Position numbers and translations under genes: made by a program. Positions 1 to 64,000 of a stretch of 64,000 nt of DNA are shown piece by piece. Position 1 is the stretch's first letter. Every line of letters begins with the position of its first letter. Origin of the DNA: Nitrospira sp. (lineage in GTDB: Bacteria > Nitrospirota > Nitrospiria > Nitrospirales > Nitrospiraceae); the NCBI GenBank assembly GCA_030123565.1, contig CP126122.1:3300800-3364799 (forward strand), written 5' to 3'. Under the pieces are notes generated by a model. That model worked only from the letters and a program-made list of their open reading frames with translations, searched no databases and had not been told where the DNA came from.

Positions 1-819
1 GAGGGTCCCGTTCGATACTACGACCACCCTCAAGGTCTGGTGCTCGCGGACGGATTCTGGGCACAGGCCGGTTCGGACGTCACCGTCACCATCAATCAGA
101 CGCCGGGCTTCTATCTCGACAAGAGCCCGCTCGATACCAAGGACCAACAGTACACGTCGAATGAAGGCCGCACCTTCGTCGTGGCAGGCTGTGTGCCCCA
201 TAAACTGGTGGTCAAATTCATCGGATCGCACTGGGTGGCCTGCAATGATCTCGATGAGGCGACGGACAGGGTCGTGGAAAGCAAATTCATCTCCTGTCTC
301 GATCTATTCAAGAACGGGGTTGTCTCGGGGGCCTCCATCAAGGAGATCAACAATAGGACATGGGAATCGTTCCGATTCTCCTGCCGCGACCTGGCTGGAG
401 ACGGGCATATGGTCTCACCGCCTCAAAAATCGGACTTCCTGTTCAATTTCGAAAGGGAAGGAAAACTTTACGAGACGACGGTCCCGAGCGACCACCTGTC
501 GTTCGGGATTCTGGAAATGTACAACCAGCTCCAACTCATGCCGCGGGAGAATCTGTTGCAGATCGCGATCGAGCACGCGAGCGCGACGGCCATTCACGAC
601 GCCGGAGAAAAGGGTCGTCGGGTCGATGACTTCAACTTCAGCGACAAGGTACCGAAGGCGTTCGGGTTGGGTGGATTGATCGGCACCAGCCATTGGCAAT
701 GTCCTCCCGGCATGGTCGCGACCGGCGCGGCCATCGGACATGTTCCAGACAAAAAGGGCAAGGACACGAGGCCGGTGTATATCCTGGTGGAATGCCGGAA
801 ACTCCTGCACAACCCCTGA
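1..819 (+). CDS. Conserved protein of unknown function, 5' end outside the window
   Basis: The reading frame is open from the first base, so the gene begins upstream of the window; 272 residues are visible. A GTG at position 40 could serve as a start, but the frame before it (GPVRYYDHPQGL) reads like ordinary protein. No family was recognised. The C-terminus contains three Cys-bearing stretches (VAGCVPHK, WQCPPGMVATG, VECRKLL), which would suit an exported, disulfide-bonded protein, although the signal peptide would lie outside the window. It ends 13 bases before a good ribosome binding site (aaggagg), but no long gene follows. Function unknown. Confidence 0.75.
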   Translation, partial: EGPVRYYDHPQGLVLADGFWAQAGSDVTVTINQTPGFYLDKSPLDTKDQQYTSNEGRTFVVAGCVPHKLVVKFIGSHWVACNDLDEATDRVVESKFISCLDLFKNGVVSGASIKEINNRTWESFRFSCRDLAGDGHMVSPPQKSDFLFNFEREGKLYETTVPSDHLSFGILEMYNQLQLMPRENLLQIAIEHASATAIHDAGEKGRRVDDFNFSDKVPKAFGLGGLIGTSHWQCPPGMVATGAAIGHVPDKKGKDTRPVYILVECRKLLHNP

Positions 820-856
820 AGGAGGAACGTCCCGTGAATCCTTTCGTCCTCCCACC

Positions 857-991
857 ATGAAATGCACCTTTCACAAGAACCTGTGCGGCAACATCGTCCT
901 GGAACAGGGGTGCGGTAGATTTCCGCAACACCTGCATCTGGTCCTGGCGCAAATGTCTACAGCAACGGTTGCCGGACAGCCAGCGAAATGA
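857..991 (+). CDS. Possible 44-residue Cys-containing ORF in an otherwise empty 412-base gap
   Basis: The gap 820-1231 contains a strong ribosome binding site (aaggagg at about 821) placed eight bases before a GTG whose frame stops after eight codons with TGA. An ATG overlapping that TGA (ATGA) opens this 44-codon frame. The other forward frames also read like pieces of a Cys-rich protein (VDFRNTCIWSW, GANVYSNGC), so the region may be a frameshifted small gene rather than this exact ORF. No homolog recognised; low confidence. Confidence 0.2.
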   Translation: MKCTFHKNLCGNIVLEQGCGRFPQHLHLVLAQMSTATVAGQPAK

Positions 992-1231
992 TTGCGCCAT
1001 CGACAGGGTTCAGGGGTCATAGCGGAGCGCTCCCCTCACGACCTCCATTCTTTTCCAGCGGTTCCCTCACGGTCTCGCCTCCAGTCTCCCGCCGTCTCCC
1101 TGCCCACCAGGCCTCCAGAGAGCGAGAGGGCATTGGCACCGGGATTGCTCCTATCTGATACAGACCAGGCTGCGAATGAGGCGGATTGTCCTGATGCGTC
1201 ACCCTTGTGGAGGCCGAGGAAGGAGGGCCCT

Positions 1232-1669
1232 ATGAGAGCCACAGAATTTTTCGTGCACGCCTGTGACCCCAAGACATTGGTCGTGCGCCAGATCATGGAG
1301 GATGCCGTCGTCAAGGTCAGCCCGACGTCAAGCGCGATGGCCGTCGCCGAACTCTTGAGCGAGCACAACTTCGGGAGCCTGCCGGTGGTCGGGGCGGACG
1401 GAACGTTGCAGGGGCTGGTGACGGAATTCGACCTCCTGAAGGCCGTCGAGCAGGACAAGGATCTCCGAAAGGTATCGGTGTCGGAGATCATGACGCGCGA
1501 CGTGGTCACCGCCACGGAAGAGATGCCGCTGATGAGCCTGATCCACTTGTTACAGGAGCGACATCTCATTCGTGTCCCAGTTGTAAAGGACCACAAACTC
1601 GTCGGCGTGGTCGCACGACGCGATGTCGTGTTCGGATATGTAAAGGCTCGAGCGACCTATTGGCCGTAG
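1232..1669 (+). CDS. CBS-domain pair protein
   Basis: This 145-residue protein consists almost entirely of two CBS motifs forming one Bateman module. The first is around residues 15-75 (VRQIMEDAVVKVSPTSSAM, then LPVVGADGTLQGLVTEFDLL). The second is around 80-140 (VSEIMTRDVVTATEEMP, then IRVPVVKDHKLVGVVARRDV). Such modules bind adenine nucleotides and usually regulate a partner; no catalytic domain is attached, so this is a stand-alone sensor. The start is set by AAGGAGG just upstream of the ATG. It converges with the next gene, and no operon partner is evident. Confidence 0.9.
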   Translation: MRATEFFVHACDPKTLVVRQIMEDAVVKVSPTSSAMAVAELLSEHNFGSLPVVGADGTLQGLVTEFDLLKAVEQDKDLRKVSVSEIMTRDVVTATEEMPLMSLIHLLQERHLIRVPVVKDHKLVGVVARRDVVFGYVKARATYWP

Positions 1670-1723
1670 GTGTGGGTGTGACGGCAGTTCTCCCGTCGCG
1701 GGTACGGGGAGAGACGCGAGAGT

Positions 1724-1918
1724 CTACTGCACAGAAGAAGGTGTGTGGTCGACGATGACTTCGCCGCATTCCAAACAACGAACCTTGCCGGTCTCTTTTC
1801 CATTGTCTGTGAGGATGCGATCGACGAGTCGCTTATGGCGACAGGTGGGAGAAGAGGACGGAGGGGTTGGTGTCGGATCGAGCTGTGGAGTCTGCATCGC
1901 AACCTCCATTGTTGGCAT
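1724..1918 (-). CDS. Small zinc-ribbon-like protein
   Basis: A 64-residue protein with a Pro/Thr-rich N-terminal third and a C-terminal CRH...CLEC pair (TCRHKR, then VRCLECGEVIVDH) that could hold a zinc ion. It resembles many short zinc-ribbon proteins of unknown role; another in this window lies at 14546-14764. The composition favours a real gene, but no ribosome binding site decides the start. Convergent with the CBS gene. Function unknown. Confidence 0.45.
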   Translation of the reverse strand: MPTMEVAMQTPQLDPTPTPPSSSPTCRHKRLVDRILTDNGKETGKVRCLECGEVIVDHTPSSVQ

Positions 1919-2113
1919 TCAGCCTATCGTGACCCGGCTCAGTATGCCGCGGCATCATAGCAGAACAGTGTAGGTGTTTCCATGGGGAAAGGATTGAAAC
2001 GTTGCTTGTGGCTGATATCCACAAGAGAGGGTAGGCGGCTGGATTGCGACCTCAATATATGGACGATCACCTCCCTATGGAACTAGCGTCCTGCACCAGC
2101 GCAGCCCTGTCGA

Positions 2114-2764
2114 TCAAGCAGACCGGGCAGTGAGAGGTTTGTGCGTGGAGAGAACCAGAGTGCAGGCCATCGTGAAGATGGATCCGATGAAGGCAGCCGC
2201 CATATCCTTCTGCGCATCCCACTCGTCTCCCTGAGTCCCCAGGTACATGTTTCCCAATTCAGGACTGACGATCATGGCGACGATCGCTTCAATCACCTCG
2301 AAAAACCCGCTCTGGGCCAGGACGGCACTCACGGGCAGATAGTAGGACCACAGCCCTCGCACACCAGCCAAGCGCACGAGCAATTCACGCAGGGGATACA
2401 CCAACAACGCACCGTAGGCAAAATGCGCGATCCGATCGAACGGATTTCTGCTCAACACCAATGCATCCTTGAGCCAGAAACCGAACGGAACTTCCGCATA
2501 GGTGTAGTGAGCACCGATCGCATGGAGCATCAGAAATAACGCAATCAGGCAATAGGAGGTGGCGGAAAAGGCAAATCGCCGGTAGGTCAGGGCCAGGACC
2601 GCAACAAACGCCAGCGCAAGCAGATTTTCCAGCAGCCAGTCTCGACGATCCACCGGCGCAATCGCCAACCAGGTCCAGAGCAGCCCGTACGACAGCAGCA
2701 GCCCCAGCACCAGGCGCCGGCTTCCCCGCCGCGCCTCGCTCCCATCCACGATTGCCGTTCTCAT
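2114..2764 (-). CDS. YjdF/DUF2238-family membrane protein, copy 2
   Basis: A 216-residue integral membrane protein with about six hydrophobic segments. It carries signatures shared with the gene directly upstream: GAHYTYAEVPFGFW, RNPFDRIAHFAYGALL, YLGTQGDEWDAQKDMAAAF. These fit the DUF2238 (YjdF-like) family, whose role is not established. The ATG at 2764 was chosen because it follows the upstream stop by one base and gives a length matching the paralog (214); a longer start would run into that gene. Translational coupling is likely. The two genes appear to be a tandem duplication that has since diverged. Confidence 0.85.
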   Translation of the reverse strand: MRTAIVDGSEARRGSRRLVLGLLLSYGLLWTWLAIAPVDRRDWLLENLLALAFVAVLALTYRRFAFSATSYCLIALFLMLHAIGAHYTYAEVPFGFWLKDALVLSRNPFDRIAHFAYGALLVYPLRELLVRLAGVRGLWSYYLPVSAVLAQSGFFEVIEAIVAMIVSPELGNMYLGTQGDEWDAQKDMAAAFIGSIFTMACTLVLSTHKPLTARSA

Positions 2765-2765
2765 G

Positions 2766-3410
2766 TCAGGAGGATTCTGAAGCGACGCCCTGCGGTTGGA
2801 GCGCAGGTTGAGTGACACGCAGAGTGCGCGCGACCATGAGCAACGTCACACAGAACAGTGCGCCATAAAACGCCGCGGCAATGTCTTTCTGGGCATCCCA
2901 GACATCCCCCTGAGAACCTAAATAGGTGATGCCCAACTCCGGGTGAAGGGCGCTCGCCACCCATGACTCGATGATTTCCCAGAGCCCGCTCAGGCCAAGG
3001 ACGGTCATGACGGGAAGATAGTAGAGCAGCCATCCTCGCACGCCCGCGCTCAACCGAAACAATTCTTCCATGGGATAGGCCAGCAGGAACCCGAAGCTGA
3101 AATGCACGATTCGGTCGAAGTGATTACGACCGAGATGCAGCGCCTGATCCATCCACACACCGACCGGCACCTGCGCGTAGGTGTAGTGGACACCGACGGT
3201 ATGCAGCGTCAGAAACAGGGTAATGAGAACATAGGAGGCATGGGACAACGGAAGAACCCGATGGGTGGCGACCAGCAGGACGACAAAGACGGCCGGCAAA
3301 ATACTTGCGATCAGCCAGAACTGAGGATCGACCGGAGCCTGCGCCATCCACACCGATATAACCACATACCACAAGAGTAATCCGATCGAAACCAGCTTGT
3401 TGCGACTCAC
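2766..3410 (-). CDS. YjdF/DUF2238-family membrane protein, copy 1
   Basis: A 214-residue polytopic membrane protein of the DUF2238/YjdF type and first gene of a two-gene tandem pair. The conserved blocks GVHYTYAQVPVGVWMD, RNHFDRIVHFSFGFL, GLWEIIESWVA and YLGSQGDVWDAQKDIAAAF align with its downstream neighbour. The His/Tyr/Asp-rich loops (HYTY, HFDRIVHF) could form a metal or heme site, but that is inference. A ribosome binding site AGGAGAG lies shortly before the ATG. The upstream intergenic region (3411-3634) contains no convincing gene. Confidence 0.87.
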   Translation of the reverse strand: MSRNKLVSIGLLLWYVVISVWMAQAPVDPQFWLIASILPAVFVVLLVATHRVLPLSHASYVLITLFLTLHTVGVHYTYAQVPVGVWMDQALHLGRNHFDRIVHFSFGFLLAYPMEELFRLSAGVRGWLLYYLPVMTVLGLSGLWEIIESWVASALHPELGITYLGSQGDVWDAQKDIAAAFYGALFCVTLLMVARTLRVTQPALQPQGVASESS

Positions 3411-3634
3411 GTCATCTCTCCTTGTATTGATGTGACAGGGCGGGATGCCGCCACAGGAGTGGCGCGGGACATTTATTTACTCTACTGGATGGCGAACGTC
3501 GCTGCAACCAGCCGGCCTGGTATCTCATCCCCTTCACAACCTCACATCGTGTCGCAGCAGGAACGAGGCCGATCAGCAAAGTCATCCGCTGCCAAGCCAG
3601 GTGAGGAGGAAGGCCCCAAAGGAATAGGGCGTGA

Positions 3635-3844
3635 TGCCGCAAAACGCCTCGCTCGCTGCCTCCTGACGGCAGTGAGAGCGCGCGAGGCGCGATTCCGATC
3701 GTGAAGGTCTTTCACCCTGAAGCCAAGGTCACACACGAGGCGGCGATCGGCAGTGTCGACAAGAAAGAACTGGAAACCTTGATGGCGCGGGGACTCAGTC
3801 CAGAGCAGGCGGTCGAACTGATCGTGAGCGGGATTCTGCGCTAG
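3635..3844 (+). pseudogene. SufB/SufD C-terminal fragment
   Basis: The open stretch after the TGA at 3632 reads as the terminal segment of a SufB/SufD iron-sulfur scaffold: IPIVKVFHPEAKVTHEAAIG, KKELETLMARGLSPEQAVE, LIVSGILR. In full SufB/SufD proteins (about 430-480 residues) this motif follows the beta-helix core, which is missing here. The nearest start is GTG at 3701, which would give a 47-residue peptide. No other suf gene is near. It is most likely the remnant of a deleted gene, though a stand-alone small protein cannot be excluded. Confidence 0.55.
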
Positions 3845-3851
3845 GCTGGGT

Positions 3852-4742
3852 TCACTCCGACGAGAAGACCCCTCTGCCGTCCGCTGCAGCGATACGCACG
3901 ATTGCATGGCACGGGGCACATCGGCAGGCGACCTCGGAAAGCGCTGCACACCCCGCGCCCTCTTCCTTTACCAGCCCGAGAAACCTCCGAAAATTTTCCA
4001 GAAAAATCCGCTCGTCGGCTTCCGAGCGTATGAACGGGCCGCCCCCTCCCATGAGAGCAGACGAATGGAACACGAGATTCAGGACCCCATAACCCTGATT
4101 CCTCATCTGTCGCACAAGCTGAATCATCCTCGCCGGAGTTTCCATCTCCGGAGAGAGCCACACCTTTCGCAGCACGCGCAATCTCGAGAGCAGCCCCCCG
4201 AGCTTGAGCCCTCGAAGCGAACCACTTCTCAGCCTTTGCGACAACTTCGCACAGGCCTGAAACTCGCCGTAGAGGTAGCCGATGCTGACCGGAATCTCAG
4301 CAAGAGCGCCCGTCGGACTCCGGTCAGTGGAAGAGTCCTGCGTGAACATGTAGGGTTGAGGGGAGACATACGAAAAGTCTGGGCCAGACTCCTGTGCCCA
4401 GGATGTATACGGCGTAACAGACGTGTCAATACGATAGCCGAGCCGAAGGATGTTGCTGGCAACTTCCGCATCGAATCCCCAACGTCCGCTTCGAAACGCG
4501 ATGGGAGTCATGTCGAAACGGTTCTGAATGGCTTCGTGCAACCGTTGTAACTTCTCGAACTGCAAGGTCTTCGGCAAGTTGCAGAGCATGCTGTTGTGCT
4601 TATTCAAACTCTCCTCATAAGGCGGGGTATTCCACGGATGACAATGCATCCCGATTTCACAGCCGCCTCCCATCGTCACACCTATGCTTTTGGAGTCGAA
4701 AACATAATGGTTCCATTGAAATAGTGCGCTCGACTTGAAACC
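3852..4742 (-). pseudogene. Polysaccharide deacetylase family protein, N-terminally truncated
   Basis: The frame is open from 4742 (just after a TGA) with a possible GTG start at 4679. It carries the second half of a NodB-type deacetylase: the metal-binding histidine motif GCEIGMHCHPWNTPP, the MTPIAFRSGRWGFD block and a late VFHSSAL histidine motif. The essential first motif with the catalytic Asp (TFDD or TVDVE type), which should lie about 60-80 residues upstream, is absent, and the residues before GGCEIG do not resemble the family. I infer a 5' deletion that has inactivated the gene. The C-terminal tail (CRCAPC) also looks atypical. Confidence 0.6.
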
Positions 4743-4897
4743 TCAAACAGGAGCGGCTCCTGAAAACGACTTCTCGTCAAAACCCGGCGCTTGCTCTTGG
4801 CTTGTTCGCGATGAACGGATGCGCCCTTGCATCTCCGTCTTGTTGAGGGCTCTCGGAGCAGGATTTCGTCGCCTCATGTCCACAGGAGTGGGCGCAC

Positions 4898-5299
4898 TCA
4901 CGATTCTCTTGGAGCCGACCGGCGTTGCGACTCTTCCAACGCCGCCGTGACCGCTGCTTTCTTGCGTAAACGCCCGCCTGCCGCCACCGTCCGTTCCAAC
5001 GCTTCCGACGACCGTGGGTTTCTGGAAGTTCCGGCCTCCCGCTGCGATTCCTCCATCGCCTGAGTGATGGTCTCTTTCTTGCGCCGAATCTTTGCCGCTT
5101 CGACGGTTCGAGCCAGTGCAGCGGAGATCCCCGATACGCGCTCGGGCGTTCCTTTCCGTTGCGAGGTCTCCAGTGCAGCGGTAATGGCATCCTTCTTCTG
5201 TTGACGCCTCACCGTCAAGGCTTGGCGAGTCAATGGGTTGGAGGACGTTTCATTCTTCTTCTCCCTGCCGACCTTTGACGCTCTTTTTTCCACTTTCAT
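4898..5299 (-). CDS. Basic helical protein with three tandem ~36-residue repeats
   Basis: A 133-residue, very basic protein predicted to be entirely helical. After a Lys-rich N-terminus it has three imperfect repeats (about residues 24-59, 60-98, 99-133), each carrying a core like RKKxxITxAxEESQR: RRQQKKDAITAALETSQR, RRKKETITQAMEESQR, RLRKKAAVTAALEESQRR. The start at 5299 is decided by AAAGGAG directly upstream; that Shine-Dalgarno would otherwise be coding. There is no signal peptide or membrane segment. The charge pattern suggests nucleic-acid binding, but no family was recognised. Confidence 0.7.
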   Translation of the reverse strand: MKVEKRASKVGREKKNETSSNPLTRQALTVRRQQKKDAITAALETSQRKGTPERVSGISAALARTVEAAKIRRKKETITQAMEESQREAGTSRNPRSSEALERTVAAGGRLRKKAAVTAALEESQRRSAPRES

Positions 5300-5529
5300 G
5301 ACGCTCTCCTTTCTGGCACTGATTGAGTTGTCCGTCTTCAAGGCGGACGCCTTCGGGCCGATGCCGAGATTGCATCGATATCATGCCTCGTGGTGGCATC
5401 ATTATAGCAAGGTATCCAGTGGACAGCGGTCGATGAATTCCAGGTATCTGCGACGGCATTGTGTTGTGGAGCTCCGTCGCGGCATACTGAGTGCACGCTG
5501 ATCCCTACCTCTATCGAGGAGACCGTCCC

Positions 5530-5967
5530 ATGTTCGCACGAGGCCTCTTCCCTGGACTGGTCCTAGCCGCCCTCTTCCCCACAGTCTCCGAGGGCAACGC
5601 AACCGAACGGAGCGCCAAACACTCTCCGACCAAAGGCGATGCGGCGCAGGGGAAGACACTCTTCAACGGCAAGGGGATTTGCCACTACTGCCATGGCTTC
5701 GACGGGGTGATCGACCGGAAACCCCAGCTCAATCCGGATACCCAGGCTGTCGTCGCACGGCTGGCCGCTCATGCGCCGGATCTGCGCAATCGGGCGATCT
5801 TGAAACTGAAGGATGACAAGGCCCGGTTTCGCACGATACGCGAAGGCCATCCCGGAAGCGGAATGCTCCCGGACACCACGCTGAGCGACCAGGACATCAC
5901 GGATATCCTCGCCTACCTCGCCGCCCTTCGCCGGAATGCACCGGCCCCCGGCCCCAATCCTTACTGA
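5530..5967 (+). CDS. Monoheme cytochrome c, periplasmic
   Basis: A 145-residue class I c-type cytochrome. It has an N-terminal signal peptide (FARGLFPGLVLAALFP), one heme-attachment motif ICHYCHGFDG near residue 50, and a probable axial Met in HPGSGMLPDTTLSD followed by the usual C-terminal helix ITDILAYLAAL. It should act as a soluble periplasmic electron carrier. The ATG at 5530 was preferred to an earlier in-frame one because the signal sequence starts there. It stands alone between a minus-strand gene and a 350-base gap. Confidence 0.88.
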   Translation: MFARGLFPGLVLAALFPTVSEGNATERSAKHSPTKGDAAQGKTLFNGKGICHYCHGFDGVIDRKPQLNPDTQAVVARLAAHAPDLRNRAILKLKDDKARFRTIREGHPGSGMLPDTTLSDQDITDILAYLAALRRNAPAPGPNPY

Positions 5968-6318
5968 TTGCTTTTTCAATCGACTCTCGTCACCCACTCA
6001 CCCTCCTCTCTTGTCGACCTCCGACTTTCACCGCGAACACCGCATGAAACCAATGAGTCGTCCATTTCTGATTCACATCAACGAATCGCGAAAACAGGCG
6101 ACATTTCTGATCAAGCCCTGACATTTTTTTGGCCTACTTGCTACAGGTGCGATTCCGCACCGCTTATCATTTCAGGCACTTAGGCAGCGACATTCCCTCC
6201 AAACCTTCTCCCGCACTGGCACTCCGATTGCAGATCTCACTGATATGGCAAGGGACATCAAACAGAAAGTCTCGAACCATAAATAGTAACACTTAGTATC
6301 CAATAAGGAGCTGCGCAC
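5968..6318. other. Intergenic region with promoter
   Basis: No gene is supported in this 351-base gap. It is more AT-rich than its surroundings in the middle (cgacatttctgatcaag, cattttttt) and contains the sigma-54-like promoter listed separately. Nothing else was recognised. Confidence 0.5.
6216..6232 (+). promoter_or_regulatory. Candidate sigma-54 (RpoN) promoter
   Basis: The sequence CTGGCACTCCGATTGCA matches the -24/-12 consensus TGGCAC-N5-TTGCA at every conserved position: GG at 6218-6219, GC at 6230-6231, 10 bases between. Transcription would begin near 6243, giving a leader of about 75 bases before the small Cys protein at 6319 and the cupredoxin after it. Binding of RpoN and an enhancer-binding protein is inference. 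Confidence 0.6.
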
Positions 6319-6603
6319 ATGGATATCGTGGGAATCGGAATCGTGACGACATTTTTCTCCATGCTCGCCGTCAGCGTGTTCGGCGTGCAATCTCAGAAAC
6401 CGCCCTCTACCAATGCGAACATGCGCTGCCCCGCATCCGGGGAAGCCGCACAACTCAGCATGGGCTGGGACAACACCAAGCGGAGTCTGGTCGTGGAAAC
6501 ATGCGCCGCCCATCACTTCAATGATGGTACGTGCGGGCAGAGCTGCCTGCTCACCCTGAACAAAACGCAACCTGCCATCGCGCCAAGCACCGTCATCGGA
6601 TAG
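6319..6603 (+). CDS. Small exported or membrane-anchored Cys-rich protein
   Basis: This 94-residue protein begins with a hydrophobic segment (GIGIVTTFFSMLAVSVFGV) that could be a signal anchor. It is followed by a short domain with four Cys and a His pair (MRCPASGEAAQL, VETCAAHHFNDGTCGQSCLL), which may bind a metal or form disulfides. AAGGAG precedes the ATG. It lies 31 bases upstream of a cupredoxin gene and behind a sigma-54-like promoter, so the two are probably co-expressed, and a role in copper or redox handling is possible. Family not recognised. Confidence 0.7.
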   Translation: MDIVGIGIVTTFFSMLAVSVFGVQSQKPPSTNANMRCPASGEAAQLSMGWDNTKRSLVVETCAAHHFNDGTCGQSCLLTLNKTQPAIAPSTVIG

Positions 6604-6634
6604 TCGAACTCGAAAACAAAGGAACGGTATCACC

Positions 6635-7054
6635 ATGATGCGTTTATTGGTTTGTGTTCTCGCAACCCTGTTGTTCGTCACCGCTCAACGAGTGGAGTCT
6701 CAGGCAACTGACCGGCTGACCATCACCATGAAAGTGACCGCCCAAGGGCTGACTGTGTCGGGGATTGCGATGCAAGACAGGCGAATGACCATCCCGCGTG
6801 GAACCCCCGTTCGGCTCGTCCTCGAATATGCGGACACCAATCGGAATGCACACAAGTTCACGTTGACGGCCAGAAACACCGAAATGACCTCGCCGGCCAT
6901 TGACGGCGAGACTCGCAAGACGGCGACGATTGATTTTACGGCGGGAGACCGAGGACAAGAGTTCTACCGATTGTCGTGCGAACTTCCCTGCATTGCAATG
7001 GACCAACTGGTTGACTACATCATCATGGTAGGCCCACCCCGCGTCGCAGCCTAA
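6635..7054 (+). CDS. Secreted cupredoxin-like protein
   Basis: A 139-residue exported protein: signal peptide (LLVCVLATLLFVTA) and then a single beta-rich domain. It has a plastocyanin-like layout, with a potential His ligand in RNAHKFTLTA and a C-terminal CELPCIAMDQ loop where Cys and Met ligands would sit. The loop has two Cys and no obvious second His, so it is not a canonical type-1 site; a CuA-like or structural variant is possible. It follows the small Cys protein and probably shares its transcript. Confidence 0.75.
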   Translation: MMRLLVCVLATLLFVTAQRVESQATDRLTITMKVTAQGLTVSGIAMQDRRMTIPRGTPVRLVLEYADTNRNAHKFTLTARNTEMTSPAIDGETRKTATIDFTAGDRGQEFYRLSCELPCIAMDQLVDYIIMVGPPRVAA

Positions 7055-7127
7055 AAAAGTCCTCGATTCACCACCAAGCCGTTCGAATGCGACTTCAGCC
7101 GAGCGGATGGCTGAGCGTCCCTCACTT

Positions 7128-8117
7128 TCAGCGTATGACGATCGTGCCGAGGCCGTCGCGAAACACAATCGGTGTGCCGAGGACGGCGCACTTGGCCTGC
7201 ATGGTCCTCTGAAGAAACCAGACGTCCTGGTCACGGGCGAGCCTCACCCGGCAATTCTCAATCCGAACAGGCTGGAGCAGAATATGCGCGATGCGTCCTC
7301 GCTCCAAGTCAAGGACAAACAGGAACGACAGATCGTTGCGCTCGTCCTCATCCACCAGGTAGTCGTCGATGAAATCACCGCTCGAATAAAGAATGGCCTT
7401 GCCGCGATAGAGCTCGATGCCCTGGGGGGTATGATTGGAATGGCCCCAATAGAAATCGGCCCCGAGATCGAGCAACTCATGGGCCAACGCCCGCATCTCG
7501 GCTGAGGGAGTTCCCCAATTGGATCCGACGTGCGCGCTGACCAGGAGGAGGTCGGCCCGACTCCGAGCCGCCTTCATTGCCTCCGTCACTTTCGTTCGAT
7601 AGGGCTCCTTGAGCCCCCGACGGTCATAGGCCACGTAAACGACTCCCGGCTTTGTATCAGCGGCTTCCCACTCCGGCTCGTTATCGGTCAACGCCAGCAC
7701 CGCAACCTCGCCGCCTGCGACTTGAAGGAACACCGGCGCCGTCGCCGCCGCCAGATTCCGGCCGGCCCCGGCATGTTTGATGCCGGCCTCATCGAGCAAC
7801 CCGAGGCAGTCGAGCAAAGCCTCCGTCCCGTAATCAAGGACATGGTTATTGGCCAAGGTCACCGCGTCGATGCTCGCCGCCCGAAGAAACTCGATCGCTC
7901 TCGGATGGGCCCGAAAATGAAACGCTTTCGAGCGGGGACGCCACTCTCGACCGCGCGTACTGATCACGCATTCCAGGTTGACGAGTCGCAGATCTGCTGC
8001 AAGCAGAATCGGAAGCACGTCGCCCCAGACGGCCTCGGGCCGGACGGCCAGCTGCCGGATCACCTCTTGGTCCACCAACCGGCCCAGCATCACATCGCCG
8101 GTCAATGCGATCTCCAT
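7128..8117 (-). CDS. CapA/PgsA-like metallophosphoesterase family protein
   Basis: A 329-residue protein of the poly-gamma-glutamate capsule CapA family (calcineurin-like fold). It opens with ALTGDVMLGRLVD, followed by DLRLVNLECVIS, VTLANNHVLDYG, LVSAHVGSNWG and FYWGHSNHTPQGIELYRG, which are the metal-binding blocks in order. No signal peptide or membrane anchor is present, unlike many CapA proteins, so it may be cytoplasmic. An in-frame GTG at 8126 is an alternative start. It sits 19 bases downstream of a PH-domain membrane protein; substrate unknown. Confidence 0.88.
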   Translation of the reverse strand: MEIALTGDVMLGRLVDQEVIRQLAVRPEAVWGDVLPILLAADLRLVNLECVISTRGREWRPRSKAFHFRAHPRAIEFLRAASIDAVTLANNHVLDYGTEALLDCLGLLDEAGIKHAGAGRNLAAATAPVFLQVAGGEVAVLALTDNEPEWEAADTKPGVVYVAYDRRGLKEPYRTKVTEAMKAARSRADLLLVSAHVGSNWGTPSAEMRALAHELLDLGADFYWGHSNHTPQGIELYRGKAILYSSGDFIDDYLVDEDERNDLSFLFVLDLERGRIAHILLQPVRIENCRVRLARDQDVWFLQRTMQAKCAVLGTPIVFRDGLGTIVIR

Positions 8118-8136
8118 AGGTCTCACCGACCATCCC

Positions 8137-8592
8137 TCAGGCCGACCGCCTCACCAACGCGGTCTGAATCCGTTGTTTCACATCCTCCGGATCGAGCACG
8201 CCGCGGAACAGGATGGCCGTGTCGTCCTGCCCGGATCGAATGACGACGGTCCCAATCCCCATCAGATCGGCGAGCGGTCCCTGTTTGATGGAGACCTGGC
8301 TCACTTGGCTCAATTCGATGGCTTGAATATCATGCCCGGTCCAGCCGTTCCGCATCAGGACTCGTTGGCTCGTGACGACATATCTACCCCACCGGCGCAA
8401 TGTAGCGGCTATTCCCAGCAAGGTGATCGCGCCGACCAGCCAGCCATGCCATCCCGGCGTGGCCGACTTGAAGAGGAATGTGACCCGAACCAGTATCATA
8501 GCAACCATCAGATAGAGCCAGATGAATTGGCTTCGGGCTGCATACCCTTCCCACAGCACCGCTTCTTTCTCAGGAGTGGCATTCTCTTTCAT
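8137..8592 (-). CDS. Bacterial PH-domain (YdbS/YdbT-like) membrane protein
   Basis: The 151-residue protein has two transmembrane segments (FIWLYLMVAMILVRVTF and WLVGAITLLGIAATL). A bacterial pleckstrin-homology domain follows: RYVVTSQRVLMRNGW, IELSQVSQVSIKQGPLADL, IGTVVIRSG. The domain is of the bPH_2 kind and is often assigned to membrane-stress proteins of unknown detail. The ATG at 8592 starts a natural N-terminus; the longer open frame upstream is antisense to the nucleotidyltransferase. Co-transcribed with the CapA-like gene. Confidence 0.85.
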   Translation of the reverse strand: MKENATPEKEAVLWEGYAARSQFIWLYLMVAMILVRVTFLFKSATPGWHGWLVGAITLLGIAATLRRWGRYVVTSQRVLMRNGWTGHDIQAIELSQVSQVSIKQGPLADLMGIGTVVIRSGQDDTAILFRGVLDPEDVKQRIQTALVRRSA

Positions 8593-8823
8593 GGCGATGA
8601 CCTGGGCCTTTTCTCTACAGCTTTGCGATCTGGTGCTGTAGCGGAGTTCCCCAAAGCTCTGCCCGTCATTGAAACATACTTCAGGGAGTCTTGGGCATTT
8701 CTGCGTCGATGCTGCCTCCGAAGCCTCCTCCCTTCTCCTGGCCTCCCTCTTGCTCCTACCGACGCATCGGCAAGAAGGTTTCCCCTCCCCAACCTCCGAC
8801 TCGACCAGAACCGAAGAGGTGTG

Positions 8824-9819
8824 ATGAATCAGGAGCACCCATCCTCTTCCCACTGGACAATCGTTCTCGCCGGCGGCGAGGGGACCAGGATGCAGCCGCT
8901 CGTCCACCGTTGGCTCGGCTGCCACCGGCCCAAACAGTACTGTACCTTCGTCGGTTCCCGCTCGATGTTCCAACATACGCTGGATCGCGCGGCCATGGTG
9001 ACGGACCCAAGACGGATCGTCGCCGTGGTGGGGCGGGATCATCGCCGAGAAATACTGACTCAGCTCCAGGGGCGAACCGTCGGACAGGTCATTTACCAGC
9101 CACGCAACTGCGAAACCGCCGCCGGGGTCTTCCTGCCATTGACCTATATCCATGCCCGAGCTCCCCAGGCGACGGTCCTCATCTTTCCATCCGACCACTT
9201 CGTGCATCCCGAGCACCGCTTTCTGAAGACCGTCCGCCATACAGCCGAGGTGGCCCAGCGGCTGCCCGATCGCCTGGTCCTGCTGGGAACCCGACCGGAT
9301 CGACTCGAGACGGAGTATGGATGGATCATACCAGGCGAGCCGCTCTGTTCCAGCGGCGAAGAGCCGGTGCGCGCGGTTGATTCGTTTATGGAAAAACCCA
9401 GCCCGACTCAGGCAGACGACGCCCTCCACCATGGCGCCTTGTGGAACACCTTTGTGTTTGCCGCGCGAGCCGAGTTGCTGTGGCAGATCGGGACGCGTTG
9501 TTTCCCGGACCTGATGCTCCGCTTTGAACGGCTCAGACGCGTCATCGGACAACCTCGGGAAACCGACGTCCTGGAAGCCGTTTACCAAGATATGCCGGCG
9601 TACAATTTGTCGAGTGCCCTGCTCCAACAGGCTTCAGAGTCCTCAGCGGTCGTCGAGCTCCAAGACGTCCTCTGGTCTGACTGGGGCAAGCCGGCCAGGG
9701 TCGCGGAGACCCTGCGTCGAATCGGTCGCACCCCCGCATTTCCGCTGGACTGTCTCGACCACCCTTTCGCACCACGGTCTCTCGTGGCTGACAGCCACAT
9801 ACCTACCGTACAACCATAA
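8824..9819 (+). CDS. Mannose-1-phosphate guanylyltransferase-like nucleotidyltransferase
   Basis: A 331-residue sugar-nucleotide pyrophosphorylase. The nucleotide-binding signature IVLAGGEGTRMQPL is near residue 14, followed by HRPKQYCTFVG, FPSDHFVHPE, ETEYGWIIPGE, FMEKPSP and NTFVFAARAELL, as in ManC/GMP-type enzymes. It lacks the C-terminal isomerase domain of bifunctional ManC. It would make GDP-mannose or a similar precursor in the cytoplasm. GAAGAGGTG precedes the ATG; GTG at 8821 is an alternative. It diverges from the PH-domain gene with a shared 231-base intergenic region. Confidence 0.85.
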   Translation: MNQEHPSSSHWTIVLAGGEGTRMQPLVHRWLGCHRPKQYCTFVGSRSMFQHTLDRAAMVTDPRRIVAVVGRDHRREILTQLQGRTVGQVIYQPRNCETAAGVFLPLTYIHARAPQATVLIFPSDHFVHPEHRFLKTVRHTAEVAQRLPDRLVLLGTRPDRLETEYGWIIPGEPLCSSGEEPVRAVDSFMEKPSPTQADDALHHGALWNTFVFAARAELLWQIGTRCFPDLMLRFERLRRVIGQPRETDVLEAVYQDMPAYNLSSALLQQASESSAVVELQDVLWSDWGKPARVAETLRRIGRTPAFPLDCLDHPFAPRSLVADSHIPTVQP

Positions 9820-9831
9820 AGGACCCGCGCA

Positions 9832-10185
9832 ATGATTACGTCCATGGCATTTACCGTCTATCCCGTTTCCGACATGGCAAGGGCCAGAGCCTTCTATGAG
9901 CATGGACTTGGCTTGCATGTGAGCGACAACCACCAAGACGTCTGGGTGGAATACGATGTCGGGGGTTCGACCTTCGCAATCACGACCACGGATATGGGGC
10001 ATGTTCCTGGGACGAAGGGAGCGGTAGTGGCGTTTGAGGTGTCGGATCTCGACGCGTTTGTACAGAGGATGAAGGAGCGGGCCGTGTCGTTCGTGACCGA
10101 ACCATTTGACACGCCTGTCTGCCGGATGGCGGTGATCGCGGACCAGGACGGCAACCACCTCACGCTTCATAAGCGCCATCAGTAG
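9832..10185 (+). CDS. VOC-family (glyoxalase/bleomycin resistance) protein
   Basis: The 117-residue protein has the paired beta-alpha-beta-beta-beta layout of the vicinal oxygen chelate fold: FTVYPVSDMARARAFYEHGL at the start and DQDGNHLTLHKR at the end. The substrate cannot be deduced. It starts 12 bases after the nucleotidyltransferase stop, so the two may be co-transcribed. Confidence 0.88.
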   Translation: MITSMAFTVYPVSDMARARAFYEHGLGLHVSDNHQDVWVEYDVGGSTFAITTTDMGHVPGTKGAVVAFEVSDLDAFVQRMKERAVSFVTEPFDTPVCRMAVIADQDGNHLTLHKRHQ

Positions 10186-10248
10186 GGATTCACATCCGCT
10201 GGTCACACCGCTCCCCTGCCGCGATTCACGGCGCCATGGATAAGCACC

Positions 10249-10710
10249 CTATCGTCCGAACCGTCCCGTCAGGTGCGCTTCGCCCAACACATGACCCTTC
10301 ATGGCGTCGAGCACCTGGGCCTTGGTCGCACGCGGTTTCAGGTTCAAGTCGCGATCCAATGCATAGAGCGTGAAGACGTAGCGGTGGGGCGGTCCCGGTG
10401 GAGGGCAAGGACCGCCATACCCGATCCGTTTGAAGTCGTTCAGGCCCTGCAGCGCGTCGTTCGGCAAGGTCTCCAGTGCAGGAAGGCCTTCGGCCAATCC
10501 GCGAACATCGATGGGGATGTTGTACAGGACCCAGTGAACCCAGGTTCCGACCGGCGCATCCGGATCGTCGACGATGAGCACGAAGCTCCTCGTTCCGGCC
10601 GGGGGATTGTTCCAGCGCAAGGGCGGCGAGAGGTCGGACCCTTCGCATGTGTATTTGTTCGGAATCAGCTCTCCTTCCTTGAAGACGCTGCCGGTGAGTT
10701 CGAACGCCAT
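10249..10710 (-). CDS. PEBP / YbhB-YbcL family protein
   Basis: The 153-residue protein matches the phosphatidylethanolamine-binding (Raf kinase inhibitor-like) family. It shows GELIPNKYTCEGSDLSPPL, FVLIVDDPDAPVGTWVHWVL and GPCPPPGPPHRYVFTLYAL, which form the anion-binding pocket. The start at 10710 is set by GGAAGGAG nine bases upstream. In bacteria the role is unclear. It lies directly downstream of the phosphoribosyltransferase and is probably in one transcript with it. Confidence 0.92.
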   Translation of the reverse strand: MAFELTGSVFKEGELIPNKYTCEGSDLSPPLRWNNPPAGTRSFVLIVDDPDAPVGTWVHWVLYNIPIDVRGLAEGLPALETLPNDALQGLNDFKRIGYGGPCPPPGPPHRYVFTLYALDRDLNLKPRATKAQVLDAMKGHVLGEAHLTGRFGR

Positions 10711-10764
10711 GGCATTACTCCTTCCGATCTTGCTCCATTGCAGAACGCGCCCAGACACTCCTCA

Positions 10765-11451
10765 TCACCCGGCGTGGGTCTTGCCGCCGGAGAGGCGATC
10801 CCGCAAGGTCCCCAAACAGGCGATTACTTCGTCATCCTCGACCTGGGGAAAGGCCCCATAGAACTGACTGATGCCGAAGAACCAAGTCGGCGTCGTGAGG
10901 ATGACCGCCTCATCCACCTTGGCGCTGAGTTCCCGCGAAGTATCCGGAGGCGCGACCGGCACGGCGGCCACCAACCGGGCGGCATCCACATTCCGCAGAG
11001 CGGCCAGCGAAGCGAACAACGTGGCGCCCGTCGCGATCCCATCATCCACCACGATCACGATCTTCGCCTTCAAATCCGGAAGGGGTCTGCCGCCCCGATA
11101 TTTCTCGATCCGCCGACGGATTTCCCGTTCCTGGCGCCGGACCTCTTCTTCCAACTGTTCGACCGTCACCCCATAGGTCTTGATCACATCGTCGTTCAAG
11201 TATCGATAACCGGTCTCCGCCAAGGCTCCCATCGCCAACTCGGGATTCCAGGGTGTACCCAATTTTCTGACCACCAGCACATCCAGCGGGATCCGCAACG
11301 CCAAGCCGATTTCGTAGCCGGTCACGACGCCACCTCGCGGCAACGCGAGAATGATGACGTCCTTCGCATCCCTGTACTTCAGAAGCGCCTGCGCCAGTTG
11401 TCGCCCCGCATCACGACGATCTCGAAAGACGGCATCCTCAACCTTCACCAT
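10765..11451 (-). CDS. Phosphoribosyltransferase (ComF/HGPRT-like fold)
   Basis: A 228-residue PRTase. The PRPP-binding loop is IVIVVDDGIATGATLFASL near residues 120-140. The N-terminus has the family-specific LALPRGGVVTGYEIGLALR and VVRKLGTPWNPELAMGA, and late blocks are VAAVPVAPPDT and FYGAFPQVEDDEV. Proteins of this subfamily often occur beside erythromycin-esterase or dienelactone-hydrolase domains; none is fused here. A second copy is at 23712-24386. Its ATG overlaps the stop of the Slp remnant (ATGGTGA), a sign that the two were once translationally coupled. Confidence 0.88.
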   Translation of the reverse strand: MVKVEDAVFRDRRDAGRQLAQALLKYRDAKDVIILALPRGGVVTGYEIGLALRIPLDVLVVRKLGTPWNPELAMGALAETGYRYLNDDVIKTYGVTVEQLEEEVRRQEREIRRRIEKYRGGRPLPDLKAKIVIVVDDGIATGATLFASLAALRNVDAARLVAAVPVAPPDTSRELSAKVDEAVILTTPTWFFGISQFYGAFPQVEDDEVIACLGTLRDRLSGGKTHAG

Positions 11452-11721
11452 AAATAACCTCTCTTCCTGCTACGGAAACCATAGGGTCCCCCGTATGGCC
11501 TCCAATATGGTCCCCAATAGGCGCCGAAATAGGGCATGGGGCGGAACCAGTAGCCGGTGTCTGGCCGGCCAAACGGTGATGGCCAGGGCATCCAACGCGG
11601 GATGGCCGTACTCAATCTCGTCGAGCGCCGGCATGACCGCCCCCATCACTTCACCGACAACGGTCAGGCGAGTTCCGGGCGGAAGCGCAGCCGGATCCAA
11701 GAACGTGAACAGCAGCCCTGA
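11445..11721 (-). pseudogene. Slp-family outer-membrane lipoprotein remnant, frameshifted
   Basis: Directly after the PolX stop, and in the same frame, the sequence reads TFLDPAALPPGTRLTVVGEV and LDEIEYGHPALDALAITVW, the C-terminal half of Slp lipoproteins. After the W at about 11568 the expected Tyr/Pro/Gly-rich tail (GYWFRPMPYFGAYWGPYWR, PYGGPYGF) is found in another frame and runs to a TGA at 11445 overlapping the PRTase ATG. A single-base frameshift therefore splits the tail, and the lipoprotein signal and first half are missing. It is a decayed gene. Confidence 0.72.
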
Positions 11722-13452
11722 TCATCCCCCCATCGTCCGTTTCAGAAATGTCCGCACTTCCTGCAACGGCCTGCTGTTGACCACATCGGACTTTTCGAGC
11801 CAGCCTCGTCTGGCCTGTCCGATTCCGAACCGTATGTTTTCAAGATCCAGGGTGCTGTGCGCATCCGTATTGACCGCCAGCAGAACCCCTTCTTCTTTCG
11901 CCATCTGGCAGTAGATGTCCGTCAAATCCAGCCGCTCAGGGTGGGCGTTGACTTCGAGAAAACACCCACGCTCACGGGCCTTCCGAATCACGCGAAGCAT
12001 GTCCACCTCATAGGGCTCACGCCGATCGATCAGACGTCCGCTCGGATGGGCCAGGATGGAGAAATGCGGGTGATCCATCGCCTTCAGGATACGTTCGGTC
12101 TGCTGTTGCTTAGAAAGGCGGAAGTACCCGTGGACCGCGCCGACCACGAGATCCAATCGACTGAGCACCTCGTCCGGCAGGTCCAGATTCCCGTCCTCAA
12201 GGATGTCGACTTCAATGCCCTTCAGCAGCCTGATCCTCGACAACGTGGCATTGAGCCGGTCGATTTCATCCATCTGCATCAGCAATCGCCCAGAGTCGAG
12301 CCCCTTGGCCATGGTCAATCGTCGGGAATGGTCGGTGATGGCAAGATATTTCAATCCCCGATGTCGAGCGGCCTCTGCCATCTCTTTCAGGCTGTGGCGG
12401 CCGTCAGTGGCCTTCGTATGGGCGTGCAGATCGCCCTGCAGGTCTTGCTGCTCCAGCAGATGCGGAAGGCGTCCTGCTCTCGCCGCTTCGAACTCCCCGC
12501 GATTCTCTCTCAGTTCCGGCGGAATCCAGGGCAGGCCGACCGCGGCATAGACGGATTCTTCCGTCTCGCCGGCCACGCGCGTTTCGCCGCGAAAAACGCC
12601 GTACTCATTCAGCTTGAGTCCTCGCTGCTGCGCCAGTTGCCGCAGCACGACACTATGGTCCTTGCTGCCGGTAAAATACTGCAGCGCGGCGCCGTAACAA
12701 TCATTGGGAACGACCCTCAGGTCGACTTGCAGCCGGCTCTTCAGGCGGACACTCGCCTTCGTCTCTCCCCGCGCGAGGACTTCTTCGACTTCGGGGTAAG
12801 CCGTAAAACGATCCGTCACGTCCTTTCCATGGCGGGCCGTGGCCAGGATATCCAGGTCACCGATGGTTTCTTTCCCACGACGATAACTCCCGGCCGCGAC
12901 AACCCTACCCACGCCGGGAAATTGCCGCAGATATGTCACCAGCGCCTCTGCGTAAGGCGCCGCATCGGCCGACCTGACCCGTCGCTCTTTGCCGGTCTGC
13001 GCCGCCAAGGCGTCCCGGATATGCTGCTCGGTTTTTTCTCCGAAGCCCGGCAAGGCCCGCACCCGGCCTTCCCGCGCCGCATTCTGCAACTCAGAGAGGC
13101 TGCGTATGTTCAGTCCCTGAGAGAGAATCCTCACTCGCTTGGGGCCGAGGCCGGGGATGCGCAGCAATTCCGTCACGGTGGCGGGAACCGTTTTGCGATG
13201 TTTCTCCAACAGTGCTGTGGTTCCAGTCGCGACGATGTCTTTGATCTTTCCCGCGAGATCCTCTCCGATGCCGGGAAGACTCGTCAGGTCTTCCCCCTTA
13301 GCCACCATCTCCGCCACCTCGCGGGACAGGTCGCGGATTGTCCTGGCAGCAAAACGGTAGGCCCGCACCCGGAAAGGATTGGCCCCTTCGATTTCGAGCA
13401 GGTCGGCAATCTCCTCGAAGACTGCCGCGACGTCGGCGTTATGTACGGCCAT
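11722..13452 (-). CDS. polX: DNA polymerase/3'-5' exonuclease PolX
   Basis: A complete 576-residue family-X DNA polymerase. Helix-hairpin-helix elements (LTSLPGIGEDLAGKI, LLRIPGLGPKRVRIL) lie in the first 150 residues. The nucleotidyl-transfer site is GSYRRGKETIGDLDIL near residue 190, with RLKSRLQVDLRVV following. The C-terminal half is a PHP phosphoesterase domain (DLHAHTKATDGRHSL, AITDHSRRL, SILAHPSGRL, EVNAHPERLD, AVNTDAHS) with its metal-binding histidines. It would fill and proofread short gaps in base-excision repair. Length and motifs are intact. Confidence 0.96.
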   Translation of the reverse strand: MAVHNADVAAVFEEIADLLEIEGANPFRVRAYRFAARTIRDLSREVAEMVAKGEDLTSLPGIGEDLAGKIKDIVATGTTALLEKHRKTVPATVTELLRIPGLGPKRVRILSQGLNIRSLSELQNAAREGRVRALPGFGEKTEQHIRDALAAQTGKERRVRSADAAPYAEALVTYLRQFPGVGRVVAAGSYRRGKETIGDLDILATARHGKDVTDRFTAYPEVEEVLARGETKASVRLKSRLQVDLRVVPNDCYGAALQYFTGSKDHSVVLRQLAQQRGLKLNEYGVFRGETRVAGETEESVYAAVGLPWIPPELRENRGEFEAARAGRLPHLLEQQDLQGDLHAHTKATDGRHSLKEMAEAARHRGLKYLAITDHSRRLTMAKGLDSGRLLMQMDEIDRLNATLSRIRLLKGIEVDILEDGNLDLPDEVLSRLDLVVGAVHGYFRLSKQQQTERILKAMDHPHFSILAHPSGRLIDRREPYEVDMLRVIRKARERGCFLEVNAHPERLDLTDIYCQMAKEEGVLLAVNTDAHSTLDLENIRFGIGQARRGWLEKSDVVNSRPLQEVRTFLKRTMGG

Positions 13453-13645
13453 GGGCTCCCCGCTGATCCGCTAAAAATGCCGAACCCATCCGTCGTCGCC
13501 TGCTCGAGTCTGAAGGCTTGGCTTTCCTGTGCGGCGATACGATCTGCTTGGCCAACTCCTGCTCTTTCTCCAACCTGAGCTTCCGAAACCGCTGGGATAG
13601 AATCTTGGGAAGGTTCTTGAAGCGTTTGTTCTGCTTCACTGGCAA
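13439..13645 (-). CDS. Possible small basic protein upstream of polX
   Basis: A 68-residue, Arg/Lys-rich frame that overlaps the polX start by 14 bases and would be translated just before it. Its first part (RFKNLPKILSQRFRKLRLEK) looks like a genuine amphipathic helix, and the rest is low complexity. The start codon would be a weak one (TTG, or GTG two codons on), with no strong Shine-Dalgarno. It may be a real leader protein or chance. Confidence 0.3.
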   Translation of the reverse strand: MPVKQNKRFKNLPKILSQRFRKLRLEKEQELAKQIVSPHRKAKPSDSSRRRRMGSAFLADQRGAHGRT

Positions 13646-14545
13646 CTCTCAATCTGCTCACACCACCCCTTTAATTCATTTAGCAATGAACGAGCCTGGC
13701 CAACGAGAGGAAGGCCTTGCTTCCAGTGGATAGCCTGGACCCAATTCTACAAGAGAACGAACCTCAGAAAACGTCGCCTTCTTCCCCAACCGCCAGAGGG
13801 GAGCTGTCGCAGAACGCCTCCATCTGCTGCTTCTCTGTCCTCACCAGCTGTCCGGTACAGCTTGTTCGGCGAACCCTGGCGTTTTCTCGAATCTCCAGCA
13901 CGATTCGCTTATGGCACTGGGTTGTGGATCTCAAGACCGGCAGGCTGCAGAAAAAACAATTTTGTCCGCGAGAACTTCGATGGTGCACACCTATGGCACA
14001 ATAGACATTTTTCATGCAGGATGTTCATCCGGGCCATCCAGCAAGACCGCAGCGAGGTCCACGGTGCGAGGCATAAATGAGCGCCGCGCCTAACGGAGGC
14101 TGCCGAGACGATGAGCCGAGATAGGCTCCTCTCCCATGGTGGTATGTTGAGGGGGGTCTGAGCGAGGCGAGAACGCTGCAGGCGTGGACTGAGGCTCGGG
14201 AGGTGAGAAGATCTCCCTGCGGCCCAGCCGCGCCGGGCGCCGCTGCTGGTCTCCTCATCCGAATGGAGCAGTAGCCCTCGCCTCTCCACCCTTTCCACTC
14301 AAGATGCGACCGCCGAAAACGGCGGGCTCTCATCCATTGCCTGGATGGACATGGCCAAAATAGCGGATCTGTATGAGGGGGTGTCCGTCACGGCACTGGA
14401 TTATCCTGGAACGTTAGATAGCCTCGCTCCAAGTTTCCTGGGACTGGGGCTGACCGAGCCCGCATACCGAATCAGACAACTCCTTGTCTCGGCCTCCACC
14501 GCACATGAGCGACGAAAGCGACCTCCTTCTTGACCCTTCGCCTGG
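13646..14545. other. 900-base region without a convincing gene
   Basis: No frame here shows a recognisable family. A minus-strand 83-codon Cys-containing frame (13764-14015) starts inside the degenerate palindromic repeat and lacks a ribosome binding site. The region also contains that repeat (about 14016-14200). It looks like non-coding or decayed sequence. Confidence 0.45.
14016..14200. repeat. Degenerate copy of a palindromic intergenic repeat
   Basis: The segment shares its core with the 57439-57561 element: ccagcaagaccgcagcga here against ccagcaaggccgcagcga there, and a later gttgagg...gcgagaacg block in the same order and orientation. The outer inverted ends are worn and the middle is longer. 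Boundaries are approximate. Confidence 0.45.
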
Positions 14546-14764
14546 TTAGTTGAGCTCCGCCGTACCGGCTTTTTCCAAAAGGCGCTTCGCCCCTTCCGGC
14601 GTGCGCATTTTCCGACGATGTTCGAGGATGAGGGAATCAACATGTTCGCCGCACATGACACAACGCCATCCCACCATGTTGACCTCGCGATTCTCCTCCT
14701 GAACCATGAAGCCTCCGCAACGATGGCATCGGTCTTGTGTGGTGCATGTGGGGGACATAACCAT
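14546..14764 (-). CDS. Small two-CxxC zinc-ribbon protein
   Basis: A 72-residue protein with two CxxC knuckles (RCHRCGGFMVQEE and WRCVMCGEHVD) about 20 residues apart, a typical zinc ribbon. A basic helix follows (ILEHRRKMRTPEGAKRLLEK). It could be a nucleic-acid-binding or regulatory protein; function unknown. The ATG at 14764 follows AAAGGCGAG at a suitable distance; an in-frame ATG two codons on is an alternative. Confidence 0.75.
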   Translation of the reverse strand: MVMSPTCTTQDRCHRCGGFMVQEENREVNMVGWRCVMCGEHVDSLILEHRRKMRTPEGAKRLLEKAGTAELN

Positions 14765-14839
14765 ATATCTCACTCGCCTTTCTGTTGAAGGTAAATCTTC
14801 ATCGCATTGATCATTTGAGCCACGGGCCGCCGAAAGGAT

Positions 14840-16142
14840 TCATGATTGTTTGGCCTGCTTCATCAGGCCCTGCAGTATCCCGGCAAGAGTCGGAGTCCCG
14901 CGGTCTTCTACGCTATAAGTCACCCGCACCGTCGGCTGCATAATCCGGATGAGCCGCCGCAAATCCACCGGCGTGGCGATGACCACAAGATCGCACTCGA
15001 CGCGACTGATCGTCTCCTCCAATTCATGGACCTGTTCCGCCCCATATCCCATCGCAGGAAGCACCGGTCCGAGGTGCGGATACCGACTGAACGTTCGGCT
15101 GATGCTCCCCACCGCATAAGGCCTCGGATCCACGAGTCTAGACGCCTGGCCTCGCTGGGCAACCAAATAGCCCGCGCCGAATCCCATCCCCCGTGGGTGA
15201 CGGTTGGACCGTCTTCGATGACGAGCACCTGCTTACCATGAATCCTGTCAGGATGGTCCACATCGGCGGCACAGCCGTGTCCACAAGCGTCGCACGCGGA
15301 TTGACCTGTCCGACGAATCGTCGCACCGTCGAAATCTGCGCCGGCGTCGCAGTATCCAATTTCGTCAGCACGACGACATCAGCCCGTAGCAGATTGACCT
15401 CCCAGGAAAAAAATGCCGGTTCATCAGCACGGTGCGGATCGACGAGAACGATCTCTACATCGGGCACAAAGAAAGACCAATCGTTGTTGCCCCCATCTCA
15501 CACAATGACATCCACTTCCCTTTCGACCTGACGGCGGATTCGTTCATAGTCCACCCCCGTGTAGACCGTCCCACCTTGGGCCAGATGCAGTTCGTATTCT
15601 TCCCGCTCTTCGATGGTGCAAGCCGCCTCGTCCAGATCTTCCATGCGCACAAACTGCTGCACCGCCTGTTTTTCCAAATCACCGTACGGCATGGGATGGC
15701 GCACCAACGCGACTCGCAATCATTCGTTCTTCAGAATCGCCACGATGCGTCGCGCCACAGGACTCTTGCCGGCTCCCGTCCGGATCGCACAGACCGACAC
15801 GACCGGTTTCCTGGCAGGCAACATCGTCGATTGCGGGCCTAACAGCCAGAAGTCCGCTCCGGCGGCCATTGCGCAGGATGCCCTCTGCATGACCGCGTCA
15901 TGAGAGACGTCACTGTAAGCAAAGACGACTCGCTCGATATGTCTGGTTCGAATCAGCCGCTCGAGTTCGTCTTCGGCATAGATGGGAATGCCGTTTGGAT
16001 AGAGCCTTCCGGCTAGTGCTGGGGGATACAGGCGGTCTGCAATATTGGGGATTTGTGCGGCGGTGAATGCCAGCACCCGGTAGTTGGGATTATCGCGAAA
16101 TAAGACGTTGAAGTTATGGAAATCCCGCCCAGCCGCCCCCAT
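14840..16142 (-). pseudogene. Cyclic 2,3-diphosphoglycerate synthetase-like P-loop protein, multiply disrupted
   Basis: The pieces run in order along one strand and together make the roughly 435 residues usual for the family. The N-terminus is GAAGRDFHNFNVLFRDNPNY, then the P-loop AIRTGAGKS, RHPMPYGDL, CTIEEREEYE, DGGNNDWSFF, LVDPHRA, LTKLDTA, VLVIEDGPTVTHGG and GFGAGYLVAQRG. There are two in-frame TGA codons (15720-15722, where Gly is expected, and 15498-15500, where Trp is expected before DGG). Two single-base deletions follow, one near 15255 and one in a G run near 15190. Its neighbours are intact, so this is real decay rather than poor sequence. Confidence 0.85.
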
Positions 16143-16348
16143 GATTCAGTATTCGTGTGCCCTCTTTCTTGGCGCGATTGTCCACGGCCCCTTCCCCGTC
16201 TCTGATGAATAATGCTACAGGCGACAGTTACCCCCTCTCTTATGGATCTGGGGAGACAGCGGGATTTCCTCTGCTTTTTCCTTCCTTTCTTACAATCTTC
16301 TATGGGTCTGTGCCTTGCAGAACCCATGCTCAACAACTGAGCATCACA

Positions 16349-18109
16349 ATGCCCTGGACCCCGATCATCAAATCACGGCGCGACTGGGACAAGGTCCCGA
16401 ACCTCCACGACTACCAAGCGGTTCGGACCGGATTTTCGTGGGACCAGGCGCGTGCCGAACTGGACGGATTGCCTGCGGGACAGGGGCTCAACATCGGCCA
16501 CGAAACCCTGGTGCGTCATGCGTCAGGCCCCTTGGCGCAGCGGACGGCAATCCGCTGGTTAGGGAAAAACGGAGAGGTTGAAGACTATTCCTATGCGCGA
16601 CTCCACGAACTGACCGACCGGTTTGCGAATGTCCTGCAAGCGCTCGGCCTGTCCAAGGGCGATCGGGTCTTTGCCCTCGCCGGTCGCATCCCGGAACTGT
16701 ACGTCGCAGCGCTTGGGACCTTGAAATATCGGGCGGTCTTCTGCCCACTGTTCTCCGCCTTCGGGCCGGAACCGATTCGCGCCAGACTGGCCATCGGTCA
16801 GGCCAAGGTGCTGATGACCACCGAGGCGCTCTATCAGCGCAAGGTGGCGGCGATTCGAGACGCGCTTCCTTATCTTGAGCACATCCTGTTGATCGGCGAA
16901 GAAGGCCGCGCGCCGAACGTGCCGAACACACAAGACTTTCACCGGCTCCTCCAGGAAGCCTCCTCCGATTATCGCATTGAGCCGACCGATCCCGAAGACA
17001 TCGCGCTGTTGCATTTCACGAGCGGCACGACCGGCAAGCCCAAGGGGGCGATCCACGTCCACGGTGCCGTCGTCGCGCACCACATCACGGGTAGGCTGGC
17101 GCTCGACTTTCACCCGGAGGACATCTTTTGGTGTACGGCGGACCCTGGCTGGGTAACGGGAACTTCCTACGGTATCATTGCCCCGCTGACCAACGGCCTG
17201 ACCAGCATCGTGGACGAAGCGGATTTTGATGCTGAACGCTGGTACGGGATCCTGCAGGACCAACGGGTCTCGGTCTGGTACACGGCACCGACGGCGATTC
17301 GGATGATGATGAAGGTCGGCGTGGATCTCGTGCGGAAGTACGACCTACGGCGCCTGCGCTTTCTGGCCAGTGTCGGCGAACCGCTCAATCCCGAGGCGGT
17401 CGTGTGGGGCCAGGAAACGTTCGGTCACCCCTTCCACGACAATTGGTGGCAAACCGAAACCGGCGGCATCATGATCGCCAACTATGCGGCAATGGATGTC
17501 AGGCCCGGGTCGATGGGACGGCCCTTGCCGGGCATCGAAGCCGGGATTGTCCGAAAAACAGATCAAGGCGACATCGAGGTCGTCGACCAAGCAGGCGTCC
17601 AGGGCGAGTTGGCGCTGCGGCCCGGCTGGCCCTCCATGTTCCGCGGTTATTGGAACGAGCCGGAACGTTACAGTAAATGCTTTGCCGGCGGGTGGTATTT
17701 GACCGGGGATGTGGCCAAGCAAGACGAGGACGGCTACTTCTGGTTCGTGGGCCGGTCCGACGACGTGATCAAGACCTCGGGGCATCTGATCGGGCCGTTT
17801 GAAGTGGAAAGCCTGTTGATCGAGCACAAGGCGGTGGCGGAAGCCGCGGTGATCGGCAAACCAGACCCGGTGGCCATGGAGGTGGTGAAAGCGTTTGTCT
17901 CGCTGAAAGATGGGTTCGAACCGAACGAGGCGCTCCGTCGCGACTTGCTCGGCTTTGCCCGGGCGCGCCTCGGGGCTGCGGTGGCCCCGAAGGAGATCAC
18001 CTTTCTCCCGACCCTGCCGAAGACCAGAAGCGGGAAAATCATGCGCCGCCTGCTGAAGGCACGCGAACTCGGCTTGCCCGAGGGTGACACCTCGACGCTG
18101 GAGGGATGA
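16349..18109 (+). CDS. Acetyl/acyl-CoA synthetase (AMP-forming)
   Basis: A 586-residue ANL-superfamily ligase of the acetate-CoA ligase type. The adenylation P-loop [19 protein letters not shown] is near residue 230. [35 protein letters not shown] and [17 protein letters not shown] follow, and the C-terminal catalytic Lys lies in [10 protein letters not shown]. It activates acetate or a related short acid to acyl-CoA in the cytoplasm. It is shorter than AcsA (about 650). It is the first gene of the cluster that continues with pyruvate-dehydrogenase-like subunits; the 83 bases to the next gene leave room for a promoter. Confidence 0.92.
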
Positions 18110-18192
18110 GCGATAAGCAGAGCATCTTATAAAGCAGTTCGTCTCACGCTGAACGCTGATTGCCGACAGCGCGCAGGGGGAAGAGAGAAGAA

Positions 18193-19173
18193 ATGACGGC
18201 CATTGTAGACCGCGCTCAAGGGCTGGAGCTTTTGCGGCAGATGCTCCGAATCCGCCGCTTCGAGGAACGGGCGGCGGAACTCTATCAGCTCGGGAAAATC
18301 CGCGGCTTCCTCCACCTCTATATCGGCGAAGAAGCCGTGGCCACCGGGTCGATCCCGTCGTTCACGAACGATGACGCGATCGTCGCCACCTATCGAGAAC
18401 ATGGCCATGCCCTGGCTCGCGGCACTTCGATGAAGACGTTGATGGCTGAATTATACGGCAAGGCCACCGGCTGCGCGAGAGGCCGCGGAGGCTCCATGCA
18501 CTTCTTCGACGCGTCGCGACGCTTTTATGGAGGGCTGGCCATCGTGGCCGGAGGCCTGCCTGTGGCCGTCGGATTGGCGCTGGCCGACAAGATGCAAAGC
18601 CGCGCTCGTGTCACCGCCTGCTACTTCGGCGACGGCGCCGTGGCTGAAGGGGAGTTTCACGAATCGTTGAACCTGGCCGCCCTGTGGAAGCTGCCGCTGC
18701 TGTTCCTCTGCGAGAACAATCTCTATGCGATGGGTACCGCCCTGGCCCGCCACCAATCACAGACCGATATTGCGGCGAAGGCGAAGGCCTATGCGCTTCC
18801 CGCAGAGGCGGTCGACGGAATGGAGGTGCTGGCGGTCGAGACGGCCACCCGCCGTGCCGTCGAGTTCGTGCGAAACGGCAATGGGCCATTCTTCCTGGAA
18901 TACCGCACCTACCGGTTCCGCGCCCATTCGATGTATGACGCCGAGCTGTACCGGACCAAGGACGAGGTCGCGGAATGGAAGCGCCGCGATCCGATCTCCA
19001 CCTTTCAACAGACCCTTCGCACAGCGAAGTTACTGGACGACGCCGATCTGAAGAAAGTCGAATCCGAGATTGCGACAGAAGTCGAGGAGGCTGTCGCCTT
19101 CGCTGAGGCAAGCCCGTGGGAGCCGGTCGAAGATCTGACGAACGATGTCCATACAGAGAGTTCTGAATTATGA
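18193..19173 (+). CDS. pdhA: 2-oxoacid dehydrogenase (pyruvate/acetoin type) E1 alpha subunit
   Basis: A 326-residue thiamine-diphosphate subunit. [20 protein letters not shown] opens it, the cofactor-binding [15 protein letters not shown] is near residue 152, and [22 protein letters not shown]-like [16 protein letters not shown] and the C-terminal helices follow. With the downstream beta subunit it decarboxylates pyruvate, acetoin or a similar 2-oxoacid. The substrate cannot be told from the sequence, so the symbol is provisional. A ribosome binding site GAGAAGAA precedes the ATG. Confidence 0.9.
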
Positions 19174-19243
19174 AGGCTGAGTTGAAGGACAAGTCACGAG
19201 AGGCGATCGTGGAAGTACAACGAACGAGAAGCCGCGAGCGTTC

Positions 19244-20221
19244 ATGACCACCAAGATCACCTACAGAGAAGCAGTCCGCGCGGGATTGCGGGAAGCCTTG
19301 CGGCGCGACCCGAAAGTGTTTTTGATGGGAGAGGATGTCGGCAAGTATGGCGGCACCTACGCCTGCAGCAAAGGGTTCCTCGACGAGTTCGGTCCGGAGC
19401 GGATTCGCGACACGCCGCTGTCTGAAAGCACCTTCGTCGGCGCGGGGATCGGCGCGGCGCTCGGAGGAATGCGCCCCATCGTAGAAGTCATGACCGTGAA
19501 TTTCAGTCTCCTTGCGCTCGATCAAATCCTGAACAACGCCGCGACCCTCCGGCACATGTCTGGAGGCCAGTTCAGCGTCCCGCTCGTGGTTCGCATGGCG
19601 ACCGGAGCCGGTCGCCAGGTGGCGGCGCAACATTCCCACAGCCTGGAGGGCTGGTATGCACATATTCCCGGCATCACGGTCCTGACGCCGGCTACGGTAA
19701 CGGATGCGCGCGGCATGTTGCTCACGGCGCTCCGCGAACCGGACCCTGTCTTTATTTTCGAACATGCCTACCTCTACCCCATGGAAGGCGAATTGGAGGA
19801 AGGCCCTCTGGCCGTCGATATCTCGCGCGCCGCCGTTCGCCGGACCGGAAAGGATGTCAGCCTGATCACATTCGGCGGCAGCCTGTGGAAAGCATCTGCC
19901 GCCGCGACACAACTGGCCCAGGAAGGGATCGAAGCAGAGGTGGTGGATGTGCGCGTGCTGCGCCCCCTGGATAAGGAGAGCATCCTTGCCTCTGTACGCA
20001 AGACTCACCGCGCCGTCGTGATCGACGAAGCCTGGCGCACTGGGAGTTTCGCGGCCGAGATCTCGGCACAGATCATGGAAGGGGTCTTTTATGATTTAGA
20101 TGCCCCGGTGGCGCGGGTCTGCAGCGAAGAAGTCCCGATCCCCTACCCGAAACATCTGGAAGATGCAGCGCTGCCGCAACCCGACAAGATCGTGAGGGCG
20201 GTTCACAAGCTGATGGGATAA
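19244..20221 (+). CDS. pdhB: 2-oxoacid dehydrogenase E1 beta subunit
   Basis: A 325-residue transketolase-like beta subunit. [18 protein letters not shown] is near residue 28, then [35 protein letters not shown], the [18 protein letters not shown] block and [10 protein letters not shown]-type [16 protein letters not shown] near the end. It completes the E1 heterotetramer with the gene before it, from which it is separated by 70 bases. Length and motifs are normal. Confidence 0.93.
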
Positions 20222-20288
20222 ACCATGGCGCCTCCATCTCTCCGTCACCCATCACGTTTCACGTTTCACGCTTCACCGGGTTTTCATC

Positions 20289-21461
20289 ATGGCTGAATTC
20301 CTGATGCCGACCCTCGGCGCCGACATGACTGAGGGCACGCTGGTGCAGTGGAAAAAGCGGGAAGGCGACCACGTCACCAAGGGCGAGATCATCGCCGAGG
20401 TCGATACGGAGAAGGCCGCGATCGAAGTCGAATCACACAGCACCGGCGTGATCGAACGTCTGCTCACGAGGCCCGGCGACAAGGTCCCGGTCGGCACGGT
20501 CATGGCCGTCATTCGCGAAGAAGGCGAGCCAATGACAGGCCCGATTCCGGCACAGGTTGCCACGCCTCAGGCAGCCGTCCCTGCTTCTGCTCCTCGAATG
20601 GACAGCGTTCTCGCTTCCTCACCACAGGCCGGCCGCTTGCGCATTTCCCCGGCTGCAAAAAAGTTAGCCGCAGAACGAGGCATTGATCCCACCGGCCTGC
20701 AGGGAACCGGCCCAGGGGGGGTCATCACCTTGGAGGATATTGAGCGAGCCCCCTCCGTTGCACCGGATATCACGAGACCGGCCGATGCGTCCGACCGGCA
20801 GACCCGCATGAGGCAAACCATCGCCGCAGCCATGGCCCGGTCCAAGCGCGAAATTCCCCATTACTACCTGAGCACCACGATCGACATGGGGCGGGCGGTC
20901 ATGTGGCTGAGAGAGGCGAATCGGCAGCGCCCAATCACGGAGCGTCTGTTGTACGGCGTGCTCCTCATCAAAGCGGTCGCCCTCGCGCTCCGCCTGGTTC
21001 CAGAACTGAACGCGCTGTGGAAGGATGGCGAGGCGATCAGGAGCGAACGGATACATGTCGGCACGGCCATTTCGCTCCGCCAGGGCGGACTGGTCGCACC
21101 GGCCTTGCATGACGCCGACCGGCTCAGCCTCGGCGAATTGATGGCGAAGTTTCAAGACCTGGTGAGGCGAGCCCGCGCCGGCTCCTTACGCAGTTCGGAA
21201 CTATCCGATCCCACCATCACCATCACCAGCCTGGGCGAGCAAGGGGTGGAAACCGTATTCGGAGTGATTTATCCTCCTCAGGTCGCTCTGGTCGGATTCG
21301 GCAAGCTCGTCGAACGACCCTGGGTCACAAACGGTCAGATCCTCCCGCGGCAGGTTGTGGTGGCCTCCCTGTCCGCCGATCACCGCGTGACGGACGGGCA
21401 TCGCGGCGGCTTATTTCTGGCTGAAGTCGATCGTCTATTGCAGGAGCCCCACACCCTATGA
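20289..21461 (+). CDS. pdhC: Dihydrolipoamide acyltransferase (E2 component)
   Basis: A 390-residue E2. The lipoyl domain has the modified Lys in [14 protein letters not shown] near residue 42. A short linker is followed by the peripheral-subunit-binding domain [19 protein letters not shown] (about 117-150). The catalytic core ends with [15 protein letters not shown], which contains the HxxxDG active site. It transfers the acyl group from E1 to CoA. E3 is not in this window, so lipoamide dehydrogenase must be encoded elsewhere. The stop overlaps the next ATG (ATGA). Confidence 0.94.
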
Positions 21462-21715
21462 GCACAACAACCGACGAACGCGAGATGCGGAGCCTGGTCC
21501 TCCGCCTCCTGGGCGAGATCGCTCCAGAAGCGGATACGGCCTCGTTGCAGCCGGACGTCAGTTTCCGCGATCAACTGGATCTGGATTCGATGGACTTCCT
21601 CAACTTCGTCGTCGCATTGCATAAGGAATTCCACATCGAGATCCCGGAAGCCGACTATCCCAAGTACATGACCTTGAACGGCTGCCTCGCCCAACTCACT
21701 GCCCCACGAACATGA
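21458..21715 (+). CDS. Acyl carrier protein in the E1-E2 operon
   Basis: An 85-residue acyl carrier protein with the phosphopantetheine attachment Ser in [12 protein letters not shown] near residue 47 and the acidic helices expected. It overlaps the E2 stop by four bases and its own stop overlaps the next start, so translation is tightly coupled. An ACP is not part of standard pyruvate dehydrogenase operons; it could accept an acyl group from the E2 product or from the upstream ligase, which is inference. Confidence 0.87.
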
Positions 21716-22392
21716 CGGACGCAGGATCGTCGCCAACCGATTGCTGCATCCTGAAAGTCCTGGTCGGTTCGCATGCCCACGGACTCGCCGGCCCGGAGAG
21801 CGACAGGGACTTCCGCAGCGTCTTCGTGCTGCCCACGGCCGAGCTGTTTCGTGTCGGTTTCAAGTACCAAGGCACGAGGATGGTGAAGGAAGCGGAAGAC
21901 GAGACTTCGTGGGAAGTCGGTCACTTTCTTCAATTGGCGCTGCAGGGGCACCCGTTGATCTTGGAAACCCTGGTCGCACCGGTCGTGGCGATGGACGAGT
22001 GGGGCGCAAAGCTCCGGCAACTGTTCCCGCACCTCTGGTCCGCGCAGAGCGCCTACGATTCGTTCATCAATTACTGCGACAACCAGCGCAAGAAACTGTT
22101 AGAGCGGAAGGATGACCGGCCGGCCAAGTACGCGGCAGCCTACCTACGGGTCCTCTTCAACCTCTGTGAGTTGCTGGAGCGGGGGACCTTCACCATCAGG
22201 ATTGCGGAAACGCCCATGGGCGAAACTGTATGCCGTATTAAGGACGGCCACTACCGCCTGGGCGAAGTCATTGATTCTGGTGAATACTGGAGGGAAGAAG
22301 CCACCCGCCGCCTCAACGCCAGCACGCAACGATCAAACCCGAACGTGGCGGATACGTTCCTCCTCGAACTCCGAACCGCCTTTCTCCGTTGA
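21712..22392 (+). CDS. Predicted nucleotidyltransferase (pol-beta superfamily, RlaP-like)
   Basis: A 226-residue protein with the nucleotidyltransferase signature LVGSHAHGLAGPESDRDFRS near residue 15. The GS...DxD arrangement holds the metal-binding acidic residues, and helical segments follow, including KYAAAYLRVLFNLCELLERG. It resembles the COG3541 group, for which RNA-related activity has been suggested. It is the last gene of the run and overlaps the ACP by four bases. Why it accompanies an acyl-transfer operon is not clear. Confidence 0.8.
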   Translation: MTDAGSSPTDCCILKVLVGSHAHGLAGPESDRDFRSVFVLPTAELFRVGFKYQGTRMVKEAEDETSWEVGHFLQLALQGHPLILETLVAPVVAMDEWGAKLRQLFPHLWSAQSAYDSFINYCDNQRKKLLERKDDRPAKYAAAYLRVLFNLCELLERGTFTIRIAETPMGETVCRIKDGHYRLGEVIDSGEYWREEATRRLNASTQRSNPNVADTFLLELRTAFLR

Positions 22393-23011
22393 ATCTTCCA
22401 AGGCGCCGCCCCTGGCTCACAAGCAAGGGAACAACCGTCAACTATTATAAAGAACTCGCTTCCGTGTGGAGATCGGGCCTGCTTACCGACGGGGATCGAT
22501 CCGAACAGCTCGGCGAGTCACCCACGCTTGGCTGTCCCGCGCCTCCCGTTCGTCGGGCTCCTTTTGCGAGCCGTGCCTCCTACTGGCACCGAGATGGAAG
22601 CGCGTCCCTTCGGACCTGACCCCCGAAACCGCCACAAGCGCAACCTCCGAGCCCACTCACGCGGCACGGAAGCGAGTGTTTCACCTTACCCTGGCTCCAC
22701 CTCCCTTCATGAATCTTGTTAACCATGGCGAAGCAACAATCAATGAGGTAATTGGCAACATTGCTTCACGATGGCATTGCCCCGTATCGCCCCAGCCCAG
22801 ACCCCACCGGCCGAAGAGTAACGCCTCCTTTCAGCCTAAGTGAGTGAACTTTCGCGCCTCCCATTGGAAGGAGTGCGACAGCCGGCCCTGGCACCCAGCC
22901 TGCAAGAGCTCCAAGGCAGAGATGCATCACCGGTGAAACCAGGCTTTTGAGCAGGATCATGACAAAGGGTACGGCAATTATATTTCTCACACCGGAAGAG
23001 GAGGAGTGGCC
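22393..23011. other. Intergenic region of 619 bases
   Basis: No frame here is supported by composition, a family motif or a ribosome binding site. An imperfect dyad around 22731-22768 (gaagcaa ... ttgcttc) is the only structure noticed. The promoter for hsp20 presumably lies at the end of the gap; no heat-shock consensus was obvious. Confidence 0.5.
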
Positions 23012-23485
23012 ATGAGCGGACTCACACGTTGGGAACCATTTCGCACACAGTGGAATCCATGGAAAGAACTGGAAGAGGTTGAGAAACGCCTCACGGCACT
23101 CTGGGGCAGGCAGCCGGCCAAGGCGGAGGGTCAGAAGGAAGCCATTTCGGTCGCAGAATGGTCTCCCTTGGTCGACATCACAGAAGACGAGAAGGAGTAT
23201 CTGATCAAGGCCGAACTGCCGGAGGTCAAGAAGGAAGACGTCAAGCTCAGCGTACAGGACAATGTCCTCTCGATCTCCGGCGAGCGAAAATACGAAAAGG
23301 AAGAGAAGGACAAGAAGTATCACCGCGTCGAACGGGCCTATGGCAGCTTTTTGCGCAGTTTCACGCTGCCGGAAGATGCCGACGGCGGCAAGGTGAGTGC
23401 AGAATACAAAGACGGAATCCTCAAGGTGCATCTGCCGAAATCGGAGAAGGCGAAACCAAAATCGATCGAGGTGAAGGTGTCCTGA
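23012..23485 (+). CDS. hsp20: Small heat-shock protein, Hsp20 family
   Basis: A 157-residue alpha-crystallin-domain chaperone: WSPLVDITEDEKEYLIKAEL, LPEVKKEDVKLSVQDNVL, ISGERKYEKEEKD, YGSFLRSFTLPEDADGGKV and the terminal GILKVHLPKSE. The C-terminal IxI-type anchor is replaced by SIEVKVS. It holds unfolding proteins in the cytoplasm without ATP. The ATG at 23012 follows AGGAGG by seven bases; a GTG two codons earlier is too close to it. It heads a run of stress-related genes. Confidence 0.96.
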   Translation: MSGLTRWEPFRTQWNPWKELEEVEKRLTALWGRQPAKAEGQKEAISVAEWSPLVDITEDEKEYLIKAELPEVKKEDVKLSVQDNVLSISGERKYEKEEKDKKYHRVERAYGSFLRSFTLPEDADGGKVSAEYKDGILKVHLPKSEKAKPKSIEVKVS

Positions 23486-23501
23486 GCGAAAGGAGCCAGC
23501 C

Positions 23502-23651
23502 ATGTTCCGACATCCTCGGTACTTGGAAATCCCCTGGGAAATCCATTGGCGCCCGGAGCTGCCGGCCCACCACCATTGGTGGCTCATACTCCTGGTGGTC
23601 CTGGCGGCACTGTTCTTGATCGGGGTGGGGGCGACAAGCGGGCTGTTGTAG
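23502..23651 (+). CDS. 49-residue membrane peptide
   Basis: A short gene immediately after hsp20 with a clear ribosome binding site (AAAGGAG, eight bases before the ATG). It encodes a His/Trp/Pro-rich N-terminus (FRHPRYLEIPWEIHWRPELP, then AHHHWW) and one transmembrane segment rich in Leu/Val/Ala. The sharp split between a hydrophilic start and a hydrophobic end argues for a real product. The His cluster could bind metal. No family known to me. Confidence 0.65.
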   Translation: MFRHPRYLEIPWEIHWRPELPAHHHWWLILLVVLAALFLIGVGATSGLL

Positions 23652-23711
23652 GCCTGTCTGCCCCGCTTCTTGTTCTTGCCGCAAGAGACACGGTCGGAGC
23701 GGTGGGGTCGT

Positions 23712-24386
23712 ATGTTCAAGAACCGTGAAGAGGCAGGCGAGCTCCTCGCACTGGAACTTGCGGAGTTCCGCGACGATCCCCACGCAATGCTCCTCGCGCT
23801 GCCACGAGGGGGCGTGGTGGTGGGATATCAAATGAGTTTGGCGCTGCATCTGCCGCTGGACGTATTGATCTCTCGCAAGATCGGCGCACCGGGGAATCCG
23901 GAATACGCGCTCGGTGCCGTCAGCGAAACCGGCGCCGTCTACTGGAATCGAGAAGCGCTGGCCGGGTTGTCGCTCTCAGAACGGGAGCTTGCGGCGGCCG
24001 TGCGGGCACAGAAGAGCGAAGTCGCCAGGCGCGTAGCCTTGTACAGGCAAGGGCGGCAGTTCCCCCATCTCAAAGACCGGACGGTGATTATCGTGGATGA
24101 CGGTCTGGCCACAGGCTCGACGTTCTTTGCCTCCGTGGCGACCGCCAGGCAGGGACATCCACGCCGCGTCATCGGCGCGGTGCCGGTCGCCCCGCGCTCG
24201 ACCATGCAGGAGGCCCGCAGCCTGGTCGATCGACTGATTGTGCTGCGGGTGCCGGAACCGTTCTATGCCGTCGGCAATTTCTACGAACACTTCGAACAGG
24301 TCGAAGACCGAGAGGTGCTGCAGTACCTCAACTTGGCGGAGGAAGCCTTCCTGACCAAAACGCCGCCACCGCTGAGTCCGCCGTAG
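23712..24386 (+). CDS. Phosphoribosyltransferase, second copy
   Basis: A 224-residue paralog of the gene at 10765-11451, with the same order of blocks: LALPRGGVVVGYQMSLAL, SRKIGAPGNPEYALGAVSE, the PRPP loop TVIIVDDGLATGSTFFAS near residue 120, GAVPVAPRST and FYEHFEQVEDREV. Substrate unknown. The ATG at 23712 begins the conserved N-terminus; an earlier in-frame start would add unrelated residues. Placed among chaperone and stress proteins, it may act in nucleotide salvage under stress, which is inference. Confidence 0.87.
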   Translation: MFKNREEAGELLALELAEFRDDPHAMLLALPRGGVVVGYQMSLALHLPLDVLISRKIGAPGNPEYALGAVSETGAVYWNREALAGLSLSERELAAAVRAQKSEVARRVALYRQGRQFPHLKDRTVIIVDDGLATGSTFFASVATARQGHPRRVIGAVPVAPRSTMQEARSLVDRLIVLRVPEPFYAVGNFYEHFEQVEDREVLQYLNLAEEAFLTKTPPPLSPP

Positions 24387-24421
24387 ACCGGCGGACCAGA
24401 CAGAGAAAGGAACGCTCACCG

Positions 24422-24916
24422 ATGAGCACACAACAAGCGGGCGGCCACGGGGCCCGCCGCGACCGATTCGTACAGGAATATCAACATGACTCGTACAGAA
24501 TGCCGGGCAAGCTGAAGGAACCTACCGTCTGCAAAGAATGTGGAGCCCTGTACCACAAGGGCCGCTGGACCTGGGGAGCCAAACCGGAGGGAGCCGATGA
24601 GATCGTCTGTCCTGCCTGTCTGCGCATCCGCGACAAATATCCCAAGGGGCTCGTCACCCTGAAAGGATCCTACAAAGACAAGCATCGCGACCAGGTGATG
24701 GGCGTGATCCGCAACACCGAGGCGCAGGAAAAACAGGAGCACCCGCTGGCGCGCATCATGGCGATCGAGGAACAGCCGGAAGGGCTCGTCGTCTCCACCA
24801 CCGATACGCACTTGCCCCGGCGCATAGGGGAGGCGCTGAAACATGCGCACCAGGGCGAGTTGACGCTCCGCTACGAGCAGGATGAAGAGTTTGTCCGCGT
24901 CACCTGGACCGCCTAG
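24422..24916 (+). CDS. BCAM0308-like zinc-ribbon protein
   Basis: A 164-residue protein. TVCKECGALYHKGRWTWG and VCPACLRIRDKYPKGLVTL form a CxxC-CxxC zinc site around residues 36-70, followed by a domain with alternating charged helices and strands (VVSTTDTHLPRRIGEAL). The pattern matches the BCAM0308 family, related to the archaeal NMD3 N-terminus, whose bacterial role is not known. It has a ribosome binding site AAAGGAACG and lies 35 bases after the PRTase. Confidence 0.78.
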   Translation: MSTQQAGGHGARRDRFVQEYQHDSYRMPGKLKEPTVCKECGALYHKGRWTWGAKPEGADEIVCPACLRIRDKYPKGLVTLKGSYKDKHRDQVMGVIRNTEAQEKQEHPLARIMAIEEQPEGLVVSTTDTHLPRRIGEALKHAHQGELTLRYEQDEEFVRVTWTA

Positions 24917-24928
24917 GGAAAGGGTCGC

Positions 24929-25393
24929 ATGATCGTGAGAAGGACGCACAAGCTACAACTGCGAGGCACGTGGTTCCCTATCGCCCTGTTCGCCCTCCTG
25001 CTCGCTCCGATTCCGCCTGCAGCCCGGTCGGGTGAGGAGGCTCCGGCTGAAACTCAGCACGAGCAGCGGATCGAATTGTTCATCAGCAATTACGATTTCA
25101 TCTCCACCCACCCGTTGCCGATTCGTTTCGGAATCCCGACGGTCATCATCCTTCGGAACCAGGACATCGTCACCCATGGGTTTCAGTCATCGGCCCTGTC
25201 TCGCCTCAAGGTCCGCGCACATGGCGAGGGGCTGGTCGCCTATGGTACCGGCTTCGAGGGGTTTCACATCGATTCAGGCAAAACGTTGGCCATCCATTTC
25301 GTTCCTGAACGAAACAGCCATCTGACGTTTCACTGCGACTTACATCCCCAGATGAAGGGGGAGTTGTTCCTGTTGGAGATTCCGGCGGCCTGA
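24929..25393 (+). CDS. Exported cupredoxin (plastocyanin-like)
   Basis: A 154-residue secreted protein. The signal peptide (WFPIALFALLLAPIPPAA) is followed by a cupredoxin domain with all type-1 copper ligands in canonical order: His in IVTHGFQSS, then Cys, His and Met in FHCDLHPQMKGELF. It is a probable periplasmic blue-copper electron carrier or copper-binding protein. The C-terminal loop closely resembles that of the 53410-53904 protein (WCDIHPEVKGE). It lies 12 bases after the zinc protein and 19 before the next gene, within one operon. Confidence 0.87.
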   Translation: MIVRRTHKLQLRGTWFPIALFALLLAPIPPAARSGEEAPAETQHEQRIELFISNYDFISTHPLPIRFGIPTVIILRNQDIVTHGFQSSALSRLKVRAHGEGLVAYGTGFEGFHIDSGKTLAIHFVPERNSHLTFHCDLHPQMKGELFLLEIPAA

Positions 25394-25412
25394 CCGACAA
25401 GCAGGAGGGGAC

Positions 25413-25964
25413 ATGGGTGAATGGGCGCGAACTTGCCTACGATGGAGCGGTCTTCTGGTCGGGGGGCTGGTGCTGGTCGGCACGCTGTTCTCTCCGGCGG
25501 CGGCGGAGGTACAGCTGCTGCCGGGGGCGGCGGTAGAACTGGATCAGGCCACGGTCAACGATGTCGTGGCGACCTTTCGACAAGCCGACGAATCGCTCCG
25601 CGCAGGCGATGCGGATGGGCTGATGGCCCTGTACTCCGAACAGTACAATTATCATGGCCTGAAAAAGGCCGACATGCGCCGGGTCTGGCTCGATCTGTTC
25701 GAGGAGTTTCAGGAACTCTCCGACGTTCACCGCTTTTCCCGCCTCGTCAAGGTCGGGTCCGGCTCCAACACCATCATCGAGGCAACCTGCACAGGCAGCC
25801 TGTCGGGCCTGTCAAAAACCGGCGGCTTGCGCGTGCCGATCGACAGTTGGTACGAGGAGGTCCATTACATGACGTTCGAACAGGGGCGGTGGCGCATTCG
25901 CGGCAACGTCGGCGATTCTCCTCGGATCATGCCGTTCGGCACGTCGCCGCATCCGCTGTTTTAG
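25413..25964 (+). CDS. Exported NTF2/SnoaL-like protein
   Basis: A 183-residue protein with a clear signal peptide (LLVGGLVLVGTLFSPAAA) and a cone-shaped NTF2-like fold suggested by VNDVVATFRQADESLRAGD, GLMALYSEQYNYHG and the terminal strand pair around HYMTFEQGRWRIRGN. Proteins of this fold bind small ligands or act as accessory domains; no catalytic residue can be assigned. It sits between the cupredoxin and the universal stress protein and probably shares their transcript. AGGAGGG precedes the ATG. Confidence 0.72.
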   Translation: MGEWARTCLRWSGLLVGGLVLVGTLFSPAAAEVQLLPGAAVELDQATVNDVVATFRQADESLRAGDADGLMALYSEQYNYHGLKKADMRRVWLDLFEEFQELSDVHRFSRLVKVGSGSNTIIEATCTGSLSGLSKTGGLRVPIDSWYEEVHYMTFEQGRWRIRGNVGDSPRIMPFGTSPHPLF

Positions 25965-25977
25965 GAGAAGAAGTCCT

Positions 25978-26835
25978 ATGCGCGTCCTGATTGCACTCGA
26001 CTGGTCGGAAGAGGCGTTCGCGGCGGTTCGGGAAGTGTCCGCTCTGTATGACCTGCAGGAGGTCACGCTCGTCCACGGTATCGACCTGGGCATGTTTCAA
26101 TATCCGCTCGTCGCGGAGGTGAGCAACATGCAAGGGTATGACGACTTCCGACAGGCGATGGAAAAGGCGGGTCGACAACTGCTGGATCACACCACCACCC
26201 TGTTGCCGTCCGAAGGCCTCTCGATCACGCGCGTCTGCGAGTTCGCCAAACCGGCCTCGCTGATTCTGGACAGGGCTCGGGAAGCGGGAACGGAATTGAT
26301 CGTGATCGGCGCCCGCGGACGGGGCCGCGTCGGAGAACTCGTGCTGGGCGGCGTCTCCCATCGTGTCGCCTTGCATGCCGATTGCTCCACGCTGATCGTC
26401 AAGGATCGCAGCGGCCCGGTCAAGCGGGTCGTGGTGGCAGTCGAAGGGCATGAAGACGGAGAGCGGATCAAGGCTTGGCTCCTCGCCCATCCGTTCAAGA
26501 ATCAGGTCGACCTCACCATCGTCAGCGTGGTACGTCCGATCCCCTCTACCGATCCGTTCAACCTGTTCCCGCTGCAAGACTGGACCGATATCGCCGTTCG
26601 TTCCGCCGAGGATCTGGTGAAGGGGCTGGCCGCGGCGGTAATGGATCATCGCTATACGGTCGGCACGCAGGTGACAGTGGGAAATCCAACCGACATCCTG
26701 ACCGAACGCGCCATATCGGCGGATCTGTTGGTCATCGGTTCGCACGGGCGCAAGGGGCTGGAACGATTTCTCCTGGGCAGCATCTCCCACGCGCTCTTGC
26801 ACCGTGTCACCTGTCCGGTCCTGATCGTACGGTGA
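25978..26835 (+). CDS. Tandem-domain universal stress protein
   Basis: A 285-residue protein with two UspA domains, residues about 1-140 and 145-285. The second carries the ATP-binding pattern VIGSHGRKGLERFLLGSISH; the first has the matching VIGARGRGRVGELVLGGVSH. Both end with the CSTLIVK or CPVLIVR strand. ATP-binding Usp proteins regulate stress and energy states. GGAGAAGAAG precedes the ATG, 13 bases after the previous stop. Confidence 0.95.
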   Translation: MRVLIALDWSEEAFAAVREVSALYDLQEVTLVHGIDLGMFQYPLVAEVSNMQGYDDFRQAMEKAGRQLLDHTTTLLPSEGLSITRVCEFAKPASLILDRAREAGTELIVIGARGRGRVGELVLGGVSHRVALHADCSTLIVKDRSGPVKRVVVAVEGHEDGERIKAWLLAHPFKNQVDLTIVSVVRPIPSTDPFNLFPLQDWTDIAVRSAEDLVKGLAAAVMDHRYTVGTQVTVGNPTDILTERAISADLLVIGSHGRKGLERFLLGSISHALLHRVTCPVLIVR

Positions 26836-26883
26836 GTCAACGAAGCCCCTGCATCCTATGCCGAACCATAAGGAGTCCTGCGT

Positions 26884-27246
26884 ATGAAAACCTTCAGCAT
26901 CCTCTGTGCCGTCTGCCTCGTCGTCTTCGCGAGTTCCTGGGCCGCCGGACAGACCAACCGCGGCAACCCGCGGGAGGGTCAGGCCATCTATGAAAAGCAA
27001 TGTCTGCGTTGCCATGGAGAGAAGCTGGACGGCGAAGGGCCTGACGGACAGTACCTGATCGTCAGGCCGGCCAATTTTCAGTCTGTCGCCTCGCGGGCCA
27101 AGACCGATTGGGAACTTCTGATTACGATTGCGAACGGGGCCCTGTTCAGCCCCATGCACGGATACAGGGGAAAACTGACGGACCAACAGATGCTGGATGT
27201 GCTGTCCTATATCCGGACGATGGCGCCGCCGGAATTCATCAGTTAG
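26884..27246 (+). CDS. Monoheme cytochrome c, periplasmic
   Basis: A 120-residue class I cytochrome c. The signal peptide is ILCAVCLVVFASSWAAG, the heme motif QCLRCHGEKLDGEGP is near residue 40, and the probable axial Met is in FSPMHGYRGKLTDQQ, followed by the C-terminal helix MLDVLSYIRTMAPPEF. It has AAGGAGTCC upstream. It is immediately followed by the thioredoxin-CcdA fusion, so it may take part in periplasmic thiol redox traffic or be matured with it. Confidence 0.9.
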   Translation: MKTFSILCAVCLVVFASSWAAGQTNRGNPREGQAIYEKQCLRCHGEKLDGEGPDGQYLIVRPANFQSVASRAKTDWELLITIANGALFSPMHGYRGKLTDQQMLDVLSYIRTMAPPEFIS

Positions 27247-27256
27247 CTGTCGAACA

Positions 27257-28468
27257 TTGTGGGCTTCGATTCAACAGAGCCTCTTCCGCGCGACTCTGAT
27301 GCTCGCGTTGATGTGGGTGCCGGGCGAGGGGGCGGTGGTTCGCGCCTTCGAGCCGGCCCCGGATCTGGAGGTCTTCGTCCGCGCCGGTTGCCCCCACTGC
27401 GAAGCGGCAAAGGCGTTCTTGCGCGATCTCCAGGAACGGCGACCCGGCCTTCGCATTCTGATTCAGGATGTCTCGCAGGACCGGTCCGCCTTGGCTCGAC
27501 TTGAACTGCTCGCCGGCCGACAGGGAGTCAATCCGATCGGGGTACCGGCCTTCTACCTGCGGGGCGAATTGATCATCGGCTACCAAGATGCGCAGACGAC
27601 CGGCGCCCGTCTCCTTGCGCTCCTCGACAGAACGCCGACCGGAGCTGAAGCCGAGCCCTTTGCCGCCTGCCGCCCGACGCAACCGGATTGCAGCACTGCA
27701 TCGGTCCGAACTCCAACGGGCGAGGACAGCATCCTCTTTCCCTGGTTCGGCCGCTTGAGTTCTCGCGAGGTCGGCCTTCCCCTCTTCACCCTGGCCATCG
27801 GATTGCTCGACGGGTTCAATCCCTGTGCCATGTGGGTCCTGCTGTTCCTGCTGTCGCTCCTGGTCACGTTGCAGCACCGCATCAAGATGACTCTCGTGGC
27901 CGGCACGTTCGTCCTGGTCAGCGGGCTGGTCTATTTTGCGTTCATGGCGGCCTGGCTGAACGTCTTTCTGTTGCTGGGCCTGTCCCGCGTGGTCCAGCTC
28001 ACGCTGGGCGGCGTCGCGACGCTGATCGGCGTGGCCAACGTGAAGGACTTCTTCACCTTCCGACAAGGGCTGACCTTCAGCATTCCGGATGCAGCCAAAC
28101 CGGGACTCTATGCGCAACTCCGCCGGATCGTCCAGGCAGAGAACCTCACCGGAGCCTTGCTCGGCATCGTCGTCCTCGCCGGGCTGGTGAATGCCGTCGA
28201 GTTGCTCTGCACGGCGGGCTTTCCGGCGCTCTACACCCACATCCTGACCGCACAACAACTGTCCGTCTGGCAGTATTATGGTTACCTGGCCTTGTATAAC
28301 CTGGCCTATGTGTTCGACGACACGCTGATGGTGACGATCGCCGTGGTCACCCTGGGCCGCCGCAAACTGGACGAGCGCGAAGGCCGTTGGTTGAAACTGA
28401 TCAGCGGCACGGTCATGATCGGACTCGGCGTGCTGCTTCTCATGAAGCCGGACCTGGTAGCGAGGTAA
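27257..28468 (+). CDS. Thioredoxin/glutaredoxin-like domain fused to a CcdA-like membrane domain
   Basis: A roughly 403-residue fusion. The N-terminal hydrophobic segment is followed by a redox domain with FVRAGCPHCEAAKAFLRDL (CPHC active site) and the cis-Pro loop IGVPAFYL. Six or so membrane segments of the DsbD/CcdA type follow, with FNPCAMWVLLFLLSLL and CTAGFPALYTH supplying the paired intramembrane cysteines. It probably passes reducing equivalents from the cytoplasm to periplasmic thiols. The start is uncertain: TTG at 27257 keeps the signal segment, ATG at 27299 is shorter, and ATG at 27197 overlaps the cytochrome. Confidence 0.82.
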   Translation: MWASIQQSLFRATLMLALMWVPGEGAVVRAFEPAPDLEVFVRAGCPHCEAAKAFLRDLQERRPGLRILIQDVSQDRSALARLELLAGRQGVNPIGVPAFYLRGELIIGYQDAQTTGARLLALLDRTPTGAEAEPFAACRPTQPDCSTASVRTPTGEDSILFPWFGRLSSREVGLPLFTLAIGLLDGFNPCAMWVLLFLLSLLVTLQHRIKMTLVAGTFVLVSGLVYFAFMAAWLNVFLLLGLSRVVQLTLGGVATLIGVANVKDFFTFRQGLTFSIPDAAKPGLYAQLRRIVQAENLTGALLGIVVLAGLVNAVELLCTAGFPALYTHILTAQQLSVWQYYGYLALYNLAYVFDDTLMVTIAVVTLGRRKLDEREGRWLKLISGTVMIGLGVLLLMKPDLVAR

Positions 28469-28472
28469 GCCG

Positions 28473-31232
28473 ATGCAACGTATTCGCCCGCTCCTCATGC
28501 CCCTCTTGGAGGACGATGGTCCCGACTCGAGTCGTGCGGTCTTGAGCGACGGTACGACCGCGCTCCTGCGTATCGCCCAGCCGAGTGATGCCGAGGAGTT
28601 GCAGCGCTTCGTGGATCGCCTCTCACCGGCGGCCAAACGCCACCGGTTTTTTTCCGAAACGGCCCCTCCCGCCGAGGTGATCCGCTCGCTCTGTGATGGT
28701 TCCGATCCACGACGCAGTTTGACCGTGCTGGCCCTGCGCCGGCAGGAGGGAGCGCTGCGCGTGATCGCCTCCGGATCCTACCATGCGAAGAACCAGCACC
28801 AGGCCGAAGTGGCCCTGGCCGTCGATGATCGGCTCCATGGACATGGGCTGGGCACCATTCTCTTGGAGCGTCTGGCGCTCTTGGCGATCCGCCACGGCTT
28901 CACGAAACTCTGGGCCATCACCCACGCAGACAACCTCGCCATGCGCGAGGTCTTTGCGACATCCGGCTTTACCATGGAAGAACGGCTCGACGGCGGCGAC
29001 ATGGAAGTGGAGTTGTCATTGGCTCCGACCGACCGCAGCGTGCGGCAATCCGAGTGGCGTGAGCGGGTCGCCACCACGGCATCCCTCACCCCCCTCTTCC
29101 ATCCGCAAGCGGTCGCCGTCGTCGGCGCCTCACGCAACGACCAGAGTATCGGCTACCGTTTGCTCGACGCGCTGCGCAGCAACCGGTTTCAGGGCCGCTG
29201 TTACGCGATCAATCCGCATGCCTCCACCATCGCCGGAGTCACGGCCTACCCTTCCCTTCGCGCCCTGCCGGAGCCGGTCGATCTGGCCGTCATCGCCGTT
29301 CCCAAAGAGATCGTTTTGTCCGTGGTGGACGACTGCGCCGAAACGGGGGTCCGCGCGCTCGTGGTCATCACCGCGGGGTTCGCGGAAGTGGGAGAAGAAG
29401 GACGCCGACTGCAGGCGCAACTGCTGGAGAGGGTCCGGCAGCAGGGCATGCGCATGGTCGGCCCCAACTGCTTCGGCATCCTGAACACCGATCCGGCCGT
29501 GCGGCTTAACGCCACCTTCACCTCCACCTTTCCCCTGCCCGGCACCATCGCCATGTCCTCGCAGAGCGGCGCGCTTGGGCTGGCCCTGCTGGCCGCATCG
29601 GAACGACTGCGGCTCGGCATCTCGACCTTCGTCAGCGTCGGCAACAAGGCGGACGTGTCGGTCAACGACCTGCTGCAATATTGGGAGAACGATCCTGCGA
29701 CGAAGGTCATCCTGTTGTATGTGGAGTCGTTCGGCAACCCCCGACGGTTTGCGCGGATCGCCCGCCGTGTCAGCCGCGAAAAGCCGATCGTCGTACTGAA
29801 GGCAGGCCGCACGACCTCCGGCAGCCGCGCCGCCGGTTCTCATACGGCGGCACTGGCAGCCAACGATGTGGCGGTGGAGGCGCTCTTTCAACAGACCGGC
29901 ATCCTGCGCGCCGATACATTGGAAGACATGTTCGCACTGGCGGCCGGTCTGTCGGAACAACCGTTACCGAACGGAAAGCGGGTCGGCATCGTGACCAATG
30001 CGGGCGGTCCCGCCATCCTCTGCGCCGACGCCTGCGAAGCGAGCGGACTGGACGTACCGGAGCTGTCCCAACTCACGACGACGCAGCTCGCGTCATTCCT
30101 GCCTCCGACCGCAGCCCTGCGCAACCCGGTTGACCTGATCGCCTCGGCCACTCCGGAGCAATACGAACAGGCCATCACCACCCTGCTGACCTCCGACGAC
30201 ATCGACGCCCTCATCATCCTCTATATCGCCGTGACCGCCCGGGACGTGGCCCCCATCGCGGAAGGGATCCGCAGAGGCATTGCAGCGACGAGGGCCACCG
30301 CGCAGACGAAGAAGCCGGTCTACATCGGATGGATGGTGGAAACGGATCGCGAGCGGAGGTTTTCGCTCCCGAACGAAACCATCCCCACCTTCCCGCTGCC
30401 TGAGCTGCCCGCGCGCGTCCTGGGGAAAATCGCCGGATATGTGCAGTGGCGCGACCGTCCCGCCGGCATGGTCCCAGACTTCGACGATCTCGATCTCTCG
30501 ACCGTCAGAACCATCTGCCGCGAGGCCCTCGTCAAGCGTGGAGAGGGCTGGCTGACGGTCACCGAGACACGCGCCTGCTTGAGCGCGATCTCGATTCCGC
30601 TGCCGCCGGGAGGGGTGGCGACGACCGCCGAGGAAGCCGTCGCGATCGCCGCGCAGATCGGATTTCCGGTCGCCGTCAAACTGGCCTCCCATACACTCGT
30701 CCATAAGACCGAGATCGGAGGCGTGCAATTGAACCTGGCCACCGACGCAGAGGTGCGCGGGGCCTATGACAAGATCGCGGCGCAGCTGGCTCAAGACAGA
30801 AACCTTGAGGCGATGGAAGGGGTGCTGGTCCAGCCGATGGTGACAGGCGGCGTCGAAGTCATGGCAGGTATGGTTCAGGATCCGTCGTTCGGTCCATTGA
30901 TCGGCTTCGGGCTCGGCGGCATTCACGTCGAGATCCTCGGCGACGTGCGCTTTCGTATTACGCCCTTGACGGAACTGGATGCCGCCGACCTCATTCGCGG
31001 TATCAAGGGCTACCGGTTGCTGCAGGGGTATCGCGGCCATCCGCCGGCGGACGTCGGCGCGATCCAGGAACTATTGCTCAGGCTCTCGCGACTGGTCGAA
31101 GAAATCCCGGAGATCGTCGAACTGGATCTGAATCCTATTTTCGCCATGCCACCGGGGCAGGGTTGCAAGATTGTCGATGCGAGGATACGGGTCAAGAGCC
31201 CCCTTGTGCGGTCGGAAGAGAGGATGCCATGA
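28473..31232 (+). CDS. GNAT acetyltransferase fused to ADP-forming acetyl-CoA synthetase
   Basis: A 919-residue fusion. Residues 1-190 are a GNAT domain (VALAVDDRLHGHGLGTILLE, acetyl-CoA loop). Residues 205-330 are the CoA-binding Rossmann domain (AVAVVGASRNDQSIGYRLLD). A succinyl-CoA-ligase-like part follows, with the phosphorylatable His in RAAGSHTAALAAND near 456. Residues about 690-919 are an ATP-grasp domain (VAVKLASHTLVHKTEIGGV). Proteins of this kind are protein-lysine acetyltransferases (Pat), but the intact His suggests that acetyl-CoA synthetase activity may also remain. In enterobacterial Pat the GNAT domain is C-terminal; here it is N-terminal. Confidence 0.92.
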   Translation: MQRIRPLLMPLLEDDGPDSSRAVLSDGTTALLRIAQPSDAEELQRFVDRLSPAAKRHRFFSETAPPAEVIRSLCDGSDPRRSLTVLALRRQEGALRVIASGSYHAKNQHQAEVALAVDDRLHGHGLGTILLERLALLAIRHGFTKLWAITHADNLAMREVFATSGFTMEERLDGGDMEVELSLAPTDRSVRQSEWRERVATTASLTPLFHPQAVAVVGASRNDQSIGYRLLDALRSNRFQGRCYAINPHASTIAGVTAYPSLRALPEPVDLAVIAVPKEIVLSVVDDCAETGVRALVVITAGFAEVGEEGRRLQAQLLERVRQQGMRMVGPNCFGILNTDPAVRLNATFTSTFPLPGTIAMSSQSGALGLALLAASERLRLGISTFVSVGNKADVSVNDLLQYWENDPATKVILLYVESFGNPRRFARIARRVSREKPIVVLKAGRTTSGSRAAGSHTAALAANDVAVEALFQQTGILRADTLEDMFALAAGLSEQPLPNGKRVGIVTNAGGPAILCADACEASGLDVPELSQLTTTQLASFLPPTAALRNPVDLIASATPEQYEQAITTLLTSDDIDALIILYIAVTARDVAPIAEGIRRGIAATRATAQTKKPVYIGWMVETDRERRFSLPNETIPTFPLPELPARVLGKIAGYVQWRDRPAGMVPDFDDLDLSTVRTICREALVKRGEGWLTVTETRACLSAISIPLPPGGVATTAEEAVAIAAQIGFPVAVKLASHTLVHKTEIGGVQLNLATDAEVRGAYDKIAAQLAQDRNLEAMEGVLVQPMVTGGVEVMAGMVQDPSFGPLIGFGLGGIHVEILGDVRFRITPLTELDAADLIRGIKGYRLLQGYRGHPPADVGAIQELLLRLSRLVEEIPEIVELDLNPIFAMPPGQGCKIVDARIRVKSPLVRSEERMP

Positions 31233-32104
31233 AAAGAATCCTGAAACGTGTGCTCATGGGGGCAAAACGTTGGCTCACCGAAGAGCCGGCCACACCGGAA
31301 AAACCGGTTTCATTCGACAATTCATACGCCTGGATCGGACAAGCGTTCAGCCAGATTCTCCGTGATCCCGTCGGGGGCCGTTACCGTCCCTACGTATGGA
31401 GTGTTCTGCAGGGCGCCGCCCTGGCTAAAGTCCTGAGCCATTCCCGCGTGTCGGTATTCGAATTCGGCGTGGCCGGTGGGTCTGGTCTGGTGAGCCTCGA
31501 ACGGGTCGCCGGGCTCGTGGAGCAGAAGACCGGTGTCGGGATTGACGTCTACGGTTTCGATACGGGCAAGGGTCTCCCGCGGCCACAAGACTATCGGGAT
31601 CTGCCCTATATGTGGGAAGAAGGAGATTTCTCGATGGACGAAGCGGCGTTACGCGCCCGATTGAAGCGGGCGCAGTTGAAGTTAGGTCTGATCGAAGATA
31701 CCGTCCCGGAATTTCTCCGGACTTCCTTTGCCCCGGTGGCATTCATCTCCATCGACGTCGATTTGTATAGCGCCACAAAACAGGCTCTCACCCTGCTCGA
31801 TGCAGACCAGGGCAAATTGCTGCCGCGCGTGTTCTGTTATTTCGACAACATCATGGGGTATGGCTACAACGACTTCACCGGCGAACGGTTGGCCATTCAT
31901 GAGTTCAATGCCGAGCATACGATGCGAAAACTCTCCCCGATTTACGGGTTGAAGTGGTTTGTGCCGCAGGAGTTCTCTCACGATCGTTGGATCGACATGC
32001 TGCAGATCGCGCATTTCTTCGACCACCCGTCATACGGCCAACTGGACCATCTGCGCCGGCGCCCCGTCCTTGACATAAACGGAAACTGGCACTGGCAGAC
32101 TTAA
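31229..32104 (+). CDS. SAM-dependent methyltransferase (TylF/macrocin O-methyltransferase-like)
   Basis: A 291-residue protein with a class I SAM-binding motif VFEFGVAGGSGLVSLERV near residue 80, IDVYGFDTGKGLP for the ribose-binding acid, and FISIDVDLYSATKQALTLL as the metal/substrate block. This arrangement resembles TylF-like sugar O-methyltransferases. It may modify a surface glycan. The ATG overlaps the stop of the preceding fusion gene (ATGA), so translation is coupled, although the functional link is unclear. Confidence 0.8.
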   Translation: MKRILKRVLMGAKRWLTEEPATPEKPVSFDNSYAWIGQAFSQILRDPVGGRYRPYVWSVLQGAALAKVLSHSRVSVFEFGVAGGSGLVSLERVAGLVEQKTGVGIDVYGFDTGKGLPRPQDYRDLPYMWEEGDFSMDEAALRARLKRAQLKLGLIEDTVPEFLRTSFAPVAFISIDVDLYSATKQALTLLDADQGKLLPRVFCYFDNIMGYGYNDFTGERLAIHEFNAEHTMRKLSPIYGLKWFVPQEFSHDRWIDMLQIAHFFDHPSYGQLDHLRRRPVLDINGNWHWQT

Positions 32105-32395
32105 CGACACCTTCAAACAGTCGCCTCGACTTTCCATCGCCCGCACGAATTCGACTACATGCTAGGGCGTTTGCGAACCATCCGCCCACGCAAAAGCCCT
32201 GTTGAACGTGGGAGGATGGGCATTGAGCTTTTTGCAGCCGCGATCATTTCAGGCTGCAATACACCCTGGAGGCGCCGGCCGAACTAGCACCGCCTTCTCA
32301 AGTTTTGTTATCGATCGTCCGACAAAGGTCCTGCGGGTGTCTATCGAGTCGATGCCTTCCTTCTCCATCTCCATAGATCCTGCCGACCGGGAGCG
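32105..32395. other. Intergenic region of 291 bases
   Basis: No coding frame is convincing. This is the likely promoter area for the response regulator; nothing specific was recognised. Confidence 0.4.
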
Positions 32396-33142
32396 ATGCC
32401 GATGCCCATCATGATCGTGGAAGACAATGTGGTGAGCGCAAAACTCGTCGAGTGCCTGCTCCAGAAGGCCGGGTACCAGACCGTCGTCGTCACGAACGGG
32501 AAGGAAGCGCTGGCGAGCCTTCCCACCCTCAAGAACGTTCAACTCATCATCACGGATTTCAGGATGCCTGAGATGGACGGGCTGGAGCTCATCGCGAAGA
32601 TCAAGATGCTTCCCGCCTTTCGAGACATCCCGATCATCATCCTGTCCGCCCATTGCGACGTCACCACCGTCAGGGCGGCGAGGGGCCTGGACTGCGAGAG
32701 CTTCCTGGTGAAGCCGGTGGAGAAGAGCCAGCTGCTCGAACGGGTCGAGCACGTCCTACGTGCCCAGCCCATCGTGCTTCGCGACAAAACACGTATCATG
32801 GACAGCCTGCAAATAGGGGCGGAGGAATATGATGACTTGGCCGGCATGTTGGCGGCCCAGGTGAGTACCGCGATACCGATGGTCGTGCTGGAACAATCGG
32901 AGTCACAGGAACCGATGTCTCCACAACTCAGTCAATCACTCAATGAGTTGGCGGAAAGCGCCGCACTCATGGGCGCCGATAAGTTCGCCACGCTGCATTC
33001 GAGACTGGTCGAGACGAAGTCGATGACGCGCACACAACTCCCGGCCCTCTTGAAGGCGCTACAGGACTTGGAAGCGGCGCTGCCGGCCCACGCTCCCTCC
33101 CCTCCGAACGAAGAGCCGCCCCAGCAACGTCTCGCCTCCTAA
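32396..33142 (+). CDS. Response regulator with receiver domain and helical C-terminal region
   Basis: A 248-residue protein. Residues 1-125 are a CheY-like receiver: acidic pair in IMIVEDNVVSAKLVE, phospho-acceptor Asp in LIITDFRMPEMDGLEL near 55, Ser/Thr in ILSAHCD, and the Lys in FLVKPVEKSQL. The remaining 120 residues are helical with no DNA-binding or GGDEF motif; the pattern LNELAESAALMGADKFATL is loosely like a histidine phosphotransfer fold but has no recognisable HPt His. No kinase is adjacent. ATG at 32402 is an alternative start. Confidence 0.85.
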   Translation: MPMPIMIVEDNVVSAKLVECLLQKAGYQTVVVTNGKEALASLPTLKNVQLIITDFRMPEMDGLELIAKIKMLPAFRDIPIIILSAHCDVTTVRAARGLDCESFLVKPVEKSQLLERVEHVLRAQPIVLRDKTRIMDSLQIGAEEYDDLAGMLAAQVSTAIPMVVLEQSESQEPMSPQLSQSLNELAESAALMGADKFATLHSRLVETKSMTRTQLPALLKALQDLEAALPAHAPSPPNEEPPQQRLAS

Positions 33143-33331
33143 CACCTCCGCGTCCCGCATCACCCTTTCATCCATGCACATCAGGTCCCTCTGCTCTCAG
33201 CACATGGGTTTCAACTTCGACCTTGAAACCGCTTCGGCAACCTTTTAGAGTGAGTCAGAATCCTCTCCGCTCAGGAACGTGGTGCCCCGCATGACCGCGT
33301 GACGTTGCCGCCACCCATAGAGGAGAACTCC

Positions 33332-34606
33332 ATGACGAAGCGCCTTCAAGAGGGGGGATCATCAGGAGGCAACGGCCGGCCCGATGCTGAAAGTGAATCC
33401 CTTCTGAATCGCCGGAGCCTTCTGGCCGGAACGGCCGGCCTGGTGAGCGCGATGATCATGGGGCCGATAAGGCCGTCTGCAGGGGCAACCACGACGGTTT
33501 CACCGGAGGACCCCACGCTGGTGCCGGGCGCTGCGCCGACTGCCTATGGACAGCGATCGGCCTTCGAGAAGGCCGTCCGTCTCCCACGTTCCTGGTGGGC
33601 TTCACTGACACCCGTGCAAGACTTGCACGGGATTCTGACTCCTTCCTCCTTGCACTTCGAGCGGCATCACAACGGCGTGCCGACCATTCAACCGGCGCAC
33701 CACCGGCTTCTCGTTCACGGCATGGTGGACCAGCCCTGGACCTTCACCCTCGATGACTTGAAGCGGTTTCCCGCCGTCTCGCGGCTGGCCTTCATCGAAT
33801 GCTCGGGCAATTCTGCGATCGAATGGCGCGAACCGACCGGACAGACCGCGCAGCAAACCCACGGCCTGACGAGCACGAGTGAATGGACCGGCGTGGCCTT
33901 GAAGACCCTGCTGCGGGAAGTCGGGATACATCCTGAGGCCTCCTGGATGTTGGCCGAAGGCAGCGATGCGGCGGCCATGACGCGCAGCCTTCCGCTCGCT
34001 TCCATCCTGGAGGAGGCGATCCTCTGCTACGCCCAAAACGGCGAACCGCTCCGCCCGGAACAGGGCTATCCGCTCCGCCTGCTCATCCCCGGTTGGGAAG
34101 GCAACACCTGCATCAAATGGTTGCGGCGACTGAAGCTCGGCAGGGCGCCCTTTATGACCCGCGAAGAAACGTCGCAATATACGGATCTGATGCCGGACGG
34201 CACGGCCCGCCAATTCACGATGGTCATGGAGGCCAAATCCGTCATTACGTCTCCATCGGGCGGACAACACATCCAGCCTGGATTTCTGGACATCCGCGGG
34301 TTGGCATGGAGCGGCAGGGGCCGCATCGCGCTGGTTGAGGTGAGTATGGACGGAGGGCGATCCTGGCAGCAGGCGGCCCTACAAGAGCCGGTCATGCCCA
34401 AGTGCCATACCAGGTTTCACTTGCCCTGGCGGTGGAATGGAGAGGACATGATTCTGCAGAGCCGCTGCCTGGACGACACAGGGTACCGGCAGCCGGACCG
34501 CGCGACCTTGGTGGCGGTGCGTGGAGTGAACTCCGTCTACCACTACAATGCGATCCAGAGCTGGCACATTGGCGCAGACGGGCAGGTGAGCAATGTCCAT
34601 GCGTAA
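33332..34606 (+). CDS. soxC: Sulfane dehydrogenase subunit SoxC (molybdopterin sulfite-oxidase family)
   Basis: A 424-residue exported molybdoenzyme. It has a Tat-type signal (LLNRRSLLAGTAGLVSA) and then the sulfite-oxidase fold. The Mo-coordinating Cys is in LAFIECSGNSAIEW near residue 160, and QTAQQTHGLTSTSEWTGVAL, PGWEGNTCIKWLRRLKLG, REETSQYTDLMPDGTARQF and a C-terminal dimerisation domain (GLAWSGRGRIALVEVSMDG) match SoxC specifically. In the Sox pathway SoxCD oxidises the sulfane sulfur of thiosulfate. AGGAGAA precedes the ATG. SoxYZ, SoxAX and SoxB are not in the window. Confidence 0.9.
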   Translation: MTKRLQEGGSSGGNGRPDAESESLLNRRSLLAGTAGLVSAMIMGPIRPSAGATTTVSPEDPTLVPGAAPTAYGQRSAFEKAVRLPRSWWASLTPVQDLHGILTPSSLHFERHHNGVPTIQPAHHRLLVHGMVDQPWTFTLDDLKRFPAVSRLAFIECSGNSAIEWREPTGQTAQQTHGLTSTSEWTGVALKTLLREVGIHPEASWMLAEGSDAAAMTRSLPLASILEEAILCYAQNGEPLRPEQGYPLRLLIPGWEGNTCIKWLRRLKLGRAPFMTREETSQYTDLMPDGTARQFTMVMEAKSVITSPSGGQHIQPGFLDIRGLAWSGRGRIALVEVSMDGGRSWQQAALQEPVMPKCHTRFHLPWRWNGEDMILQSRCLDDTGYRQPDRATLVAVRGVNSVYHYNAIQSWHIGADGQVSNVHA

Positions 34607-35159
34607 CATCCTCACGGTGGGGCTCACCACCATCCTGGGCGCAGGGATCCTGTGGGCCAGCGGCGCGGCAGACCAACAGGAACGGACGCACGGCTATGGA
34701 TTGGGACGGCCCGCCACCGACCAGGAGGTCCAGGCGTGGAACATCGATGTGGCGCCGACCGGCGAGGGATTGCCTGCCGGCCAAGGGACCGCCAAACAGG
34801 GAGCGGCCCTCTTTGCCGCACGTTGCGCGACTTGTCATGGACCGACAGGCCAGGAAGGCCCGATGGACCGCTTGGTCGGCGGAGCCGGCACGTTGGCGAG
34901 TCAACAACCGATCAAAACCATCGGCAGTTACTGGCCCTATGCGACGACGCTGTATGATTATGTGCATCGCGCCATGCCGTTTCCCGCTCCGCAAAGCCTC
35001 TCGCCGGACGAAATCTATTCGGTCGTGGCCTGGTTGCTCTACCGGAACGGCATTATTGCCGAGGACACTGTGCTCGATGCCCGGTCGTTGCCCGGCATCT
35101 CCATGCCGAACCGCCGAGGCTTCTTCCCGGATCCCCGACCGGACGTACCGAAACCGTAA
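34593..35159 (+). CDS. soxD: SoxD-like cytochrome c
   Basis: A 188-residue exported monoheme cytochrome overlapping the soxC end by 14 bases. The signal segment ILTVGLTTILGAGILWASGA is followed by the SoxD-typical YGLGRPATDQEVQAWNIDV, the heme motif RCATCHGPTGQEGP near residue 80, an axial-Met candidate in HRAMPFPAPQSL, and the end FFPDPRPDVPKP. It is about half the length of the diheme SoxD of Paracoccus and corresponds to its N-terminal domain. It would pass electrons from SoxC to the respiratory chain. Confidence 0.87.
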   Translation: MSMRNILTVGLTTILGAGILWASGAADQQERTHGYGLGRPATDQEVQAWNIDVAPTGEGLPAGQGTAKQGAALFAARCATCHGPTGQEGPMDRLVGGAGTLASQQPIKTIGSYWPYATTLYDYVHRAMPFPAPQSLSPDEIYSVVAWLLYRNGIIAEDTVLDARSLPGISMPNRRGFFPDPRPDVPKP

Positions 35160-35254
35160 CCAGCATCATTTTCGTTCCTCTTGCTCTCACCTTCCCCATT
35201 CACGATTCATCACCCCTCATTTGCTTCTCACCGCTCGCCGCCGTGACAGGCGAG

Positions 35255-35782
35255 TCAGTCCGTCATCAGACCGGGCCGATGCGCGCCACGCCCCTTCTCG
35301 TACAGCCGCTTCACGACCGGCGCATCCCTGAGCATGGGCCTGGTCGCCACCCTGGCGCCGAATTCATGACAAACGGTGCAGGAAGCGGTGCCGGTCGCGC
35401 GAAAGACGAATTCGCCGTGCGGGTTCACTCTCGATTGATCGGTAATCTGAGCCAAGGCGCCGCGATGCTCCGTATGGCAGGCCGTGCAGGCCGTCCGTTG
35501 CGCGACCATCTCACGATGCCACGTCATGACGGCCGGCGCAGAACGGCTCTCAAAATAACGTTCGGAGTGGCAGCCCACACAACGCGCCGGACTCGGGCCA
35601 CGAAACGGCTCATGGCAATGGGTGCAGCCGGCGATATCGACATGGTACCGGCTCAGATCTCCGGGAGCCCAGAGGGCGGCGGGACTCCGAACCGATCCCC
35701 AGCCGATCCAGAGGACCAAGACGAGTGTCGCCAGCGCCACCACCGGCATCGCGGTTCTGGGAAGGGGATGGTATCGCATCAC
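35255..35782 (-). CDS. Tetraheme cytochrome c, membrane-anchored
   Basis: A 175-residue protein. An N-terminal hydrophobic anchor (MPVVALATLVLVLWIGW) is followed by four CxxCH motifs: GCTHCHEPF, RCVGCHSER, ACTACHTEH and SCTVCHEFG. Extra His residues could serve as distal ligands. Its start lies at the stop of the upstream b-type membrane protein, so the two are made together and plausibly form a quinol-cytochrome unit. Convergent with soxD, from which it is separated by 95 bases. Confidence 0.88.
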   Translation of the reverse strand: MMRYHPLPRTAMPVVALATLVLVLWIGWGSVRSPAALWAPGDLSRYHVDIAGCTHCHEPFRGPSPARCVGCHSERYFESRSAPAVMTWHREMVAQRTACTACHTEHRGALAQITDQSRVNPHGEFVFRATGTASCTVCHEFGARVATRPMLRDAPVVKRLYEKGRGAHRPGLMTD

Positions 35783-36370
35783 TCACGAGATTCCCGCAAA
35801 GAACAGCGCGCCGGCCACGTGCAGGAGGGTGAGCACCAGGAACATCACGGTCATCGGAGCGTGGATCGCCTGCCAGATGCGGAAGGCCTCTTCTTGAGAA
35901 GCCATCCCGTGCAATCGGATCTCGATGTCGCCGTCGGAAAGCCCTTGATGCTGAAGCTGATGGCGTTGATCGTTGAGTGTCCGCAAGGTGACGGCATGCA
36001 CCGTCTGTCCGACGATCCCGCTCAGCACGACGATGACCATGGAGGCCATCGCCAGCACCGGCACCAAGGCGTGGTAATGTGCGCCGGAGTGGAGAAAGAT
36101 CAGCAGAGGCCCCAGCACCCCTGCAACCATATGGACCCGAAACCAGCCGCGCGGCCATTGCCGTGCGGGACTGTATCGCTTGCGGAGAGGGTACACAAAG
36201 ACCACCACGGTGACGCCCAAGCCGACCCACCCGACGACATGGCCGTAGCTCGTATGGCCGAACGGCGTGGCCTCACCGATACTGAGCACAGCCTCGAAGG
36301 CCAGCGCTGCCGCCACCGCCGCCACCACGGCGATGCTGATCGAGAGAATTCGACATCGAACCCCGGGCAT
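35783..36370 (-). CDS. b-type cytochrome-like membrane protein, about four helices
   Basis: A 195-residue integral membrane protein with four hydrophobic segments. Histidines suited to heme b lie in FRVHMVAGVLGPLLIFLHSG, AHYHAL and IWQAIHAPMTVMFLVLTLLHV, spaced as in small di-heme cytochrome b proteins. A polar loop (about 125-165) connects helices 3 and 4. It directly precedes the tetraheme cytochrome, an arrangement expected for membrane electron transfer between quinone and periplasm. The exact family was not identified. Confidence 0.72.
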   Translation of the reverse strand: MPGVRCRILSISIAVVAAVAAALAFEAVLSIGEATPFGHTSYGHVVGWVGLGVTVVVFVYPLRKRYSPARQWPRGWFRVHMVAGVLGPLLIFLHSGAHYHALVPVLAMASMVIVVLSGIVGQTVHAVTLRTLNDQRHQLQHQGLSDGDIEIRLHGMASQEEAFRIWQAIHAPMTVMFLVLTLLHVAGALFFAGIS

Positions 36371-36412
36371 AGTACGCTGGCCCTTCCTAACTGATTCGCC
36401 GCCCCACCAGAA

Positions 36413-36438
36413 AATTCAGAATTCAGAATTCAGAATTC
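36413..36438. repeat. Heptanucleotide tandem repeat
   Basis: AATTCAG is repeated three times and followed by AATTC in the short gap upstream of the b-type cytochrome gene. Such a run may vary in copy number by slippage, and it lies in the probable leader or promoter region of that gene. Confidence 0.7.
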
Positions 36439-36439
36439 G

Positions 36440-36823
36440 TTATTTCCTATACTTCTCCACCCCCTTGTCGCCGCCCGCATGACAACGCAGGCAGTCCGCG
36501 AACCGGCCGGGCCCATGGATGCCCTTGGCCTTCGCCTTGAGGTCCTGCACCAGTACATTGTCCAGGGCCTGCCACGTGACCCTGCCCTCTTTGTCGACAC
36601 GGTGACAATCCGTGCATTGCTTGGCCCCTGTCGCCCGAAAGATCAAATCGCTGTGCGGATTGACCACCATGCCGTCGGCATCGGCAACCCTCACACCCAA
36701 CGACGACTGCCTGTTCGAAGGGTCCCCGTCCCGTTCCAACCCTTCGGCCACCCCGTTCGTCCAGGCCGTTGCCGGCGGGATGCACAACACCCCCAAGAGC
36801 GCGGCCGCCGCCCTCAAGCTCAC
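36440..36823 (-). CDS. Diheme cytochrome c
   Basis: A 127-residue exported protein with a signal peptide (SLRAAAALLGVLCIPPATA) and two heme motifs, QCTDCHRVDKEG near residue 73 and DCLRCHAGGDKG near residue 111. NPHSDLIFRATGAKQ before the first heme closely resembles NPHGEFVFRATGTAS in the tetraheme protein at 35255, so the two share ancestry over that region. The GTG start overlaps the hemerythrin stop (GTGA), implying coupled translation. Confidence 0.83.
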   Translation of the reverse strand: MSLRAAAALLGVLCIPPATAWTNGVAEGLERDGDPSNRQSSLGVRVADADGMVVNPHSDLIFRATGAKQCTDCHRVDKEGRVTWQALDNVLVQDLKAKAKGIHGPGRFADCLRCHAGGDKGVEKYRK

Positions 36824-37302
36824 GATTGTTCGCTCCCGCAGCAGGCCTGGTACCGTTCTTCGGGCATCTCCTTCATGGCTTGATAGATCGCTGCTCGCTC
36901 CTCCTCGCTGATCACCTGATCCATCGATGGATAGAGAATCCGCTCTTCCTTCATGTTGTGCGACTTCAGCAGTTCCAGCAGCCGCTGCTCCTCCCGATCA
37001 CTGTCGGGACTCTGCTCCTGCACCTTGCGGTGAATGGCCTCGAGGCAGTCGCCGATCAATCGGTGCTCCGTCCGCATGACCTGCGTGGGGCCCCCTTCCG
37101 CCATGCCGGAGTTCTCTTCCCATTTTGGGAACAGCAGGTCTTCCTCCCACACGATGTGGCGCTGCAGCCCGAACTTGAACGCGACGAACGCTTCCTTGGC
37201 CCTGGCGAAATCCTTTCGCTTCTGTTCCTGGAAGGTCTGGAACAGATTGTCGAGCCGGTCGTGGTCCTGTTCAAACGTGACGCTGATCTTCGCTTCAGCC
37301 AT
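36820..37302 (-). CDS. Hemerythrin HHE-domain protein
   Basis: A 160-residue four-helix protein with the di-iron ligand pattern of hemerythrins: His in FEQDHDRLDN, FGLQRHIVWEEDLLFP, MRTEHRLIGDC and LLKSHNMKEERILYP. No signal peptide is present, so it is cytoplasmic. It may store oxygen or sense oxygen or NO. A CCGS motif near the C-terminus is unusual for the family. It overlaps the YtxH-like gene upstream by eight bases and the diheme cytochrome downstream by four. Confidence 0.9.
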   Translation of the reverse strand: MAEAKISVTFEQDHDRLDNLFQTFQEQKRKDFARAKEAFVAFKFGLQRHIVWEEDLLFPKWEENSGMAEGGPTQVMRTEHRLIGDCLEAIHRKVQEQSPDSDREEQRLLELLKSHNMKEERILYPSMDQVISEEERAAIYQAMKEMPEERYQACCGSEQS

Positions 37303-37624
37303 GCCGTTCTCCTTTGTTCTCCCTCTCCAGCCTTTCCTTCTTGAACGCTTCCTTTCCCGCCGCCACCGCCGCAGCGATGGTGACTTCCGCCTCCTTCACA
37401 AAGCGCCTGGCCTCCTCAAGAGTGTGGGACAGGTCCTTGCGGATGTCCTTCGCCTTCTCCAACACCTCCTCTTCCGTCCGACGCGCATATCCTCGCAGCG
37501 CCGTGCGAGTCTCTTCCCCCGATTTGGGCGCATACAACATCGCCGCAATCGCCCCGAGCATGGCCCCGCTCAAGAACGCCAACGTTACGCCCGCTCCCGA
37601 ACAGCCCTCCTGTTGATCCGCCAT
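37295..37624 (-). CDS. YtxH-domain protein
   Basis: A 109-residue protein: one N-terminal membrane segment (TLAFLSGAMLGAIAAMLYAP) followed by SGEETRTALRGYARR, a YtxH hallmark, and a long charged coiled-coil helix. YtxH proteins are general-stress membrane proteins of unknown mechanism. The ATG at 37624 follows GGAAGGAGG at ideal distance; longer frames upstream lack one. First gene of a minus-strand operon running through hemerythrin to the diheme cytochrome. Confidence 0.86.
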   Translation of the reverse strand: MADQQEGCSGAGVTLAFLSGAMLGAIAAMLYAPKSGEETRTALRGYARRTEEEVLEKAKDIRKDLSHTLEEARRFVKEAEVTIAAAVAAGKEAFKKERLERENKGERHG

Positions 37625-38009
37625 GATGAAGCCTCCTTCCCTGTCTATCGATTGCTCCGGCCTTGGGCTGTCCCCTTCGATAGCCCCATCTTGAGAGCAA
37701 GCAGAGGACGTGCCAGGATGCACGGCCGCTGTACCGACCAAGGCGCCCGTTTGGCAAAGGTTTTCTGCGGTCAACGGCCAGGAGAGTCTTCTCAGACTAA
37801 AAAATTGGGGAATTCAGGAACCGGCCGCGACTCAGTTCTGTCCCAAAAGGCAACAGATGGAGAGCGCCATTTACGAAATCATGCCGTGCCAACGCATCGG
37901 CTTCGTCGGTTGCTTTGTTGTAGTCTTGGGCAATTCCGCGACAATATACAGCTACCTCCTGGGCGTTTTAATTGATCTGTTGATCGCTCGCGCACCACAT
38001 CCGAACTCC
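37625..38009. other. Intergenic region of 385 bases
   Basis: The half nearest 37624 should contain the ytxH operon promoter. Around 37790-37800 a short dyad gagtcttctcagactc-like stretch is followed by an A run. The remainder (37850-38000) reads like fragments of protein in several minus-strand frames, possibly worn coding sequence, but no family can be named. Confidence 0.4.
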
Positions 38010-40424
38010 TTACGCGACCCGCGCACGCCGGAGCCGCAGGCTGTTCGTCACCACGCTGACTGAACTGAACGCCATGGCCGCACCGGCCAGAATGGGACTG
38101 AGCAGAATGCCGAAGGCCGGGTAGAGGATGCCGGCCGCGACCGGAATGCCGACGACGTTGTAGACAAATGCCCAGACCAAGTTCTGTTTCATCGTCCGCA
38201 TTGTTCGCCTGGCGAGAAGAATCGCCGATACGACACCGGGGAGATCGTTTCGCATTAACGTCACGTCGCTGGCTTCCAGGGCGATATCGGTGCCGGTGCC
38301 GATCGCGAACCCGACATCGGCCTGCGCCAAGGCTGGAGCATCGTTGATGCCATCGCCCACCATCGCGACGACCTCTCCTGCCTGCTGACGGCGTCGGACC
38401 TCGACCACTTTGCCATCCGGCAATACCCCAGCGACCACGCGGTCGATCCCGGCCTTCCGTGCGATGGCCTCCGCGGTGCGTTGATGATCCCCCGTTAACA
38501 TCACCACCGTGAGCCCCAGTCGGTTCAGCCTTTGAACCGCGTCACGGGATGTGGGCTTGATCGGATCGGCTACGGCGATCAATCCCGCCAACTTGCCGTT
38601 GATCGCGATATACATCGGCGTTTTTCCCTCACCGGCTAGACGTTCCACCTCCTCTTTCACTGCGGTGAGATCCACCGCATAATCAGCCATGAGCGCCTCA
38701 TTGCCGACAGCCAGCGCGGCACCATCTACCATGCCAGTTGCTCCCCGTCCCGTGACCGATTGGAATGAGTCTGCCGTCGCCAGGGGCAACGACTGCTCGT
38801 TCGCATAGCGCACGATCGCCTCAGCCAGCGGATGTTCAGAGGAGGCCTCGATCGAGGCGACCAGCCGTACGAGATCTGTTTCGGACCACTCCGTACCCAA
38901 AACCGGTACCACGTCCGTGACGGTCGGCCGCCCCTCCGTGATCGTGCCGGTCTTATCCAACACGACGGTGTTGATCTGACCGGCCCGCTGCAACGATTCG
39001 CCGCCTTTGATCAAAATACCCCCTTCGGCTCCCTTGCCGGTCGCCACCATGACGGCAGTCGGTACGGCAAGTCCCATCGCGCAGGGGCAGGCAATGATCA
39101 GGACCGCCACCGCCGCGGCAAATGCACGCATGGCCGGCGCCTGGTCAGCCGTCACAAACCAGATCACAAACGTCGCGATCGCGAGTGACAGCACGATCGG
39201 CACGAAGATCCCGCTGACCTGATCGGCGAGCCTCTGGATAGGTGCCCGTGAGCCCTGAGCATCACGCATCAGCTTGACGATATGGGCCAGGACGCTGTCC
39301 GACCCCAGCGTCGTCGCGCGATACCGGAAGGCGCCGGTCCTATTGATCGTGCCGCCGATGAGGCGATCCCCCGGCTGTTTCTCGACAGGCAATGATTCGC
39401 CCGTCACCATCGATTCATCGACCGCGCTCGTCCCCGAAATGATGGCTCCATCTACAGGAATGCGTTCTCCCGGTCGCACGATCACGATCTCCTCGCTCTG
39501 CACGTCGTTCACTGGGATGTCGACCTCAGCGCCGGCCCGCACCACCCGCGCCGTGTTCGGTTGGAGTTCCACCAGACGCCTCAAGGCCGCAGAGGTCTGG
39601 CGCTTGGCCCGCGCCTCCAGCGCATTGCCGGTCAGGATCAGCGCAATGATCATGACCACCGCCTCATAATAGAGGTCCGGCAGCACGCCCCGATTCAGAA
39701 AGAACTTCGGCGCCACAGTCGCCAGCACGGAGTAGAGGAAGGCTGCCCCTGTGCCGACTGCGATGAGTGTGTTCATGTCCGCCGAGTGATGTCGGAAGGC
39801 GGACCAGGCGCGCACGTAGAAATGCCGCCCCGCCCAACCCATGACGAGCAAGGTCAGCGCGTACGATAACACCCATGGGGTGAACGTATAGAGCCAGGGA
39901 GCGACGGCGCGGATGGTGGGGGTCATGGATTCCATGACCCATCGCATGAACGGATCGGCAACCGGTCCATGGACATCCGCCTCGGCAGCCCCCATGAGCG
40001 GCATGGACAGTGTCATGGCCAGCAGACCGATGCTTCCACTCCACAACGCCTTGTGCCTGAGTTCCCGATAGTCTTCCTCCTGTGCCCGATCCTGTGCCTC
40101 CTGCTCATCGAACGCGCTCTGATCCTGCGCGACTAGTTCCGCACCATACCCGGTTTCGTGGATCGCCTCGACCAGGACCATGGGGGAGGTCACCATAGGA
40201 TCGTACGTGACGGCGGCATTCTTCAGCATGAGGTTCACTGAGGCGTCGAGGACGCCCGGCGTTGCCTGCAACGCCCGTTGCACTCGCGCCTGACAGGCGG
40301 CGCAGGTCATTCCCTTCACGGGAATCATGACCTTCTCACTGGTAGTCGCTGCATTGGTTCCGTATTCAGCCGTACCTGTCAGGTTCCGTTTCTCTCTCAC
40401 CATCAAGGGAATCGTAGTCGGCAT
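38010..40424 (-). CDS. copA: Copper-translocating P1B-type ATPase
   Basis: An 804-residue heavy-metal ATPase. There is one N-terminal metal-binding domain ([15 protein letters not shown], about residue 37). The membrane helices contain the ion-binding CPC in [16 protein letters not shown], the phosphorylated Asp is in [15 protein letters not shown], and [22 protein letters not shown] and [19 protein letters not shown] follow. The helix-6 CPC and the late membrane Asn/Tyr and Met-Ser-Ser type residues ([18 protein letters not shown]) indicate monovalent copper export. It is followed upstream by a tethered cupredoxin and CopZ in one operon. Confidence 0.95.
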
Positions 40425-40437
40425 GGTTTTCTCCTCG

Positions 40438-40818
40438 TCAGTCTTGCACGATGAGCCGACCGCGCAACATGCTCATCCCGCAGGTAAACTCGAAATTTCC
40501 TGTCTGTGCCGGCGCGAGTTCGAGCCGGGTCTTTCGGAAGGCGGGCAAGAACTTGCGGACCCCGAAACCTGGAAAGACGATCTCTTCCGAACAACCTGAC
40601 CGTTCTCGGCGGTCGAAGACGAACCGGACCGGCCTGTCCCTCTTTACGCTCACCACGGCTGGGTGATAGCCGCCTTCAACCACAATGGCGACCTCCTGGA
40701 CTCCCTCCCCGTCGATGCCGGCGTTCGACACCGGCTGTCGGGCCAAAAAGAAATACCAATTGATCCAGATCATCGCCGCGATTCCGCCGATGATGACAAT
40801 CCATTCCATCATGCTCAT
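40438..40818 (-). CDS. Membrane-tethered cupredoxin-like protein
   Basis: A 126-residue protein with an N-terminal anchor ([19 protein letters not shown]) and a cupredoxin-1-type domain: [32 protein letters not shown] and a C-terminal [10 protein letters not shown] with Cys and Met residues able to bind Cu(I). Such proteins accompany CopA in many bacteria and probably accept exported copper at the outer face of the membrane. It sits between copZ (four-base overlap) and copA (13-base gap). Confidence 0.87.
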
Positions 40819-41033
40819 GCCACCCTCCTGGCCAACTGTGCCTCATATCCCGCCTCGTTCATAGCCAGGATAATTTCCATGGGAACGATTTCCTTCGGGT
40901 CATACACGACGGTCGCTTCGCCGACCTTCACGCTGTTCACCTGCAGGCCGTCGAGCCGGGTCAGCGCCTTCGTGACCTGTCCGACGCAATGCCCGCAGCT
41001 CATCCCGGTGATCTTCAGGGTCAATTCGTCCAT
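40815..41033 (-). CDS. copZ: CopZ-like copper chaperone (HMA domain)
   Basis: A 72-residue heavy-metal-associated domain protein with the binding motif ITGMSCGHCVGQVTKAL and the ferredoxin-like beta-alpha-beta-beta-alpha-beta order. It carries Cu(I) in the cytoplasm to the CopA N-terminal domain. First gene of the copZ-cupredoxin-copA operon. AGGAGGTTCGCC precedes the ATG. No MerR/CueR-type operator was seen in the 130 bases upstream, which end at the inverted-repeat element. Confidence 0.93.
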   Translation of the reverse strand: MDELTLKITGMSCGHCVGQVTKALTRLDGLQVNSVKVGEATVVYDPKEIVPMEIILAMNEAGYEAQLARRVA

Positions 41034-41166
41034 GGCGAACCTCCTCAGTGAGTGAGTTTCGCGCGTCTCACAATCAAGAAACGCGCATCCTTCACCCCTT
41101 CAGACGAAAGAGGGCGACAATTATTACAGTGTCTGTCGATACAATTGGGCTGGCGTGAGGGTCAAG

Positions 41167-41347
41167 CTAGCCCGGATTATTCATGAATGCCGTCGCGAGG
41201 CGTTCGAGACGGAAGCCCGCCGGGGCTTCTCGCACATGAGGCCGACGGAGGCGTACTGGCAGTCCGTCGAGGAGGCCGAACGAGAAAAGCCTCGCCGGGC
41301 GAGAGGATCGGACGACGCAGCAGGTATTCATGAATAGTCCGGGCTAG
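41167..41347. mobile_element. MITE-like element with 22-bp terminal inverted repeats
   Basis: The left end ctagcccggattattcatgaat (41167-41188, shown here as ctagcccgga plus ttattcatgaat) matches the reverse complement of the right end (41326-41347) at 21 of 22 positions. The 181-bp interior has no transposase, only a chance 60-codon frame spanning it. This is the layout of a miniature inverted-repeat transposable element mobilised in trans. No convincing target-site duplication was found by eye. Confidence 0.75.
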
Positions 41348-41381
41348 GACTCGTCGTTACGGACGGTGCCGGCAGACTGGG

Positions 41382-42011
41382 TTATTCGCACGTGCAATTT
41401 AGGCAGCCGTGTGTACTGCAGACCCCGCAGGACTGCTCCAGGCTGGCGCGCAAGGCTTGACGGGCTCGATGCAACCGAACCGTGAGATTGCCTTGGGAGA
41501 TCTTTAACTCCTCTGCGACACGTTTCGGAGATTCGTCTTCGAGATCAATGCGCCGGATGAGTTCAGCATAGTTGGAACGCAGCGTCGGCAGGAGCCGGTA
41601 AAGGCAGGTACAGACGGTGGCTTTCACCTCGTCGATTGGAGGCTCCTTGTCGTCCCCGGAGAGAGTCAGCTCCCGGAGAAAGGCTTCATTGCGGCGAGCT
41701 TCCGCGCCTTTCGACCGATAATAGTCGATGAGTGTGTGGCGAATGATTTTATGGAACCAGGCCACCACACTGTCATCATGCCGTACGGAATGGTGACGTT
41801 GAACGGCTCGGATTAGGCTTTGTTGCAATAAGTCCTCAGCCACAGCCTCGTCACCGACACGACGGCGTAGAAACATTCGGAACGCAGACTCATGCTCGAG
41901 AAGCTGTTGGATCATGCCGTTCAGGTGAGGCTCAGGAGTCGCGTTCGATGCGGTGAAGGACCCCTCGCCTTGTGGTTCTAACGACTTTCTTTTATTCAAA
42001 GAGTTCCTCAT
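41382..42011 (-). CDS. ECF-type RNA polymerase sigma factor with Cys-rich C-terminus
   Basis: A 209-residue sigma-70-family ECF factor. Region 2 is AVAEDLLQQSLIRAVQRHH and VVAWFHKIIRHTLIDYYRSK; region 4 is LIRRIDLEDESPKRVAEELK and the helix-turn-helix ISQGNLTVRLHRARQALRAS. The last 20 residues carry a cluster of five cysteines and one His (CGVCSTHGC, LNCTCE), likely a metal or redox sensor that replaces an anti-sigma factor. None is adjacent. It lies between copZ and the merR unit, so a role in the metal response is probable. Confidence 0.9.
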   Translation of the reverse strand: MRNSLNKRKSLEPQGEGSFTASNATPEPHLNGMIQQLLEHESAFRMFLRRRVGDEAVAEDLLQQSLIRAVQRHHSVRHDDSVVAWFHKIIRHTLIDYYRSKGAEARRNEAFLRELTLSGDDKEPPIDEVKATVCTCLYRLLPTLRSNYAELIRRIDLEDESPKRVAEELKISQGNLTVRLHRARQALRASLEQSCGVCSTHGCLNCTCE

Positions 42012-42070
42012 TGTTCGTAACCCACAGACCTAGACATTCAAACATACCACGCAAGGCCAGTCTTCTTCTC

Positions 42071-42445
42071 TCATGCGTCGGAACCTCCGTGCTCGCAGCA
42101 CAGCGGGGTCTTGTCTATGGGCCCACCCATCAGACATTCCTTGTAGACGCGATAGGCCTTGAGCGCCCACTCTTCCCCCGGACAGCCTTGCATCGTCATG
42201 GCCACTTCGAGGAATTCAATCAGTTCCTCCTGTGAGACACCCCTATCATAAGCCATCTTCACATAAGCTCCGATACAGGGTTCGCAACGAATGGTGATGG
42301 AGACAACCATTGCCGTCAACAGTTTGTATTTGGCTGCGACAACCGCATCGCGATAGGTCTCCTGCCGCATGCGGAGAAGGCCGCCGGTTACCTGTGGGCT
42401 CAAGCGACGCAATTCCGCGAACAGACTCTCGCGTTCTGGGGTCAT
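42071..42445 (-). CDS. Carboxymuconolactone decarboxylase/AhpD-like protein
   Basis: A 124-residue protein of the CMD fold with an AhpD-type redox motif IRCEPCIGAYVKMAYDRGV (CxxC and downstream His position replaced). YRDAVVAAKYKLLTAMVVSI is the preceding helix. The C-terminus carries a further Cys pair and His (LCCEHGGS). It may be a peroxidase-linked thiol reductase. The ATG overlaps the merR stop by four bases, so it is made with MerR and may respond to thiol-reactive metal. Confidence 0.87.
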   Translation of the reverse strand: MTPERESLFAELRRLSPQVTGGLLRMRQETYRDAVVAAKYKLLTAMVVSITIRCEPCIGAYVKMAYDRGVSQEELIEFLEVAMTMQGCPGEEWALKAYRVYKECLMGGPIDKTPLCCEHGGSDA

Positions 42446-42882
42446 CCTTTGGCCACTCCTTTCTTCGCACCGGCTTGTGTTTCGTCTTCGAGGCTCATCA
42501 GAATCGGACAGGGACCGGTGGGCTGGCCGACTCTGCAAGCCCGGATCAAACTGTTCAGCGCGCGGGCCAGTGCCTGCAAGTCGTCAACTTTGGATTCCAC
42601 CTGCACGAGTTTCGCCCGAGCTTTCTCCAGCACCTCACCACAGCGAGCCGTTGAAGCAACCCGGAGGGCGAGCAATTCAGCGATCTCGCGTAGGGTGAAG
42701 CCGAGCGCTTGGGCGTTTTTGATGAACCGTAAACGTCGTTCCTCTTCATGACTGTACAGTCTGTAGCCCGAAAGCTTCCGCGTTAATGGCGTGAGCAGAT
42801 TCAAGCGTTCGTAGTAACGGACTGTTTGGACATTCACTCCGACTTTCCTTGCAAGCTGACCGATAGTCAGTTGAGCAGCCAT
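42442..42882 (-). CDS. merR: MerR-family regulator with Hg-type cysteine triad
   Basis: A 146-residue MerR protein. The winged helix-turn-helix is QLTIGQLARKVGVNVQTVRY and YERLNLLTPL. The dimerisation helix is followed by the three Cys typical of mercury MerR: TARCGEVLEKA, LIRACRVGQ and TGPCPILMSL, in the positions of Tn501 MerR Cys82, Cys117 and Cys126. It should repress and, with Hg(II) or a similar soft ion, activate a promoter with a 19-20 bp spacer. Two such promoters flank its 5' side. No merT, merP or merA is in the window. Confidence 0.9.
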   Translation of the reverse strand: MAAQLTIGQLARKVGVNVQTVRYYERLNLLTPLTRKLSGYRLYSHEEERRLRFIKNAQALGFTLREIAELLALRVASTARCGEVLEKARAKLVQVESKVDDLQALARALNSLIRACRVGQPTGPCPILMSLEDETQAGAKKGVAKG

Positions 42883-42900
42883 GTCATCACCATGGCAGAC

Positions 42901-42932
42901 AGTCTACACCTTATACTCCGGTAGAGAGTCAA
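42901..42932 (-). promoter_or_regulatory. MerR-type promoter for merR
   Basis: On the minus strand TTGACT (42932-42927) and TAGACT (42906-42901) are separated by 20 bases, longer than the usual 17, as in promoters that MerR proteins untwist. The spacer contains the dyad ACTC-N5-GAGT. The site is 19 bases from the merR ATG, consistent with autoregulation. Confidence 0.72.
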
Positions 42933-42958
42933 GCGACTCAAAAAACATCTGATACCCC

Positions 42959-42990
42959 TTGACCCAGTACTACGGTACAGGCTGTAGGAT
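42959..42990 (+). promoter_or_regulatory. MerR-type promoter for the 28-residue mini-gene
   Basis: TTGACC (42959-42964) and TAGGAT (42985-42990) are separated by exactly 20 bases. The spacer holds the dyad CCAGTAC-TACG-GTACAGG, close to the mercury operator CCGTAC-N4-GTACGG. Its outer arms extend over the -35 edge, as expected. It points away from merR and toward the mini-gene at 43017. Confidence 0.75.
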
Positions 42991-43016
42991 GGCGTTTGCG
43001 AAAGGAGGTGATTGCG

Positions 43017-43103
43017 ATGTGTCCATGGGTTGAACAGTTTGGCTTTTGCCCCTATGGGGCCGTATCCAAGGTGTGGCAGTGGGTGCATAGCCTCGTGAGT
43101 TGA
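43017..43103 (+). CDS. 28-residue Cys- and Trp-containing peptide under a MerR-type promoter
   Basis: A 29-codon gene with an exceptionally strong ribosome binding site (AAAGGAGGTGA, six bases before the ATG). It is about 27 bases downstream of a MerR-type -10 box and followed after 11 bases by a perfect terminator hairpin, so the whole unit is about 150 bases. The peptide has two Cys nine residues apart (MCPWVEQFGFCPYG) and an aromatic, amphipathic second half (VSKVWQWVHSLV). It could bind a soft metal or act at the membrane. I know no family for it. Confidence 0.7.
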   Translation: MCPWVEQFGFCPYGAVSKVWQWVHSLVS

Positions 43104-43114
43104 CCGCTGAGAGG

Positions 43115-43150
43115 ACAGAAGGGCGGCGTCTCAATGTGCCGCCCTTCTGT
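43115..43150 (+). terminator. Terminator hairpin after the mini-gene
   Basis: A perfect 13-bp stem (ACAGAAGGGCGGC pairing with GCCGCCCTTCTGT) with a 10-base loop. No U tract follows on either strand, so termination may be partial or protein-assisted; the stem itself is very stable. It ends 54 bases before the CusA fragment stop. Confidence 0.8.
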
Positions 43151-43203
43151 GTCCCCGCTCAGTCAGGTGAAGCACGCTTGTGCTTACTCTTGTTCATGGC
43201 TTC

Positions 43204-43597
43204 CTACCGCAACACTCTCTGCGATACAGGACTCGAAATCGTGGAACGGAACTGCACGCGTCGCCAGAGGGAATAGAGCACCGGAATGACGATCAACGTG
43301 AGTACCGTCGAGCTGACCCTACCGCGGATCATGGGAGCAGCAATTCGTTTCATCACATCCGCCCCCGTACCGGTCGTCCACAAGATGGGGAGTAAGCCAC
43401 CCATGATCGCGACGACCGTCATTATCTTGGGGCGTACCCGTTTGACGGCCCCTTCCATAATAGCTTCGCGCAGGTCTTGGGCTGTCACCATTCGGCCTTC
43501 ACGCACTCGGCGTTCATACACTTCATCAAGATAGACCAGCATGACCACCCCGGCCTCCGCCGCCACGCCAGCCAGCGCGATGATTCCAACCCAGGGT
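43204..43597 (-). pseudogene. CusA/CzcA C-terminal fragment
   Basis: The frame reads the last about 130 residues of a heavy-metal RND pump: WVGIIALAGVAAEAGVVML, LREAIMEGAVKRVRPKIMT, ILWTTGTGADVMKRIAAPM and LTLIVIPVLYSLWRR. It aligns with the end of the intact pump at 44220-47399 but differs at many positions, so it is an old duplicate and not a recent copy. Homology stops abruptly near 43597, inside a transmembrane block, leaving no start. A partial duplication or the remains of a second cus operon is the likely origin. Confidence 0.8.
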
Positions 43598-43705
43598 TAT
43601 CTAAACTCATCATAGCTGGGCACCAAACGAGACATTCGCTATCTTCTTATGTGATCGACCGAAATCCTGAACGCAGGTCTGACCGAGAGACGTCCATTCA
43701 ACCCC

Positions 43706-43734
43706 TGCCCGACAGGGAAACGCCCTGTCGGGCA
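43706..43734 (-). terminator. Hairpin downstream of the 43777 gene
   Basis: A perfect 12-bp stem (TGCCCGACAGGG with CCCTGTCGGGCA) and a five-base loop lie 43 bases after the stop of the small lipoprotein-like gene that ends the cus cluster. There is no clear T run, so it may be a factor-assisted terminator or an mRNA stabiliser. Confidence 0.6.
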
Positions 43735-43776
43735 CAGGTAACCTGCTCATTTTGTGGTGCTCCCGTGAATACTGTT

Positions 43777-44130
43777 TTACGAATGGCCTCTCATGTCTCG
43801 ATGGGCTCGTGCCATGACCTCGGCTTGCTCAGCCGCCTTGGTGTAGATTGTCGCGAGAGTTTGGCAGTGCTGGACCATATCGATCTTGGAGGACACAACC
43901 CCGCGAGTATTCGGCCCGGGCTTCTTTTGATATTCCTCCGCCATCACAAGCATATCTTTTGCCCGTTGATGGAGGTGAGCTGCCTCCTTCACATACCAGG
44001 TTTCCAGCCCTGCGTGGTCGTTCTTGGCAACAAGGTCTTGAGGTGGACTCGCAATGACTGCGCATGCCACGACTCCAGCCACCATCAAAGCTGCCAGGAC
44101 ACCTCTGAATAGGTTCCATTTCTTTGTCAT
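43777..44130 (-). CDS. Small exported helical protein downstream of cusA
   Basis: A 117-residue protein with a signal segment (FRGVLAALMVAGVVACAVIA) in which VVAC could be a lipobox. A helical domain follows with His and Cys residues: YVKEAAHLHQRAKDMLVMA and MVQHCQTLATIYTKAAEQA, ending in a His-bearing tail (ARAHRDMRGHS). It follows cusA by 89 bases on the same strand and may be a periplasmic metal-binding accessory. AAGGAGGGAATC precedes the ATG. Family not recognised. Confidence 0.75.
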   Translation of the reverse strand: MTKKWNLFRGVLAALMVAGVVACAVIASPPQDLVAKNDHAGLETWYVKEAAHLHQRAKDMLVMAEEYQKKPGPNTRGVVSSKIDMVQHCQTLATIYTKAAEQAEVMARAHRDMRGHS

Positions 44131-44219
44131 GATTCCCTCCTTTTCATCTACAGAGAAGCCGCCAAAAAGAAGCCTGCACTGCCAGGGACGAAAACACGGA
44201 GCCCACGCATCACGCTGTA

Positions 44220-47200
44220 TTAGTGCGCCTTTATCGGAATGTCTTCCTGCGCTTTTTCCTGTGCCAGGTCAACGCTGTCCAGCAGCCGGCGCTCCTCTTT
44301 CCAAATGGACCGGTCCCGCCACAAGGCATAGAGAACCGGAATCACCAACAACGTGAGAATCGTTGAGCTGACCATCCCCCCGACCATCGGTGCGGCAATC
44401 CGTTTCATCACGTCCGCGCCTGTGCCGGTCGTCCACATGATCGGGAGTAAGCCGCCCGTGATCGCGGCGACCGTCATCATCTTGGGTCGCACCCGCTGGA
44501 CCGCTCCCTCCATGATGGCCTCGCGCAGGTCGTGAACCGTCGTCATCAGGCCTTCGCGCACCCGCCGTTCATACGCTTCGTCGAGATAGACGAGCATCAC
44601 GACGCCAGTCTCTGCTGCCACGCCGGCCAGCGCGATGATCCCAACCCAGACGGCCACACTGAGGTTGTACCCGAGATAGTCGAGATACCAGATGGCCCCG
44701 ATCGCAGCGAAGGGAACGGACAGCAACACGATCAGCGATTTCGCGAGCGAGCGGAAATTGAGGTACAGGAGCAAGAGGATCAGGGCCAGGGTCACAGGAA
44801 CAACGAGCTTCAGCCGCTCTTCGGCCCTCACTAAATGCTCATATTGACCGGCCCAGACCAGCCGGTATCCAGTGGGCAGCGCCACCTGCTCTCGGACGGC
44901 TCGTTGAGCGTCTTGAACATAGCCGCGCAGGTCGCGTCCACTGACTACGACCGACACCAGACCGGCCAATGCCCCTGCCTCATCCGCGATCGACGGTGGC
45001 CCCTGCGTGATCACCATTTCTGCGATTTGTCCGAGCGGGATCTGCGCGCCGCTCGGCGTGGGAATCAGCACGCGTTTGAGTCGGTCTGGGTCATCACGCA
45101 GCTCGCGTTTGTAGCGAACATTGACCGGATACCGCTCCCGCCCCTCGACTGTCGTCGTCACGGTGTCTCCCCCGATGGCGGAGGTGATCACCGCCTGCAC
45201 ATCTCCCACCGTCAGGCCATAGCGGGCCGCATCGCGTCGGTTGATGGTCAGGTCCAGATAATAGCCCTCATTGAGTCGTTCTGCGAATGCGCTCCTGGTG
45301 CCTGGCACGCTCGCCAAGACCTTCTCGATTTCCACGCCGATTCGCTCGATGGTCTTCAGATCCGGCCCCAGCACCTTGATCCCGACGGGACTCCGGACGC
45401 CGGTTGTGATCATTTCGGTGCGGGTCTGGATCGGCATCCACCAGATGTTCGGAAAGCCAGGAATGCGCAGCTTCGCGTCCATTTCATCCAGTAACCGGTC
45501 CCAAGTCATGCCAGGCCGCCATTGCGCCTCCGGCTTGAGGGTGACCGTGATTTCGGCCATTCCCACGAAGGCCGGATCGGTGGCAGTCGGGGCCTTTCCC
45601 ATCTTGCCGAACACCCGTTCCACTTCCGGGAAGGTCGTGAGCAACTGGTCCTGGACCTGTAAGATCTTGGTCGCTTCGGGAATGGACAGGCCGGGCACGG
45701 TGGTCGGCATGTAGAGGATGGTCCCTTCGTTCAGGGGCGGCATGAATTCGGCGCCGAGGCGCGTGAACAGCGGCACCGTGATGGCGATCGCTGCCACCGC
45801 CAACCCAATCGTCAGCCACCGGACGCGCAGCGCGCCCGAGAGGATGGGCCGATACAGAGCGATCAGCAACCGGTTCAACGGATTTTTGGTTTCCGCTCGG
45901 ATGCGCCCCCGGATAAGGATGACCATCAGGACAGGAGCCAATGTCACCGAAAGCGCGGTGGCAGAGAGCATTGCAAATGTCTTGGTGTAGGCCAACGGGG
46001 TAAACAGTCGGCCCTCCTGCGCTTCCAGTGCGAAGATCGGCAGGAACGACAGGGCGATCACCAGCAGCGAGAAGAACAGGGGGCGGCCGACTTCTTTCGC
46101 GGCAGCAATGATGGTTTCAACTCGATTGGTCACTGGATTCTGCTCCAGGCGCTTGTGTGCGTTTTCAACCATAACGATTGCGGCATCCACCATCGCACCA
46201 ATGGCAATGGCGATCCCGCCGAGCGACATGATGTTGGACGTAATCTTCAAGTAGGCCATCGGGATAAAGGCGAGGAGCACGGCCACGGGCAGAATGAGGA
46301 TGGCCACGAGGGCACTACGAAGGTGAAACAAAAACAGCACCGCGACTAGGCTGACGATGACAGTCTCCTCCAGCAGTTTCTCGCGGAGCAGGGCGATAGC
46401 CCGATGAATGAGATCAGACCGGTCATAGGTGGGGACGATGTGTACGCCGTTGGGCAGGGCGGGCGTGATCTCTTCCAGCCTTGTTTTGATCCTCTCGATT
46501 ACGGCAAGCGCATTCTCGCCGGCCCGCATGATCACGATGCCGCCGACCGTCTGGCCCTTGCCGTCCAACTCGGCAATCCCTCGACGCTGATCCGGCCCGA
46601 CTTGGACATGGGCAATATCCCGAATCAAGATAGGTGTGCCGCGGCCATCCGTGCCGACCGGGATCAGCTCAATATCATCAACCGAACGCAGGTAGCCTCG
46701 CCCTCGAATCACGTACTCCGTGCCGGCCATCTCCAACACGCGCCCGCTCACCTCTGCATTGCTGTTCCGGACCGCCTCGATAATCGTCTTGATCGGCAAC
46801 CGATAGACGGCCAACATATTCGGGTCCACCTCGATTTGATATTGTTTGACGAACCCGCCGATCGCTGACACTTCTGCCACTCCGGGCACACTTTCCAGTT
46901 GGTAGCGCAGGTGCCAATCCTGAAGGCTGCGAAGCTGAGCCAGATCGTGGGTTCCGGACTCGTCCACCAAGGCATATTGATAGACCCACCCGACACCGGT
47001 CGCATCGGGGCCCAGCGTCGGCGTGACGCCAGCCGGAAGCTTACCGGTCAACTTCTGCAGATACTCGAGAACGCGACTCCTCGCCCAATACAAGTCTGTC
47101 CGGTCTTCGAAGATCACATACACATAGGAGACACCGTATTCAGAAACACCTCGGACCCGTTTGACTCTGGGTCCCGCAAGCAGAGATGTGACGATTGGGT

Positions 47201-47399
47201 AGGTGACCTGGTCTTCAATCAACGTGGGGCTTCTGCCGGGCCATTCGCTGTAGATGATCACCTGGACATCTGACAGGTCCGAGATCGCATCCAGCGGAAC
47301 CTGAAACACCGCCCACAGGCCCCAGGCCGCCAACAGCAAGACACAGAGGATGACCAGAATCGGATTGCGGGCGCTCCCTTCGATCAGTCGTGCGATCAT
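44220..47399 (-). CDS. cusA: Heavy-metal efflux RND transporter permease (CusA/CzcA)
   Basis: A complete 1059-residue HME-RND pump with 12 membrane helices. Typical blocks are MIARLIEGSARNPILVIL at the start, YSEWPGRSPTLIEDQVTYP, the porter-domain repeats, GIAIAIGAMVDAAIVMVENA (proton-relay region), WMPIQTRTEMITTGVRSPVG and the terminal TTGTGADVMKRIAAPMVGG. Methionine-bearing stretches suit monovalent Cu or Ag. It forms the trimeric inner-membrane engine of the CusCBA complex encoded by this operon, separated by six bases from cusB. Confidence 0.95.
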   Translation of the reverse strand: MIARLIEGSARNPILVILCVLLLAAWGLWAVFQVPLDAISDLSDVQVIIYSEWPGRSPTLIEDQVTYPIVTSLLAGPRVKRVRGVSEYGVSYVYVIFEDRTDLYWARSRVLEYLQKLTGKLPAGVTPTLGPDATGVGWVYQYALVDESGTHDLAQLRSLQDWHLRYQLESVPGVAEVSAIGGFVKQYQIEVDPNMLAVYRLPIKTIIEAVRNSNAEVSGRVLEMAGTEYVIRGRGYLRSVDDIELIPVGTDGRGTPILIRDIAHVQVGPDQRRGIAELDGKGQTVGGIVIMRAGENALAVIERIKTRLEEITPALPNGVHIVPTYDRSDLIHRAIALLREKLLEETVIVSLVAVLFLFHLRSALVAILILPVAVLLAFIPMAYLKITSNIMSLGGIAIAIGAMVDAAIVMVENAHKRLEQNPVTNRVETIIAAAKEVGRPLFFSLLVIALSFLPIFALEAQEGRLFTPLAYTKTFAMLSATALSVTLAPVLMVILIRGRIRAETKNPLNRLLIALYRPILSGALRVRWLTIGLAVAAIAITVPLFTRLGAEFMPPLNEGTILYMPTTVPGLSIPEATKILQVQDQLLTTFPEVERVFGKMGKAPTATDPAFVGMAEITVTLKPEAQWRPGMTWDRLLDEMDAKLRIPGFPNIWWMPIQTRTEMITTGVRSPVGIKVLGPDLKTIERIGVEIEKVLASVPGTRSAFAERLNEGYYLDLTINRRDAARYGLTVGDVQAVITSAIGGDTVTTTVEGRERYPVNVRYKRELRDDPDRLKRVLIPTPSGAQIPLGQIAEMVITQGPPSIADEAGALAGLVSVVVSGRDLRGYVQDAQRAVREQVALPTGYRLVWAGQYEHLVRAEERLKLVVPVTLALILLLLYLNFRSLAKSLIVLLSVPFAAIGAIWYLDYLGYNLSVAVWVGIIALAGVAAETGVVMLVYLDEAYERRVREGLMTTVHDLREAIMEGAVQRVRPKMMTVAAITGGLLPIMWTTGTGADVMKRIAAPMVGGMVSSTILTLLVIPVLYALWRDRSIWKEERRLLDSVDLAQEKAQEDIPIKAH

Positions 47400-47405
47400 G
47401 TTCTG

Positions 47406-49157
47406 CTACATACCTCCCCCGGCGACCGAGAACTGAAACTGTTCGGCAATGGGCGGTCGCCCTGGCACCGTCACGTTGACCGTCACGACCCAGGTGCCGC
47501 CCATGCCGAACATCGCCGTACCTTCGTAGAGACCGCCCTTGGTGTGGCGAGCCGTCGCCTTGGAATCGGTCATCCCCGGCATCGGCATCGTATAGACGAA
47601 CGTCACTTGGGCGTTGGTCACCGGCTTGCCGACCTGGTCAGTCACCTTGAGTCTCAGAAGCACCTCACCGGCCTTGGGTTTTTCCGGTATGGTATTCAAC
47701 GTCAGCGAGAAGCCAGCGGCCTGCCGGGTCTCTGTAACGGATGGTCCCTTCATCCCTTCCATGCCTTTCATTCCTTCCATCCCCATACCTTTCATGTCTC
47801 CCATGCCACCTTTCTCACTCTCCCGACCAGGGCGTACCGGGACGCGCTCCTCTCCCATGCCTTCCATCTTGCCCCCGTAAGCACCACGCATTTGCCAATC
47901 GGCCATGCCGATCCGGCCCATCATGGCCTGCATGCTCGACGCCGAGGCCAACTTGCTCTCCGCGTCCAACAAGAAATTGGCCGAGGTGACGATGCGATCT
48001 CCTTCTGTGAGGCCTTCGAGCACTTCCACGCCATCCTGATTCCGACGCCCCAGTTTGACCGAAGCCGGCTCATAACGGCCTTGCCCTCGATCCATGAACA
48101 CGAGCTGACGGAGCCCGGTTTCCAACACGGCTTCCTTCGGCACGACCAAGGTGTGAATCGCATCCGTTTGTAAGATTACGTTGCCGTACATGCCGGGCTT
48201 CAGCTTCAGCCCAGGATTCGGCAATTCCAGCCGCACTCGCACCGTACGCGTTTCCGTATTCAACGATGGGTAAATGTATGCAACCTTGCCGAAAAAGGTT
48301 TCTCCTGGATAGGCGGCGAACGTGACCGAGACCGATTGACTGAGCTTCACCGCCGCTACCTCGGACTCGTAGATCTCGGCAGAGATCCAGACCGTGGAGA
48401 GATCCGCCACCTCATACAAGGTCGTGCCTGGCTCCACATAGGTCCCAGGCAAGGCTTCTCGCTTCAGGACGATCCCGGAAGAAGGGGCATAGACCGTGAG
48501 CACCGGCGCGGCGATTCCTCGACGCTCCAGAGCTGCGAGTTGTGCTTCGGTCAGATCCCATAGTCGCAGACGTTCCCGCGCACCGGCCACGAGGGCAGCC
48601 GCGTTGGCCTTTACTTCCGTGAGTGGACTGGCGGTCAGTTGGCGCTGTGTTTTCAGCGCGAGGAGATACTCGTCCTGTGTGGCCAAGAGGTCCGGCGAAT
48701 AGAGGGTGAAGAGCGGTTCGCCTCGACGCACGGGGCGACCGATCGAATCGACAAAAACCTCTCGCACCCACCCGGAGGTTTTCACCGTGACCTGAGTCAA
48801 GCCACGTTCGTCGTAGCCAACCGTGCCGACCGCGCGAATCTCTTGCCCCAAGGACGCGTAGGTGACCGGGGCACTCCGGACTCCGATCAACTGTCTCATC
48901 ACAGCCGGAACCACCACAGCCCCGGACGGTGCTCCGGGCATGCCCTGCATGGGGCTCTCCTTCATATCCATCTGCGTCATATCTCTCATCTCACCCGCAG
49001 GCTGTGTGAATTGTGAGCCGCCCCCTTTCTCCGCCGTCATGCCTGCCATGTTACCCATCATTCTGTGAGCGGCGAAGAAGCCGACGGCAATTCCGGCGAT
49101 CACACCGATCCCCAGGGCACCGAGGACGAGACTGTGTTTATGGAGCTGCTGGTTCAT
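47406..49157 (-). CDS. cusB: RND efflux periplasmic adaptor (CusB-like) with Met-rich linkers and C-terminal FixH-like domain
   Basis: A 583-residue membrane-fusion protein, longer than standard CusB (about 400). After an N-terminal anchor comes a Met-rich segment (MTQMDMKESPMQGMPG), then the hairpin, lipoyl and barrel domains (TVKTSGWVREVFVDSIG, LFTLYSPDLLATQDEYLL, VYAPSSGIVLKREALPGTYV). A second Met-rich linker follows (GMGDMKGMGMEGMKGMEGMK), and a C-terminal beta domain, FixH/YtkA-like (LKVTDQVGKPVTNAQVTFVY). The Met clusters probably bind Cu(I) or Ag(I). The stop is six bases from cusA; the start overlaps cusC by 20 bases. Confidence 0.93.
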   Translation of the reverse strand: MNQQLHKHSLVLGALGIGVIAGIAVGFFAAHRMMGNMAGMTAEKGGGSQFTQPAGEMRDMTQMDMKESPMQGMPGAPSGAVVVPAVMRQLIGVRSAPVTYASLGQEIRAVGTVGYDERGLTQVTVKTSGWVREVFVDSIGRPVRRGEPLFTLYSPDLLATQDEYLLALKTQRQLTASPLTEVKANAAALVAGARERLRLWDLTEAQLAALERRGIAAPVLTVYAPSSGIVLKREALPGTYVEPGTTLYEVADLSTVWISAEIYESEVAAVKLSQSVSVTFAAYPGETFFGKVAYIYPSLNTETRTVRVRLELPNPGLKLKPGMYGNVILQTDAIHTLVVPKEAVLETGLRQLVFMDRGQGRYEPASVKLGRRNQDGVEVLEGLTEGDRIVTSANFLLDAESKLASASSMQAMMGRIGMADWQMRGAYGGKMEGMGEERVPVRPGRESEKGGMGDMKGMGMEGMKGMEGMKGPSVTETRQAAGFSLTLNTIPEKPKAGEVLLRLKVTDQVGKPVTNAQVTFVYTMPMPGMTDSKATARHTKGGLYEGTAMFGMGGTWVVTVNVTVPGRPPIAEQFQFSVAGGGM

Positions 49158-50469
49158 ATGCTCCTCCTTGGAGACGACGTGAGCTCTGCTGATCGAGAGT
49201 GATGCCTACGACCTGCTCGAGTTCCGCCAACCGATGCTGCCGGTCCACAAGCGCCTTGAAATACTCCAGCTGAAATCCTCGCCAGGCCCGCTGAGTTTCA
49301 ATCAGATCCAGAAACCCTGCTTTGCCCGCACGATACCCGACGCGCGCCGCCTCCAGGCTCTGTTCGGCCTGGGGCAAAATCGTGGTGCGGTACAACGTGA
49401 CTACCTGATCCGTCGCCCGGAGCCTGGCCAGGAGGTCGTTGACTTGAAACCTGGTCAGGTTTTCTAAGGTATGGCGCTGCGCCCGTGCGGCAGAGACCGA
49501 CGCCGCGGCCTCCTGTACACCTGCGTCATACTTCGGCTTGGTCCAGAATGCGAAGGGGATGCTCATCGCCACATAGGCGCCGAATCCGTCATTGGCCTGA
49601 AAGTTCTGGAAGCGCTGAAACGCCACATTGAAGTCCGGGTAGTACTGCCGCTGGGCCAATGCGCGGGCCTGCTCATTCCGTTGGACGGCCAACTCGGCGG
49701 CTTTGAGCTCCGGTCTATCGTTCAGCGCGAGACGGTGGAGATCGTCGAGGGTTTTATCGAGCGGGATCTGAGACGGCTCTTGAGGGATGCCCAAGGGCGA
49801 AGTGGAATCCCGATCGAGCAGGGTATTCAGCATCGCTTCGGCAGTCTCGCGACGCTGTTCCAGGAAAGGAAGCTGCTGGAACAGCAGGGACAACTCGACC
49901 TGGGCCTTGAGGACATCGGCTTGGCTTCCCTTGCCTGCACGGAACTTCGCGGTCGTAATCTCGACGAACTGTCCCAGCAGTTCGACCTGTTCATGATGAA
50001 TCTGGATCGCCTTGTGTGTGAGGAACAGATCGTAGTACGCCTGCTTCAGGCGGGCGACCAGTTCCCGTTCCTTCGCGTGCAAGACCTGCTCGGCCATCTC
50101 TGCGGAACGACTCGCCATCTCTCCCTTGAGAGCCAGCTTGCCCGGAAACGGGAAGCTCTGCGACAGGCCGAAGATGCTGTTTTGCGCCTGCGTGACATTG
50201 AAGGTCTGCGGGACATTCCACAATTGGATCGACAAGGTCGGATCATCCAGCGACTGCGCTTGCCTGATGCGATGCCCCACGGCTTCCCATTGTTTCCGTG
50301 CCGCCTGAACTTCGGGATTCCGCGCCAAGACTTCCTGGATGAGCCCTGCCAAGTCTAATGTCGGTGACTGGACGCGATCAGCCGCGATGGTAGGGCCTGA
50401 GAGCCCACCGATACAGAGCAGTCCGGCCACGGCCGTCGTGAGGAACCGGCGTAGTGGATTCCATCTCAT
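49138..50469 (-). CDS. cusC: Outer-membrane efflux protein, TolC/CusC family
   Basis: A 443-residue TolC-like channel. The signal peptide is TTAVAGLLCIGGLSGPTIA, and the two repeated alpha-barrel halves show EVQAARKQWEAVGHRIRQAQ, FGLSQSFPFPGKLALKGEM, RPELKAAELAVQRNEQARAL and EAARVGYRAGKAGFLDLIE. It would form the outer-membrane exit of the CusCBA pump. First of the three pump genes, with 151 bases between it and the upstream small Cys-containing gene. AAGGAGGATTC precedes the ATG. Confidence 0.94.
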   Translation of the reverse strand: MRWNPLRRFLTTAVAGLLCIGGLSGPTIAADRVQSPTLDLAGLIQEVLARNPEVQAARKQWEAVGHRIRQAQSLDDPTLSIQLWNVPQTFNVTQAQNSIFGLSQSFPFPGKLALKGEMASRSAEMAEQVLHAKERELVARLKQAYYDLFLTHKAIQIHHEQVELLGQFVEITTAKFRAGKGSQADVLKAQVELSLLFQQLPFLEQRRETAEAMLNTLLDRDSTSPLGIPQEPSQIPLDKTLDDLHRLALNDRPELKAAELAVQRNEQARALAQRQYYPDFNVAFQRFQNFQANDGFGAYVAMSIPFAFWTKPKYDAGVQEAAASVSAARAQRHTLENLTRFQVNDLLARLRATDQVVTLYRTTILPQAEQSLEAARVGYRAGKAGFLDLIETQRAWRGFQLEYFKALVDRQHRLAELEQVVGITLDQQSSRRLQGGAYEPAAP

Positions 50470-50620
50470 GAGAATCCTCCTTCACAAACTCTTGGGCTCA
50501 GTCCTCCGACTGAACAACCGGCTCTCGGCGCGAACGACCGAGTGGAACGGCCTCGGTCAACCAGCGTGAAGACTGAGCAGTATTGAGAATACTGGGTTGA
50601 GAAAACTCAGGATGGGAGAA

Positions 50621-50986
50621 TCAAATGCGAAGCACGATTGTGTTAGTCCGGAGCAGTTGAGACGAACTGTCTGAAGGTAAGGGGAAAGGATACTTCAGGA
50701 TACCACCTGGCGGAGGTGACGAGAGGAGAGAGCCTGAAAGTGTTTCTCCCAGCCACAGCATGTGGCCATCACATGAAGGCTGGGGCTGACTCGACGCCTC
50801 GACAGTGAACGTCTTAAAGGCGTCGCACACCTGCCGTGCCGGTTGCTCTTCAGGGGTTGAGCAACCATTGCCCATCTCCATGCTTGAACCGCTGCTCACC
50901 GGCAAGAGACAGGCATAGGCGTTGAAACTCAATACAAGAAGGAACAGCACCAAGATCGTTGAGAGGAGGGGATGGAAGCGGCGCAT
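50621..50986 (-). CDS. Small exported Cys-containing protein heading the cus cluster
   Basis: A 121-residue protein with a signal peptide (PLLSTILVLFLLVLSFNAYA) whose cleavage would leave a Cys near the mature start. The mature part has a Met/Cys segment (SSSMEMGNGCSTPEE-like SGSSMEMGNGCSTPEE, then VCDAFKTF and SCDGHMLWLG) and a Ser/Pro-rich tail. The Met, Cys and His content fits periplasmic metal binding. The start at 50986 is set by AGGAGA nine bases upstream. Likely co-expressed with cusCBA. No family recognised. Confidence 0.75.
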   Translation of the reverse strand: MRRFHPLLSTILVLFLLVLSFNAYACLLPVSSGSSMEMGNGCSTPEEQPARQVCDAFKTFTVEASSQPQPSCDGHMLWLGETLSGSLLSSPPPGGILKYPFPLPSDSSSQLLRTNTIVLRI

Positions 50987-51118
50987 GGAAACGTCTCCTG
51001 AGCATGGAAACCTTAGCACTTTCTACATGGGCTCGCAAGGTGACCTCTCCATAGCTGTGTGAAGGGGAATGCGGAATGAGAACTAAAGAATGAACGGGAA
51101 AGAAAGAACGAGAGCCGG

Positions 51119-51646
51119 CTATGGCAGTGAAGGAGTTGGTTCGTCCTGGGGTCCCATGCGCCCCATCGGACCGCGACCTCCCATTCCCCGCATACCCTTG
51201 TGAGGGCCGCGATGCCGGCTGAATGTTCGCTCGTATCGGATGAGGCTCCATATTTCTTCGTCCGTCAGGATCGCGCCGAAGGGAGCCATGGCCGTGCCGG
51301 GCGAGCCGTTCTTGATGACATAGTACAGTTCACCTTCCGTCCTATGCCGCCAGAACCCATGATGCTGGAAGTTGCGAGGCTGAGGATTGAGTCCCTTGGA
51401 GGCCGGACCGTCACCAGCCCCATTGGCCCCGTGGCAGGTCACACAGGTGCCCTTCCCGTGATAGAGCGCCTTGCCCTTCTCCACGGTCTCCGGCGAATCC
51501 GGCAAGGGGTTTCTGAGGGCGCGCGCTTCGGCCAATTTATCGGCCGGCACCCGGGATCGCATCATGTCCGGACCGGCAGCGAGAGCAGCCAACGGAACAG
51601 CCATCAACACCATCGCCCAGGCCCCTGCGATCCCTCGACCTTGCAT
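51119..51646 (-). CDS. Cytochrome c with Met/Gly-rich tail
   Basis: A 175-residue monoheme cytochrome. The signal peptide (AGAWAMVLMAVPLAALAA) precedes the heme motif GTCVTCHGANGAGDGPA near residue 70. NPQPRNFQHHGFW and IKNGSPGTAMAPFGAILTD, with the axial Met, follow. The same LNPQPRNF/KNGSPGTxM layout occurs in the last domain of the 55379 cytochrome. The C-terminal 25 residues are Met/Gly/Arg-rich (MRGMGGRGPMGRMGPQ), possibly copper-binding. It lies just upstream of the cus cluster on the same strand. Confidence 0.87.
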   Translation of the reverse strand: MQGRGIAGAWAMVLMAVPLAALAAGPDMMRSRVPADKLAEARALRNPLPDSPETVEKGKALYHGKGTCVTCHGANGAGDGPASKGLNPQPRNFQHHGFWRHRTEGELYYVIKNGSPGTAMAPFGAILTDEEIWSLIRYERTFSRHRGPHKGMRGMGGRGPMGRMGPQDEPTPSLP

Positions 51647-51789
51647 TCACTGCACCTCTAAAGGCCTTTCTTACCTTGCGGCCATACCCTATAGCTCAAG
51701 ATGAGGCACGACGCAACCGCCACCCCTGCGTCGAATGCGAAACAGTCCCGTGAAAAGACCCCTATCATTCCCACCCTGGCGAGGCTGCT

Positions 51790-52224
51790 TCACTCCTCCC
51801 AGAAGAACTGCTCCCAGTTGACGGTCTTGTCCCACCACTGCTGATGTCGCTTGACGTCATGCAACCCCGGCGGCGTGACCTCATAACAGTAATTCCAGAT
51901 CGCATCTGCCGCCCCGGCGCTGATACCACCCTCCCGGCTTTCCAACATGTCCATCAGGCGGTTCATCGCCATATAAGCACCCTTCCAATCGCCTCGATCG
52001 TAGAGACCTCGCACCAGTGTGACTTGCCCGACATAGGGATCGAAGGATCCTGGCTCACTGCTTGCTCGAGCGATTCCTTCCTGCACCACGACGAACCCGG
52101 TCAATTGATCCAACCACCCTTCCGAACCGGCATCCATCGCGATCGCTCTCACTGGGATCAGCACCGCAAGGAAGCACCACATGACCGCCACCCTCTTCCA
52201 CCGTGAAATGAGAGTACGTTTCAT
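51790..52224 (-). CDS. Exported protein of unknown function
   Basis: A 144-residue protein with a signal peptide (VAVMWCFLAVLIPVRAIA) and a mature helical domain rich in Trp, Tyr and Asp. Recognisable stretches are GWLDQLTGFVVVQEGIARA, YVGQVTLVRGLYDRGDWKG and a C-terminal cluster of aromatic residues (HQQWWDKTVNWEQFFWEE). No metal or heme motif is present. It lies between cytochrome and cupredoxin-like genes and may belong to that exported electron-transfer set. Family unknown to me. Confidence 0.72.
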   Translation of the reverse strand: MKRTLISRWKRVAVMWCFLAVLIPVRAIAMDAGSEGWLDQLTGFVVVQEGIARASSEPGSFDPYVGQVTLVRGLYDRGDWKGAYMAMNRLMDMLESREGGISAGAADAIWNYCYEVTPPGLHDVKRHQQWWDKTVNWEQFFWEE

Positions 52225-52314
52225 GGCTCATCCCTCCTCACTCCTCCTCCATGATAGGCCCATGGCCTTCTCCTGTGATGGCCTCAAGATTCATGTCATA
52301 AGTCCAGCCGATTG

Positions 52315-52365
52315 CCCCCTCTCCCTTGCCTCTCCCCCACCGGGGGAGAGGCAAGGGAGAGGGGG
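52315..52365. repeat. Perfect 24-bp-stem palindrome
   Basis: The arms 52315-52338 and 52342-52365 are exact reverse complements around a three-base loop (acc). Each arm is a run of C/T (cccctctcccttgcctctcc in part). It lies after the stop of the cupredoxin-like gene at 52437 and before the next gene's promoter. A REP-like element, transcription barrier or mRNA-end stabiliser is likely. Confidence 0.85.
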
Positions 52366-52436
52366 GAGCGCGAGATACGCTTCACGGCTCGGCAAGCCGA
52401 CACAAGAACAAAGCTGGCCGGCTTTTTCAATATCCT

Positions 52437-52934
52437 CTACGGCACCGTCCGGATGGTGCCCCCGAGATGGACCATGCGGATCGTCCCCCCTGTTTCAACG
52501 TCCCCCCTGTGCAACGGGCAGAAAAATGGAAACGTTTCGACCACACCTGGTTCCCGACTCCCTGCCCATTGCGCGGTGCTCACCACGATTCGGACATTGT
52601 CTTCGGGGGCAACCGTCACCCGTAACGGCTTGACGGAAATTTCACCGTTCTCACCTGTTACCTGTTCGTGAAGTCCCTCGGCCAAAAAAACATGCGTACG
52701 AGCGGTGGGATTCATCAGGAGGAAAATCAACCCTCCCTTCAGGTCTGTCTGCTGGTGTATCACGACCTCGTTTGGAAGCCATGCAGCCGAGTTGTCCGGC
52801 AAATCCTCCACCACAAAGCGAAACTCACTGCCATGAGCCACCTCGGTTACCGGCAGCACCCCGATAAGCGCCGCGGCAAGCAGACTCGCCAACCGCGATC
52901 CCCTCTTCGTTTCGACGTCGTCACGGCACCACAT
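52437..52934 (-). CDS. Exported cupredoxin-like protein, paralog B
   Basis: A 165-residue exported protein and close paralog of the gene directly upstream. Shared blocks are FRFVVEDLPDNSAAWLPNEV, VVIHQQTDLKGG, TARTHVFLAEGL and the ligand loop FPFFCPLHRGDVETGG with Cys and His; His in RTHVF is the likely first ligand. A methionine near the end could complete a type-1 site. Its C-terminus contains a short tandem duplication (GGTIRMV then GGTIRTV) absent from the paralog. The start overlaps the upstream stop by 14 bases, so translation is probably coupled. Confidence 0.8.
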   Translation of the reverse strand: MWCRDDVETKRGSRLASLLAAALIGVLPVTEVAHGSEFRFVVEDLPDNSAAWLPNEVVIHQQTDLKGGLIFLLMNPTARTHVFLAEGLHEQVTGENGEISVKPLRVTVAPEDNVRIVVSTAQWAGSREPGVVETFPFFCPLHRGDVETGGTIRMVHLGGTIRTVP

Positions 52935-53373
52935 GGATCACCCCTCCCACGTGGGCATCTCCCTTGTGCAATGGGCAGAAGAAGGGAAAGGCCTCGCTCA
53001 CAACGTCCGTGCGTCCATCGAACTGCGCCGTACTGACCTGCACCCTCACCGTATCCTCCGAGGTCACATTGACCCGCAACGGCTTCTTCATGATTTCGCC
53101 ATGTGCACCCAGGACCTCTTCGAACAATCCATAGGCGGCGAACGCATGCGTGCGATCCATCGGATTCTCCAGAATGAACACCAAGCCATCCTGCATCTCC
53201 GTACTCCGATGAATCACCGCCTGCTCCGGCACCCACGCAGCCCGTTTCTCGCCGCGCTCTTCTGCGACAAAGTGAAACTCCGCCGCCCCGGCCTGGCTCA
53301 AGAAACTCAGAACGCAAGCCAGGGCTGCGGTCACCAATCTACTTCCAGGATGCTGTGGTCTCCCCCTGTTCAT
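52921..53373 (-). CDS. Exported cupredoxin-like protein, paralog A
   Basis: A 150-residue exported protein. The signal peptide is VTAALACVLSFLSQAGA, and the domain has AAEFHFVAEERGEKRAAWVP, MDRTHAFAAYGLFEEVLG and FPFFCPLHKGDAHVGGVIHV, giving His, Cys and His as copper ligands. Expected to be a periplasmic copper protein. It forms a tandem pair with the next gene by duplication and lies 37 bases downstream of a third cupredoxin. Confidence 0.82.
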   Translation of the reverse strand: MNRGRPQHPGSRLVTAALACVLSFLSQAGAAEFHFVAEERGEKRAAWVPEQAVIHRSTEMQDGLVFILENPMDRTHAFAAYGLFEEVLGAHGEIMKKPLRVNVTSEDTVRVQVSTAQFDGRTDVVSEAFPFFCPLHKGDAHVGGVIHVVP

Positions 53374-53409
53374 GGTGCGAAACCTTCCGCTTTGAGGCGA
53401 ACGGTGCGA

Positions 53410-53904
53410 TCAGCCGCCTCCGACTTCGCCGCGGGTTTCGATGACATACACTTCCCCCTTTACCTCCGGATGGATATCACACCAGAGCGCATACCGCATG
53501 CTCTCGGCAATGCCGGTGGCAGGATCGAACTTCGACGGCGCGGTCGAGAAATGGAGCGTCATCGTCTTCCCCGCATCCACATGGTACGATTTGAAGTGTT
53601 TCCCCGCGACCTCAATCCCGCCTTCCACACGCACGGGAACCCCCTTAAACAGGTTCGATGCGAACCCATGGGTAACACCGTCCTTGTTGTGGACCACGAT
53701 GGTCGTATCGTGCGACGGCATCGTGAGCCCCACAGTCTCATAGCCATGCTGCCGATCCTTGATGGTGATTTCCACCTTGGACGGCGGCGCACTCATTCCC
53801 GGTGCTTGGGCGTACAGGCTGTTCGGTCCCATACCAGCCAGCAGCATCATCGCCACGATCCCGGGTACCGCGACGAATGTGGTCCTATGTCGCCTCGCGT
53901 TCAT
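53410..53904 (-). CDS. Exported cupredoxin (plastocyanin-like)
   Basis: A 164-residue secreted protein. The signal peptide is FVAVPGIVAMMLLAGMG, and the cupredoxin domain carries His in DGVTHGFASNLF and Cys-His in LWCDIHPEVKGEVYV. The position after the His that holds Met in blue-copper proteins is Val, so the axial ligand is unusual or absent. The loop resembles FHCDLHPQMKGE of the 24929 protein. The start at 53904 is decided by AAGGAGGGTC. First of three successive cupredoxin genes. Confidence 0.85.
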   Translation of the reverse strand: MNARRHRTTFVAVPGIVAMMLLAGMGPNSLYAQAPGMSAPPSKVEITIKDRQHGYETVGLTMPSHDTTIVVHNKDGVTHGFASNLFKGVPVRVEGGIEVAGKHFKSYHVDAGKTMTLHFSTAPSKFDPATGIAESMRYALWCDIHPEVKGEVYVIETRGEVGGG

Positions 53905-54119
53905 GATAGACCCTCCTTTGTTATGGCCGATCCTCCCGTCGATGGAAGGATGTCGCGATTCGATTCCATGCTGGATCGTAATCAGCCCAGGGCCTCTGAA
54001 CAATAAGGCGACTGCATCATTTTGCACGTGATGCAGATAGACCAGGCCCGGCTCCTTGTGGGATCAGGTCACGATGAACAAATGGCGTCGAACAGAGAAA
54101 CGGACGACTTGGTTCCGGA

Positions 54120-54818
54120 TCATGGTGAAGGCGCGTGACGATGGAACGCGACTGCGAGGGCCTCGAGACGGCTGTGCACCCCCAGCTTATCCAGAATGTG
54201 TTGGATGTGGTTGCGAACCGTAGCCGGACTGATGCACAGGCCCTCGGCAATCGCTTTCGTGCTGTTGCCTGAACCAAGGCGCCGCAATATGTCGCATTCA
54301 CGCGCGCTCAGGGGCAAGCCGGACGGGATCTCAGGGAGCGCATCGGGAGCGGGGTGAGGAGTAGAAGGGATCTCCGGACCGGCAGCGGTAAGGTTCTCCA
54401 CCGACGAGAGGACGCTGTGCAATTCATCGACCAACGAGCGGGCCTTGGCCTGCTTCGAGATGTCCCGGAAGAGATGGACGAACCGAAACCGGTTCGGCCT
54501 TCTGGATGGGACCGGCAGAGAACTTACGTTCAGCCAAATGACCTTCCCGCGCTTGGTGCAGGTCCGGATGTCGAAGTGCCGTACCGAGCTGCCGCAGCCG
54601 AGCTGGTGCGCAATGTTGCACGAGGGCGAGCAGAACGAATGGCCGCTCGCCGTGGCTCCTCGCATGACCTCGTGACAGGGACGACCGAGCACATCGCCGG
54701 CCCTCAAACCCAACAATCGCTCCGCAGCCTTGTTCCAGAAGACCACCTGTCCCTGCTCATCCGCCAGCATGGCTCCGTCGGCGGTCCTGGCCAACATGGC
54801 GATGATGGAACGGTCCAT
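54120..54818 (-). CDS. PAS-LuxR transcriptional regulator
   Basis: A 232-residue protein. The N-terminal PAS domain (residues 1-120) shows ADEQGQVVFWNKAAERLLGL and GRPCHEVMRGATASGHSFCS, with a Cys cluster (FCSPSCNIAHQLGCG) that may bind heme, metal or an iron-sulfur centre. The C-terminal LuxR helix-turn-helix is LSARECDILRRLGSGNSTKA and GLCISPATVRNHIQHIL. It probably senses redox state and controls neighbouring cytochrome and cupredoxin genes, which is inference. The start is set by AGGAGG five bases before the ATG. Confidence 0.9.
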   Translation of the reverse strand: MDRSIIAMLARTADGAMLADEQGQVVFWNKAAERLLGLRAGDVLGRPCHEVMRGATASGHSFCSPSCNIAHQLGCGSSVRHFDIRTCTKRGKVIWLNVSSLPVPSRRPNRFRFVHLFRDISKQAKARSLVDELHSVLSSVENLTAAGPEIPSTPHPAPDALPEIPSGLPLSARECDILRRLGSGNSTKAIAEGLCISPATVRNHIQHILDKLGVHSRLEALAVAFHRHAPSP

Positions 54819-54936
54819 ACAACCTCCTGGGAACCGAGCTTGATATGGTGGCACATTGAGCCGCCCGCTTGCAAAGCAGGCCGACCGTCTCACTCGGAAA
54901 GTGATACCGGAAAGCGCTTGGACCAGCATCCTCCCG

Positions 54937-55296
54937 CTAAAACGCTACGGTACGGTCTCGTTCCGCCACCGCCTTGATGTAGTCCGGCATCCCTTTGATG
55001 ACGGCGCCTGCCACCAGGTCGCCTTGGCCTATCTGCCTGGCCACGGCGCAGGCTCCACAGACCCAGATGGGAATGTTCGCTGCTTGAATCGCCGCCAGAA
55101 GATCCTTGAGCGGCGTGAGATTCACGCCCACGACATGGTCGGCGGTTCCTTTTCGACCCACTGTCACCGCTTCGTTCCACAACCAGAGCACGACATCGTG
55201 CCCCTGTTCCTTGGCGGTCTTCGCCGCCATGAACGGCAAGGTCGCCATCGTCGGATCGTCCGTCCCTCGACTGCCGGAAACAATGAACGTGGCCAT
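54937..55296 (-). CDS. DsrE/DsrF-like family protein
   Basis: A 119-residue protein with the DsrE fold (FIVSGSRGTDDPTMATLPF, AKTAKEQGHDVVLWLWNEAV, PLKDLLAAIQAANIPIWVC). The conserved Cys pair in WVCGACAVARQIG is where DsrE-type sulfur carriers bind persulfide. It lies near sulfite-oxidase, TsdA-like and thioredoxin genes, which supports a sulfur-transfer role. The start at 55296 was chosen because AAGGAG sits six bases upstream, inside the longer frame. Confidence 0.86.
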   Translation of the reverse strand: MATFIVSGSRGTDDPTMATLPFMAAKTAKEQGHDVVLWLWNEAVTVGRKGTADHVVGVNLTPLKDLLAAIQAANIPIWVCGACAVARQIGQGDLVAGAVIKGMPDYIKAVAERDRTVAF

Positions 55297-55317
55297 CATC
55301 GACTCCTTGGACAAGTA

Positions 55318-55378
55318 ATCAGCTGTCAGCGATCAGCCATCAGCTTTCAACTTGCTGCTGATCGCTGAAGGCTGACTG
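55318..55378. repeat. Imperfect inverted repeat in an intergenic gap
   Basis: The segment consists of stuttering (t)cagc units (cagctgtcagcgatcagcca ...) that pair with its second half (... gctgatcgctgaaggctgac) to form a hairpin. The related sequence tcagctttcagccatcagc appears again near 63215. It may be a dispersed structural repeat of this genome. Confidence 0.6.
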
Positions 55379-56785
55379 CTACTTGGCTAGTGAACGAATG
55401 TAGCGAATCACCTGCCACACGTGATCGTCCGGCAGCCCGGCGAACGACATCATGCCTGTGCCGGGAGAGCCGTTCTTGATGATCCAGAACAGCTGTCCGT
55501 CCGGAATGTCCTTCATCATCGCGCCGCAAGTGAAGTTGCGGGGCGGCGGAAGCAACGCCGCACCCATGAACCCTTGCCCGTTACCCTTGTCGCCATGACA
55601 CATCGCGCAGGCCACCGGTTGGGCCGTCTGCAGGAACAGCGTTTTCCCTGCGTGGATCGTCGCATCCGAATTGGGCAACGGATTGGTCTTCGCCAGGAAC
55701 TCCTGCGGCGCCTTCGCGGTCTTGCGAGGTTGCACGCAGGTTGCATTTCCGCCTTCGCTCGACGCCGCGGGCACATCCGGCACCCCTTTGAACGTCGCCT
55801 TCAAATAGGCCATCACATCCGCGACTCCCTGTTGTCCGATGGTGAGGCCCCAATAGGGCATGGCGGGCGATTTTCCCACCGCCCGACCGCCGTAAGAGAT
55901 CACGTTATAGAGATAGTCGGTCGGCACCTTCTCGAAGGGAATGTTGGCGTGGATGGCCGGCTTCGGCTCCAACCCCGATGCGGCGGGGCCATCCCCCTTG
56001 CCGGTCGCTCCATGGCACTGGGCGCAATACTCCTTGTAAATCACCTGACCGCGATCCAGACTCGCATGTCCGAACGGTTCGCTCTTCCAAGGCTCGTAGT
56101 AAGGAAAATCCTCCCACCCTCTGGTCGCGATGTATCCCGTCACATAGCGCAGGCCCAATTCGCTCACATCACCCACGAACTCTCCGCTGTGCGGGACATA
56201 GTCCGGCGGATTGGAGTTGAACCGATAGATCCAATCGGCCTTGAGCCGCTTCCCTGCCTCTGCCAGGGACGTGCTTTGCGGACCACCGACGACCCGGTCG
56301 CCCTCGCGGACTTGATGACAACCGATGCAGGCATGCTCCTTGAAGATTTTCTCACCGAACGCCGCCTCCTGCTTGCTGAAGGTCGCCATATCGATCGCGC
56401 CCGCCTTGACCTTCGGGTCAACGAAATCGGCTGCAAGGTACTTGGCGATCGCTTCCGCATCGGACTGAGGCAGGGTCATGTGGGGTTGGGGAGTTTGAGA
56501 CTGGTCCCACCGGTAACTCTTTGCGTAGAGCGATTGCTCTTTACCGGCCAGCCAGCCGACCAGCCACTCCTGTTTGAATTTGCTGCCGGCGCCGATCAAG
56601 TCCGGCGCCTTCTTTTCCAGGCGGGAGGATGGAGCCCCTTCCAAACGATGGCAGCCGGCGCAGGTCTGCTGCACCAACTCCTTCGCCCGACTCTGGTCGT
56701 TGCCGAACAAAAGCCGGGGGAATAACCCAACGACCAGCCCCACCAACAGCACCCCGCCGAGCACCATGACCTGTCGTCTCCCCAT
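55379..56785 (-). CDS. Tetraheme cytochrome c with four class-I domains, membrane-anchored
   Basis: A 468-residue protein. An N-terminal anchor (VMVLGGVLLVGLVVGLFP) is followed by four CxxCH domains: QTCAGCHRLEG, HACIGCHQVREGD, EYCAQCHGATGKGDGP and VACAMCHGDKGNGQG. A late axial-Met segment, NGSPGTGMMSFAGLP, is shared with the 51119 cytochrome. The length and repeated layout suggest a periplasmic electron wire assembled from cytochrome modules. The start at 56785 follows GGAGG by six bases; ATG at 56788 is closer. It follows the diheme cytochrome gene by 40 bases. Confidence 0.9.
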   Translation of the reverse strand: MGRRQVMVLGGVLLVGLVVGLFPRLLFGNDQSRAKELVQQTCAGCHRLEGAPSSRLEKKAPDLIGAGSKFKQEWLVGWLAGKEQSLYAKSYRWDQSQTPQPHMTLPQSDAEAIAKYLAADFVDPKVKAGAIDMATFSKQEAAFGEKIFKEHACIGCHQVREGDRVVGGPQSTSLAEAGKRLKADWIYRFNSNPPDYVPHSGEFVGDVSELGLRYVTGYIATRGWEDFPYYEPWKSEPFGHASLDRGQVIYKEYCAQCHGATGKGDGPAASGLEPKPAIHANIPFEKVPTDYLYNVISYGGRAVGKSPAMPYWGLTIGQQGVADVMAYLKATFKGVPDVPAASSEGGNATCVQPRKTAKAPQEFLAKTNPLPNSDATIHAGKTLFLQTAQPVACAMCHGDKGNGQGFMGAALLPPPRNFTCGAMMKDIPDGQLFWIIKNGSPGTGMMSFAGLPDDHVWQVIRYIRSLAK

Positions 56786-56825
56786 CATGAACCTCCATCG
56801 CCAATACGATTCAGTTCTGAGTTCA

Positions 56826-57563
56826 TCATTCGGCATTCCGCGCTTCGGACAGCGCGGTGAGCCAGGCATGGACATCTGCGATGTCCTGATGGCTGAGCAC
56901 CGAACCCCAGGCCGGCATCGGACCGCGACCATGGAGCACCGTTTCCCAAAATGCCCCTTCGTTTTTGAGGATGGTATTGCGCGCCAGTTTCGGACCGGCT
57001 CCACCAGCGGCACCCTCGCCATGGCAGGCCAGACAATTGTGCGCATAGATCCCTGAACCACGTGCCGCCACACCGATGAGCGGGCTCTCGTCCGCCGACT
57101 CCTGTCCCCGTGGCGGCTCGCTCGCGGCCAACTCATTCTCAACGGACGGCAGCTGATCCGGCGCGCCCGGGTGATAACGCGCCGTGAGATATTGTACGAG
57201 CAAGGCCGCTTCGTCCTTGGACAGGTCTGCGCCCCAATGGGTCATCTTCTGCACCGTCGCATTCCAGCGCTCCTCCGGTAGTCGTTGCTGGGAGATCAGG
57301 TCGGCTGTATGGCACACCGTGCAACGGGCCAGAATCAACGTGGCCGCTTTGCGGGCCAAGGCCGGTTCGACCGTGGCGCGGTCGTCATCTTGGGCGGCAG
57401 TCACCGCCACCATACCGAGCATCACCAATAAAACAATGGAGAATGGTGAAAAAGCTCGTCCAGCAAGGCCGCAGCGAACGAGAGCCCGAGGCGTACGGTT
57501 GGTGTACGTTGAGGGCTTGAGTGAAGCGAGAACGACGCTGGAGGGCTTTTGCAACATTCTCAT
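56826..57563 (-). CDS. Diheme cytochrome c whose N-terminus is encoded by a palindromic repeat
   Basis: A 245-residue protein with two heme motifs, RCTVCHTADLI near residue 95 and NCLACHGEGAAGGAGPK near 185, each followed by axial-Met candidates (KMTHWGADL; GRGPMPAWGS). Residues 1-41 come from the palindromic element at 57439-57561; the true membrane segment FSIVLLVMLGMVAVTAA begins only after it. The ATG overlaps the stop of the sulfite-oxidase gene (ATGA), so this is the probable electron acceptor, comparable to SorB. With its long basic N-terminus, export may be altered; an internal start is an alternative. Confidence 0.82.
   Translation of the reverse strand: MRMLQKPSSVVLASLKPSTYTNRTPRALVRCGLAGRAFSPFSIVLLVMLGMVAVTAAQDDDRATVEPALARKAATLILARCTVCHTADLISQQRLPEERWNATVQKMTHWGADLSKDEAALLVQYLTARYHPGAPDQLPSVENELAASEPPRGQESADESPLIGVAARGSGIYAHNCLACHGEGAAGGAGPKLARNTILKNEGAFWETVLHGRGPMPAWGSVLSHQDIADVHAWLTALSEARNAE
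57439..57561. repeat. 123-bp palindromic intergenic element
   Basis: The ends gagaatggtgaaaaagctcg (left, continuing tccagc) and gctggagggcttttgcaac (right, continuing attctc) are imperfect inverted copies of about 25 bases. The core contains ccagcaaggccgcagcga and gcgagaacg, shared with 14016-14200. It lies entirely inside the 5' end of the cytochrome gene. Similar repeats are familiar to me from Nitrospira intergenic regions, which needs checking. Confidence 0.8.
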
Positions 57564-58741
57564 GCCGCCACCGTCACGGAAAGACGATCCCACCCGTTCC
57601 ACAGAAACCCGCCGGGATTCCATGCACTCGTCGCCGGTTGCTGCTCCCCATGTGCATCCGTGGCGCGGCAGAGTATGGCGGACGGCCCTGCCTTCCGCGC
57701 CTGCCACAGGAACTGCCACTGCCGCCAGGCATAGGGTTGTTCTTCACCGATGAGGCGAGCCTGCTCCCACGTGCGCCCGTCGTCGCAAGACACCTCGACC
57801 ACCACCACCGGCGCCTCTCCGGCCCAGGCGACCCCTTGAACCGTCACCGGTCCCATCCTCACCGTATCCCCCTCGGCCGGGGCTGCAATCAGCGACTTGA
57901 CGAGCATCCGTTCCACAGGAACCATCGCCGTGCCGGGCAAGCCGGAACCCAATTGAATCGAGGTGTCCGGCATGCGATAGGCCTGCTGCATGTAGTAACC
58001 GGGAGACTCTTCCGCCCGCACCGTGATCTCGGTCAGCCACTTTATGCAGGACTCCGCCATCCATCCCGGCGTGATGACGCGCAGCGGTGCTCCGTGCAGC
58101 AGGGGCAAGGGTCGCCCGTTCATTTCATAGGCCAAGAGGGTGTCGGGATGGAGCGCCTTGGCGAGGGGAATGCTGCGCGTGAACAGGGGCACTGTCGCAA
58201 GCGCGGGACGATCCGCCCCTTGAAACTCCACATGGAGCCCCTGCGGTTTCAAACCGGCCAGTTGCAACACATCGCGCAACCGCACCCCCGTCCATTGCGC
58301 ATTGCCGACCGCCCCACGCTCCCATTGAACGCCGGGCACCTTTGGACGATGATGCGCGCGGCCGTTGCCGCTGCATTGCAAAACCGCCGTGAGCGTGACC
58401 TCTTCCAATCGCCGGAGGTCTTGAAGGCTCAGGCTCAGTCCTCCCTTGACCAATCCCTTTACGGTCAACCGCCAGCTGTCGGCCTGTACCGTTTCGGTGC
58501 CGGGCGGACCGAAGTGGCTGCGGACGAAAAACCGTTCGTTCGGTGTCAGCCAGGATGTGAACTCACGCACCGGTGTTTCCGCATCGAAGGGTCTCGTGAC
58601 CCGAGCGATGAGCGGGCCGGACGCCTGACCGCTCGCTTCGCCTTGGGCGGCTTGAGAGGTCACAGGCCCGCTGCTCGCCAGCAAGCCGACCCCGAGTCCC
58701 TGCAACAAGGTCCTCAACAATGTTCGGCGGGAAACGATCAT
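57560..58741 (-). CDS. Sulfite-oxidase-like molybdopterin enzyme
   Basis: A 393-residue exported molybdoenzyme of the sulfite oxidase family. A Tat-type signal (VSRRTLLRTLLQGLGVGLLA) is followed by the Mo domain with the coordinating Cys in TAVLQCSGNGRAHHRP near residue 115, WTGVRLRDVLQLAGL and PGWMAESCIKWLTEITV. A C-terminal Ig-like dimerisation domain (VQGVAWAGEAPVVVVEVSCD) ends it. It differs from SoxC at 33332 and is nearer to SorA/plant-type enzymes. It probably oxidises sulfite in the periplasm and passes electrons to the adjacent diheme cytochrome. Confidence 0.88.
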   Translation of the reverse strand: MIVSRRTLLRTLLQGLGVGLLASSGPVTSQAAQGEASGQASGPLIARVTRPFDAETPVREFTSWLTPNERFFVRSHFGPPGTETVQADSWRLTVKGLVKGGLSLSLQDLRRLEEVTLTAVLQCSGNGRAHHRPKVPGVQWERGAVGNAQWTGVRLRDVLQLAGLKPQGLHVEFQGADRPALATVPLFTRSIPLAKALHPDTLLAYEMNGRPLPLLHGAPLRVITPGWMAESCIKWLTEITVRAEESPGYYMQQAYRMPDTSIQLGSGLPGTAMVPVERMLVKSLIAAPAEGDTVRMGPVTVQGVAWAGEAPVVVVEVSCDDGRTWEQARLIGEEQPYAWRQWQFLWQARKAGPSAILCRATDAHGEQQPATSAWNPGGFLWNGWDRLSVTVAA

Positions 58742-58751
58742 CCTGCCCACT

Positions 58752-59168
58752 CTAGAGTTGAGTCACGGTGTGACCATGCGGATTCAAATCGATGACGACT
58801 TTTGCGGGCACGGCGATCGATTGATGGACCGTGCAGCCATGCGCCACTTTCATCAGTCGTTCCTTCTGCTCCGGCGTGATGCGATGGGGCAAACGAATCG
58901 AGAGCAGGATCTGACCCACACGATGGGGCCCTTCGGCCATCGTCCACTCCGCCTCCACCTTCAACCCTTCGCGCGAGATGTCGTGTCTGGCGCAAAACAG
59001 CCCCACAAAATACCCCACGCAACTCGCGACCGACCCCACGAACAATTCCACAGGGCTCATGCCCGCATCGGCTCCACCCTCGTCCACCGGCTGGTCCGTG
59101 ACCACTCGATGCCGGTCGGTGACGATGTCATACCGCGTTCCCCCCTGGTAGGCCACGCTGAGTTTCAT
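58752..59168 (-). CDS. OsmC-family protein
   Basis: A 138-residue OsmC/Ohr-like protein. YDIVTDRHRVVTDQPVDEGG and SPVELFVGSVASCVGYFVGL carry the first catalytic Cys, and HGCTVHQSIAVPAKVVIDL carries the second (residue 119 or so). These proteins reduce organic peroxides or handle thiol/persulfide substrates. AGGAGGACGAG precedes the ATG. It is 10 bases upstream of the sulfite-oxidase-like gene and presumably co-transcribed, which hints at sulfur metabolism. Confidence 0.9.
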   Translation of the reverse strand: MKLSVAYQGGTRYDIVTDRHRVVTDQPVDEGGADAGMSPVELFVGSVASCVGYFVGLFCARHDISREGLKVEAEWTMAEGPHRVGQILLSIRLPHRITPEQKERLMKVAHGCTVHQSIAVPAKVVIDLNPHGHTVTQL

Positions 59169-59259
59169 CTCGTCCTCCTGCGCTCGTGTGGTGCGCCTCG
59201 TCTGTCGTGGCTCGGCGTTCGACCGGAACCCTCCGATTCACGAGGTGCGCGTCACACCC

Positions 59260-60105
59260 TCAATAGGATACATCCGCCGGTTTGTCGCCTCTCGGCCAGT
59301 CGCCGACCTTGCCGGGAAAGTCCGGGCGCGGTTGGGAATTGACATAGGCGGCGACATCGTAGGCTTCATTATCGGACAGCGCCCACCCTCGCGTCCGCGG
59401 CATGTTGGCCTGGATAAACGAGGCCGCCACGGACAGCCGAGCCATGTCGGCGCCCCGATTGTATGAGCGATCTCCCCACAGAGGAGGCGCGGTGATGGTG
59501 CCCTGTCCATCGCTGCCATGGCAGAAGGCGCAGCGGGTCTTGAAGACCTTCGTTCCGTTCAACACATCCGGCGGCCTGGTCGAGCGAATGCGGGGGATAC
59601 CGCGCCAGGCCATGCGAGTCCCTTCCGGGACATCCTTCGAGAGCCAATCGATGTATGCCACGATTGCCTGGAGCTTGTGACTGTCGTGAGGGATCGCCTT
59701 GCCGTTCAAGCTGCGCTCAAAACACTCGTTGATGCGGTCTGCCAGGGTTACGACTCGCCCGGCGCGCCTGCTCTCTTCTGGATACATGCGCGAGAGTCCG
59801 ACGAAGGGAGCCGAATTCGGATCGAGTCCCGCGTCCAAGTGGCAATTGGCACAGGTGAGTGCATTGCCCACATAGGGCGCGGCGAACTCCCGGGTATGGG
59901 TGACCAGCTGATAGCCCAACCGAATCTGCTCGCCGCGCTGGTCCCCAGGGATGGAATCAGGAGAGGGGTGGTTGAAGACCGCGTCAAGAGCTGCCGGCTG
60001 CGTCTCGCCTGCGACAGGTTGCCTGTCGCTTCGCGGCTCCTGAGAACCGACACAGCCTCCAATGAGGCAGGTGACCAGTATGACGACAAGAACTCGCTTT
60101 CGCAT
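59260..60105 (-). CDS. tsdA: TsdA-like diheme cytochrome c (thiosulfate dehydrogenase family), lipoprotein
   Basis: A 281-residue protein. A lipoprotein signal with lipobox LIGGC is followed by the TsdA pattern: YVGNALTCANCHLDAGLDP (heme 1, near residue 85), GRVVTLADRINECFERSLNG, KLQAIVAYIDWLSKDVPEG and TRCAFCHGSDGQGTI (heme 2). TsdA enzymes oxidise thiosulfate to tetrathionate or reverse this; the Cys in NECFERS corresponds to the conserved region near the active-site heme ligand. It is separated by 92 bases from OsmC. Specificity should be tested. Confidence 0.85.
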   Translation of the reverse strand: MRKRVLVVILVTCLIGGCVGSQEPRSDRQPVAGETQPAALDAVFNHPSPDSIPGDQRGEQIRLGYQLVTHTREFAAPYVGNALTCANCHLDAGLDPNSAPFVGLSRMYPEESRRAGRVVTLADRINECFERSLNGKAIPHDSHKLQAIVAYIDWLSKDVPEGTRMAWRGIPRIRSTRPPDVLNGTKVFKTRCAFCHGSDGQGTITAPPLWGDRSYNRGADMARLSVAASFIQANMPRTRGWALSDNEAYDVAAYVNSQPRPDFPGKVGDWPRGDKPADVSY

Positions 60106-60392
60106 GGTTCTCAAACGACGCAAGCTATGTGCCATGGGAAGTCCGCCTACCAGTTAATAGGCCGTGCTCATCCTATGGATCACAGCCTCGTTCGCTCTGG
60201 AGACAAAAGCAACAGTCAGCGTTTCATCACTGCCGCAACACGCCACACCCTTGGTCGACATAGCATGGGGATGAGCAATAATAAATCAGAGACCGGGTTC
60301 GAGAAAAAGGATTCACAATGCAACAGATTTCACATGGGCAACCTCCTCGGCAGTCGAGGCAGGAGAGTCGCCGACCACGCTGCTTGCAGGGC

Positions 60393-60827
60393 TCAGGTGT
60401 GTGCTCGCACCCAACGCACGATGTCCTGCACACCCAGGGCCCCCGCCTGTCGCGCCACCTCCCGGCCACCGCGAAAGACCATCAGCGTCGGGATACTGAC
60501 GATGCCGAAACGGGCCGCCAGCGCTTGCTCCTCTTCAGTGTTCACCTTGGCCAGGCGAACCTGCGGCTCCAACGTCTTCGCTGCTTGCTCAAAGGCCGGC
60601 GCCATCATTCGGCAAGGGCCACACCATGACGCCCAGAAGTCCACGACCAACGGGATATCCCCGCGCGACACATGAAGGTCGAAATCCGCCGCCGTCAATC
60701 CGATCGGATGCCCGGTAAAGAGTGGTGAGTGACAATGCCCACAGGTCGGCCGCTCCGTCACACGGGACGCCGGAACACGATTGATACTTCGGCAATGGGG
60801 GCAGACAATGTGGAGCTTCTCGTTCAT
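60393..60827 (-). CDS. trxC: Thioredoxin 2 (zinc-ribbon N-terminus)
   Basis: A 144-residue TrxC-type protein. The zinc-binding N-terminus has VCPHCRSINRVPASRV and TCGHCHSPLF. The thioredoxin fold has the active site DFWASWCGPCRMMAPAFE near residue 75 and the cis-Pro segment VSIPTLMVFRGG. It reduces disulfides and responds to oxidative stress in the cytoplasm. The ATG overlaps the stop of the short cytochrome tail gene (ATGA), so its translation depends on that remnant. Confidence 0.94.
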   Translation of the reverse strand: MNEKLHIVCPHCRSINRVPASRVTERPTCGHCHSPLFTGHPIGLTAADFDLHVSRGDIPLVVDFWASWCGPCRMMAPAFEQAAKTLEPQVRLAKVNTEEEQALAARFGIVSIPTLMVFRGGREVARQAGALGVQDIVRWVRAHT

Positions 60828-60946
60828 GGCTTGAGCGAGCGGATGTAGGCCAAGCGCGCGGCGACCTGCTCATCGTTATACGTCCCGAATCCCGTCATGG
60901 CCGTGCCGGCCCTCCCCTCCATGATGATCTTGCGCGCCTCCGTCAC
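60824..60946 (-). pseudogene. Cytochrome c C-terminal tail without heme motif
   Basis: A 40-codon frame starting at GTG with AGGAG overlapping the start. It reads as the last third of a class I cytochrome c: ARKIIMEGRAGTAMTGFGTY carries the axial Met, and DEQVAARLAYIRSL the final helix. The CxxCH part is missing. It begins five bases after the cytochrome b-c stop and its own stop overlaps trxC, so it may survive as a translational linker. Most likely the remnant of a deleted cytochrome gene. Confidence 0.7.
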
Positions 60947-60950
60947 TCCT

Positions 60951-62276
60951 CTACGTCGCTCGTTTCAAACTCAACATGTAACTCGCCAAGTCGTCGAGTT
61001 GTTGGTCGGTGAGGGGAAATTTCGGCATGAACGAGCCAGGTGATGTGGCTTGGGGATCGCGGAAGTGCTTGAGGTGCCAGGCGCGATCCGGCCTTGCATC
61101 TCCGATCGTGGAGAGGTCGGGCGCCACGGCTCCGCCTTCGCCATGGATGCGGTGGCAGCCGGCACAGCCGAATCGAGCATAGACCGCCTTGCCCCGCGCC
61201 ACAGCCGGATCGGTCCTCGGCACGGCGTAGAGGTTCTTGATCGAGATCCCCAACAGCCCGAATACGACCAACAAAAACAGCAGGCCGCTGCCCAGAGCGA
61301 CCGGCCGCCGGATGGGATTCCGTACCTGGTTGCGGTCGATGAAGGGCCAGCACAACATGATGAGGACAATCAAGAGCGGCAGGATCCAGGTCGCCAGTGG
61401 TTCGAACGGACCGTGCACGTACTTGAGCAGTTCGTAGTAGAAGAGAAAGTACCATTCGGGAACCGGCACGAAGCTGGTATCGGAGGGATCGGCCCTATCC
61501 GTCAGGGGCAACGGAATCGCGAACGCCAATGTCGCCACCACGAGAAACACCCCGGCGATGACGACTGCGTCCATGTAGACCTGCCGCGGCGCGAAGGTTT
61601 CACTGCTGAGGGAGGCCCGGTCGTCGGTCCAGGGACCGGCCGGACCGACGCGTCGCAAAATGAACAGGTGCAGCGCAATACCTCCGATGAGGATCGCCGG
61701 GAGGAACAGGACATGGATCGCGAAGAACCGCGAGAGGGTCAACGCACCGAGCGTCTCTCCTCCCCGCAGCACCCGCGAGAACAGATCTCCCACCAGCGGC
61801 ACAGTCCCGACCATGTTGATCCCGACCTGCGTCGCCCAATAGGCAGTTTGATCCCAGGGCAGCAGGTAGCCGGTGAAGGCGAAGGTCATCACGATCAAGA
61901 ACAGCACCACGCCCACCATCCACATCACTTCACGCGGCGATTTGTAGGCTCCGTACAGAAACGTCTGGAGCATGTGCAGGCCGATCGCCACCACCATCGC
62001 CGAGGCGCCCCAATGGTGGAGCCCCCGCACGAACCATCCGAAGGTGATCTCGGTTTCAATGAAGCGGACGCTGTCGTACGCGTGGTCCGGCGTCGGGGCA
62101 TAGTAGATCGCGAGGAACATGCCGCTGGCCGCTTGCAAGACGAACAGGAAGAGGGTCGCGGAGCCGAAGACGTAGATCCAGCTGGCCCCACCGGGGATCG
62201 GTTCATCAAGCAACGTGCGCTGAACCGATTTAAGATTCAGGCGGCTGTCGAGCCAGGCATAAATTTGTGACGCCAT
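60951..62276 (-). CDS. Cytochrome b (bc complex) with fused C-terminal cytochrome c domain
   Basis: A 441-residue protein. The b6-like N-terminal half has heme-binding His pairs in GLHHWGASAMVVAIGLHML and SRFFAIHVLFLPAILIGGIA. The quinol-site PEWYF motif is in FVPVPEWYFLFYYELLKY. The subunit-IV-like part ends near 355 and is followed by a fused heme c domain with RFGCAGCHRIHGEGG and axial-Met candidate GSFMPKFPLTD. Such b-c fusions occur in some Nitrospirota and deltaproteobacterial bc complexes. It follows the Rieske gene and completes a quinol-cytochrome reductase. Confidence 0.93.
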   Translation of the reverse strand: MASQIYAWLDSRLNLKSVQRTLLDEPIPGGASWIYVFGSATLFLFVLQAASGMFLAIYYAPTPDHAYDSVRFIETEITFGWFVRGLHHWGASAMVVAIGLHMLQTFLYGAYKSPREVMWMVGVVLFLIVMTFAFTGYLLPWDQTAYWATQVGINMVGTVPLVGDLFSRVLRGGETLGALTLSRFFAIHVLFLPAILIGGIALHLFILRRVGPAGPWTDDRASLSSETFAPRQVYMDAVVIAGVFLVVATLAFAIPLPLTDRADPSDTSFVPVPEWYFLFYYELLKYVHGPFEPLATWILPLLIVLIMLCWPFIDRNQVRNPIRRPVALGSGLLFLLVVFGLLGISIKNLYAVPRTDPAVARGKAVYARFGCAGCHRIHGEGGAVAPDLSTIGDARPDRAWHLKHFRDPQATSPGSFMPKFPLTDQQLDDLASYMLSLKRAT

Positions 62277-62365
62277 ATTCCTCGTTAGGCGTGAGCCGTG
62301 AAGCGTAAGGAGAAATTCTTTTCTCTTATTGCGCCTCACCCCTCACGCTTGACGCCTTACGTGGA

Positions 62366-62917
62366 TTATCGTTCCACACTCTGCGGCAGCCCCGACTTGA
62401 ACTCCTTGTACAGGACGAGGAGCCGTCCGTTTTCCACCTTGGCGGGAAGCAGGTCGAGCGGGCGCGGAGCAGGGCCGCCCAATACCCGGCCATCTACGTC
62501 GTAAGAACTGCCGTGACAGGGGCAGAGAAATTTCTTCTCTGCGTCGTCCCAGCGATATCCGCAACCGAGATGCGTGCAGATTGGAGAAAAGACCTTCACG
62601 TCGTCCTGCGGTTGCTTGACCGCCCAGACCGCCTTTTGCGCTTTGGTTTCCATCCACCCGTCGCGAATGGTCGTCACATGGTCCAGTTGTGTGGGGTGCC
62701 CCGGGGACAACTCGTCCACGGCACCGACATCCACCCAATCGCGGCGGCGACGGACGAAGGCAGGTGAAATCAGCGAACCGATCAAGGGAACGGCGAGCCC
62801 GATCCCGACGAACGCTGCCGCCGCGGCAGTGACCCAATGGAAAAAGGTCCTGCGCGACCCCACCGGAGTCGAGAACCCGCCTGTCGGTTGCTGCTCAAAC
62901 TGTTCCTGCCGGCTCAC
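62366..62917 (-). CDS. Rieske iron-sulfur protein
   Basis: A 183-residue Rieske protein. An N-terminal anchor of Tat type (SRRTFFHWVTAAAAAFVGIG) is followed by the two cluster boxes: FSPICTHLGCGYRW (box 1) and FLCPCHGSSYDVDGRVLGG (box 2), each with Cys and His ligands. It transfers electrons from quinol to the cytochrome c domain of the bc complex. It lies 89 bases upstream of the cytochrome b-c gene. Confidence 0.95.
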   Translation of the reverse strand: MSRQEQFEQQPTGGFSTPVGSRRTFFHWVTAAAAAFVGIGLAVPLIGSLISPAFVRRRRDWVDVGAVDELSPGHPTQLDHVTTIRDGWMETKAQKAVWAVKQPQDDVKVFSPICTHLGCGYRWDDAEKKFLCPCHGSSYDVDGRVLGGPAPRPLDLLPAKVENGRLLVLYKEFKSGLPQSVER

Positions 62918-62955
62918 GAACGGTTCCCATCGGATATTCGGTCATACGTAACCAA

Positions 62956-63174
62956 CTAGGGTTTCTTCCCGGAACCGACGGGACAGGTATTGATGCCGAA
63001 CAGACTCCAGGCCGGGCAGAACCCAATGGCACCGGTGACCAGAGCGATGGTTCCGATAACCAGCGCGATCCCCGTTCCGATCGGTGGAAGTCCCGCAAAT
63101 GCGCCGATTCCGATCAATAGAATGCCGAGCACGATCCGGATCGGCCGCTCGATTCCACCTACGTTGCATGTCAT
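62956..63174 (-). CDS. DUF2892 inner-membrane protein (YgaP tail-like)
   Basis: A 72-residue protein typical of the DUF2892 family: CNVGGIERPIRIVLGILLIG, then a second membrane segment and the C-terminal FCPAWSLFGINTCPVG. Such proteins are often linked to rhodanese-type sulfur enzymes (YgaP). AAGGAGGTGCCGTC precedes the ATG. Its position upstream of the Rieske gene and beside sulfur genes fits that association. Confidence 0.9.
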   Translation of the reverse strand: MTCNVGGIERPIRIVLGILLIGIGAFAGLPPIGTGIALVIGTIALVTGAIGFCPAWSLFGINTCPVGSGKKP

Positions 63175-63299
63175 GACGGCACCTCCTTGTTGCGCTGAAG
63201 CTATCAGACATCAGCTTTCAGCCATCAGCATCCTCACTCCCTCCTCAATCCGTACGAGTCAGGGTCATGGAAAAGGATTCTTTCTAATTAGGCTGATCG

Positions 63300-63770
63300 C
63301 TATTTGCTCACTCCAAATCGATACAGATCGTGACAGGTCGTGCAGCGCGCCGTCATGCTCGACAGGCGATTGAGGATCTGAACCGAGGATTCACCCTGCG
63401 CGATTCCGTCGGCCAAATGGTCCATGTCCTTGTGGATCGACATCCCCATTTGCTTAAAGGCCAAGGGGAGTTTCATCATGATCGCGGGATTGACGTCCGC
63501 CGCCATCTGCATTCCGGCTGCGCGGGCCGCGCCTTCCGCCGTCTTGAGGTTGTGATCCGGACTCCCCAGCACCGTGACGACACCGTGCACTGCCTTGAGC
63601 AATTGGCGCATCTCCGCCAAGATCGCGTCCCGTTCTGCCGGCGCCAGGACGATCTCTGTGCGTCCATCAGTGCCGGGCCTGATGTTGCCTTGGACAAACA
63701 GACCGATGATGGCGGCCAGAGTGACCATCCAAAGCGCCAACGCCACTACACCAAGCACTCGCCAATTCAT
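63300..63770 (-). CDS. Cytochrome c' (class II)-like protein
   Basis: A 156-residue protein: one N-terminal membrane anchor (VVALALWMVTLAAIIGLFVQ), then a helical bundle and a single C-terminal heme motif TARCTTCHDLYRFGV. A heme near the C-terminus of a four-helix bundle is the class II layout, as in cytochrome c'. Such proteins bind NO or act as electron carriers. A GTG five codons upstream is an alternative start. Its neighbour downstream is DUF2892. Confidence 0.83.
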   Translation of the reverse strand: MNWRVLGVVALALWMVTLAAIIGLFVQGNIRPGTDGRTEIVLAPAERDAILAEMRQLLKAVHGVVTVLGSPDHNLKTAEGAARAAGMQMAADVNPAIMMKLPLAFKQMGMSIHKDMDHLADGIAQGESSVQILNRLSSMTARCTTCHDLYRFGVSK

Positions 63771-63882
63771 ATGACGATTCACTCCCACTCTCTTGATCGG
63801 GAAACTGCGCTGAGGGCGAAGCGGGGAAATGGGCGCCGGCCCTGGAGGTTCACCCCCGCGACAGCCGGCGCCCATTCAAACA

Positions 63883-64000
63883 CTAACCGGCCTTTCGGAT
63901 GTCGATGATTTTGCCTTCTTCGTTCAATTCCACCGTAATCCCCATACCCTCTTCGATGACCGACAACTTGCTCCGTCCGGTCTGCACGTCGAACGTCTTC
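63883..64000 (-). CDS. C-terminal end of an unidentified protein
   Basis: The last 39 codons of a minus-strand gene that begins beyond the window. The visible part, TFDVQTGRSKLSVIEEGMG and VELNEEGKIIDIRKAG, is a beta-rich tail with no recognisable motif. It ends at a TAG 113 bases before the cytochrome c' gene and may be co-transcribed with it. Confidence 0.6.
   Translation of the reverse strand, partial: KTFDVQTGRSKLSVIEEGMGITVELNEEGKIIDIRKAG

Follow-up and report, generated by a model that had tools for sequence, protein, structure and literature searches.

We asked whether a 28-codon reading frame diverging from a merR-like gene in Nitrospira is a gene at all and, if so, what its product might do in a metal regulon. 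The frame lies in a 64,000-nucleotide stretch of a Nitrospira sp. genome (assembly GCA_030123565.1, contig CP126122.1, positions 3,300,800 to 3,364,799; hereafter the window), where an earlier note had read it as part of a self-contained, metal-induced unit. The mer operon is among the best studied bacterial resistance systems, so that an unnoticed conserved gene inside it would be surprising; in water treatment, a setting with routine exposure to metals, Nitrospira serve as key nitrifiers.

The elements that the earlier note had described, from the -35/-10 pair with its 20-bp spacer and GTAC-TACG-GTAC dyad to the ribosome site and the 28-codon frame, are all present (Table 1). The ribosome site with a near ATG has six exact occurrences in the genome, two of which belong to the two peptide copies, the second lying at 1754227-1754310 on the minus strand. 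The hairpin 3' of the frame is indeed perfect over 13 bp, but the accompanying label of a perfect terminator goes too far: no T-run comes after the hairpin, where the sequence reads GTCCCCGCTC, and a terminator scan leaves it unlisted. Hairpins of differing sequence are found 3' of nearly all peptide homologues. The unit faces no plus-strand gene, as had been proposed, the next genes to its right lying on the minus strand. The coding sequence measures 87 nt, which may explain its absence from annotation; common gene callers have a default minimum of 90 nt, just above this length.

Table 1. Features of the peptide locus and its surroundings in the window (window coordinates).
Feature	Coordinates	Strand	Basis or remark
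Copper-type P1B ATPase (CopA-like)	38010..40424	minus	TIGR01511, 626.7 bits (cut-off 397)
Cupredoxin-domain protein	40438..40818	minus	PF13473
Small heavy-metal-associated (HMA; CopZ/MerP-like) protein	40815..41033	minus	PF00403
ECF sigma factor	41382..42011	minus	Sigma70_r2, r4_2
AhpD/carboxymuconolactone-decarboxylase-like (CMD) protein	42071..42454	minus	PF02627
MerR-family regulator, Cys81/116/125	42442..42882	minus	Pfam MerR; TIGR02051 best family
Second, divergent MerR-type operator, TTGACTCTCTACCGGAGTATAAGGTGTAGACT, before merR and its cluster	42901..42932	minus	pattern match
MerR-type promoter/operator of the peptide gene, TTGACC-20 bp-TAGGAT, dyad GTAC-TACG-GTAC	42959..42990 (-35 at 42959-42964, -10 at 42985-42990)	plus	operator pattern match
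Ribosome site, AAAGGAGGTGA	43001..43011	plus	read from sequence
28-residue microprotein frame, MCPWVEQFGFCPYGAVSKVWQWVHSLVS	43017..43103 (ATG at 43017, stop ends at 43103)	plus	homologues, purifying selection
13-bp perfect hairpin, 10-nt loop	arms 43115-43127 / 43138-43150	plus	terminator-like, without T-run
CusA-type RND pump, C-terminal fragment	43204-43566	minus	ACR_tran profile 948-1019
Exported 117-aa protein	43777-44130	minus	no Pfam match
CusA, full length	44220-47399	minus	
Exported 132-aa "FNAYACL" protein	50621-51019	minus	no Pfam match

A search of 101 related genomes recovered 28-residue frames nearly identical to this one in several species; adding a profile search of the phylum (396 genomes) and of the genus (29 genomes) brought the total to 29 convincing copies in 22 genomes, all within the window's family (about 420 Nitrospirota genomes searched; copy counts depend on draft assemblies). 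Standalone copies are the majority and end at nearly the same residue; the clearest of them keep the ATG (TTG in one), a GGAGG-type ribosome site and a nearly equal length. The earlier note had named its own refutation, a frame without conservation in which synonymous and nonsynonymous changes are equally frequent, and the idea survived it: median dN/dS among 21 standalone copies is 0.19 (108 pairs), and parsimony changes by codon position number 33/28/94, so that 94 of the 155 fall at the third position, an excess reached by none of 100,000 shuffles, where the shuffle ignores relatedness and the parsimony counts were made on a tree. The codons of Cys2 and Cys11, the peptide's only cysteines (C-x8-C), vary solely at the third base (TGT/TGC), and Trp4 and Trp22 never change in the standalone-copy comparison; M1, C2, P3, G9, C11 and P12 are invariant in a 13-row alignment, and the copies at loci L022 and L090 carry H or Q at position 3. 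Homologues and codon-level selection rule out a chance frame. The observation lies far beyond chance because the frame and ribosome site recur together in homologues from many species, most of these homologues also having the same operator and a downstream hairpin. By this comparative evidence, all of it drawn from sequence, the mini-gene is a real, conserved gene for a 28-residue protein that has so far escaped annotation, and we hold it nearly certain that it is such a gene under MerR control.

How far the peptide reaches beyond this family was gauged by a scan of 84,980 species, which returned only Nitrospira-type records and one labelled Nitrosospira, and which used a single core pattern that distant forms outside Nitrospirota could escape. 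The Nitrosospira name is probably a binning label, since the same contig is found as genome G360 of the window's family. Plasmid records contain no peptide match and IMG/VR no viral one, and a plasmid or phage origin was set aside on these grounds.

The second part of the question concerns the regulator. The earlier note had placed a MerR protein with three Hg-type cysteines opposite the peptide gene, and this is borne out: its cysteines have spacings of 35 and 9, as in mercury MerR proteins (Tn501 MerR has Cys 82/117/126). Among family models TIGR02051, for mercury MerR, scores best, yet its 124.8 bits stay under the cut-off of 150.85, so that by sequence alone mercury is a probable inducing metal and not a firm one. 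The operator pattern TTGACYCNNTACYNNNGTRNNRSSNGTANNNT has four matches in the 4.6-Mb genome and none in a backward control, one upstream of each peptide copy and, in the divergent direction, one upstream of each merR gene; the pattern was derived from these loci, so the four matches are expected by construction and the informative part is that there are no others. The operator is kept before most peptide homologues, and relatives of the window merR that lack the peptide carry the same element directly before merR, which identifies it as the operator of this MerR subfamily. A spacer within the 19-20 bp range and a dyad between -35 and -10 mark the peptide promoter as a predicted member of a MerR regulon. 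The window regulator thus appears, from the operator sites, to serve a pair of promoters that face each other: one would drive merR together with the minus-strand cluster, the other the peptide. The proposal that the peptide is MerR's only divergent target therefore falls, since merR has an operator of the same type before its own cluster; gene order suggests that merR, CMD, sigma factor, HMA protein, cupredoxin and CopA form one transcript.

Across relatives, at least 22 of the 29 copies adjoin a relative of the window's MerR, in a variable arrangement. The peptide gene is divergent from merR in the window and at L021, L024-L027, L089, L091, L092 and L094-L098, lies upstream on the same strand at L023 (copy 1), L030, L031 and L032, and directly follows merR within an operon at L023 (copy 2), L099 and L100. 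Such rearrangement with the partner retained is, at the level of gene order, good evidence of a functional link. Two copies, in genome G020 and on contig C254 of G045, have no MerR nearby; at L022 and L090 another MerR-family gene precedes the peptide, a gene for an exported protein and a set of efflux-type genes follow it, and at L028 it sits among cation-efflux (CDF) genes. The peptide is a component of a mer operon in G360 (contig C42), G015 and G244. The G360 locus (L099), in the order operator, merR, peptide, merB-merT fusion, merP, CMD, merA, with a MerA over its cut-off, is by its gene content a full mercury operon. In a further arrangement among the 22 copies beside such a MerR, at L102 (G014), the peptide is fused in frame to the N-terminus of MerT, giving 144 residues with PF02411, and plasmid MerT proteins among the matches listed align to this fusion only from about residue 27. 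An AlphaFold model of the fusion is of low confidence (mean pLDDT 64) and renders the peptide region as a short turn and a helix.

The earlier note had further suggested that the peptide replaces merTPA, and here the evidence divides. The window's copy is no part of a mer operon, and its genome contains neither MerT nor MerB, nor a MerA above cut-off (best MerA-like protein 373.7 vs. 454.45 bits), and so holds no above-cut-off mer transport or enzyme gene, in keeping with the suggestion; relatives, however, encode the peptide in one operon with merB, merT, merP and merA, or fused to MerT, so that it is no general substitute for merTPA. About half of the peptide-bearing genomes are without MerT, and the peptide therefore does not need it. 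Many relatives of this merR lack the peptide; their neighbours are glutaredoxin-like, MerF, MerT, MerP, MerB or disulphide-reductase genes. Judging by these neighbourhoods, the more constant companions of the peptide are metal regulators and exporters, and the peptide is very probably a new, putative small helper in heavy-metal detoxification.

We propose that apo-MerR would restrain the 20-bp-spacer promoter until its three cysteines bind a thiophilic metal, most likely Hg(II) and possibly Cu(I) or Ag(I), whereupon, by analogy with known MerR proteins, the metal-bound regulator would underwind the DNA, realign the over-long spacer and switch the promoter on. The peptide and the divergent merR-CMD-sigma-HMA-cupredoxin-CopA cluster would then be made together, and the very strong ribosome site would yield many copies of the peptide. 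These may bind metal through Cys2 and Cys11, either free in the cytosol or attached to the cytosolic side of the inner membrane, protect thiols and pass the metal to exporters (CopA, Cus) or, where present, to Mer enzymes, with the amphipathic, Trp-rich half providing a membrane or protein contact.

Our tentatively preferred reading, taken as a whole statement, is that of a MerR-induced, thiol-bearing microprotein with affinity for Hg(II), Cu(I) or Ag(I), which protects against the metal or hands it on; our confidence in it falls somewhat short of even. The conserved frame, the fixation of both cysteines, the operator shared with merR and the Hg-type cysteine spacing of MerR argue for it, as do the mer and reductase-like neighbours, the G360 operon, the MerT fusion and the efflux or CDF neighbours at L022, L090 and L028. 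Two cysteines are few for a buffer, the copies without a nearby MerR and the poor model of the MerT fusion count against the reading, and the share of bearing genomes without MerT means that a partnership with it would not be general. A further proposal would make the peptide a new component of bacterial resistance to mercury and soft metals: in Nitrospiraceae with full mer operons it would shuttle Hg(II) (or Cu/Ag) among MerT, Mer enzymes and exporters, and in species such as this one, where mer transport and reductase genes are absent, it would have been retained to work with CopA/Cus under the same MerR. We consider this possible but doubtful. The gene is tiny and easily synthesised, making induction and metal binding directly accessible.

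A different use of the same cysteines would be to sense metal and not to carry it: the peptide would then sit at the membrane and modulate a metal transporter or pump, much as peptides of the AcrZ, KdpF or MgtS type do. The C-terminal 15-mers, with hydrophobic moments of 0.39-0.6, form an amphipathic, Trp-rich half suited to such a role, and the genetic neighbours include the CusA, CopA, CDF and MerT transporters, to the last of which one copy is directly fused; these transporters, however, belong to unrelated families and offer no single conserved pump partner, and a mean hydrophobicity of about 0.35 is low for a transmembrane helix, so that we regard modulation of a pump as unlikely, if still deserving weight. 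Less probable again is feedback on the regulon, in which the peptide would remove metal from MerR or silence MerR by binding to it, an effect that MerD achieves in a different way. The association with relatives of the same MerR through differing arrangements would suit this, and the metal loop of MerR shares the spacing C-x8-C-P with the peptide (CRVGQPTGPCP vs. CPWVEQFGFCP), but the two sequences may agree in spacing by coincidence, many genes related to this merR do without the peptide, and two copies stand beside a different MerR.

Were the unit a leader peptide, attenuator or small RNA, its transcript and hairpin would count and the frame would be incidental or only position the ribosome; the short frame, its strong ribosome site and a hairpin behind it with arms that co-vary between species have that look. 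The fixed Cys codons, the third-position excess and the low dN/dS nevertheless speak for the encoded residues, and the same sequence occurs fused into MerT and inside mer operons without such a hairpin; codon-level selection and the lack of a downstream plus-strand gene in the window largely refute this explanation, which we consider very improbable. Most improbable of all is that the frame is what decay has left of a longer protein, such as the N-terminus of a MerT fusion, kept by chance beside merR: one fused copy and a few degenerate ones would fit, but the standalone majority with its near-identical end is under purifying selection, a test that refutes the remnant reading for the standalone form. 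The degenerate copies are L093 (G327, contig C2), with an in-frame TGA before merT, and the second copy at L091 (G205, C19:113299), which has lost its 5' end and lies inside CMD-like antisense sequence.

The peptide also stands apart from described families. No Pfam or NCBIfam model fits it, a PDB search gave no meaningful match, and no description was found in the open-licence literature, so that the earlier note's impression of novelty holds within these sources. A CCCH zinc finger was rejected, the one half-match being weak (PF25585, E 0.019) and the third Cys and the His absent; a methanobactin-type precursor seems improbable, no maturation genes having been seen nearby. The closest parallel in discovery is Zrd of Pseudomonas aeruginosa, a metal-induced, previously unannotated small Cys protein found through the operator of the MerR-family regulator CadR (PMC12301328); Zrd, however, has two zinc-ribbon domains and belongs to CadR and Zn/Cd, whereas the peptide has 28 residues with a single Cys pair and lacks a ribbon motif. 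Reviews of mer gene content cover MerT, P, C, E, F, G, H, B and D and TRASH proteins (PMC3466566), none of which matches the peptide. MerT, MerF and MerE are likewise small Cys-bearing products of mer operons, and one peptide homologue is joined to the first of them, but these are integral membrane proteins, each with Cys pairs of its own and two or three transmembrane helices, and none of their domains is present in the 28-mer. Bacterial metallothioneins and CopZ/MerP-type chaperones share the intracellular thiol metal binding proposed for the peptide, which in contrast lacks a CxxC motif, the HMA fold and any sequence match in Pfam, NCBIfam or PDB, and has far fewer cysteines. AcrZ, KdpF and MgtS are similarly tiny, amphipathic or hydrophobic and genetically linked to transporters, yet consist of a single transmembrane helix with no conserved Cys, and the peptide has no common pump. 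We would describe it as a new microprotein with a putative accessory role in metal regulons of the MerR type.

Several neighbouring genes merit separate mention. An AhpD/CMD-like gene follows merR in most relatives; its product has a CEPC motif, lies near merR in most loci, including peptide-less mer loci, and is possibly an overlooked accessory protein. MerB-MerT fusion proteins occur in Nitrospiraceae mercury operons at L023, L099, L100 and G020:C16. At L030 and L032 a methyltransferase-domain protein is encoded beside the peptide and merR, the former having 415 aa, an ArsM-like appearance by eye and a terminal Cys pair. The CusA fragment beside the full-length gene in the window is a duplicated remnant. 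A relative of the 117-aa exported protein lies just downstream of the peptide, on the same strand, at L021 and L025. Relatives of the "FNAYACL" protein follow the peptide at L022 and L090 and lie near it at L028 and L033, so that the protein appears to belong to a family, as yet without a name, that is associated with loci for metal efflux.
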